Below are positions 1 through 37,185 of a stretch of DNA of 37,185 nt, piece by piece. Under the pieces are notes generated by a model. The model searched no databases. It was not told where the DNA came from and worked only from the letters and a program-made list of their open reading frames with translations. Numbering within the stretch: the stretch's first letter is position 1; each line of letters opens with the position of its first letter. A program made the translations under genes and the position numbers. This stretch comes from Candidatus Giovannonibacteria bacterium RIFCSPLOWO2_12_FULL_43_11c (lineage in GTDB: Bacteria; Patescibacteriota; Minisyncoccia; JACPKW01; UBA11713): contig MFIO01000034.1 of assembly GCA_001780775.1 (NCBI GenBank), positions 1 through 37,185 of the forward strand. Reading direction: 5' to 3'.

Positions 1-501
1 AAATACGAGAAGGCATTGGTAAGCGATCTTAAAATTAGAATCGACGAGACGTCAAAATATGTACGGCCGCAAGAAGGAACAATGGATTTCGCGTTTATGT
101 TTATTCCATCAGAAGCAATTTATTATGATTTATTAATTAACAAAGTCGGCGCTGTTATTGAAGATAAAAATTTAATTTCGTACGCTGGACAGAAAAAGGT
201 CATCGTTGTTTCTCCTACATCATTTCTCGCGTATCTGCAGACTGTGCTGCAGGGTCTGCGAAATCAAAAAATATCAGAACAAGCCCAAGATATCATAAAG
301 CACGTTGGATCCTTGGGCAGACATCTTCTAACCTACCAGGATAACTTTCAGAAGGTTGGAAAGAGTTTAAGCGCCACAGTTAGCGCCTATGACAAGTCGT
401 ATCAAGAGTTCTCGAAAATTGACAAAGATATCATCAAGATTGCAGGAGAGGGTATAGAATCGGAGCCGGTCATACTTGCTAAGCCTAGAGAAATCGAGTA
501 A
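1..501 (+). CDS. rmuC: DNA recombination protein RmuC, C-terminal part (5' truncated by window edge)
   Basis: Frame 1 is open from base 1 (KYEKALVSDLKIRIDETSKYVRPQEGTMDFAFMFIPSEAIYYDLL...VVSPTSFLAYLQTV), an RmuC-like signature; the listed TTG start is internal. Confidence 0.85.
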   Translation, partial: KYEKALVSDLKIRIDETSKYVRPQEGTMDFAFMFIPSEAIYYDLLINKVGAVIEDKNLISYAGQKKVIVVSPTSFLAYLQTVLQGLRNQKISEQAQDIIKHVGSLGRHLLTYQDNFQKVGKSLSATVSAYDKSYQEFSKIDKDIIKIAGEGIESEPVILAKPREIE

Positions 502-504
502 AAT
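476..504 (+). promoter_or_regulatory. Putative sigma70 promoter of rplU: TTGCTA-N17-TAAAAT, 6 nt before ATG
   Basis: TTGCTA (476-481), 17-nt spacer, TAAAAT (499-504), aatttc, ATG at 511; no Shine-Dalgarno. Confidence 0.55.
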
Positions 505-510
505 AATTTC

Positions 511-825
511 ATGTCAAAATTCGCGGTAATAAAAACGGGCGGGAAGCAATATTTGGTCAAAGAGGGGGAGAAGTTACGGATTGAGAAATTGCCCGCCAAT
601 GACGGCGGTTTAATTGCGTTTAATGAGGTTCTGGCGATTGGGGATGAAAACGGCATCGAGGCGGGCTCGCCGATTTTGAGCAATTCCAAAGTTGAGGCGG
701 AAAGAGTTGGCGAAGGGCGGTTTAAAAAAGTAATCGTCGCCCGCTATCATTCGAAAACAAGATACCGCAAAAACAAAGGCCACAGACAACACTTCACTGA
801 GATAAGGATAAAAGAAATTAAATAA
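511..825 (+). CDS. rplU: 50S ribosomal protein L21
   Basis: MSKFAVIKTGGKQYLVKEGEKLRIEKL...KTRYRKNKGHRQHFTEIRIKEI is a canonical bL21 pattern. Confidence 0.97.
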   Translation: MSKFAVIKTGGKQYLVKEGEKLRIEKLPANDGGLIAFNEVLAIGDENGIEAGSPILSNSKVEAERVGEGRFKKVIVARYHSKTRYRKNKGHRQHFTEIRIKEIK

Positions 826-1434
826 TTATTTCCTGTTCTCGAACGCGTGCCGGAGCGTATCGCGATCGGAGTATTCGAGTTCGGTTCCAGTTGAGAGGCC
901 GCGGCCGAGGTTTGTAATCTTGAGTTCGCGGTTTTTTATTGTCTCGGAAAGCATTTCCTCAATGAAGTGACGAGTCATGTCGCCCTCGGTTGTCGCCGAG
1001 AAGGCTAAAACAATTTCTTTGATTGAATTTGATTCGCCAATCCTCAATTTTAATTCCCTAAGATTTAATTTCCCTTTCTTCTCCGGCTTTAAAGGAGATA
1101 GAAGTCCGCCCAAAACAAAATAGCCGCCGTCGTATATATTGTTTTTTTCTAGGTTCTCTATATCAGCATCCTTCTCAACAATTAAAAGTTTTGAATCGTC
1201 TCGAGATGGGTTTTCGCAGACCACGCAATATTTCGCCTTGCCTGAAAATATCCGATAGCACCTTCCGCAACGCGATATCTCCTCGCTTATTTTTAAAATA
1301 GAACTTGCCAAATCTTTTAAATATTTGGGGTTCTCGTCCGCGAGCGCGTAGACAAATCGCCTTGCTTGCCTGGGACCAATTCCTGGGAAGCGCTGAAAAA
1401 GTTCGGTCAATTTCGAAATTATCGGATCACTCAT
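826..1434 (-). CDS. recR: Recombination mediator RecR
   Basis: FPGIGPRQARRFVYAL HhH, C4 zinc finger CGRCYRIF...CVVC, Toprim LLIVEKDADIENLE. Confidence 0.95.
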   Translation of the reverse strand: MSDPIISKLTELFQRFPGIGPRQARRFVYALADENPKYLKDLASSILKISEEISRCGRCYRIFSGKAKYCVVCENPSRDDSKLLIVEKDADIENLEKNNIYDGGYFVLGGLLSPLKPEKKGKLNLRELKLRIGESNSIKEIVLAFSATTEGDMTRHFIEEMLSETIKNRELKITNLGRGLSTGTELEYSDRDTLRHAFENRK

Positions 1435-2833
1435 TTACTTCATAGTTATCAAAATCGGACTTGGAATCAAGTGATGAAAAACTCGCCTTATCCGGATTAA
1501 AGTAGAGATCGATTTTGCCCAAGGGGCCATTTCTGTGTTTTGCAACCATTATTTCCGCTTGGTTAGGCCTAGAAGAATTTTCTTTATATCTATCCTCGCG
1601 GTAAATGAACAAAACAACGTCCGCGTCTTGCTCGATTGATCCGGACTCACGAAGGTCTGATAAACGTGGGATTGGCGGATGCCGACTTTCCACGGCACGC
1701 GAAAGCTGGGATACGGCGAGAACCGGAACATTCAATTCCTTCGCGAGCGCTTTAAGCGAGCGGGAAACTTCCGTAATCTGCTGGACCATGCTTTCTGAAG
1801 ACGTTCGTGGCTGCATTAGTTGGAGATAGTCAATGACAAGTAGCCCCAGCTTTCCGTTATCTGCTTGAAGCCTCCTGCCCATAGCGCGCATTTGCAATAC
1901 ATTATTTGAAGCTTCGTCGTCTATATAGAGCGGGGCTTTAGATAGGCGGCCCAGCGCGTCTCGTATCCGCGCGAAATCGTCTCCATCATCCGGAATTCTG
2001 CCAGTCCTCAATTTCCAGAGATCTACATGCGCTTCGGCTGATATAAAACGGTCAACCAGCTGTTGGGTAGACATTTCAAGCGAAAAAATCCCAACTGGTA
2101 TATTTTTATGAACAGCCGCGTAGCGGGCGATATCTAGCGCTAATGATGTCTTTCCGAATGAAGGGCGCGCCGCCAAAATTATCAAATCGGATTTCTGGAA
2201 TCCCGCCAAAATATTATCCAGATCTTTAAAACCGGTTGGAACCCCGCTTAATTCGTTTTTATTCTTATGCAGGGTGTCGTATCGTTCGAATGCTTCTCGG
2301 AGAGGCTGGTCCAATGAAACAAATCTCTGATGCAAGGATCTTTGCGCAAGCGAAAATACTTTTTTCTCCGCTTCGTCGAGAAGTGCGTCTGTATCTTCGT
2401 TCTCGTTGTATCCCAATTCGCCAAGTTCGCCAGAAACCTGTATCAAATCGCGTAAAACTTTTTTCTTATGGACAAGTTCGGCATAATGTCGGATATTTGA
2501 CGATGTTGGAACAGCATTTACGAGACTGGTCAGATAGGAAACTCCTCCTATCTGTTCGAGATTTCCTTTTTCCCGTAGCCGGGACGATACGGAAAGGACA
2601 TCAATAGGCTCCCGGCGCTCAAAAAGCTCCATCACGGCCGTAAAAATTGCCTGATGATTCGGGCGATAAAAATCCTCCGCCCTAATTACGTCCATCACTT
2701 TATAAATCGCGCTGCCGTCAATAAACAAAGACCCAAGAGTCGATATCTCTGCGTCTATATTTTGAGGAGGCATCTTCATTGTTTTTGATTGAAATGGCGA
2801 CTCAATAGGTTTTGATGCGGATTTTTCGTCCAT
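1427..2833 (-). CDS. dnaB: Replicative DNA helicase DnaB
   Basis: PPQNIDAEISTLGSLFIDG; Walker A AARPSFGKTSLALDIA; LLVIDYLQLM; SDLRESGSIEQDADVVLFIYRED. No intein. Confidence 0.97.
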   Translation of the reverse strand: MDEKSASKPIESPFQSKTMKMPPQNIDAEISTLGSLFIDGSAIYKVMDVIRAEDFYRPNHQAIFTAVMELFERREPIDVLSVSSRLREKGNLEQIGGVSYLTSLVNAVPTSSNIRHYAELVHKKKVLRDLIQVSGELGELGYNENEDTDALLDEAEKKVFSLAQRSLHQRFVSLDQPLREAFERYDTLHKNKNELSGVPTGFKDLDNILAGFQKSDLIILAARPSFGKTSLALDIARYAAVHKNIPVGIFSLEMSTQQLVDRFISAEAHVDLWKLRTGRIPDDGDDFARIRDALGRLSKAPLYIDDEASNNVLQMRAMGRRLQADNGKLGLLVIDYLQLMQPRTSSESMVQQITEVSRSLKALAKELNVPVLAVSQLSRAVESRHPPIPRLSDLRESGSIEQDADVVLFIYREDRYKENSSRPNQAEIMVAKHRNGPLGKIDLYFNPDKASFSSLDSKSDFDNYEVNE

Positions 2834-2898
2834 AGTTTATTTATTAAAGATAAAGCTCGCGCCGAAGCTGGGCAAGTCGAGAGACGAATAACTTGTGC

Positions 2899-4215
2899 TT
2901 AACCTGCCTTCTTAATCCTTGCCCCCATAGGAGTGTCCTCTATTATATATCCTTCCGCGAGGATTTTATTCCTTATAGAGTCTGCCTCCCTCCATTTTTT
3001 TTCGCTTCGCAATACCTCTCGCTCTTTGATAAGTTTTTCTAGCTTGGCGCCCGCTTTTATTTTCTTCAATTTTCCGAGCCCCAGACCTAAAATCTTGTCC
3101 GCAAACAGTATTTCATCTTTGCCCACGGCCTTCCATACGAGCGCCAGGGCTTTAGGGATGTTTAGATCGTCATTTACAGCAGAGAGAAAATCTTCCCAAA
3201 ATTTTCTTAAAACTTTCTTGTCAGATTTCGGAGCGGCCAGAGTCTTTTCCGCAAGATTTTTTCTAGCGTTTCTAGCGGCAGAGAGAGACCCCCATGTGAA
3301 CGATAGGGGAGAACGGTAATGGGCGGTTAGTGTCAAGTATCTAAAGTCGAGAGGTTCGAATCCGCAAGCACCAAGGTCACGAAGGGTAAATGTATTTTTG
3401 AGTGATTTTGACATTTTGTGTCCTTCGACTGACATCATCTCCCCCTCGACAAAAAACCTTACGAACTTTTTTCCGTACGCGGCTTCTGATTGTGCAATCT
3501 CATTTTCATGATGGGGAAATATCAAATCAACGCCTCCTGTATGAATATCGATCGGCATTCCAAGATATTTCACTGACATTGCCGAACATTCTACATGCCA
3601 ACCGGGACGCCCTGAACCAAAAGGAGATGGCCACGACGGCTCATCTTCCTTTTTGAATTTCCACAATGCGAAATCCCGCGCGCTGTCTTTTTCATACTCG
3701 TCATTATTAACCCTCGCGCCAGTTTTAAGATTTTGTTTTTTTAAGCGGGATAATTTTCCATAGGATTTAAATTTAGATATATCAAAGTAGACGCCGTCGC
3801 CGGATTTATAAGCATATTCTTTCTCAAGAAGTATTTTAATAATGTCAACCATTTCTTTGATATGTTCCGTTGCGCGAGTATATTTCGTGGCAGGAATAAT
3901 ATTTAAACTTTTTACGTCGCTCAAAAACTCTTTTTCGTAGTATCGGGTAAAATCTTTGATCGGCTGGCCGGCATCCCTTGATCCTTTTATCGTTTTATCA
4001 TCAACGTCCGTAATATTCATTATTTCTTTGACCTTATAGCCGCTTAACTCAAGTACTCGCCGTAACAAATCATTGAAAATGGAAGTTCGGAGGTTGCCAA
4101 TGTGAACGTAGTTGTATACTGTCGGACCGCAAGCGTAAAAACTCACGCTCTTTCCTTTAGACGGTTTAAATATTTCTTTTTTCCGTGAAAGCGCATTGAA
4201 AAGTCGCAATGGCAT
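2899..4215 (-). CDS. cysS: Cysteine--tRNA ligase
   Basis: FYACGPTVYNYVHIGNLRT, ITDVDDKTI, WHVECSAMSVKYLG, HKMSKSLKN. Confidence 0.97.
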   Translation of the reverse strand: MPLRLFNALSRKKEIFKPSKGKSVSFYACGPTVYNYVHIGNLRTSIFNDLLRRVLELSGYKVKEIMNITDVDDKTIKGSRDAGQPIKDFTRYYEKEFLSDVKSLNIIPATKYTRATEHIKEMVDIIKILLEKEYAYKSGDGVYFDISKFKSYGKLSRLKKQNLKTGARVNNDEYEKDSARDFALWKFKKEDEPSWPSPFGSGRPGWHVECSAMSVKYLGMPIDIHTGGVDLIFPHHENEIAQSEAAYGKKFVRFFVEGEMMSVEGHKMSKSLKNTFTLRDLGACGFEPLDFRYLTLTAHYRSPLSFTWGSLSAARNARKNLAEKTLAAPKSDKKVLRKFWEDFLSAVNDDLNIPKALALVWKAVGKDEILFADKILGLGLGKLKKIKAGAKLEKLIKEREVLRSEKKWREADSIRNKILAEGYIIEDTPMGARIKKAG

Positions 4216-4221
4216 TTTTAC

Positions 4222-4250
4222 ATTCTATGCCCAAGAATAAAATTGAGCAA
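4222..4250 (-). promoter_or_regulatory. Putative promoter of cysS: TTGCTC-N17-TAGAAT, 6 nt before ATG
   Basis: Reverse complement reads TTGCTC, 17 nt, TAGAAT, gtaaaa, ATG (4215). Confidence 0.5.
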
Positions 4251-5076
4251 TCGCAATGGATATTAGGACAACAACGAATGCAATTAGCTTTTTTCTGTCA
4301 ATTTTTTCCTTTAAAATGAAAATTGCCACGAAGTAAACAAGAAGGGGCTGGATTGAGAATAGTAACATTGTATAAATTATTCCTGAACGCTGGTATGAAA
4401 AGTAAAACAGTATCCAGGCGACTGAAGTTAAAACATTGGTTAAAGCTAATAACCATAGAGCAGAAGTTGAAATAGTTTTAATCTGTTTTTGAAAAAATGG
4501 CATTATTGCCGCAGTTACCACGCCCATTCGCAACATTTCCAATGAAATCGGGTTCCAGTCTGCAAGAAGGATTTTAGACACGGCGGCCGCCAGTGGCGCC
4601 ATGGTTAGTGACCATATTAAAAATGGAAGCGTGTCTTTTTTTATTAGTAAATGGCCCCTTTTCAGATGAGACCAAACGATTGCAATGGATGCAATAATCG
4701 CTGGGATTAAAATAACATAATTTCTCTCGTCAGAAAATATTATGCCAGAGAAAATAATTACAGGAAGAGCTGTAAGCAACCCGATGACTTCCATTTCGCT
4801 AAGCTTATCGTGCTTAAGGGCTCTGTAGTAAATCACATTACTGGCAATAGTCAGCGCAACAGAGGCAAAAAGCCACCAAAACGTTTTGTATATCAGCTCC
4901 CTACTTATTGGAGAATCGAAGGCAAAGAAAATGAGCAGATTTATAAAAAATATGAGCGGGAAGCTTATTCCAATGTATGCCCGAAAATCTATTTTTCTGA
5001 AAGATAAAATTACTTTATCTAACGAGAAAGAAGCCGCCTGAAGTACGGCGGATAAAATAGGGAAAATTAAATCCAT
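4225..5076 (-). CDS. EamA/DMT-superfamily membrane transporter
   Basis: About ten TM segments with two EamA-like halves. Confidence 0.75.
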   Translation of the reverse strand: MDLIFPILSAVLQAASFSLDKVILSFRKIDFRAYIGISFPLIFFINLLIFFAFDSPISRELIYKTFWWLFASVALTIASNVIYYRALKHDKLSEMEVIGLLTALPVIIFSGIIFSDERNYVILIPAIIASIAIVWSHLKRGHLLIKKDTLPFLIWSLTMAPLAAAVSKILLADWNPISLEMLRMGVVTAAIMPFFQKQIKTISTSALWLLALTNVLTSVAWILFYFSYQRSGIIYTMLLFSIQPLLVYFVAIFILKEKIDRKKLIAFVVVLISIAIAQFYSWA

Positions 5077-5981
5077 TTTCTGGACTTAAAAAATAGCAAC
5101 ATTCCAAATACCACGAGAATCATTATGCCAATGATTATCCAAAAGTCGTGCGGCTGGCCAACGATAGGACGCGATACGGTGTTAATCGCGAAAATCGACG
5201 CGATCAAAGAGAGGGGAAATGTGAGGAGGGCAAGCATTGTGAATATTTTTACCGTTTCAGTTGAACGGCTGGACTGAAGAGCATTATAAGTGTCGTAGAG
5301 AACTTCGAGAGAATCTTTGTCATTTTCCGTCAGTAAAATAATCCGCCTATAACTTTGAGAAAGTTCTCGCATTCCTTTTATGAAATCGGGACCCAAAGTC
5401 GCGCGCGCGATGGGAGTAAATTCTTCCATTACCATTCCGTGCGGACGAATTGAACGGGAGAAATCAAGAATATCGCGCCGCAGAAGAGAAATTTCCTCAA
5501 TTAATTCCTTTCGTTCGATCGAAAAAATCCGATCTTCTATCCGGTCTATCTTTTTTTGGATGTGATCCAGCTCGTTTAGCAAGTGATCATAGATCTTCCC
5601 CCAGATATAATAGAGTATCCCGTGCGAGTCCTTTTCGAATATTTCCGCTCGAAGCCTCTTATCAAATTGAATTTTCTCAAAAATCTTTTGGATCGGTTCA
5701 ATGGGCTCGTAATGGACAGTCAGGAGCAATTTTTCACCGATCACAATATCAAGTTCACGCGAATGATGATGTTCTTTGCTGTGATCATAAATTGGCAATG
5801 GAAAAATTAGATATAGATAATTGCCATAGTTCTCGGCTTTAGGATGGAAACTCGGCCTTGAAATTTCGTCTGATATGGGGCGGGGGAGCGAGAATTCCTT
5901 AGTTAGTTCAGAAAGTTCATTTGGAGACGGATTATATGCGTCAACCCAAAGTATCCCGTTTTCGTCGATCCTTGATAGCAT
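5067..5981 (-). CDS. corA: CorA-like divalent metal transporter
   Basis: CorA-like cytosolic domain, two C-terminal TMs (LTFPLSLIASIFAINT...; FWIIIGIMILVVFGMLLFFKSRKWI). GMN is replaced by AIN. Confidence 0.85.
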   Translation of the reverse strand: MLSRIDENGILWVDAYNPSPNELSELTKEFSLPRPISDEISRPSFHPKAENYGNYLYLIFPLPIYDHSKEHHHSRELDIVIGEKLLLTVHYEPIEPIQKIFEKIQFDKRLRAEIFEKDSHGILYYIWGKIYDHLLNELDHIQKKIDRIEDRIFSIERKELIEEISLLRRDILDFSRSIRPHGMVMEEFTPIARATLGPDFIKGMRELSQSYRRIILLTENDKDSLEVLYDTYNALQSSRSTETVKIFTMLALLTFPLSLIASIFAINTVSRPIVGQPHDFWIIIGIMILVVFGMLLFFKSRKWI

Positions 5982-5984
5982 GAT

Positions 5985-6001
5985 TATCTTATTCTAAGAT
6001 A
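5985..6001. promoter_or_regulatory. Dyad TATCTTA-TTC-TAAGATA filling the divergent corA / S41 protease gap
   Basis: Perfect 7-bp arms with 3-nt centre in the 19-bp gap. Confidence 0.4.
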
Positions 6002-7254
6002 TGTGGATACCTCTTACTATGGAAATGTCAGGAAGGAAGAAAATATATTTTATTTTATCGGCGCTAATCATAATAGGCGCTTCTTTTGCGCTTGGCGGCG
6101 CATTCGGCTATAACCAAAGATCAGAAATCGAGCGTGTTTTCGGGGTTGCCAACAAATCCACGCCTGCAGGCGAGGAAATCGACTTTTCGCCCTTTTGGAA
6201 TGTATGGAGAGTTGTTGGCGAAAAATACGGCTTGCCGGAAGAAATTAACCAGGAGATGCGGCAAAAGATGGTATGGGGCGCAATCAGCGGGCTTTTGTCT
6301 CCGCTTGACGACCCATACACAGTATTTTTCCCTCCGGCAGAAAAGGAACTATTCGAATCCGAAGTCAGAGGAAATTTTGAGGGAGTTGGCATGGAGATCG
6401 CAATAAAAGATGGGATCTTAACAGTCGTATCCCCACTGAAAGGAACTCCGGCCTCAAATGCTGGAATCAGAGCTGGGGACAAAATACTCAAAATTGACGG
6501 CAAGGAAACGGACAAGATGAACGTTGAAGAGGCCGTCGGCTATATCAGGGGACCGAAAGGGTCCTCCGTTAAGCTCACTGTGTTTTCGCCCGGGGCGGAT
6601 AAATCACGCGAACTTAGCGTTATCAGGGACACTATTCAAGTTCCAGCCATTGAGACAAGCCGTGCGGGAGATGTTTTCATAATTAAATTAAATATTTTTT
6701 CGGAACGCGCCCCATTTGAATTCCAAAAGGCGTTGCGGGAATTCACTCTATCTAAAACCGATAAATTAATCATTGATTTGCGCGGGAATCCAGGAGGATA
6801 TCTCGATGGCGCAGTGGATATTGCTTCTTGGTTTCTTGAAATTGGGAAACCAGTTCTTCGTGAAAAATACAAGGACGGCAAAGAGGATATTTTACGCTCG
6901 CGCGGCTATAACGCTTTTCCGAACACGCGAATCGCAGTTTTAATTAATGAGGGCTCTGCTTCAGCATCGGAAATCTTAGCTGGTGCTTTGCGCGACCACG
7001 GGAAAGCAAAACTTGTCGGCAAGAAAACCTTCGGAAAGGGATCCGTACAGGAACCTGTTCTAATTACCGACAGCACATCATCCGTAGTCGGAATGCTCAA
7101 AATTACGATTGCGCGGTGGTTAACTCCTAGCGGCGAAGATATAACTAAGCAGGGGATTCGCCCGGATTATGAAGTTGATAATCCGACTTCCGAGGAAGTT
7201 GATGCAAAAAAGGATCCGCAGCTTTCGAAAGCGCTTGAAATATTAAGAAACTAG
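6001..7254 (+). CDS. S41 family C-terminal processing peptidase with PDZ domain
   Basis: PDZ (LKGTPASNAGIRAGDKILKIDGKE) and S41 core (LIDLRGNPGGYLDGAVDIASWFL; NEGSASASEILAGALRDHGKAKLVGKKTFGKGSVQ). Start may be internal. Confidence 0.93.
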   Translation: MWIPLTMEMSGRKKIYFILSALIIIGASFALGGAFGYNQRSEIERVFGVANKSTPAGEEIDFSPFWNVWRVVGEKYGLPEEINQEMRQKMVWGAISGLLSPLDDPYTVFFPPAEKELFESEVRGNFEGVGMEIAIKDGILTVVSPLKGTPASNAGIRAGDKILKIDGKETDKMNVEEAVGYIRGPKGSSVKLTVFSPGADKSRELSVIRDTIQVPAIETSRAGDVFIIKLNIFSERAPFEFQKALREFTLSKTDKLIIDLRGNPGGYLDGAVDIASWFLEIGKPVLREKYKDGKEDILRSRGYNAFPNTRIAVLINEGSASASEILAGALRDHGKAKLVGKKTFGKGSVQEPVLITDSTSSVVGMLKITIARWLTPSGEDITKQGIRPDYEVDNPTSEEVDAKKDPQLSKALEILRN

Positions 7255-7263
7255 TTCTAATAG
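7235..7263 (+). promoter_or_regulatory. Putative promoter of rplI: TTGAAA-N17-TAATAG, 6 nt before ATG
   Basis: TTGAAA (7235-7240), 17 nt, TAATAG (7258-7263), atactc, ATG 7270. Confidence 0.5.
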
Positions 7264-7269
7264 ATACTC

Positions 7270-7719
7270 ATGAAAGCAATATTAGAAAAAGATATCTCCG
7301 GTCTAGGGAAACGCGGAGACATAAAAGAGGTCAAAGAAGGATATTTTCGTAATTTCTTAATGCCAAATAAACTCGCTACCGTAGCAACAAAAGACGGGAT
7401 CAAAGAGCTCGAAAGAAAAGATAAGTTGAAAAAAACTTCTAGCAAACTAACTCAAGAAAAAATTTCACTCGAGTTGGATAAGCTTGCGGGACAAATTATT
7501 GCGTTTGATGGAAAAATAAACGAGAAAGGGAATTTGTATAAGGCAATCAGCGCGAAAGATATTGCCAAAAAGTTAGTAGAAAGCGGTTTCGGCGAAATCA
7601 AGGTTGAATGGATCATGATTGAAAAGCCAATCAAAGTGGCAGGGAAGTCAGAGTTAGAGATACGAACCCCGCATGGCAAGAGGGCAACGGTTTTTATTGA
7701 AGTTCGGAAACAACGTTGA
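7270..7719 (+). CDS. rplI: 50S ribosomal protein L9
   Basis: [40 protein letters not shown] is the bL9 signature. Confidence 0.96.
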
Positions 7720-7978
7720 CTACGCTCACTCGCGAGGTCTTACCGTCAAATGAAGTTTTTCGCTTTGTGGAAAATTTAACTAAACCGCTTATCATCGAAT
7801 AAAGCGTCCAGTCTCTTCCGGCTTTTACATTTTCACCGGGATAAAATTTCGTCCCGCGCTGGCGAACAATAATCGAGCCGACTTTCGCGCGTTCGCCAGC
7901 AAATAGTTTTACGCCCAAATACTTGGGTTTCGAATCCCTTAAATTTGAAGTTGATCCAGTTGCTTTTGTATGTGCCAT
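7694..7978 (-). CDS. rpmA: 50S ribosomal protein L27
   Basis: [51 protein letters not shown]. 3' end overlaps convergent rplI by 26 bp. Confidence 0.96.
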
Positions 7979-8003
7979 GGCTTATATATACTTTAATAAG
8001 ACT

Positions 8004-8345
8004 ATGCTAAAAGATTATATTTCAAAAGTCAAGGCGAAAGAAAGCGATATTCTCCTGATAATTACGCTAATTACAATTGCGATAATAGGTTTCGCGCTCG
8101 GGAGAATATCAGCAATTAGAGAAAATCATTACAAAATAGATATCTCGTCAGTTGATCTGCCGGATTTACAAAATCTACCGCAATCAGCTTCCGTTTTCGT
8201 TGGATCAAAAGTAGGAACAATATATCATTTATCGACTTGCCCCGGAGCAAAATCGATTAAAGAAGAGAATAAAATATATTTTAATACTAAGCAGGAAGTG
8301 GAAAAAGCGGGGTATAGACCCGCGCTCAACTGCCCAGGGTTATAA
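8004..8345 (+). CDS. Membrane-anchored protein with C-terminal Ada-like Cys/metal-binding motif
   Basis: N-terminal TM then VGSKVGTIYHLSTCPGAKSIKEENKIYFNTKQEVEKAGYRPALNCPG. In-frame ATG at 8004 preferred: TTTAAT 6 nt upstream. Confidence 0.65.
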   Translation: MLKDYISKVKAKESDILLIITLITIAIIGFALGRISAIRENHYKIDISSVDLPDLQNLPQSASVFVGSKVGTIYHLSTCPGAKSIKEENKIYFNTKQEVEKAGYRPALNCPGL

Positions 8346-8414
8346 GAAGACCTGCTTGCCTTTGGCGGGTCGCAAAATCTATGATGTGCGACATTCTACA
8401 TACATGTGAAGTCC

Positions 8415-8615
8415 CTATCCCCTAATATCCTTGGCGGCTTTAAGTAATGGCTCCCAAATAGGATGGATAAAATTTATCCACGCGTATTGGCTCCATCTCC
8501 ACGCTATTGAGAAATTTTCTTTAAGTTTTTGGTTTTGGGTTAAGTCCCCTATCGAAATGCCAAGAAGGCTTATTACTACTATCGCGAGAATAATGATTAT
8601 TAAGGTTTTAATCAT
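8415..8615 (-). CDS. Small membrane protein, hypothetical
   Basis: 66 aa, N-terminal hydrophobic helix, overlapping the next gene by 4 nt. Confidence 0.5.
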   Translation of the reverse strand: MIKTLIIIILAIVVISLLGISIGDLTQNQKLKENFSIAWRWSQYAWINFIHPIWEPLLKAAKDIRG

Positions 8616-9025
8616 TGCGGCGTTCCTATATCCGAAGTTTTTATCCTATCGACATTTATAATTTTATTTTCTTCTGGTCTATATAATATCACCTTATCTG
8701 CTTTTATATAAATTAAAACTTTGTCACCACTCTTCGCGTTCATAAAGAAAATCTTTGATTTAAGCTTGGCTGGGTCAGTGACAGTCGCGATGGTTGGCGT
8801 CTCAGTTTCCGGCAAATAATAAATTTTCGATACGCTACTTATTATGTCGTCGTTGTTTAAGCCGAGACTTCTTAGATATTTAGAAACAAAAAATCCGATT
8901 CCTCCAAAAAGGATGACTACCCCAATAACCGCGATTGCGGTTTTTGAAATCCTATTTCGTTCTTTCACCCGAGTTTCATTTTTACTCTCCGCGGGCCACG
9001 ATCTCCGGATTCTGACATTGTCCAT
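8612..9025 (-). CDS. Single-pass membrane protein, hypothetical
   Basis: Basic N-terminus, TM (AIAVIGVVILFGGIGFFVSKYL), beta-rich extracytoplasmic domain. Confidence 0.65.
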   Translation of the reverse strand: MDNVRIRRSWPAESKNETRVKERNRISKTAIAVIGVVILFGGIGFFVSKYLRSLGLNNDDIISSVSKIYYLPETETPTIATVTDPAKLKSKIFFMNAKSGDKVLIYIKADKVILYRPEENKIINVDRIKTSDIGTPQ

Positions 9026-9124
9026 ATCAATAGAATTAACATGAAATCACATTCCTTGGAAGAGAGCTTTTTTTGGTCAATATCTAGACTTATTCACTTT
9101 GCAAATATTTAAAAATTATATAGA

Positions 9125-9136
9125 CTATGATCATAG
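9125..9136. promoter_or_regulatory. Perfect 12-bp palindrome CTATGATCATAG before the MerR-type HTH start
   Basis: Palindrome 4 nt upstream of the likely ATG at 9141. Confidence 0.35.
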
Positions 9137-9140
9137 AATT

Positions 9141-9425
9141 ATGGTTGATAATGATTCATCGAAGTTCATAAATATTAAAGCGGCTGCTAGAATGCTCGGT
9201 GTATCTCCCTTAACTCTCCGTAATTGGGATAAGCGTAAAAAATTGATTGCATTTCGGCATCCTATTAATAATTATAGAGTCTATAAGCTCGGAGATATTG
9301 AGAACTTTTTGAGCACTATAGAAAACACTAATAAGCCAAAAAAAATACATATCGACTTCTTGGAAGATGATATTCCGGAATCTGATGCTGATAATTCTGG
9401 CGATGATGATGTATTAAGGATATAG
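9141..9425 (+). CDS. MerR/excisionase-type HTH DNA-binding protein with acidic tail
   Basis: INIKAAARMLGVSPLTLRNWDKRKKLIAFRHPINNYRVYKLGDIENFL is a MerR-like HTH; acidic C-terminus. Domain begins after the internal Met. Confidence 0.8.
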   Translation: MVDNDSSKFINIKAAARMLGVSPLTLRNWDKRKKLIAFRHPINNYRVYKLGDIENFLSTIENTNKPKKIHIDFLEDDIPESDADNSGDDDVLRI

Positions 9426-9439
9426 CAATTTTGTAATGT

Positions 9440-10153
9440 TCAGGAGATTTTTTCCTCTAAATTCGATTGTACAGATGCTTTTCTACCCTTTTTGATTTTG
9501 TGAGCGAGTAGATATGACGATGTCGAAAGTAAAATGACTACAATCGCGATCCACGAAATAAAAGTTACGAAATTTCGATCAATAAGCGCTTTTCCAGAAA
9601 AAATCAAGATAGTCGCAGTCAAACTCTCAATAAGCGTTGTAATAAATATATACTTTAGGAAGTTATAGCGCGCCAATCCAAAAATATACCCTGTTTCCGC
9701 TGGCATCGCGAGCCGAAATAAAAAAGCGATTAGAAATGTCACACGACTTGAAATAAATTCCTGCCAAGCATTCGCTTTTTCCGGAGAAATTATCTTTAGC
9801 ACAATCGCGCGACCTAGATGCCGCCCAATTGTATAAGTAATTATTGCGCCCGTAATCCAGCCGGAGAAAAGGATCCAATAGGTAACCCAATTCCCCCAGA
9901 GGAGCAATGCAATCGGGACAAGAGGCGCGCTCGTAAAGGGGCCGAGCAAGACTGACGCAACCGCGAATAGCCAAAAAATCCCTAGAGAAAAAAAGACACT
10001 TCGATTGGATTCATATCGCTGAATCAGCTCGATTATTTTATTAATCAAGCCCTCGCTTGAAACATATCCCCAAATCCAAAACGCAGCTATCAGTGTCAAA
10101 AATAGCAAGAGCATCAACCTAGCCCTATTGCCCAGAATTTTGTGCTTGTTCAC
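9440..10153 (-). CDS. VTT-domain (DedA/TVP38-like) membrane protein
   Basis: Multi-TM, FLFRLAMPAETGYIFGLARYNFLKYIFITTLIES. Confidence 0.7.
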   Translation of the reverse strand: MNKHKILGNRARLMLLLFLTLIAAFWIWGYVSSEGLINKIIELIQRYESNRSVFFSLGIFWLFAVASVLLGPFTSAPLVPIALLLWGNWVTYWILFSGWITGAIITYTIGRHLGRAIVLKIISPEKANAWQEFISSRVTFLIAFLFRLAMPAETGYIFGLARYNFLKYIFITTLIESLTATILIFSGKALIDRNFVTFISWIAIVVILLSTSSYLLAHKIKKGRKASVQSNLEEKIS

Positions 10154-11238
10154 TATTTAATTATAAACGTTTTCTGGAAGTTTGTAAGGTTTTTATACCC
10201 GTCTTCAGTTACGCATACAATATCTTCAATTCGTATGCCGCCGCTATCCGCGTAATAAAGTCCTGGCTCGATTGTAAAAACATGGCCAGGCTCTAATATA
10301 TCCTCCGAAGTCCGGTTTATATGCGGCGCTTCGTGAACCTCGAGCCCCAACCCATGCCCGGTCCCATGCGTAAAACCGGAATCTCCAACATCAAATCCGT
10401 CCTTAATAAATGTGTCGGTAACTGCTTTATGAATTTCCTTGGCAGTAATCCCCGGCTTTATCAATTTAAATGCCGCTTCCTGCGCCTCCAAAACAGAATC
10501 GTACATAGCTTTAATTTTCTTACTCGGCTTCCCTTTTACGTATGTCCGCGTCATATCCGCAAAATATCCGGTTTCTTTTGAAACCGGGAATATATCGCAG
10601 ACGATTGTTTCGCCCGCAAGTAAATTTCCGTGTCCGGGATGATGAGGAATCGCCGCATCTTTGCCGCAGGAAATAATTATACCTTCTGTGTTAAGCATTC
10701 CCTTCTCGAATAAAACTTTCTCCACTTCGCTCTTCACAAATTCACTAGTTAGCAGCCAGCCGCAAAAATATATCAATCCGTCTTTAATGCTAGATGCGCC
10801 AAGGATCTCTTCGATTTTTAGAAATGCGGAATGCGTTTTTTTAATGCTCGCTTCAATCATCTCGATTTCTGCATCGCGCTTAATTGCCCGTTCAGAATAG
10901 TACGGCCTCGCAATCTTGAGCGCGATCCCCTTCCCGCGCAAATAGTCTGCGAGATCAAGAGGAAAATATGCCGGGACTTCGATTTCTTTTGAGTTTGGAG
11001 AATATTTTTGGATTAAAGATAGTGCGAAATCATCCCTCCCTCCGCCTTTCGCTAAAACTGCTTCGATATTCGGATTCTTATTTCTCTCTTGAAAAAACCC
11101 AAATTCACGATGGTCTAAAAATATATATTTTTCCTTCTCCGTTTCCAAAAAGAAAAAATCGTCGAGAATGTCAATCTTGACGGCGTATTTCATGTCCTTA
11201 TTCTTAGTGCTTGCGCAGGAAAGTTTAATCATTATCAA
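10153..11238 (-). CDS. M24 family aminopeptidase P (Xaa-Pro peptidase)
   Basis: GHGNLLAGETIVCDIFPVSKETGYFADMTRTYVKG, FTHGTGHGLGLEVHEAP, EPGHVFTIEPGLYY, GGIRIEDIV. True start may be the internal MKYAVKIDILDD. Confidence 0.93.
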   Translation of the reverse strand: MIMIKLSCASTKNKDMKYAVKIDILDDFFFLETEKEKYIFLDHREFGFFQERNKNPNIEAVLAKGGGRDDFALSLIQKYSPNSKEIEVPAYFPLDLADYLRGKGIALKIARPYYSERAIKRDAEIEMIEASIKKTHSAFLKIEEILGASSIKDGLIYFCGWLLTSEFVKSEVEKVLFEKGMLNTEGIIISCGKDAAIPHHPGHGNLLAGETIVCDIFPVSKETGYFADMTRTYVKGKPSKKIKAMYDSVLEAQEAAFKLIKPGITAKEIHKAVTDTFIKDGFDVGDSGFTHGTGHGLGLEVHEAPHINRTSEDILEPGHVFTIEPGLYYADSGGIRIEDIVCVTEDGYKNLTNFQKTFIIK

Positions 11239-11261
11239 TCAAATTGTGAACGCAGGGCATA

Positions 11262-11942
11262 TCATTTATTCAAAACTAAATATTTTCCCTCACTGATAAT
11301 CTCAATTTTATTACCGCTAATCTTAAGCGCAGATTTGTCGTCGAGCGCATATACGGGCTGCGTGAATTCCTTGGCAATCTTCTTGAGAAATTCACGTCGG
11401 ACTTTTGGGAAATGAGGAGAGTTTAAATGCGGGCGAAAGTGAAAATCAAAAAATCCAAGGCCGTCTTCTCCTCCGTCGCCACAATAATTTCTTTTTTCAT
11501 AATAAAGCCTCCTAGATTGACTTAGCGCCAAGTTCTTGCTTGCAATCATACTTCCCGCACTGATGCCTGCATATACGCGAGTTCTCAGGAGTTTGGGAAG
11601 AAGTTTCCAAAAGCCGGATTTTTTGAGCCAATAACGAAGATAGAATGTGTTTCCACCTCCAAAAAATAGGACATCTGCGGCCTCAAGCCTTCCCCTCCAA
11701 TTTTCTTTCGGCAACGCCGATATGTCCACTATGTCGATGCTTTTATATCCTTGTTTCAACAAATTATATAAATCTTTGATCAGCCAGATTTTATTTCCTC
11801 CGTCATCATTCGCGATATTTGCGGCCGTTGGTATAAAAGCAATTCGAATATCCTTCGCTTTTTTCCCAACGAGCTCCCGTAGCGCTTTTGCGATTGATTT
11901 ATTTGTAATACCTCCTGATGTAAGCAAAAATTTCATAGCCAT
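11262..11942 (-). CDS. S51 family peptidase E-like protein
   Basis: FLLTSGGITN, DVLFFGGGNTFYLRYWLKKSG, YAGISAGSMIAS. Confidence 0.9.
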   Translation of the reverse strand: MAMKFLLTSGGITNKSIAKALRELVGKKAKDIRIAFIPTAANIANDDGGNKIWLIKDLYNLLKQGYKSIDIVDISALPKENWRGRLEAADVLFFGGGNTFYLRYWLKKSGFWKLLPKLLRTRVYAGISAGSMIASKNLALSQSRRLYYEKRNYCGDGGEDGLGFFDFHFRPHLNSPHFPKVRREFLKKIAKEFTQPVYALDDKSALKISGNKIEIISEGKYLVLNK

Positions 11943-12949
11943 CTTCGCACTCGTGCCTTATATTTTAAATATTCTTCACCGTGCGTTGCTTCCAGATATT
12001 TTTCCTCGCGGCGGATGACGCCATAGTGCAAAGTATAGAATATTATTGGCAGGAAAAATACCGTCCAGAGCGCGTTAAAAGCAGTAGAAAATGCTAGGTA
12101 GATAAGAGTAAAGCTGATATACATTGGGTTCCTCGTGAATGCAAGCGGGCCGTCAGCTACAATTCCGCTCACCGGCTTGAAACGCGGGTCGACTTTGGAG
12201 CGAAGCAATGTTCTAACTGCCCAATACAGAAGCGCTCCACCCGCGACTAATAAGGTTGCGAAAATCGCCATCCGCCAGCGCAAGCTTATATTTAAAAATG
12301 ACGATGGAAATATAATATTAATTCCAACTCCGATCAAAAGTGGGCCAAGGAATATGTAGGGCGGAGGTAGAATTGGAATCGGCCGCTTGATCACCCTAAC
12401 CACCCCAGCCTTTAAAAGCGCTTGATAGTGCGATGGGTTATTGCGCTTGATATAGACGATAACTTTTCCGGCGCCTGGGGCGGAGGTAATGCCATACTCA
12501 CGCGCGAAGTCCATAATTTTTTTCTCGGCTGTGGAGGCATCTTTTTCGTCGTTAACCATTAATTCCGCCTCGAAAGTTTCGAACCCAAAATCCATTTCGT
12601 CGAAATCCAAATGAAATTCCCCTTTTTGATAACTCTCGCGGGTTGTAATGATTTTCGCGAATGGTTTTAGCAGATCCCAACTCGCACCAATTGTTTTCTT
12701 AATTTCCTCCTCATTTTCCAGCTCGCGATATTGGTCGGTTTCTTTTTTTTGAATCGTCTGGCCAAGCGGAACCTTTAGTTCCCATTTTCCATCGCGTCTT
12801 CGAAGCCAATAATCTTTTGTCGTCAGCCTAAAATCATCCGCGTCATAATAAATATCAGTAAAGGTTTTCTTCACTATTAATTTCGCGCTTTCTATCAGGC
12901 GCTCCTTATCTCCTGCCTTCAAATCAAAATTTTTCTCGACTTCGATCAG
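11933..12949 (-). CDS. CYTH (thiamine-triphosphatase-like) domain fused to an ICMT/phospholipid-methyltransferase-family membrane domain
   Basis: Extending upstream of the TTG-start ORF (12922) gives (L)IEVEKNFDLKAGDKERL..., restoring ExExK; then YYDADDFRLTTKDYWLRRRDGKWELKVP; C-terminal TMs and FTRNPMYISF...RREEKYLEATHGEEYLKYKARVRRWL. Start codon CTG 12949, or ATC/ATT nearby. Confidence 0.85.
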   Translation of the reverse strand: MIEVEKNFDLKAGDKERLIESAKLIVKKTFTDIYYDADDFRLTTKDYWLRRRDGKWELKVPLGQTIQKKETDQYRELENEEEIKKTIGASWDLLKPFAKIITTRESYQKGEFHLDFDEMDFGFETFEAELMVNDEKDASTAEKKIMDFAREYGITSAPGAGKVIVYIKRNNPSHYQALLKAGVVRVIKRPIPILPPPYIFLGPLLIGVGINIIFPSSFLNISLRWRMAIFATLLVAGGALLYWAVRTLLRSKVDPRFKPVSGIVADGPLAFTRNPMYISFTLIYLAFSTAFNALWTVFFLPIIFYTLHYGVIRREEKYLEATHGEEYLKYKARVRRWL

Positions 12950-12956
12950 ATGAAAA

Positions 12957-13568
12957 TTAATAGTCTACAAAGCGACCAATTGAAGCCTTTTCCCTAAGAC
13001 TAGTGATGAATACATTGGCCTCCGAACTAAGTTTTTGCTGGCGCAACTGATTTTCTATATTTTTCCGAAAATCTGCCTCCTGTCCCTTCGGAGAAGTAAT
13101 TTTGTTATCCGTAATAAATTTGTCTATGTCAGAACTGGATATTTGGATCTGGTCCGAAAGAATCTTTTGTAATTTTTTTTCTACAGTTATCTGTGTAATT
13201 AAGTCTTCTCTCGTCATATTTCTCATTGCGAGTGCTTGATCCAGCGTCTGCCCTTGAGCTCCTACCTGCCCTTCTATATCCTTAATAACGGCATCAATTT
13301 CTTCCTTCGTAATAGAAATGCCTCTTTTCTCAATTTCGCCGTTGATAAGTTTCTCTGTAATAAGATTATCAAGAACCATTTTTCCAGATTGCTTTTCAAG
13401 CAGACGAATAATTGACATCCTGCTGATAGGCGATCCGTTTACGGTTGCCGCTATAACCAACCCCCTATAACTATAGCCGAGTGCGCCTAGAACCACGATT
13501 GCCAAAACAAGAAGCGACTTAAAATTGATAATTTTCTTGCTAAAAATAAACTTTAAATAATCGTTCAT
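12957..13568 (-). CDS. Membrane-anchored SurA N-terminal-domain protein (no PPIase domain seen)
   Basis: N-terminal TM then VNGSPISRMSIIRLLEKQSGKMVLDNLITEKLINGEIEKRGISITKEEIDAVI; ORF listed to 13604, internal ATG at 13568 likelier. Confidence 0.8.
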   Translation of the reverse strand: MNDYLKFIFSKKIINFKSLLVLAIVVLGALGYSYRGLVIAATVNGSPISRMSIIRLLEKQSGKMVLDNLITEKLINGEIEKRGISITKEEIDAVIKDIEGQVGAQGQTLDQALAMRNMTREDLITQITVEKKLQKILSDQIQISSSDIDKFITDNKITSPKGQEADFRKNIENQLRQQKLSSEANVFITSLREKASIGRFVDY

Positions 13569-13618
13569 AGATATAAGCATACTATTATTTAAGAAGCGAG
13601 GCAACTGCTTGTATCAGC

Positions 13619-14566
13619 TTACTTCTTTAAATTTATCTTGTTCAAAATCTTCTTTACCTTCTCCAGACTGTCCCAGTCGTGAATGGAAATCGGGATGGTA
13701 TTTTTATTTAGTTTTTTGAGTAAGGCGAGTTTCTTTTTTGCTTCCCCTGGAGAAACCACATCGCTTTTTGATAGAAATAGATATTCCGGTTTTTTCATCA
13801 TCTCTTCATTATAGGCTTTAAGTTCGTTACGGACTGTTTTATAATCCTTCGCCGGGTTTTGCGACTCCGCGGAAATTAAGTGAAAAAGAATTTGCGTGCG
13901 CAAAACGTGCCGTAAAAATTTTATGCCGAGCCCCTTTCCAGAAGACGCTCCTTCGATAAGTCCGGGGATATCCGCGAGAATCAAATTATAATACACTCCC
14001 AAGTTTGGCTCCAAGGTCGTAAACGCGTAATTCGCGACTTTGCTTTTTGCCTCCGTAAGCTCGTTCAACAAACTCGATTTTCCGGCGTTGGGCAAGCCGA
14101 TTAAACCAACGTCGGCAATAAGCTTAAGCTCAAGACTTAAGGCGAATTCTTCACCCAAAAGCCCTTCCTGAAATCTTTTTGGCGATGTATTTTTCGGAGA
14201 TCGGAAAAGAAAATTTCCTTTGCCACCGTGCCCCCCCTTCGCAACAAGTAACCTCTCGCCGATTTTTAAAATCTCCCGAGTTTTTTGGATAACCGTGCCG
14301 ATCGGAACCTTTAAAACAAGATCTGGTCCATCCGCGCCGTCGTTAAATTGTCCTTTCCCGTTTTCGCCATCCTTCGCCTTTATATTTTTTTTATATCGAA
14401 ATTGTCCAAGCGAACTTAAATCGGACACGCCTTCAAAATAGACGCTCCCGCCATTGCCCCCGGATCCGCCCGTTGGCCCCAAGCTCATAAGGTTTTTATT
14501 AAAAGCTACGGCTCCTTTCCCGCCATTCCCCGCGCGAACCTTGATTGCTACGTCGTCAATAAGCAT
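13619..14566 (-). CDS. obgE: GTPase ObgE
   Basis: MLIDDVAIKVRAGNGGKGAVAFNK Gly-rich Obg fold; GLPNAGKSSLLNELT; DIPGLIEGASSGKGLGIKFLRH. Confidence 0.97.
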   Translation of the reverse strand: MLIDDVAIKVRAGNGGKGAVAFNKNLMSLGPTGGSGGNGGSVYFEGVSDLSSLGQFRYKKNIKAKDGENGKGQFNDGADGPDLVLKVPIGTVIQKTREILKIGERLLVAKGGHGGKGNFLFRSPKNTSPKRFQEGLLGEEFALSLELKLIADVGLIGLPNAGKSSLLNELTEAKSKVANYAFTTLEPNLGVYYNLILADIPGLIEGASSGKGLGIKFLRHVLRTQILFHLISAESQNPAKDYKTVRNELKAYNEEMMKKPEYLFLSKSDVVSPGEAKKKLALLKKLNKNTIPISIHDWDSLEKVKKILNKINLKK

Positions 14567-14601
14567 AGAGCCTTAATCTTATAAAAAATCTCCCAATAAA
14601 T

Positions 14602-14639
14602 AAAGCGGCGAAGGGGCTTGTGGTCACCTTCGCCGCTTT
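14602..14639 (-). terminator. Rho-independent terminator of the purCE-purM operon
   Basis: Perfect 13-bp stem AAAGCGGCGAAGG/CCTTCGCCGCTTT, T-rich tail on the minus strand. Confidence 0.8.
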
Positions 14640-14662
14640 CTTAATCGCCTCAGAACGAGACG

Positions 14663-15817
14663 CTACTTTTCTCCTTTCTTGAAAGTAAATTCTTTTCCGC
14701 TAAATTTGGACATGATTGTGAGTTGGGGAATTTTCTCTTTGGTGATTTCCCCCGCGACGCGCGCATCGATGCTAAATTTCTCCGCGAGTTCCACAAATGC
14801 TTCCGCATCTTTCTCTTCGACTACGACAAGGGCTCCTTGCCCTCCGCTCCAAAATTCATAACACTCCCGGTCGCTCAAACCCAGCCAACTCGCGCAATCC
14901 TTCATTATCACCGGCGGTCGCCAGAGATTGGGAAGATTTGCAGAGAAACCATATTTGAACAGGAGGTCGTCTCCGAATTTTGACTTAATCGCACCTCCGG
15001 AAAGATGCGAAATGAGATGCGTCTTGATCCGAGGCGTAAAATTGCGCGAGAACCAGCCGTTTGCCGTCTCCAAAAGTCTGTCATAAAGAACTGCTGGAGC
15101 CGCAGCTGCTTTAATCGCGAGCGTTGCTTCTGGCACTTGGTAGCAACGCTCGCCGTATCGGCTTTTCAAAGCTTTGCGGACGAGACTGAGCCCGTTATTT
15201 CGAAATCCATATTCCCGCAGAGCGATCACCGACATGCCGGGTTTAACCGTTTTCCCGCGAATCATTTTCAGCGGATGAAAAACTCCGATGGCAAATCCCG
15301 ACCATAAATATCTGGCGCACGCGCCCGGATTATCCGAGCCGACAAATTCGCCAAGCTCCGCCGTTTCTCCTCCGAATAAGACCAGTTTTTGACTGTCGCA
15401 GGTTTCTTTCAGCCCCATGAGTAATTCATGGAATGCGATATTAACACGCTCGTCTTTCTTTCCAATGGTACGCGCGTCTAGGCTGTTGAGAATCAAAAGC
15501 GGCATTCCTCCCCATCGGGTGATGTCTCCGCCAGTCATAGCGACGATGCCACGCCCCGCATACCTGTAGTTTCCCGCTGCATCTTCCAGCACCACCTTCG
15601 TTCCGGCCCCATCAGCTCCCCCCGTAAGAATGCACTCTTTCGGCAGATTTTTGAGCTGAAATCCGCGCGGGCCCCGAAAATGTCCATCCGACAAGTCTAC
15701 GATTTTAAGATATGGCGAGTTGCGATAAGTTGATTGACAAAGCATGCCCGCATAGGAACTTAACGAATCGCCCTCCTTAATGTTAACCCCGGCTGCAGTG
15801 TATTTATCTTCCGCCAT
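14663..15817 (-). CDS. purM: Phosphoribosylformylglycinamidine cyclo-ligase (AIR synthetase)
   Basis: YTAAGVNIKEGDSL, TGGADGAGTKVVL, LVLFGGETAELGEF, HLSGGAI. Strong SD aaggaggaaatcacgATG. Confidence 0.9.
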   Translation of the reverse strand: MAEDKYTAAGVNIKEGDSLSSYAGMLCQSTYRNSPYLKIVDLSDGHFRGPRGFQLKNLPKECILTGGADGAGTKVVLEDAAGNYRYAGRGIVAMTGGDITRWGGMPLLILNSLDARTIGKKDERVNIAFHELLMGLKETCDSQKLVLFGGETAELGEFVGSDNPGACARYLWSGFAIGVFHPLKMIRGKTVKPGMSVIALREYGFRNNGLSLVRKALKSRYGERCYQVPEATLAIKAAAAPAVLYDRLLETANGWFSRNFTPRIKTHLISHLSGGAIKSKFGDDLLFKYGFSANLPNLWRPPVIMKDCASWLGLSDRECYEFWSGGQGALVVVEEKDAEAFVELAEKFSIDARVAGEITKEKIPQLTIMSKFSGKEFTFKKGEK

Positions 15818-15852
15818 CGTGATTTCCTCCTTATCGTTGTCTGCGAACTTTT

Positions 15853-17151
15853 CTATAGTATTTCGAAGAAGTTCATAGCCCGCTTCTCCTGCTCCATTCT
15901 AATCTTGGCGTAAAGCCTGGGATTTCGAAGCGCTAGAATCTGCAGAGCGTTTAGAACTGCATTTTGAGGTTCGAGAATTGTTGATGCTGGGACCTCGCTC
16001 GGAGTCCTCAATGAAGACCAGACGTCATTTGGGAATTCTCTCCATCCATTTGGCAAGCTTATTACCGGGATCGACGTGTTGCCAGAAAGCGTCGGCCCGA
16101 GTCCGTTTGATCTGCCAACAAATGCGATGATGACAGCATCAGGGACTTCTTGGACGATATGTGCCAACTTCTGGACTGCTTTTGCGAGCTCTTTGTGCGC
16201 GGAGCAGGTAATTTCAACGTAATCGATTTCCCGCGCAACGCAAGAATATTTATTGAAGGCATCTATTAATGTGGTGAAGTCGTCTCTGTCGGACCCTCTC
16301 CAGAAAATAATACGTTGGCGCGGAAGCGAGAAGAGCTCCGTGAGCCGCTGGACATGCTGATACTTCTCGGTAACTTCATTAAGGTCTGCACCGTCCCGAT
16401 AGGCTTGCTTATCGATATAATAGCCGTCTTCGACTACTCGCCACGAATCATTATCAATAACATCCGCCAAAAGAAGCATCCCCTCTTCTGTAATCCCAAA
16501 CTCCACTTTGTAGTCAACAAGCTTTCTACCGATGACTTGCCAAGCCTTCTCTAAGATCAGGAAAGTTTCGCGAGCAATTTCCCCCATGCGAGAAAAGTAG
16601 TCGGGGCAATCGCTGAATGGATAATCCTCAAGGTGTAAGATATGGGCTCCGGGATCCCAAGACGGGACATCGGGCCGCATGAGGTGAATCCCTCCTATAA
16701 CAAACTCGATGAGGGGGTCGTCCTTCGGTAGAGAATTCCCCAGCCAAACTTTGCCGTTTGTTTTAAGAAAAAACTCAAGGATAAGTTTCGGAAAAACATG
16801 CCCCTTCTGAAGAAACGGATAGCGTTTCAAAAATGACCCATGAGCTTCCCTTCGAATTACAACTTCATAAGGAAGCATCTTGCATTTCCATGCGGCAAAC
16901 GCTTTATCGCCCACTTGTTCTAGAAATGCTACGGGGATTTCACACTCTTTAAGAAGCTTAAACACATTGCAGGTCGTTGCGGTCGCGATTTTTTCCTTGC
17001 CTTGAATGATGTCGTGCTTGACTCCATCCCCCGCAGTAATGTCCGGTTTCGCCTCTAAAACCACAAAGCTACTTTGTGGTGCGTTCCAAACAATCTTCGT
17101 TTTCCCTTCGTTATGTATAGGGTAGTTACCGTAATCCACAATCTTTGCCAT
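15853..17151 (-). CDS. purCE: Bifunctional SAICAR synthetase / class II-like AIR carboxylase (PurC-PurE fusion, PAICS-like)
   Basis: PurC: EGKTKIVWNAP, ITAGDGVKHD, CKMLPYEVVIRREAHGSFLKR, LLLADVIDNDSWRV. PurE: RGSDRDD, SAHKE, VGRSNGLGPTLSGNTSIPVIS, DVWSSLRTPS. Start at internal ATG with SD agggaggattttttATG. Confidence 0.92.
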   Translation of the reverse strand: MAKIVDYGNYPIHNEGKTKIVWNAPQSSFVVLEAKPDITAGDGVKHDIIQGKEKIATATTCNVFKLLKECEIPVAFLEQVGDKAFAAWKCKMLPYEVVIRREAHGSFLKRYPFLQKGHVFPKLILEFFLKTNGKVWLGNSLPKDDPLIEFVIGGIHLMRPDVPSWDPGAHILHLEDYPFSDCPDYFSRMGEIARETFLILEKAWQVIGRKLVDYKVEFGITEEGMLLLADVIDNDSWRVVEDGYYIDKQAYRDGADLNEVTEKYQHVQRLTELFSLPRQRIIFWRGSDRDDFTTLIDAFNKYSCVAREIDYVEITCSAHKELAKAVQKLAHIVQEVPDAVIIAFVGRSNGLGPTLSGNTSIPVISLPNGWREFPNDVWSSLRTPSEVPASTILEPQNAVLNALQILALRNPRLYAKIRMEQEKRAMNFFEIL

Positions 17152-17244
17152 AAAAAATCCTCCCTGTTTAATTTTCAATTTCCCTTTATGTTTACCATTT
17201 TGTGGTTCATTCTGTCAAAGCTGATTTTCGGGCTTTTTTATTTT

Positions 17245-18219
17245 CTATAAATTCTCGTCCAAAAATTTTTTCAATCCGGCCAAGTCTTTTTTGGCGCTAT
17301 CGTAAAAATAGGTCCTAATGCCTATGGATTCTGCGCTCTTTATCGCGTCCAAATTATGCTCGAAATAAATGATTTCCCTTGCATCCAAGCCAAAATGCGC
17401 GAGCATTTTTTTATAATATTCCGGATCCGTTTTTTCGGGGTTATGCTTAAGCGTCCAAATCTCATAGGGCATCTTGTCCAAGCCCAATTCTTTGAATTGT
17501 CTATCGTCCGCCCCGGTTAAGAGTATCTTTCTATTCGAATATTTTTCGAGTAAATCGCGCATTTCTTTAAAAATTTTCCCTTGAGTATCCGTAAATACAT
17601 AAATTGCGTCAACTAAAATAACTTTTTCCTTTTCAAATTCAATCACGCATTTTTCGTAAAGTTGTTTAATCTGCGCGTATTCTTTTTCGGCCCGCTCAAT
17701 CTTAGCCAAAACTTCTCCAGCGCTAGTCCCCCCCAGAGACTCCCGGACTTTTTCGCGGGCTTTTTCTTTTGCTTTGCTTTCAATCTGCCCCCGCAAATCG
17801 GTTAGCTCTCTCAATTTATCTTCCATCAGCCTTTTTATATTGAAACAGTGCTTGCTGTCTTTTTTCTCGGTGTTTTGGCTCTTTGTTTTAAGTTTATATG
17901 CACCGTATCCGCCTAAAACCAAAACAGCCGCCGCCAGAACGACTATCCCAAGAATATTCGAGTTTGAACCTGGAGCAGATTCTTTTGGTGTAGGTTCGCT
18001 AGTAGCCAGAGCAGGAGCTGAAGTTGTGGCAGTAGTTGGCCTCGGCGTTACGGATCCGGCTGGTGGTGCGGAGTTGATTGGCCGAGGGGTTACAGCGCTT
18101 GAAGTTGCCGCGCGCGGTTGGGATGCTGAAGGTGCCAAACCCGCGCTCCCATCCTGCGCAAGCACAGGGAGTGCAAATGCCAGCGCTATAAATATAAAAA
18201 AGAGTTTTTGTTTAATCAT
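17245..18219 (-). CDS. Signal peptide, Pro/Thr/Ser/Ala-rich stalk, single TM, coiled coil and C-terminal HAD-like domain
   Basis: MIKQKLFFIFIALAFALPVLAQ; PTSA-rich segment; ILGIVVLAAAVLVLGGYGAY TM; coiled coil; KILLTGADDRQF...REIIYFEHNLDAIKSAESIGIRTYFYD. Confidence 0.75.
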   Translation of the reverse strand: MIKQKLFFIFIALAFALPVLAQDGSAGLAPSASQPRAATSSAVTPRPINSAPPAGSVTPRPTTATTSAPALATSEPTPKESAPGSNSNILGIVVLAAAVLVLGGYGAYKLKTKSQNTEKKDSKHCFNIKRLMEDKLRELTDLRGQIESKAKEKAREKVRESLGGTSAGEVLAKIERAEKEYAQIKQLYEKCVIEFEKEKVILVDAIYVFTDTQGKIFKEMRDLLEKYSNRKILLTGADDRQFKELGLDKMPYEIWTLKHNPEKTDPEYYKKMLAHFGLDAREIIYFEHNLDAIKSAESIGIRTYFYDSAKKDLAGLKKFLDENL

Positions 18220-19483
18220 GCTTTAAAATTTTTCTCGCCGTCTCGAGCCCGCTTGCCAATGCGCCTTCGACTGTTGCTGTGTCCTTCCCGGCATATAGCG
18301 CTTCCCCCGCGAAAAAAATTTTATTTCCTGCCGGCTTGCGCAGTTCTTCGTACCCTTCTTCGCTCTCGGTCGTGCTATAACTATAGGCTCCCTTTGCGTA
18401 AGGATCCGCCGGCCAATTGACGATTTTCGACGCTACTATTTCCTTTCGTACGAATTCCCTGTCAACTTTAAAAACATTTGAAAGAGAGTCAAGCGCTAAT
18501 TCCAGAATATCTTTATCTGAAGAGTTTTTATATTTCTCCGCGCGCGGGCCGGGTATCCAGCCGGTAAGAACGGGTACTAAATCCGGATACTGCGTCCACC
18601 ATGTGCGGACTTCCTCTCCAGAAAAAATAAAATCCATCTCGCTGAAATCTTTCCCCAGCGCGTTCACCCACCATCTGTTTTTAAATCTAATGAGAAGTTT
18701 AATGACATTTCCAAACCCTATTTTCGAAGCGGCTTCCATCTTTTCGGGTATAGCCGGAATAAAATTTATGCCGCTGATCACGGGGACCGGAACAGTTACG
18801 ACAACTTTTTCTGCCTCAAATATATCGCCATCGGCAGTGCGGACGACGATTATATCGTCTTTCGCTTCTACCTCCTTAACTATGGCATTGAGCTGGATTT
18901 CCACTCCATTTTTTCGGCATTCTCGTTCAAGAAATTTAAGCATAGCGCCATACCCTTCTTTAATCCGGTACTGAAGCCATTCTCCCCCGCCAAGCCATTC
19001 CTCGCGGAGAGTAAAAGTGCTTATTCGGTTAACATCCCCAGCGTCATACCCTTCGACCATTCGAATTATTGAATTGCGAAGGCGCGCATATTTTTCCTCG
19101 GAGAAATATTTTTCGAGAAATTCCGCAATAGGCAAATCGCTTTTCAATTCCCGCAATTTTTTATGAAGCTCATCCTGGTTGGGTATGGGTTCGCTATTGA
19201 CAGTGACTTCGCCATCGCGCGAGTTCCACATATCGCCTTGGGTTAAAATGAGCGTCATCCCCGCTTCTTTCGCGAGAGCTTTGGTGATATGCGCTTCTCC
19301 ATGCGCAAACTCAGCCCCGCCCTGGGCCGGGTATCCGAATTCTTTTTCATCCAAAGGAAAAATCCTCCCACCGATCCGATCACGCGCTTCTAAAATAATT
19401 ACTTTTTTTCCGGCTTTCCCTAATTCCCTCGCGGCCATCAATCCCGCCGCCCCCGCCCCGATGATTATAATATTGCTTTTCAT
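18212..19483 (-). CDS. FAD-dependent amine oxidase family protein
   Basis: IIIGAGAAGLMAARELGKAGKKVIILEARDRIGGRIFPL; C-terminal NKIFFAGEALYAGKDTATVEGALASGLETARKIL. Confidence 0.92.
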   Translation of the reverse strand: MKSNIIIIGAGAAGLMAARELGKAGKKVIILEARDRIGGRIFPLDEKEFGYPAQGGAEFAHGEAHITKALAKEAGMTLILTQGDMWNSRDGEVTVNSEPIPNQDELHKKLRELKSDLPIAEFLEKYFSEEKYARLRNSIIRMVEGYDAGDVNRISTFTLREEWLGGGEWLQYRIKEGYGAMLKFLERECRKNGVEIQLNAIVKEVEAKDDIIVVRTADGDIFEAEKVVVTVPVPVISGINFIPAIPEKMEAASKIGFGNVIKLLIRFKNRWWVNALGKDFSEMDFIFSGEEVRTWWTQYPDLVPVLTGWIPGPRAEKYKNSSDKDILELALDSLSNVFKVDREFVRKEIVASKIVNWPADPYAKGAYSYSTTESEEGYEELRKPAGNKIFFAGEALYAGKDTATVEGALASGLETARKILKHD

Positions 19484-19545
19484 TTCTTAAATAATCCTCT
19501 GAATTATTTTTTACTATCTCCTTGATTACTAGAATAGTTGATATA

Positions 19546-19614
19546 CTATTTCTTCACCTTAGGTTTCTTTGGTTTCCTTTTCTCTCTTCTCTGATGCGTA
19601 TTTCCTTTTGCCAT
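19546..19614 (-). CDS. 22-aa highly basic small ORF MAKGNTHQRREKRKPKKPKVKK
   Basis: SD-like AAGGGA upstream of ATG 19614; 12 of 22 residues Lys/Arg; stop TAG 19546-19548; below the ORF-track cutoff. Confidence 0.5.
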   Translation of the reverse strand: MAKGNTHQRREKRKPKKPKVKK

Positions 19615-19658
19615 AAATATATTCCCTTAATTAGATTAATAATGTTTAAACTATACCA

Positions 19659-21119
19659 TTATTTCTCCAAATCCAAAACCTCGTCAATGCGAATTTGCGC
19701 GACGAATTCTGGGACGTGAGACACGAGAATCATCGCGCCTTGATAAGCATCGAGCGCACGCGCGATAACTGGCACATGGCGAAAGTTAATGTGATTTGTC
19801 GGTTCATCTAATATAAGTAGTCCTGGTTTCTGAAGAACAAGACGAGCAAACGCCACGAGTCCCTTTTGCCCCTCCGAAAGATCTCCAATTCTCGTTTTCA
19901 TCATTTCGCCCTGTATTAAAAAACCTGCGGCAACACCCCGGAGATTCTCTTCAACTTGTTTTTCCATAACCGCCATCAGCGAATCGTGAACCGTATCTTC
20001 AAAATTAAGCGTTGAAAAATCTTGGCGATAATATCCGCCCCGAACTCCAGGGGCAATCGTAATTCCTTTCGCGGTTCCCAGCGCTATAGATTCGAGAAGT
20101 GTGCTTTTGCCGATACCGTTTGGGCCCTTCAAAAGGAGATGCCGGTTCTTGCCCACGGAAATATCCGCTTTGCGGCTCACCATCTTGTGATTTTTCATTG
20201 TTGTATATGCCGAGATGTGGAGCACTTCGCCGATAAGATCCGGCTGATGAAAGATTGCAAACCTTCGTATTGTTTTATCTTCCTTGCGCACGTCTACTTG
20301 ACTCTCTTCCATCACTTCAATTTTATCCCGCATTTTCTTGGCGACGTTCCGCATCTTGCCGCCTTTATGCGCGAAAAAATTGGCTTTGTCCTTATTTTCT
20401 TGAATTTCTTTCGCAAGCTGCGCGTTCTTCTTATTTTCTTTTTCGATGCGGGCGGCGATTTCAACTACGACATCTTTATAGTTGCCGACATATTGCTCAA
20501 TTTTTTGCGTATGCAAATCGAGATAGAGTACGCCCTCGGTAAACGCGTTTAAAAAATTTGCATCATGAGAAATAACAATTACCGTTTTGTTATAGTTGGC
20601 GAGAAATTGAGTTAGATGCTCGATCCCCGCCTTATCCAAGTTATTTGTCGGTTCATCAAGCAGAAGTAAATCGGGATTCTGAATTAACGCGGAGGCTAAA
20701 AGAAGGCGCGCTTGCTGGCCGCCTGAAAATGATTTCATAATTCGCTCGTGCACTTTTTCGTGCCCCCTTAAATTCACGACTTCGAGTACTTCATCGATTC
20801 TGGGATCAATGTTGTAAACTTTCTCTGAAAAACACCTCTCAAAAAATTCACGTACGGTAAGCGAGAGTTCTTCGCGCGCGATAACCTGCCGGGAAAGCGC
20901 CGTCGAGAAGCCATCCCCAACATTAACCTTCCCGGATTCGGGAGCAAGTTTTTTTATGATGAGCTGAAAAATAGTGCTTTTGCCCGTGCCATTCTGGCCC
21001 ATCAGGGCGAATTTAGCACCGCGTCGCAACGAAAAATTAACCTCGTCTAAGATGGGTTTATTGTGCCCGTATTCGAATGACACATTCTCAAATGAGAGAA
21101 TTGTTTCCGTTTTAGACAT
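19659..21119 (-). CDS. ABC-F family ATPase (two ABC domains)
   Basis: GQNGTGKSTIFQ, SFSGGQQARLLLASAL, LLLLDEPTNNLD; GPNGIGKSTLLE, LSEGQKGLVAFARL, LLILDEPTNHINF. Confidence 0.95.
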   Translation of the reverse strand: MSKTETILSFENVSFEYGHNKPILDEVNFSLRRGAKFALMGQNGTGKSTIFQLIIKKLAPESGKVNVGDGFSTALSRQVIAREELSLTVREFFERCFSEKVYNIDPRIDEVLEVVNLRGHEKVHERIMKSFSGGQQARLLLASALIQNPDLLLLDEPTNNLDKAGIEHLTQFLANYNKTVIVISHDANFLNAFTEGVLYLDLHTQKIEQYVGNYKDVVVEIAARIEKENKKNAQLAKEIQENKDKANFFAHKGGKMRNVAKKMRDKIEVMEESQVDVRKEDKTIRRFAIFHQPDLIGEVLHISAYTTMKNHKMVSRKADISVGKNRHLLLKGPNGIGKSTLLESIALGTAKGITIAPGVRGGYYRQDFSTLNFEDTVHDSLMAVMEKQVEENLRGVAAGFLIQGEMMKTRIGDLSEGQKGLVAFARLVLQKPGLLILDEPTNHINFRHVPVIARALDAYQGAMILVSHVPEFVAQIRIDEVLDLEK

Positions 21120-21179
21120 AGAAGCGTTACTATAGCATTTTTTCGGAAAAATTGCTCTCTTTCTCGATTCTATCCTTAG

Positions 21180-21782
21180 TCATCGATATGCTTTAGCAAA
21201 TTTGTCCATTTGATCTAAAAAGTATTTCCGCGCATCCAAATCTTTGATGCATCCGCCGACGTAGGATTTATACCAAACTTTATCATTGAGCTGGCGCTTG
21301 ATTTTTTCCGGGTCGCTAAAAAGTTCGCCGATGTCCGTTAGTACTAGATTGCCATTTTTCGCAATGCCGTAATTTTTCGTGATATTGAAGCTTTTGTCAA
21401 TAAATCCGATTTTCAGAAATCGCGAATTTAATTCAATAAATAAATCGATATATTTCTTTATTTCCTCTGTCAGTGCTGTCTCAAAAATCTCGTGTAGCGG
21501 GCGTACTTTATCCTGCTCGAAATCGAGATCGCTTAAAAATTTGGGGTTCCCGATCCATTCGGGAGGAACCTGATGTTTTTTTAGAATCTTAAATGATTCG
21601 ATCGCGATCTGCCTTCCGGCGCGGATGAAATCCGGAAATTCGGTCGGCCAGTGGTTGGTAAACGGGTAGCAGTCTTTAAACATTACCCAAAATGATCCCG
21701 CCCACGAGTGATACTTTTTCAAAACCTGCCCGTTCCCGAGATCATATACGCTATACTGCCACCCCTCCCCGATTTTTTTCAT
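21180..21782 (-). CDS. Divergent protein-kinase-like fold protein
   Basis: IGEGWQYSVYDLGNGQVLKKY resembles a Gly-loop/VAIK region; GFIDKSFNITKNYGIAKNGNLVLTDIGELF resembles catalytic loop plus DFG-like motif. Confidence 0.5.
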   Translation of the reverse strand: MKKIGEGWQYSVYDLGNGQVLKKYHSWAGSFWVMFKDCYPFTNHWPTEFPDFIRAGRQIAIESFKILKKHQVPPEWIGNPKFLSDLDFEQDKVRPLHEIFETALTEEIKKYIDLFIELNSRFLKIGFIDKSFNITKNYGIAKNGNLVLTDIGELFSDPEKIKRQLNDKVWYKSYVGGCIKDLDARKYFLDQMDKFAKAYR

Positions 21783-21821
21783 TGCATTAAAGAAAGCACT
21801 AACCTCGGTTCGCGCTCGATA

Positions 21822-22031
21822 TTACAAATCATTCGGCGTAAGTCCTGTGTATTTTGCTATGCGCGCAAGCATGCGCGGACCAATTTCCTCACGATCGTGA
21901 AATGCAAATGTAATGTCTGACCATCCGCCTCGAGCAAGAATTCTATGCGATCCTCTCTGTCTTTTTATGCGCCAGCCAATGCGAAGAAGGGTCTTGAGTA
22001 CTTCAGAAGCTTTAGCGGCGCCCCACTCCAT
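21822..22031 (-). CDS. hicA: HicA-family mRNA interferase toxin
   Basis: KASEVLKTLLRIGWRIKRQRGSHRIL...MLARIAKYTGLTPNDL with GSHR active-site His; start at internal Met. Confidence 0.85.
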   Translation of the reverse strand: MEWGAAKASEVLKTLLRIGWRIKRQRGSHRILARGGWSDITFAFHDREEIGPRMLARIAKYTGLTPNDL

Positions 22032-22263
22032 ATCCAAAAAGTCGAGAGATCGGAGCAACGAGATTTCCGTGTTCAACTTGGTCCGCAAGCGTTCGCAACG
22101 CTACCGCGTAGACGCGGCGGAGCGCTTCACGCTTTGTCGAACCGTAGGCCATAACTCCGGGAAGCTTTGGAATTTCAGCAATCCAGCGATTATCTTCCTC
22201 GCGATCGAATTCAACCGCAAGCGATGACAAAGAAATCTTACGCTGTTTATCGCTTTTTATCAT
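22012..22263 (-). CDS. hicB: HicB-family antitoxin
   Basis: LAVEFDREEDNRWIAEIPKLPGVMAYGSTKREALRRVYAVALRTLADQVEHG; directly upstream of and overlapping hicA. Confidence 0.85.
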   Translation of the reverse strand: MIKSDKQRKISLSSLAVEFDREEDNRWIAEIPKLPGVMAYGSTKREALRRVYAVALRTLADQVEHGNLVAPISRLFGYGVGRR

Positions 22264-22320
22264 GAGGGTAGGGTAGCACAAAACATCCCCGCCCACAAAG
22301 TCTCCTGAAATGGTTTAATG

Positions 22321-22686
22321 TCAAGAATCTTCATTTGTATGATGCCCTCTGACTTTGTCAACCGGGAAACGCAATCGGTGTTTCTCGATTATTTTGTCAA
22401 GCGCATCGGACAAATCAACATCGCAGTAATTCGCGAGCGAGGCGAGCTCCCAAAGTATATCGCCAAAGAAATCTTCCACTTCGTCATGATTTTTTGCAAT
22501 CTTCTCTTTAACTTTTTTCTCGTCGTGCTCCCATTTGATGATATTCCGAAACTCCCCTATCTCCTCAACCATACCCAAAAGCAGCTCCTTCGGAGTGTGA
22601 TATTTCCGCCAGTCGCGCTCCTTTAAAAATTCTTCAACCGCTTTTTGTTGCTTCATTAATTTATTGATATCCCCCATCCACGACAA
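22321..22686 (-). CDS. MazG-like nucleotide pyrophosphohydrolase
   Basis: LLLGMVEEIGEFRNIIKW...DEVEDFFGDILWELASLANYCDVDLSDALDKIIEKHRLRFP. Confidence 0.85.
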   Translation of the reverse strand: MSWMGDINKLMKQQKAVEEFLKERDWRKYHTPKELLLGMVEEIGEFRNIIKWEHDEKKVKEKIAKNHDEVEDFFGDILWELASLANYCDVDLSDALDKIIEKHRLRFPVDKVRGHHTNEDS

Positions 22687-23401
22687 GAACGGATCCTGTT
22701 ATAAAACTCGCGTCGTCCGAGCATAAAAATAAGACGGCTTTGGCAATTTCCTCCGGCCTGCTCCATCTTCCCAAGGCAATTTTCTCTGTTTCGCTTTTGA
22801 TGAGTTCCTTAGGCAAATCTTTGTTTATTTCCGTATTAACCCAGCCGGGAGCTACACAATTGACTCTTATATCGGGGGCGAGCGATTGAGAAAAGTTTTT
22901 TGTTAGGCTGATAACTCCGGCCTTTGAAGCATCATAATCCGCGTCGTCTGTGCTAAGAGTATCGATGCCATTTGTTGAGGAAATATTTACTATAGACGCG
23001 CCGGGCCTGCCTTTCATGCGGGGAACCGCATACTTGATGCATAAAAAAGTCCCAATTAAATTTACGCGGAGCGTGCGCTCCCACTGCTCAACTGTTTTTT
23101 CCAAAATAGGAATATCAAAAACAATACCGGCGTTGTTAACGAGAATATCGATTGCCCCGAAATGTTGAACGGCCTCCTCAATCATTTTTTTGACATCGCT
23201 TTCGCTCGAGACATCCGCCTGGATTGCAATAGCATCTCGGCCCAAGGATTTTATTTTTGTTACTACGGCATCCGCCGCCTCTTTATCTTTTACATAATTT
23301 ACAATTACATTGGCTCCTTCTTCCGCAAAAGCAACAGCCGTTGCTCTGCCAATCCCCCTACTCGAACCTGTAATTAATACTATTTTATCTTTGAATTTCA
23401 T
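22661..23401 (-). CDS. SDR family oxidoreductase (FabG-like)
   Basis: VLITGSSRGIGRATAVAFAEEGANVIVNY, DILVNNAGI, YDASKAGVISLTKN, DASFITGSVLVVDGGYQ. ATG 23401 preferred to TTG 23407. Confidence 0.93.
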   Translation of the reverse strand: MKFKDKIVLITGSSRGIGRATAVAFAEEGANVIVNYVKDKEAADAVVTKIKSLGRDAIAIQADVSSESDVKKMIEEAVQHFGAIDILVNNAGIVFDIPILEKTVEQWERTLRVNLIGTFLCIKYAVPRMKGRPGASIVNISSTNGIDTLSTDDADYDASKAGVISLTKNFSQSLAPDIRVNCVAPGWVNTEINKDLPKELIKSETEKIALGRWSRPEEIAKAVLFLCSDDASFITGSVLVVDGGYQ

Positions 23402-23407
23402 AGTCAA

Positions 23408-23436
23408 ATTCTACCAGAAAAAGGGCAGGATTTCCA
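23408..23436 (-). promoter_or_regulatory. Putative promoter of the SDR gene: TGGAAA-N17-TAGAAT, 6 nt before ATG
   Basis: Reverse complement TGGAAAtcctgccctttttctggTAGAATttgactATG. Confidence 0.5.
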
Positions 23437-23446
23437 GCTTCAATAA

Positions 23447-23471
23447 ATGTTCGACACCGAGTGTCGAACAT
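23447..23471. repeat. Perfect inverted repeat ATGTTCGACAC-CGA-GTGTCGAACAT
   Basis: 11-bp arms with 3-nt centre, just 3' of the 23478-23933 gene; weak T tail on minus strand. Confidence 0.6.
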
Positions 23472-23477
23472 GATATC

Positions 23478-23933
23478 TTATTCAAAAAGCGTTGTTATCT
23501 GCTCTTTCAACGCAGCGATTTTATTTTCCAAATCAAGTAATTTAATAGACCTATCGACTTCTCTTGCGGATGCGGTGCTAAATTCTTTTTCCGCAACTTC
23601 AAAACCTTTTTCTTTCATCGCTTCATTGAATTGTTCTTCAACGGCACGCCCCCGCTCCATAATTTTTATTTGGAGATGTTTTATTTGCGCTTCGAATTCT
23701 TCTATGTCGTAAATTAAGCCCGTAGCTTGGATCTTTAATGCCTCTTGCCCCTTGGGGTCTCTCTGCCGGAATGCCAGTTTTTTATATCGTTCTTCAAAAT
23801 CCGCGTACTTCCTCTCCATTTCAATTATCTCTTTACTTTCTTCAAAACTAACTGGCGTTTTATCACCAGTTTTCTTTGGTTCGCCATCCTTGTGCCCTTT
23901 ATTAAAATCGCTGATTTTTATTATTTCTCCCAT
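23478..23933 (-). CDS. Coiled-coil hypothetical protein
   Basis: 151 aa, charged helical; TAAAAT 6 nt before ATG. Confidence 0.65.
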   Translation of the reverse strand: MGEIIKISDFNKGHKDGEPKKTGDKTPVSFEESKEIIEMERKYADFEERYKKLAFRQRDPKGQEALKIQATGLIYDIEEFEAQIKHLQIKIMERGRAVEEQFNEAMKEKGFEVAEKEFSTASAREVDRSIKLLDLENKIAALKEQITTLFE

Positions 23934-23953
23934 GCAATAATTTTAGCACTGTA

Positions 23954-23972
23954 CTCAGCACTAGGTGCTGAG
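23954..23972. promoter_or_regulatory. Inverted repeat CTCAGCAC-TAG-GTGCTGAG upstream of the coiled-coil gene promoter
   Basis: 8-bp perfect arms overlapping the -35/spacer of the putative promoter with TAAAAT at 23940-23945. Confidence 0.5.
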
Positions 23973-24016
23973 CGATGATTTTTCACCAAATTAGAAATTT
24001 GAGAAAAATCTATCGG

Positions 24017-24087
24017 CTGCCGGGGAAGGAGTCGGACCTTCATAAACAGCTCCAAAGGCTGCTGTCCTACCATTAGACGACCCGGCA
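24017..24087 (-). tRNA. trnQ: tRNA-Gln (anticodon UUG)
   Basis: TGCCGGG/CCCGGCA acceptor stem (U1-A72), G73, U8, anticodon loop CTTTGGA, T-stem GAAGG/CCTTC; CCA not encoded. Confidence 0.93.
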
Positions 24088-24151
24088 ATAGAAAAAGAAT
24101 AGCAAAAATTCGTTTATTATGCTATGGTAATTGGAAAGTTAGAAGGAGGGT

Positions 24152-24625
24152 TTGAAAATGAAGAGAAGAGATAAGGGCTTCGAGACAACGTACAAGTTGT
24201 TAGGTATTTTTGTGGTAGCGGTTGGACTATTTGGAACAGCGATCACTTATGGCCTCGGAAACAATTTATTGGCTATCAGCTTCACGGGAGTCGTTATCAT
24301 AGGTTGCCTTTTTCTGGTCGTGGCGTTGCCAAATAGATATCCAATGCTAAGTGATCGGCTTTCGTCAGATCTGCATCATTTAATTCCTTTACTCATGGTT
24401 TTTTTAGCAAGTATCCCCTTTTTTAGCAAGTATTATAATGCTTCGGAAGTTGCTTCGGTTGGGATGGGATATTTTCTTCTTTGGATCATTGGAGAGGTTA
24501 TGATGCAACTGGCGCAAAATGTGGGAAATTACCTGGAAAGGATTCACCTAAAACGAAGGCGATACTGGGAAGTGCCAATTCCAGGACTGGGCAACCCCAA
24601 CAACACTAAAGACGACGGAAATTAA
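24152..24625 (+). CDS. Four-TM membrane protein, hypothetical
   Basis: Strong SD agaaggagggtttgaaaATG; four hydrophobic segments. Confidence 0.65.
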   Translation: MKMKRRDKGFETTYKLLGIFVVAVGLFGTAITYGLGNNLLAISFTGVVIIGCLFLVVALPNRYPMLSDRLSSDLHHLIPLLMVFLASIPFFSKYYNASEVASVGMGYFLLWIIGEVMMQLAQNVGNYLERIHLKRRRYWEVPIPGLGNPNNTKDDGN

Positions 24626-24640
24626 AAGGAGGGGCGGACA

Positions 24641-24868
24641 ATGGCGCAAAGACCCGAGGTAATCATTATGAATAAAATTGTGGGCATGGCAGCAGGAAAC
24701 TTGAAAGCCGGCGAAGAGTTCAGAGCAGCCGTTTATGGTGCGGTAGATCGATTTAGAGACGAAATATACCATGAAGCCTGCAAGCGATTACGCATGCATT
24801 CCGCCGCGAAAAGGAGGAAACAAGCCAAACAGGGCCGGTTTCATTTCGATCCAATTCAAAGAATTTAA
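24641..24868 (+). CDS. 75-aa basic hypothetical protein
   Basis: Strong SD aaaaggaggggcggacaATG; 15 nt after the preceding gene; followed by terminator-like hairpin. Confidence 0.6.
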   Translation: MAQRPEVIIMNKIVGMAAGNLKAGEEFRAAVYGAVDRFRDEIYHEACKRLRMHSAAKRRKQAKQGRFHFDPIQRI

Positions 24869-24893
24869 GTTCCTCCATCCGCGCCGGAACAAG

Positions 24894-24928
24894 AAAGTCC
24901 CCGTTGTCATTATGCAACGCGGGACTTT
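24894..24928 (+). terminator. Terminator-like hairpin between convergent genes
   Basis: AAAGTCCCCGTTG ... CAACGCGGGACTTTT, one bulge. Confidence 0.6.
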
Positions 24929-24933
24929 TCAAT

Positions 24934-26052
24934 TTACTGCCCAACGATCTTCAAAATCGCGAGTTCGAGCGGGAGTTGCTGGAGATAGGCGATTTTCAAA
25001 AGGGGGTATGCATCGTTTAGATTATTCAAAACTGTCTCGAATTTCTTGATGTCATTTTCTTTCGTGAAGTTTTTCATCGCGGCTAATTCGGAATCGGAGA
25101 TGAAACTAGCAAGCTCTTTTTCATAATTCGGGTCAACTTTGAGATATAGCATAAATCGGAAATTTCGAATCAAAAGCTTTAAAAAAGATTTTTGGTCCAC
25201 GCCTTCCTCAGAGCTTTTATGAACTATTCCCAAAGCGGATTTGATATCACCCGCCAAAATCGCCTTCGTCATCCCCAAAAGCAAATCACGCGCCGGAACT
25301 CCAAAGAGTTTTCTAATTTGCTCGGGCTCGAGCTCGCCTGCGCTTGCGGCAAGCGCTTGGTCGAGCATGCTCTCCGCGTCCCTGAGCGATCCTGAAGACA
25401 AGACAGAAATTATATTCAGAATTTCCTCATCAACTTTGATTTTTTCTTTCTTAACTATCATATCGAGCGCTTTTTGGATGTCTTCCTCCCCTATTTTGCG
25501 AAATTCGAAGTGCTGAGTCCGGGAAATTATGGTATCTAAAACTTTTTCAAGTTCGGTCGTCGCGAGAATAAAAATTACATGCGCTGGCGGCTCTTCGAGC
25601 GTTTTTAGCAGAGCGTTAAATGCCTCCTTGGTCAGCATATGGACCTCGTCAATGATATAAACTTTATACTTCGCTTTAAATGGCAGAGAACGAATCCCAT
25701 CCCGTAAGGCGCGAATCTCATCTATCCCGCGGGAAGACGCCGCGTCTATCTCAACTAAATCAAGCCCGACACCGGATAAAAATTCCACGCAAATTTCGCA
25801 TTTGTTGCAAGGCAAACCGAAGTTCGACTTCGGAAAAGCTTCCGAAGTTGAACTTCGGTTTAAGCAATTCGTCGCGCGCGCGAAAATCCTCGCGACAGTT
25901 GTCTTTCCAGTGCCCGCGGGCCCGGAAAAAAGATAAGCGTGGGAAATCCTATTTTTTAATATAGAGGCACGGAGAACTTCGACAACCGATTTTTGCCCAA
26001 CGATCTCGCCGAAATCCTGCGGCCGGTATTTTCGATAAAGCACCTCGCTCAT
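24934..26052 (-). CDS. dnaX: DNA polymerase III gamma/tau-type subunit (short, gamma-like)
   Basis: LYRKYRPQDFGEIVGQKSVVEVLRASI, FSGPAGTGKTTVARIFA, VYIIDEVHMLTKEAFNALLKTLEEPPAHVIFILATTE. Confidence 0.96.
   Translation of the reverse strand: MSEVLYRKYRPQDFGEIVGQKSVVEVLRASILKNRISHAYLFSGPAGTGKTTVARIFARATNCLNRSSTSEAFPKSNFGLPCNKCEICVEFLSGVGLDLVEIDAASSRGIDEIRALRDGIRSLPFKAKYKVYIIDEVHMLTKEAFNALLKTLEEPPAHVIFILATTELEKVLDTIISRTQHFEFRKIGEEDIQKALDMIVKKEKIKVDEEILNIISVLSSGSLRDAESMLDQALAASAGELEPEQIRKLFGVPARDLLLGMTKAILAGDIKSALGIVHKSSEEGVDQKSFLKLLIRNFRFMLYLKVDPNYEKELASFISDSELAAMKNFTKENDIKKFETVLNNLNDAYPLLKIAYLQQLPLELAILKIVGQ
25814..25861. repeat. 48-bp palindromic element inside dnaX
   Basis: AAACCGAAGTTCGACTTCGGAA-AAGC-TTCCGAAGTTGAACTTCGGTTT: 22-bp arms with one mismatch; each half contains a smaller CCGAAGT..ACTTCGG dyad. 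Confidence 0.85.
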
Positions 26053-26651
26053 TTTTTCCGTGCGAAAACTATAAATCTATACCCAATGAAATTCCAAATA
26101 AGCGCCACGGCGCTCGCGACAACTTTCGCGATATTCAGCCATTCCTTGGGATCAAATGCGCCAGGGCTTGAAATATAAGTTGTGAAAACGACAATTACGC
26201 CGCTATTGATGAGAAGGCCTAGAATAGTAACGGTCAAGAATTTCGGAAAGTCATGAAAAAGCGGTTGCCCGGCAGATGCAGAAGGAAAGACCCATAATTT
26301 ATTCCACAAATAACCGTTAAAAACCGCGACTACGAATCCAGGGATATTAATGAGCCCGACCGTTGCCCCCGCCGTAATTTCCGTAATTGAGCTTACAAAA
26401 TTCAATACCGCGAAATCTATCGCGGCGCTCAAAAATCCGACAACCGCGAATTTTCCGAATTGTTTAAAAAAGGAGAAAAAGCGCGAGAGAAAATATCCGA
26501 GCCACACGCCCCCACCCCATAAAATCGGGATTCCAGCAAGAACAATTAAATTCTTATTTGAAAAATTAACCGATAAATAAAAAAGTATTATTAAAACAAA
26601 AACACCAGTTAAAAATCCGATAAGTACGCCAATCAAGATATCCTTCTTCAT
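26049..26651 (-). CDS. GtrA-like family membrane protein
   Basis: FGKFAVVGFLSAAIDFAVLNFV...NGYLWNKLWVF...WNFIGYRFIVF. Confidence 0.85.
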   Translation of the reverse strand: MKKDILIGVLIGFLTGVFVLIILFYLSVNFSNKNLIVLAGIPILWGGGVWLGYFLSRFFSFFKQFGKFAVVGFLSAAIDFAVLNFVSSITEITAGATVGLINIPGFVVAVFNGYLWNKLWVFPSASAGQPLFHDFPKFLTVTILGLLINSGVIVVFTTYISSPGAFDPKEWLNIAKVVASAVALIWNFIGYRFIVFARKK

Positions 26652-26658
26652 AACCCAT

Positions 26659-26673
26659 ATAATAACATATAAT
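26659..26673. promoter_or_regulatory. Back-to-back -10 elements for divergent gtrA-like and GT39 genes
   Basis: Minus TATTAT (26659-26664) 7 nt before ATG with CTGACA 16 nt upstream; plus TATAAT (26668-26673) 6 nt before ATG. Confidence 0.5.
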
Positions 26674-26679
26674 TAAATT

Positions 26680-28314
26680 ATGTCAGGAAAAACTTTGTTG
26701 GCTCTTTTGGGAATTCTTATTCTTGCGACTTTTTTGCGTTTTTGGGATCTCGGGTCAACTCCTCCCGGCCTTTATCCGGATGAGGCTATGAATGGAAATA
26801 ATGCGACTGAAGCCATAGATAATAGTAATTTCGAAGTATTCTATAGAGACAATAACGGGCGCGAGGGGCTTTTCATAAACATTCAGGCGCTCTCGATATC
26901 AATTTTCGGAAATAAACCATGGGCACTTCGGGGAGTATCCGGAATCTTTGGTGTTCTTACCGTTCTCGGCATCTTTCTTCTCGCGCGGGAAATGTTCCGC
27001 TCGCACAAAAATCGCGATCGACTTGCTCTCCTCTCCGCCTTTTTTCTCGCAACGAGTTTCTGGCATATTAATTTCTCGCGGATCGGTTTTCGCGCCATCA
27101 CAGCTCCATTTTTCCTAGTCTGGGGCTTATATTTTTTCTTTAAATTTTATAATGACACCGGAACCGCGCAGGCCCAAATAATATCTGCTGCCATCGGAGG
27201 ACTTCTTTTTGGGCTTGGCTTCCATAGTTATATCGCCTACCGCGCGGCGCCGGCACTCCTCGTTCCACTCACAATCTTCGGCTGGAATAAATCACGCAGA
27301 GATACTTGTTTCCCCTGCCTTGTTTTAATTTTTATACTTTTTATCGCCATAGCATTCATACCTCTCGGGCTATATTTCCTCGATCATCCGGCGGATTTTT
27401 TCGGGCGCACGAGCCAAATCTCTATTTTCTCCGAGCCCTCGCCGGTTAAAGCTTTTATCGTAAACGCGGCGAAAACAATCGGTATGTTTTGGGTATACGG
27501 AGACCCCAACTGGCGGCACAATTTTTCAGGCGCGCCGGAACTTTCTGTAATTGTCGGGATATTTTTCCTTATCGCAATAATTATTTCGATAAAAAATATT
27601 TTCAGAAAAACTTCCGAGCCTCTTGAAAGGTTCAATTCCGTATTCCTTCTTTTTTGGATAGTGCTTATGTTGCTTCCGGTAATGATATCTTCCGAGGGCC
27701 TTCCGCACGCTCTCCGGAGCATCATCGCGATCCCTCCGGTTATGATTTTATCCGCGTTTGGACTCGAAAAAACCCTAGAATATTCAAAGAAATGGCTTAA
27801 GCAAAACAAAGAACAGTATCCAGCATATTCGGGCCAGCTATCAAGAATCGGACGAGAATTTTCCTTGCTCCTAACTGTAATGATTATCGCAATCGCGGCC
27901 AACGCATACGACATCTATTTCAACCGGTGGGCGCCACATCCCGAGGTCTATGCCGCCTTTAATACGCGCGATTGGAATATAGTAGAATATTTAAATACCC
28001 TCCCCGATGAAGTTGGAAAATATGTCATAATCAGGGATGAAAGATTGAACAGCCGGACAGTGACAATATCAAGCCAATCGGTATTGTTCGGGACGAATAC
28101 TTTCCTTGCGGAAGTCCGCCTGCGCAAAAATTTTCATTATATTTCCGAGGAGAATTTGAATGCTGAATTTAAAAAGAAGCTTCCTGAAAACGCAGTGATT
28201 GTTTTCTTAAATAAAGACGATATAAGTTTTGCCGCTTCTCTTGTTAAAAAATATTCAAGAATCAGGCTTATGGTCCATGGAGATTTTATCGCGCTAATTA
28301 TTTTTCCTCTTTAA
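26680..28314 (+). CDS. GT39/ArnT-like membrane glycosyltransferase
   Basis: TM-rich; PPGLYPDEAMNGNNATEAI near the N-terminus; GLFINIQALSISIFG. Confidence 0.8.
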   Translation: MSGKTLLALLGILILATFLRFWDLGSTPPGLYPDEAMNGNNATEAIDNSNFEVFYRDNNGREGLFINIQALSISIFGNKPWALRGVSGIFGVLTVLGIFLLAREMFRSHKNRDRLALLSAFFLATSFWHINFSRIGFRAITAPFFLVWGLYFFFKFYNDTGTAQAQIISAAIGGLLFGLGFHSYIAYRAAPALLVPLTIFGWNKSRRDTCFPCLVLIFILFIAIAFIPLGLYFLDHPADFFGRTSQISIFSEPSPVKAFIVNAAKTIGMFWVYGDPNWRHNFSGAPELSVIVGIFFLIAIIISIKNIFRKTSEPLERFNSVFLLFWIVLMLLPVMISSEGLPHALRSIIAIPPVMILSAFGLEKTLEYSKKWLKQNKEQYPAYSGQLSRIGREFSLLLTVMIIAIAANAYDIYFNRWAPHPEVYAAFNTRDWNIVEYLNTLPDEVGKYVIIRDERLNSRTVTISSQSVLFGTNTFLAEVRLRKNFHYISEENLNAEFKKKLPENAVIVFLNKDDISFAASLVKKYSRIRLMVHGDFIALIIFPL

Positions 28315-28428
28315 TTTCCAGATGAAAAATACTGCTATAATAAAAATGACTGCGATAAATTCCGGCGGAAACGCAATTCGCAGCATCGTAAAAATAATCC
28401 CGATGGATTGTTCAATAAAGTCACCCAT
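28294..28428 (-). CDS. 44-aa single-TM small ORF MGDFIEQSIGIIFTMLRIAFPPEFIAVIFIIAVFFIWKLKRKNN
   Basis: Open reading frame antisense in the gap between two GT39 genes; hydrophobic helix and basic tail; below the ORF-track cutoff. Confidence 0.4.
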   Translation of the reverse strand: MGDFIEQSIGIIFTMLRIAFPPEFIAVIFIIAVFFIWKLKRKNN

Positions 28429-28450
28429 GCAATAAAGTATATTCTATCCA

Positions 28451-30274
28451 ATGAAAAAACACACAAACATTCTCGCCTTCATAATGCTTGGGATAATGTT
28501 TTTGATTTTGATTATGTCCTCCCTGAACGACTCGGCCACTTTCGACGAAATAGCGCACATTGGCGCCGGATACACGTATTTAAGATATAAAGATTCGCGC
28601 TTAAATCCTGAGCATCCCCCTCTTATGAAAGATTTGGCAGCCCTACCTTTAGTGTTCTTAAATCTCAATTTTGACATCACCCAGCCGTTTTGGAACTCGG
28701 AAAATGTAAACGACCGGCAATGGACAGCGGGCAACCTGCTTTTATACGGTTCCGGCAACGACCCGGATAAAATCGTATTTTGGGCGCGCTTGCCAATAAT
28801 ACTTCTTGCAATTCTTTTCGGCTGGCTCCTATACCGTTGGGCGAGATCGCTTTACGGAGAGAAGGTCGGGTTGATAGTCCTTTTTCTATACGCATTCTCT
28901 CCGACCTTTCTTGCCCATTCGAGATATGTGACAACAGATGTCGCGGCGGCCTTCGGATTTTTCATCGGCCTTGCAAGTTTTTTGCGATTTCTCGAGCGTA
29001 CAGACGCCAAGCGCACCGCTGTCGCTGGTATTTGCTTAGGAGTAGCGCTTCTTTTAAAATTCTCGCTCTTTCTCCTGCTTCCGATATACGCTGGCCTCGC
29101 TCTTCTTTGGATATTTTTTGAAGCGAGAGAAAATTCTTACAATTTTAAATTCGCCTGGCCGCTTATTGGAAAAATAGTTCTGATTGGGATCATAGCTCTC
29201 CTGATAATTTGGGCGGTTTATATTTACCACGTTTGGAATTATCCACAAGCAGAACAGCTTCGCGACGAAACTTGGGTAATGAGCACTTTCGGAAAGCGCT
29301 ATTTAGTCAATATCGACACGCGACTCATTGAAAATAAATACCTTCGCCCAATCGGACAATATTTTTTAGGACTTTTAATGGTTATCCAGCGCGCGGATGG
29401 AGGCAACACGACTTATTTCATGGGAGAAGTTTCTGCTTCCGGTTGGCGGGAATATTTCCCAGTAGCTTACGTGCTTAAAGAAACTATTGCTTTTCACATC
29501 CTCTCAATCTTCGCCCTTTTTCTGGCCCTCCGCCGGGTAATTCGGGCGAAAGGAAAAAATCTTTCTTCTTTTTTTGACTGGATGCGAGACAATTTTGTCC
29601 TTACCTCGTGCATAGCATTCATCTTGGTTTATTGGATATATTCGCTTACTAGCATTCTTAACATTGGAATTCGGCACGTCCTACCGACTTTCCCATTTAT
29701 TTATCTTCTGGTAGCGCGGGAGCTTACAGCCTGGATTTATCGGCCGGATTCGGATTCCCCTCAAGATCTGAAAGATTGGCTACGCGTTATATACAAAAAA
29801 ATATTTGAACCAATACCAAAAATAATATTTCTTGCGCTTATGTTCCTCTGGATTTTCGGCTCTGTGATTTTGGTATACCCTTATTATCTTTCGTATTACA
29901 ACGAATTCATTGGAATTGATAATGGATATAAATATATAGGCGATTCCAATTATGATTGGGGGCAGGATTTAAAGCGGCTCCGCGATTTAGTTCAAAATAA
30001 TCCTGATTTCGCGGGAAAAAAAATATATTTGAATTATTTCGGCGGAGGTTCGCCCCAATATTATCTCGGCAGGCAATATGAAGACTGGTGGTCGGCTAAA
30101 GGCGCACCACCATCCGGTTCATATTTTGCAGTTTCCTCAACGCTTCTTGCCGGCGCGCAAGGGAAACCAATTAAAGGAATCGCCATAAAGCCCGAAGACT
30201 CGTATAGCTGGCTTTCCGGCGAAGTTCCTGTAGCCCGCGCCGGAAAATCGATATTGATATATAAGATACATTAG
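28451..30274 (+). CDS. GT39-family membrane glycosyltransferase
   Basis: DSATFDEIAHIGAGYTYLRYKDSRLNPEHPPLMKDLAALPL; multi-TM; YDWGQDLKRL in the C-terminal domain. Confidence 0.88.
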   Translation: MKKHTNILAFIMLGIMFLILIMSSLNDSATFDEIAHIGAGYTYLRYKDSRLNPEHPPLMKDLAALPLVFLNLNFDITQPFWNSENVNDRQWTAGNLLLYGSGNDPDKIVFWARLPIILLAILFGWLLYRWARSLYGEKVGLIVLFLYAFSPTFLAHSRYVTTDVAAAFGFFIGLASFLRFLERTDAKRTAVAGICLGVALLLKFSLFLLLPIYAGLALLWIFFEARENSYNFKFAWPLIGKIVLIGIIALLIIWAVYIYHVWNYPQAEQLRDETWVMSTFGKRYLVNIDTRLIENKYLRPIGQYFLGLLMVIQRADGGNTTYFMGEVSASGWREYFPVAYVLKETIAFHILSIFALFLALRRVIRAKGKNLSSFFDWMRDNFVLTSCIAFILVYWIYSLTSILNIGIRHVLPTFPFIYLLVARELTAWIYRPDSDSPQDLKDWLRVIYKKIFEPIPKIIFLALMFLWIFGSVILVYPYYLSYYNEFIGIDNGYKYIGDSNYDWGQDLKRLRDLVQNNPDFAGKKIYLNYFGGGSPQYYLGRQYEDWWSAKGAPPSGSYFAVSSTLLAGAQGKPIKGIAIKPEDSYSWLSGEVPVARAGKSILIYKIH

Positions 30275-30275
30275 A

Positions 30276-31079
30276 TTATTTAAATTTATAGAAAACTTTG
30301 TCCGGGAAGCGGAGATCAATATATTCGAGCGTATCGGCTTTGGCTTTTATCTTACCGGACTTAAGCGCTAGCGTGAGATTTTCTAAAGCTCTTTCGACAT
30401 CGGTTTCCGCATCGATTATGAAATAGATTCCGCTTTTAGGATATAGATAGTAGGTCTCCCCGCTTTTCTTGATATATATGCTCTCTATATCGCCTTGAAT
30501 GATTTTTGGGGCGTCTTCGGTCATTTGGAGTATCCTGTTGAATTTCTCCGGCGGTAAAATATTTTTTCCCAGGAAATCTTCTTCTCTCGCGTCCATTATT
30601 TTCAATATGGAGCTCCCGAAAAAAATCACCGACCGCTCAAATGCCAAACCTTCTTTATCCAAAAGCAGGCAATTATTTCCGTTTTCCCTGCACCAAACCG
30701 CCCAAGTTTTTCTCTCCGTAATAGATATATCGATAGTTGATGGGAACTTCTTGGCAACGGCGAAATCGCGAAACCCATATTTTCCCGACAAAAATTCTTC
30801 GATGTTTTTTTTAGGCAAAAATAGTATATGGTTCTTGGGAACAATAAGCCATTTTCTTCCGCCAAGAATTTCGAATAATTCCGTATGCAATTCTTTTGCG
30901 TTATTTTTATCGAGCCCGGAGATGATTATATTTGAGACGCGCAGAGCGGGAATATAAAACAGAAAAGTCGCAATGGCAGAAACTATCCCTAAAACACAAA
31001 TCCCAAAAAGGATTTTTGTAAAAATGTCTTTTTTCCTCCTCCTATGAGACGTTTTTAGAAGATCTTGGCGTAATGACAT
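30276..31079 (-). CDS. FtsQ/DivIB-like POTRA-containing membrane protein
   Basis: Basic N-terminus, one TM, POTRA-like ALRVSNIIISGLDKNNAKEL...KKFPSTIDISITERKTWAVWC. Confidence 0.75.
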   Translation of the reverse strand: MSLRQDLLKTSHRRRKKDIFTKILFGICVLGIVSAIATFLFYIPALRVSNIIISGLDKNNAKELHTELFEILGGRKWLIVPKNHILFLPKKNIEEFLSGKYGFRDFAVAKKFPSTIDISITERKTWAVWCRENGNNCLLLDKEGLAFERSVIFFGSSILKIMDAREEDFLGKNILPPEKFNRILQMTEDAPKIIQGDIESIYIKKSGETYYLYPKSGIYFIIDAETDVERALENLTLALKSGKIKAKADTLEYIDLRFPDKVFYKFK

Positions 31080-32304
31080 CTTTCCCGATATATTTTCTCA
31101 AGACTTCCGGTATCTCAACTGATCCGTTTTCTTTTTGATGGTTTTCCAAAATTGATTGCAAAATCCTCGGAGTCGCGATCGCGGTGTTATTCAATGAGTG
31201 CGCAAAACGGATTTTCCCGTCGTGCGACTTATAGCGTATTTTGAGGCGCCTTGTTTGAAAATCGTGGACAATCGAGGAAGAATGCGATTCGCGATATCGC
31301 TTCTCTGAAGGTATCCAGGCCTCGATATCGTACATTTTGACAAATCCGAAAGGCAGATCTCCAACGCAATTTATCACGACGCGGCATGGGAGTCCTAATG
31401 CCACGAGCATCTCTTCGGAATACCTAGTAACCTCCTCGTGCCACTTGACCGATTCCTGATGCTCTGCTTTGCATAAAATAATCAGCTCCACTTTCATGAA
31501 TTCGTGAACGCGATAAATTCCTTTTTCATCCTTGCCGTATGATCCGGCTTCGCGGCGGTAGCACGGAGAAAACGCGACATATTTTTTTGGCAATTCCTCT
31601 TCCTGCAAAATTTCATTTTCATGGTATCCCATCATCGGGATTTCCGCGGAGGGCACTAAAAATAAATTATCATCCGTCGCGTATAAATCTTCTCTAAACA
31701 AAGGCAATTTGCCAGTCTCGACAAAAATATTTTCTTTAACAAGTGAGGGCGCGATAAACGGCGTAAATCCTTTTTTGATTAAGTAGTCGAACGCGAATTG
31801 CCACAACGCCATGGAAAGGAGCGCTCCTTCGTTTTTGAGAAAATATCCCCTAAATCCGGATATCTTCGTCCCCCGCTCGAGATCGACCAAATCCAATTCC
31901 CGCAATAAAGTATGGTGGTCGCGGATTTTGAAGTTAAAATTTTTCGTCTCGCCGACTCTTCTAATCTCAACGTTGTCTTCGTCGGATTTCCCTTCCGGAA
32001 CCACTGGATCCGGAATATTTGGGACAAGCAACATTAAACGCCGGAATTCCACATCAATCTTAGTAAATTCGGCTTCTTTTTTCTGCAAGCTATCTTTTAA
32101 TTGTTTTAAATCTTCAAGCTTTTCTTTTGAAAAATTTTCAGATGCCTTATTCTGCTCCTCGCGAAGAGATTCCACCTCTTTAATCAAGCCACGCCTAACC
32201 TCGTCAATTTTCAAAAGTCTTTCTAGGTCGAAATTGTAATGCCTTTTCGAAATTGCCTGTTTAAGCAGGTCTGGGTTTTCTCGAATAAACTTTATATCCA
32301 GCAT
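31042..32304 (-). CDS. serS: Serine--tRNA ligase
   Basis: MLDIKFIRENPDLLKQAISKRHYNFDLERLLKIDE coiled-coil arm; FSPCYRREAGSYGKDEKGIYRVHEFMKVE; NNTAIATPRILQSILENHQKENGSVEIPEVLRKYIG. Confidence 0.96.
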   Translation of the reverse strand: MLDIKFIRENPDLLKQAISKRHYNFDLERLLKIDEVRRGLIKEVESLREEQNKASENFSKEKLEDLKQLKDSLQKKEAEFTKIDVEFRRLMLLVPNIPDPVVPEGKSDEDNVEIRRVGETKNFNFKIRDHHTLLRELDLVDLERGTKISGFRGYFLKNEGALLSMALWQFAFDYLIKKGFTPFIAPSLVKENIFVETGKLPLFREDLYATDDNLFLVPSAEIPMMGYHENEILQEEELPKKYVAFSPCYRREAGSYGKDEKGIYRVHEFMKVELIILCKAEHQESVKWHEEVTRYSEEMLVALGLPCRVVINCVGDLPFGFVKMYDIEAWIPSEKRYRESHSSSIVHDFQTRRLKIRYKSHDGKIRFAHSLNNTAIATPRILQSILENHQKENGSVEIPEVLRKYIGKDVITPRSSKNVS

Positions 32305-32317
32305 GACTTTAAGAATA

Positions 32318-32353
32318 AATCAAAAAAGCCTTTTTGAAAAGGCCTTTTTGATT
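32318..32353 (-). terminator. Terminator-like hairpin for the sigma-factor operon
   Basis: AATCAAAAAAGCCTTTT/AAAAGGCCTTTTTGATT between serS start and the stop of the 32367 gene. Confidence 0.65.
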
Positions 32354-32366
32354 CGATTGAAACTAA

Positions 32367-32774
32367 TTATCTTATATTCTTTTGGGAGAACGCCATTCCA
32401 GTTGAACGCGTCCAGTAGCCGATGGACTCTCGGACAAGCTTTCTACCGAAATATAGTGCCAAGAGCGTCGCGGAAGCGGAGATCGCAAATAGATCCCATT
32501 CCGTTTTTTCGACCGCGACAAAGAGATAATTAATGAGTCCCGAGAAATCATATGATAAGATTCTGGCTGAGAGATTCCCGATTATAACCGCGACATTCTG
32601 CGCGGCTATCGCGTAATAAAGCACGAGTCCGGAAACCGCAACCACGAATGACGCGGGAATAAAAACTTTCCTTAAAAACCATATGAAGTGCACACGCCTT
32701 AAAACACGACTCTTAAAGGCGCCTAATTCCAGATCGCTCCAATTTATTTTATTTGTATTTTCCATATTTTGCAT
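32367..32774 (-). CDS. Membrane protein downstream of ECF sigma factor (candidate anti-sigma)
   Basis: Cytosolic N-terminus then about three TMs; 10 nt downstream of the sigma factor. Confidence 0.6.
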   Translation of the reverse strand: MQNMENTNKINWSDLELGAFKSRVLRRVHFIWFLRKVFIPASFVVAVSGLVLYYAIAAQNVAVIIGNLSARILSYDFSGLINYLFVAVEKTEWDLFAISASATLLALYFGRKLVRESIGYWTRSTGMAFSQKNIR

Positions 32775-32784
32775 ACAATTTTAT

Positions 32785-33384
32785 TTATATTTGCGTCGCC
32801 TCACCGGAAACGCTTCTGAAGACTTCCCGAGCCCTGAATAATCTCATTTTGAGCGCGGGGATTGTTATGTCTTTGCGTTTAGATATCTCTTCGTATGAAA
32901 GCCCTTTTAAATAATGCATCTCGAGAAGTTCCCTGAAATCATCCGGCATCTTCTCCAAAATTCCCTTAACCAATATCTCCGCCTCCAAATTTTCCTCGAA
33001 TTCTTTCGAGCCCAAGGTCTCGTATAAAAACGTATCGAGATAAGTCATTTCCCCCATCCTCTTTTTCAGGCTCCGATATTTGGTAAGCGCGGTGTTAAAG
33101 ACGATTTTATACCCCCAGCTCTTGAATTTTGAATTCGGCCCCTCTTGGAGTTGGTCGGCATGCCGGTAGATTTTCAAAAAAGCATCTTGGACCACATCTT
33201 CCGCTTCTTCTTTGGAATTCAATATTCTCCCGGCGAAGCGTAGAAAAGCGGCCTGGTAGCGCTCAACCAAAACTCCGAAAAGATCAGGGTACTCGACAGA
33301 AGCTGCGAGCAATACCTCATCACTTGTCTCCTTTAAAGCTTCTGGTCTCTCATCCATAAGGCTTTTATAACGTTTCTTCGCCAT
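32785..33384 (-). CDS. ECF-type RNA polymerase sigma factor
   Basis: Sigma2 (FGVLVERYQAAFLRFAGRILNSKEEAEDVVQDAFLKIYRH) and sigma4 (MPDDFRELLEMHYLKGLSYEEISKRKDITIPALKMRLFRAREVFR). Confidence 0.92.
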   Translation of the reverse strand: MAKKRYKSLMDERPEALKETSDEVLLAASVEYPDLFGVLVERYQAAFLRFAGRILNSKEEAEDVVQDAFLKIYRHADQLQEGPNSKFKSWGYKIVFNTALTKYRSLKKRMGEMTYLDTFLYETLGSKEFEENLEAEILVKGILEKMPDDFRELLEMHYLKGLSYEEISKRKDITIPALKMRLFRAREVFRSVSGEATQI

Positions 33385-33391
33385 TGCCTAT

Positions 33392-33420
33392 ACTATAGGC
33401 GACCGTTACATATATGACAA
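33392..33420 (-). promoter_or_regulatory. Putative promoter of the ECF sigma gene: TTGTCA-N17-TATAGT, 7 nt before ATG, overlapping a 15-bp dyad
   Basis: Minus strand TTGTCAtatatgtaacggtcgccTATAGTataggcaATG; dyad GCCTATA-c-TATAGGC at 33386-33400. Confidence 0.65.
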
Positions 33421-33533
33421 CTCCTAAAAGCGCGATTTTGTTTCGCCGAATATCTACCAGAAACCTTTTCTAAAATCCGCCAGTTTTATATACATAAGGT
33501 CGCATTAAAAGATTTAAGTATTAAGAACACGCG

Positions 33534-33562
33534 AAAATACCCCGCATCTGGCGGGGTATTTT
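33534..33562 (+). terminator. Strong plus-strand terminator with no annotated upstream gene
   Basis: 12-bp stem AAAATACCCCGC/GCGGGGTATTTT followed by cTTTTTT. Confidence 0.75.
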
Positions 33563-33639
33563 CTTTTTTGGAAAACTAACGTATACTAATGCGAAAGCTC
33601 ATACTATAGGAGGGTAATTATGCTAGTAACCTGAATACA

Positions 33640-34104
33640 TTGTTGGGGGAAATGTCTGTGGGTCTCAAAATCCTGTCAGAACTTGGCATTCCACTTCAGG
33701 TAAAGGTAAACGCCCTTACACCAATAGAGGCCGCGCTTGAGATTGGTAATAACCAAAATTGCGATTCGCTTTGCGTCTCAAATGCAATTCCTTATGGTTC
33801 TTACTTTCCCGAACCGTGGTGGAAAGCGGGGTTCGGAGATAAATCTCCTCTCGCTAAATACAACGGCGGGGCACTTTCCGAAGACCCTCTTCGAAATATT
33901 ACCCTAGCTTGGATTGAAAAAATTAGGCGGGTTGGCTTTTCGAAACCAATAAACGGAGGGGGAGGAATTCTCAAACCAGACCACGTTGACCAATATCGCG
34001 ACTCCGGAGCGGATTCGGTTTTTCTCGGTTCAATCGCAGTCCTACGTGGATGGCGAGTTCATAAAACAATCGAAAGAGCGTACAAACTATTCGGCGACGA
34101 GTAG
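33640..34104 (+). pseudogene. C-terminal half of a dihydroorotate dehydrogenase (PyrD)-like protein, N-terminus missing
   Basis: VKVNALTPIEAALEIGNNQNCDSLCVSNAIPYG...YNGGALSEDPLRNITLAWIEKIRR...PINGGGGILKPDHVDQYRDSGADSVFLGSIAVLRG. The SD-led ATG at 33620 (aggagggtaattATG) runs into TGA after four codons in another frame. Confidence 0.65.
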
Positions 34105-34126
34105 CTTTCAAACAGTTCCAAATCAC

Positions 34127-34162
34127 AAGAATGGCGAGCAGCGCAATGCCCTCGCCATTCTT
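34127..34162 (+). terminator. Rho-independent terminator after the pyrD-like fragment
   Basis: 12-bp stem AAGAATGGCGAG/CTCGCCATTCTT followed by TTATTG. Confidence 0.75.
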
Positions 34163-34180
34163 TTATTGTAAAATACCCAT

Positions 34181-36238
34181 ATGGCCAAAGAGTATCTTTT
34201 AGCTTTTGAATATTATCTAGTTTTTTTAGCGTTCGCGCCGATCGGGCTTATTGTTGCACGGCCATTTATACAAAACTTTCGCGCCGCATATACACTATCC
34301 AAGCTTTTGGGACTTCTTCTTTTTGGATATTTGATTTGGCTTTTATCTTCTCTGCGCATTCTGGACTTTCAAAGCATCCTCTTAATTAGAATTCTTTTTG
34401 CGCTTGTTGTGGGCGCAAGCATGTATGCGTTATGGAAATATTGGCCGAAGGATTGGCAAAATATTTTAAAAAATATTCTAACCGTTGAAATTTTTTGGTT
34501 TGTTTTTTATTTCCTTTATCTCTGGCTCCGGAGCCACAACGCGGAAATTCACGGCACAGAGCGCTTTATGGACATGGCGTTTTTCAAGGCTTCGAGTATG
34601 GCCAATTATTTCCCTCCCATTGACCCCTGGCATGCGGGAAACCCCATCAACTATTATTATTACGGTCATTATCTTTTTTCCTTGGTTTCAAATCTTCTAG
34701 GTGTATCCGCCAATTATGCGTATACCTTTACATTGGGAATTATTTTCAGCTCTGCCCTTGTGCTTTCTTGGACTTTTGTCCGACGTTTTTCAAATTCAAA
34801 ACTTTTCGCATCGCTTGCGGCGTTTTTTGTAGTCGCCGCGGGAACCGTCGCGTTCGGAATATGCATAATCGAAACATCCGGCGCTTGCTCTTACGTAAAA
34901 TCAACAAGGCTTTACGAACCTTCTTATATCATCAATGAGATACCTTCCTATAGTTTCACTGTCGGCGATCTACACGCGCATCTGATAGCGCTCCCGTTTT
35001 TCTTATTGGCATTATTCTTTTTACTCGAACTCTCCGAGCGGGAAAAAATCGGTTACGGGTTAATTGGGGTACTCGCGATTATTCTCTCTTCCCTTGGCTT
35101 AATGAATCCTTGGGATTTTGTTTCGCTCGCGCTAATTGTTTTCTTGATTACTTTGTTCAAAATATTTCGAGGCGAGTATAAAATATTAATCGCAAAAATG
35201 GCACTTCTTGCAGTAATCTCGATTATCTTGATGCTTCCCTTTTTTATGCATTTTGAGAGTGGGGCGTCCGGTATCGGATTTTCCCACACATATGCGGCTA
35301 CACATAATCTTCTGACGGGCTTTCAATATCCGACTCCCCTTTCAGGCTGGCTTGGCATTTGGGGCGGTTTCGGCGCGATTCTGGCGCTTTGCTTCCTCAT
35401 ACTGCGGGACAAAATTTGGAATACAAAAAATTTTCTATTTCTTCTGTTTCTGGCAGCCGGATTGCTGCTAATAGGTGTTGAACTGTTTTTTATAAAAGAT
35501 ATTTATTCGCTCGCTAATCCTCCTTATTTTCGAGCAAATACGGTTTTCAAATTCGGATTCCACGCTTGGACGCTTCTTTCTCTTGCGACCATGATCCTTT
35601 CGGCCGGAGCGTTTCGCGAGTATAAATTAACCACGAATAAATATAAAAAGACGATGGCGCTTATTTGGGTTCTTCTAATCGTAATAACTATCCTCGTATT
35701 TCTAGGTCTTTTTTATCCGCTAAGAGCGATAGATGAATTCTATCTTTCATCAAAATCCTCAAAGACCTTGGATGGCTCATTATTCTTAAAATCCCTCTAC
35801 CCGGACGATTACGCGGCCATTAATTGGTTGGATAAAAACATTCACGAAAGAAAAGTCATCATCGAGGCGGCGGGCGATAGCTATAAGGAGTTCGGCCGAA
35901 TCAGCGTTTTTTCCGGAATGATAAACCCGATAAATTGGCTAACGCATGAATGGGGCTGGCATTTCAAGCCGGAGGGACGCCCGGCGATTAATGCAAAAGT
36001 ATCGCAGGAATCCGGCTGGGGCAAGGTTGCGGTTATATCGGGCGATGTTCGTCAAATTTATGAATCTGACGATGTCGCGATGACGCGGACGCTTTTACAA
36101 AAATACAACGCGGAATTCGTCTATATTGGGGCGCTCGAAAGAACGGGATATCCCAATCTCTCTGAACAGAAATTTTATGAGCTCGGGCAAGTTGTTTTCT
36201 CTTCGGGAAATTCGAAGTTATTCAGAGTGGACGATTAA
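34181..36238 (+). CDS. YYY-domain (DUF2298, Chlor_Arch_YYY) multi-TM membrane protein
   Basis: HGTERFMDMAFFKASSMANYFPPIDPWHAGNPINYYYYGHYL; SYSFTVGDLHAHL; C-terminal DYAAINWLDKNIHERKVIIEAAGDSY. Confidence 0.88.
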   Translation: MAKEYLLAFEYYLVFLAFAPIGLIVARPFIQNFRAAYTLSKLLGLLLFGYLIWLLSSLRILDFQSILLIRILFALVVGASMYALWKYWPKDWQNILKNILTVEIFWFVFYFLYLWLRSHNAEIHGTERFMDMAFFKASSMANYFPPIDPWHAGNPINYYYYGHYLFSLVSNLLGVSANYAYTFTLGIIFSSALVLSWTFVRRFSNSKLFASLAAFFVVAAGTVAFGICIIETSGACSYVKSTRLYEPSYIINEIPSYSFTVGDLHAHLIALPFFLLALFFLLELSEREKIGYGLIGVLAIILSSLGLMNPWDFVSLALIVFLITLFKIFRGEYKILIAKMALLAVISIILMLPFFMHFESGASGIGFSHTYAATHNLLTGFQYPTPLSGWLGIWGGFGAILALCFLILRDKIWNTKNFLFLLFLAAGLLLIGVELFFIKDIYSLANPPYFRANTVFKFGFHAWTLLSLATMILSAGAFREYKLTTNKYKKTMALIWVLLIVITILVFLGLFYPLRAIDEFYLSSKSSKTLDGSLFLKSLYPDDYAAINWLDKNIHERKVIIEAAGDSYKEFGRISVFSGMINPINWLTHEWGWHFKPEGRPAINAKVSQESGWGKVAVISGDVRQIYESDDVAMTRTLLQKYNAEFVYIGALERTGYPNLSEQKFYELGQVVFSSGNSKLFRVDD

Positions 36239-36467
36239 ATTTCACGGTGTAGTGTTTGTTTGAAAAAGTCAGAACCCATTTTGCGGAGAACCCCGATTGA
36301 CCGCCTCCGCTTCGCTCCGGCGAAACGCTCGGGCGCAGCGGAATTCCCCCTCACCCCCCGCAGTGTTCTTGCATAGACGGACGGAATTTTTGGTGGCGAC
36401 ATTCTGAAATCTTGCCCTTGCCCCACCCTCCTGTGCGCGGACAAGTTTATGGAACTCCCTAAAATCA

Positions 36468-36488
36468 ATAATCCCGTTTTGGGATTAT
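36468..36488. promoter_or_regulatory. Hairpin/dyad ATAATCCC-gtttt-GGGATTAT upstream of XRE gene
   Basis: Perfect 8-bp arms 15 nt before ATG 36504. Confidence 0.45.
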
Positions 36489-36503
36489 GCCACAATAGGA
36501 TAT

Positions 36504-36740
36504 ATGATGCAAACAAGTATGAGCAAGTCCATATACTCAAAAGACTACAAAGAAATCATAGAACGTTTGAAAGAAGCGCGTATTGAGGCTGACCTATCCC
36601 AACAGGCGGTAGCCGACAAACTCGGTAAGCCGCAATCCTACATCTCAAAAATTGAATCCGGTGAAAGACGGCTGGATGTGGCGGAAATGAAAAAATTTGC
36701 GGCTGTTTATAATAAGCCGGCTGATTATTTTTTGAAATAA
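36504..36740 (+). CDS. XRE-family HTH regulator (controller-protein-like)
   Basis: IIERLKEARIEADLSQQAVADKLGKPQSYISKIESGERRLDVAEMKKFAAVYNKPADYFL. Confidence 0.88.
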   Translation: MMQTSMSKSIYSKDYKEIIERLKEARIEADLSQQAVADKLGKPQSYISKIESGERRLDVAEMKKFAAVYNKPADYFLK

Positions 36741-37185
36741 TGATCGCAAGCACTAAAAAATCCAGAGAAGCAATTAAATATCTTCAATCCGCAGAAGGTA
36801 AAATTTTGAGTTATCTAAAGAAAATCGTAGGTAATAAAGATTTTAGTTACCGGACATTTGGAACGGCCATCGAGGAGCACTTAACGGATGTAATTGTTAA
36901 AATCTTAACCGAAGGAGGCTTCATCAAAGGTGGCTCGGATTTTTCTGTTTCGCCAAACAAAAATTATTTTCCAGATTTTGAGCTAAAAACTACACCGCCC
37001 CTCGCTATTGAATTTAAATCGGGCAACAAAAGTCAATACAGAAACGGTAAGTGGGTTATGGTAAAGAATAGCGAAAATGATATGGGTACACTCAACGAGT
37101 GGCCAAGAAAGATTGAAAAATTTGGCGGTGATAATATCTACTATATTTTTGTAATCTATAATTTTAATGACGCGACGAAAGAAGT
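36740..37185 (+). CDS. Putative type II restriction endonuclease with PD-(D/E)XK motif (3' truncated by window edge)
   Basis: ATG overlaps the XRE stop (TAATG). Frame open to window end: MIASTKKSREAIKYLQSAEGKILSYLKKIVGNKDFSYRTFGTAIEEHLTDVIV...NYFPDFELKTTPPLAIEFKSGNKSQ...NDMGTLNEWPRKIEKFGGDNIYYIFVIYNFN; PD...EFK active-site pattern. Confidence 0.75.
   Translation, partial: MIASTKKSREAIKYLQSAEGKILSYLKKIVGNKDFSYRTFGTAIEEHLTDVIVKILTEGGFIKGGSDFSVSPNKNYFPDFELKTTPPLAIEFKSGNKSQYRNGKWVMVKNSENDMGTLNEWPRKIEKFGGDNIYYIFVIYNFNDATKE

Follow-up and report, generated by a model that had tools for sequence, protein, structure and literature searches.

A thiamine triphosphatase-type CYTH domain fused in one reading frame to a PEMT/ICMT-like membrane domain in Candidatus Giovannonibacteria

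Does a single reading frame that joins a triphosphate tunnel domain to a methyltransferase-type membrane domain represent a genuine fusion protein, and what might its two halves do together? This question is raised by a gene in the window, the 37,185-nucleotide stretch of DNA analysed here, which comes from a 99% complete genome (G000). Two relatives compared with it, L009 (genome G001) and L010 (genome G004), are Candidatus Giovannonibacteria. The frame lies on the minus strand, at the coordinates that an earlier note on this DNA had given correctly, and its ORF reading contains no internal stop. That note had described one uninterrupted ORF combining a CYTH with an ICMT-type domain, and Pfam indeed places both domains within the 338-aa frame (Table 1).

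Table 1. Coordinates of the fused gene, its parts and its flanking genes in the window
Feature	Position	Strand	Basis or detail
Whole fused gene	11933..12949	(-)	338 aa; CTG start 12949-12947, stop 11935-11933
Start codon CTG (non-standard)	12947..12949	(-)	ATG in L010 and TTG in L009 at the aligned position
ThTPase-type CYTH (triphosphate tunnel) domain, residues 1-182	12404..12949	(-)	PF01928, PDB, Foldseek, active-site residues
Junction/linker, residues 183-192	12374..12403	(-)	Window DNA compared with L009 and L010
PEMT/ICMT-type integral membrane domain, residues 193-338	11936..12373	(-)	Motifs GPLAFTRNPMY and REEKYLEATHGEEYLKYKARVRRWL
SurA-N-like gene, upstream	12957..13604	(-)	SurA_N_3 2.8e-9; same order in G001
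Peptidase S51 gene, downstream	11262..11942	(-)	Peptidase_S51 8.6e-32; absent from this place in G001

The start codon differs among the three genes at the same position (L009:3001 and L010:3001 in the relatives; codons in Table 1), and ATG, GTG and TTG are all absent at the true N terminus of the fusion gene in the window. A gene caller limited to these three codons therefore places the start at 12922, with loss of the N-terminal ExEx motif. In both fused genomes (window and L009), the stop codon of the upstream gene lies 7 bases before the start. The most economical reading would be initiation at this CTG, perhaps with translational coupling to the upstream SurA-N-like gene.

The CYTH half matched the Pfam CYTH family PF01928 over residues 3-156 (E=1.9e-16; 60.9 bits, with a cut-off of 23.2). 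Its five best PDB matches in a single-sequence search were all mammalian ThTPases (E 7e-18 to 1.5e-19), in agreement with the earlier note, which had called this half strikingly like animal thiamine triphosphatase. A family-profile search of the PDB placed ThTPases at 5.9e-33 and the next group at 9.1e-9, with closeness to ThTPases over other CYTH groups being judged here among PDB entries and members of the phylum. Alignment and modelling were done for each domain on its own. In the AlphaFold2 model, most of the CYTH domain exceeded a pLDDT of 90, with values of about 50-75 around residues 181-196 at the junction, and the model and its best PDB fold matches, which were CYTH structures, point to the eight-stranded tunnel fold. 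The best Foldseek match was mouse ThTPase with ThTP bound (5a64; TM 0.82 by target length, 2.6 A).

In mouse ThTPase numbering, the residues E7, E9, Y39, W53, R55, R57, K65, Y79, E81, R125, D145, E157, E159 and K193 are kept. Animal THTPA proteins (5a64, 5a65, 3tvl and 3bhd) thus share with the window the CYTH fold, the WxRxR motif, the thiazole-pocket residues Y79 and W53, R125, the K65/Y39 pair and the metal-binding Glu residues, including both of the C-terminal ExE (E157 and E159). The W/YxRxR motif, a ThTPase signature otherwise present only in plant TTM1/2 (PMC8233210), reads WLRRR in the window, and its W53, R55 and R57 occur in nearly all aligned relatives. By contrast with animal THTPA, the window protein is bacterial, is fused to a membrane domain, shows about 32% identity in the fold alignment, has Ile rather than Met at position 195 and carries ExExN rather than ExExK: its EVEKN retains both Glu residues and has Asn in place of K11. 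W53 and M195 of ThTPase stack on the thiazole ring (PMC4641920). The Asn is common to one subclade, in which stand-alone relatives are found, and most of the remaining relatives have Lys; given its presence in stand-alone proteins, the fusion did not cause it. In the CYTH tree, mouse ThTPase grouped among the W-type proteins and was separated from the other CYTH proteins of Patescibacteria (branch support 92/99), and W53-bearing CYTH proteins were also found in other classes of the phylum. Taken together, the best sequence and fold matches, the thiazole Trp and the retention of nearly all active-site residues indicate that the CYTH half is of the ThTPase type.

The membrane half matched PEMT PF04191 over residues 232-325 (E=4.2e-6; 27.6 bits, with a cut-off of 25), and the same profile scored 39.2 bits in L009 and 42.8 bits in L010. 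ICMT PF04140 stayed under its cut-off of 24 in the window (20.7 bits) and in L009 (23.0 bits), so that the likeness to ICMT draws solely on profile and fold comparisons. The family-profile matches were Arabidopsis Tam46 (1.2e-10) and the ICMTs 4a2n (1.2e-9) and 5v7p (4e-6), which we take to be of Methanosarcina type and insect type, respectively. A separate model of this half from 21 homologs reached a pLDDT of 88.8 and a pTM of 0.83, and its top Foldseek match was ICMT 5v7p (probability 1.00, TM 0.67 by query, with a weak E of 0.026). Like ICMT (4a2n and 5v7p) and PEMT (PF04191), the domain has a helical membrane fold and largely keeps the motifs of the C-terminal catalytic half, GPxxxxRxPxY and EExxL..GEEYxxY; unlike ICMT, it is shorter, with four long helices, reads RNP for the histidine-type RHP motif and scores weakly. 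These comparisons suggest a half that resembles ICMT, and the earlier proposal of an ICMT- or phospholipid methyltransferase-like membrane domain stands, for PEMT above the Pfam cut-off and for ICMT by profile and fold. With four long helices, the C terminus would lie on the same side of the membrane as the CYTH half, presumably the cytosolic one.

Domains of this PEMT/ICMT-like type were also seen N-terminal to a sortase in other Paceibacteria (L094, L096, L099, L100, L104, L105 and L106, from G281, G274, G195, G205, G086, G221 and G107; three of these fusions were checked and matched Sortase PF04203 at about 1e-23), and joined to protein phosphatase 2C in G111 (L101:1231-2973, a stretch ending in masked N; PEMT 5.4e-16, PP2C_2 5.7e-17). 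The same membrane-domain type is joined to a separate enzyme in these proteins as in the window; however, the membrane domain is N-terminal there and C-terminal here, and the partner is not CYTH. Given such fusions to sortase and PP2C, the PEMT/ICMT-like domain may partly serve as a membrane module.

A fused orthologue was found in a second species of the same genus (G001; L009, MFIQ01000026.1). It is 79% identical over the full length, likewise forms one unbroken 338-aa frame and aligns without gaps through the linker. Between the two genes, the CYTH half had a pN of 0.099 and the membrane half one of 0.139, with pS at 0.70 (near saturation) and pN/pS at about 0.17 across the whole frame. Low pN in each half against nearly saturated pS indicates that both the CYTH and the membrane halves are selected as protein and are under purifying selection. 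In the sister genus (G004; L010), the two halves are separate genes in different frames with an 8-base overlap, 66% and 65% identical to the respective fused halves; the CYTH gene ends with GAACATGCTTAG, within which the start ATG of the second gene sits, and the linker position of the fusion corresponds to this overlap. The CYTH tree united the fused pair (100/100) with L010 as its sister (92/97).

Two overlapping genes in the nearest relative outside the genus suggest that the fusion is recent and narrow. The wider distribution was followed in about 380 genomes of the class and 380 of the phylum, and by one pattern scan across GTDB species; no further CYTH-methyltransferase fusion was found in those class and phylum genomes. 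A CYTH match to the query was present in 23 of 384 class genomes (count from the match table), and the CYTH gene elsewhere in the class is single-domain, as are the closer relatives of the membrane half (about 150-200 aa), which stand alone in G108, G136, G246 and G276 (L044, L045, L091 and L087). Within the order (n=7 genomes), two carry the fusion, one the overlapping pair and one CYTH alone (G006), with neither half matched in the remaining three. Since relatives elsewhere have separate genes and no other fusion appeared among the samples, the fusion is a derived, genus-level trait, and a single fusion within the genus from an overlapping gene pair is the simplest history. L012, with a tblastn match reaching residue 241, was rejected as a further fused copy: its CYTH frame stops and the extension crosses stop codons.

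Of the 380 phylum genomes, 141 contained CYTH in a PF01928 search. The long CYTH frames inspected among the matches listed had other partners (L072-L077: uridine kinase and others, HTH, coiled coil, membrane anchor). L072:1692-4400 (G629) is a 903-aa frame of uridine kinase, CYTH, UPRTase and cytidylate kinase, and L074 has an uncharacterised N-terminal extension. In L075 (G501), HTH precedes CYTH (HTH_17 5.2e-13), L077 (G630) being similar by eye; by domain content, both would be DNA-binding CYTH proteins. L076 (G638) and L118 (G623) end in a conserved coiled-coil-like tail, which resembles the GreA N-terminal domain by eye and has no Pfam match there. L073 (G464) is another membrane-tied CYTH protein: its N terminus is hydrophobic, and a transmembrane stretch lies at its C-terminal end. 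A ThTPase-type CYTH gene in two frames (L036; G191:C6:20087-20672) may be a frameshifted gene or an assembly error. Known multidomain CYTH proteins likewise join a second domain, as in CYTH-CHAD (e.g. YgiF) and kinase-CYTH proteins (e.g. plant TTM1/2), and HD and exopolyphosphatase fusions are also described (PMC8233210). However, none of the CYTH fusion partners in that paper is an integral membrane or methyltransferase domain, unlike in the window.

The gene order obg, SurA-N-like, fusion, (S51) and M24 peptidase is kept in G001, save for the S51 gene, which in the window shares 10 bases with the 3' end of the fusion gene. In G136, where CYTH is missing from this place, the stand-alone membrane gene lies directly downstream of a SurA-N-like gene, as in the window, and also of abcF, and the overlapping pair of G004 sits among other genes. 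A CYTH-membrane pair occurring in two gene contexts favours a functional link, weakly. As for metabolism, a transketolase-type enzyme that depends on ThDP is present in G000, G001 and G004, and neither thiamine pyrophosphokinase (PF04263) nor SAM synthetase (PF02773) was found in these three genomes. ThDP and SAM must thus come from outside, and these organisms presumably take up both or their equivalents, as expected in reduced, host-dependent genomes.

The explanation we prefer, with about even confidence, is a recently evolved two-domain protein in which a membrane-held ThTPase-type CYTH domain and a putative SAM-dependent methyltransferase would serve one process. The cytosolic CYTH domain would hydrolyse, or at least bind, an organic triphosphate whose head group is probably aromatic, as in thiamine triphosphate. 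The C-terminal four-helix ICMT/PEMT-type domain would hold it at the inner membrane face and would most likely itself be a SAM-dependent methyltransferase acting on a lipid or membrane-bound substrate. The protein would have arisen when overlapping, co-translated genes came into one frame, losing the stop and start between them. Against this explanation stand the Asn in place of the ExExK Lys, the RNP in place of RHP, the weak Foldseek E value of the membrane half, the lack of a recognisable SAM synthetase or thiamine pyrophosphokinase in G000, G001 and G004, the confinement of the fusion to one genus and the many relatives that have one half only. Such one-half relatives, together with the unlinked genes of G108, G246 and G276, all outside the family, indicate that neither half needs the other.

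An unlikely reading is that the membrane domain now lacks methyltransferase activity and is mainly an anchor or lipid sensor for the triphosphatase. The fusions to sortase (in several genomes) and PP2C, which mark the domain as a recurring module, would fit this, as would RNP in place of RHP and the failure to find SAM synthetase in G000, G001 and G004. However, the catalytic-half motifs are kept, and pN/pS is low in the membrane half too, where a domain serving only as an anchor should have drifted further.

Ranked next, and likewise unlikely, is a nearly neutral fusion of co-transcribed neighbours, in which both enzymes would continue as before on unrelated substrates without coupling. Restriction to a single genus and the unlinked genes in other genomes with both halves are consistent with this history, and the ancestral overlap would make joining mechanistically easy. 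By contrast, the pair occurs together in two different neighbourhoods within the family, and the fused state has persisted while synonymous sites approached saturation.

A further, improbable hypothesis is that of a bacterial ThTPase, outside animals, physically coupled to a membrane methyltransferase, in which ThTP or a related triphosphate would control methylation or supply its substrate.

A class IV adenylate cyclase like CyaB, the closest name in NCBIfam, instead of a triphosphatase is very improbable: TIGR00318 cyaB does match at 5e-9, but its 36.2 bits fall under the cut-off of 57.95, no HF motif precedes ExEx (the protein begins LIEVE), and the second Glu of ExE (E159), Ala in CyaB enzymes, and the first Arg of WxRxR, both Glu and Arg being triphosphatase/ThTPase features (PMC8233210), are kept, and we rejected a CyaB-type cyclase on these motifs and the score. 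Least credible is an assembly or sequencing error that merged two genes, for which the earlier note had looked to orthologues always split at the junction (about 12400): L010 does have two frames with a stop there, but the separately assembled MFIQ01000026.1 carries the same fused frame without gaps through the linker, and a second fused species with both halves under purifying selection excludes such an error.

Neither a CYTH-methyltransferase fusion nor thiamine triphosphatase in the Candidate Phyla Radiation was found in open-licence PMC full text, and the earlier note's remark that it knew of no described example holds for that literature and for the sampled relatives. Given that coverage (open-licence PMC literature, the class and phylum genome samples and one GTDB scan), the architecture, built from two known families, is provisionally new, as are ThTPase-type CYTH proteins in Patescibacteria. 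Among the sampled relatives, the fusion represents a natural 'Rosetta stone': it brings together a triphosphate enzyme and a methyltransferase-type domain of the membrane, and the sister genus still shows the two as overlapping genes. Coupling of the two activities, if true, would be a new metabolic or signalling link. Finally, a review places CYTH ThTPase activity in metazoans (PMC8615392), whereas stand-alone CYTH proteins of the ThTPase type, their thiazole pocket complete, are spread across Patescibacteria, and these could bear on whether the activity is older or wider than thought.
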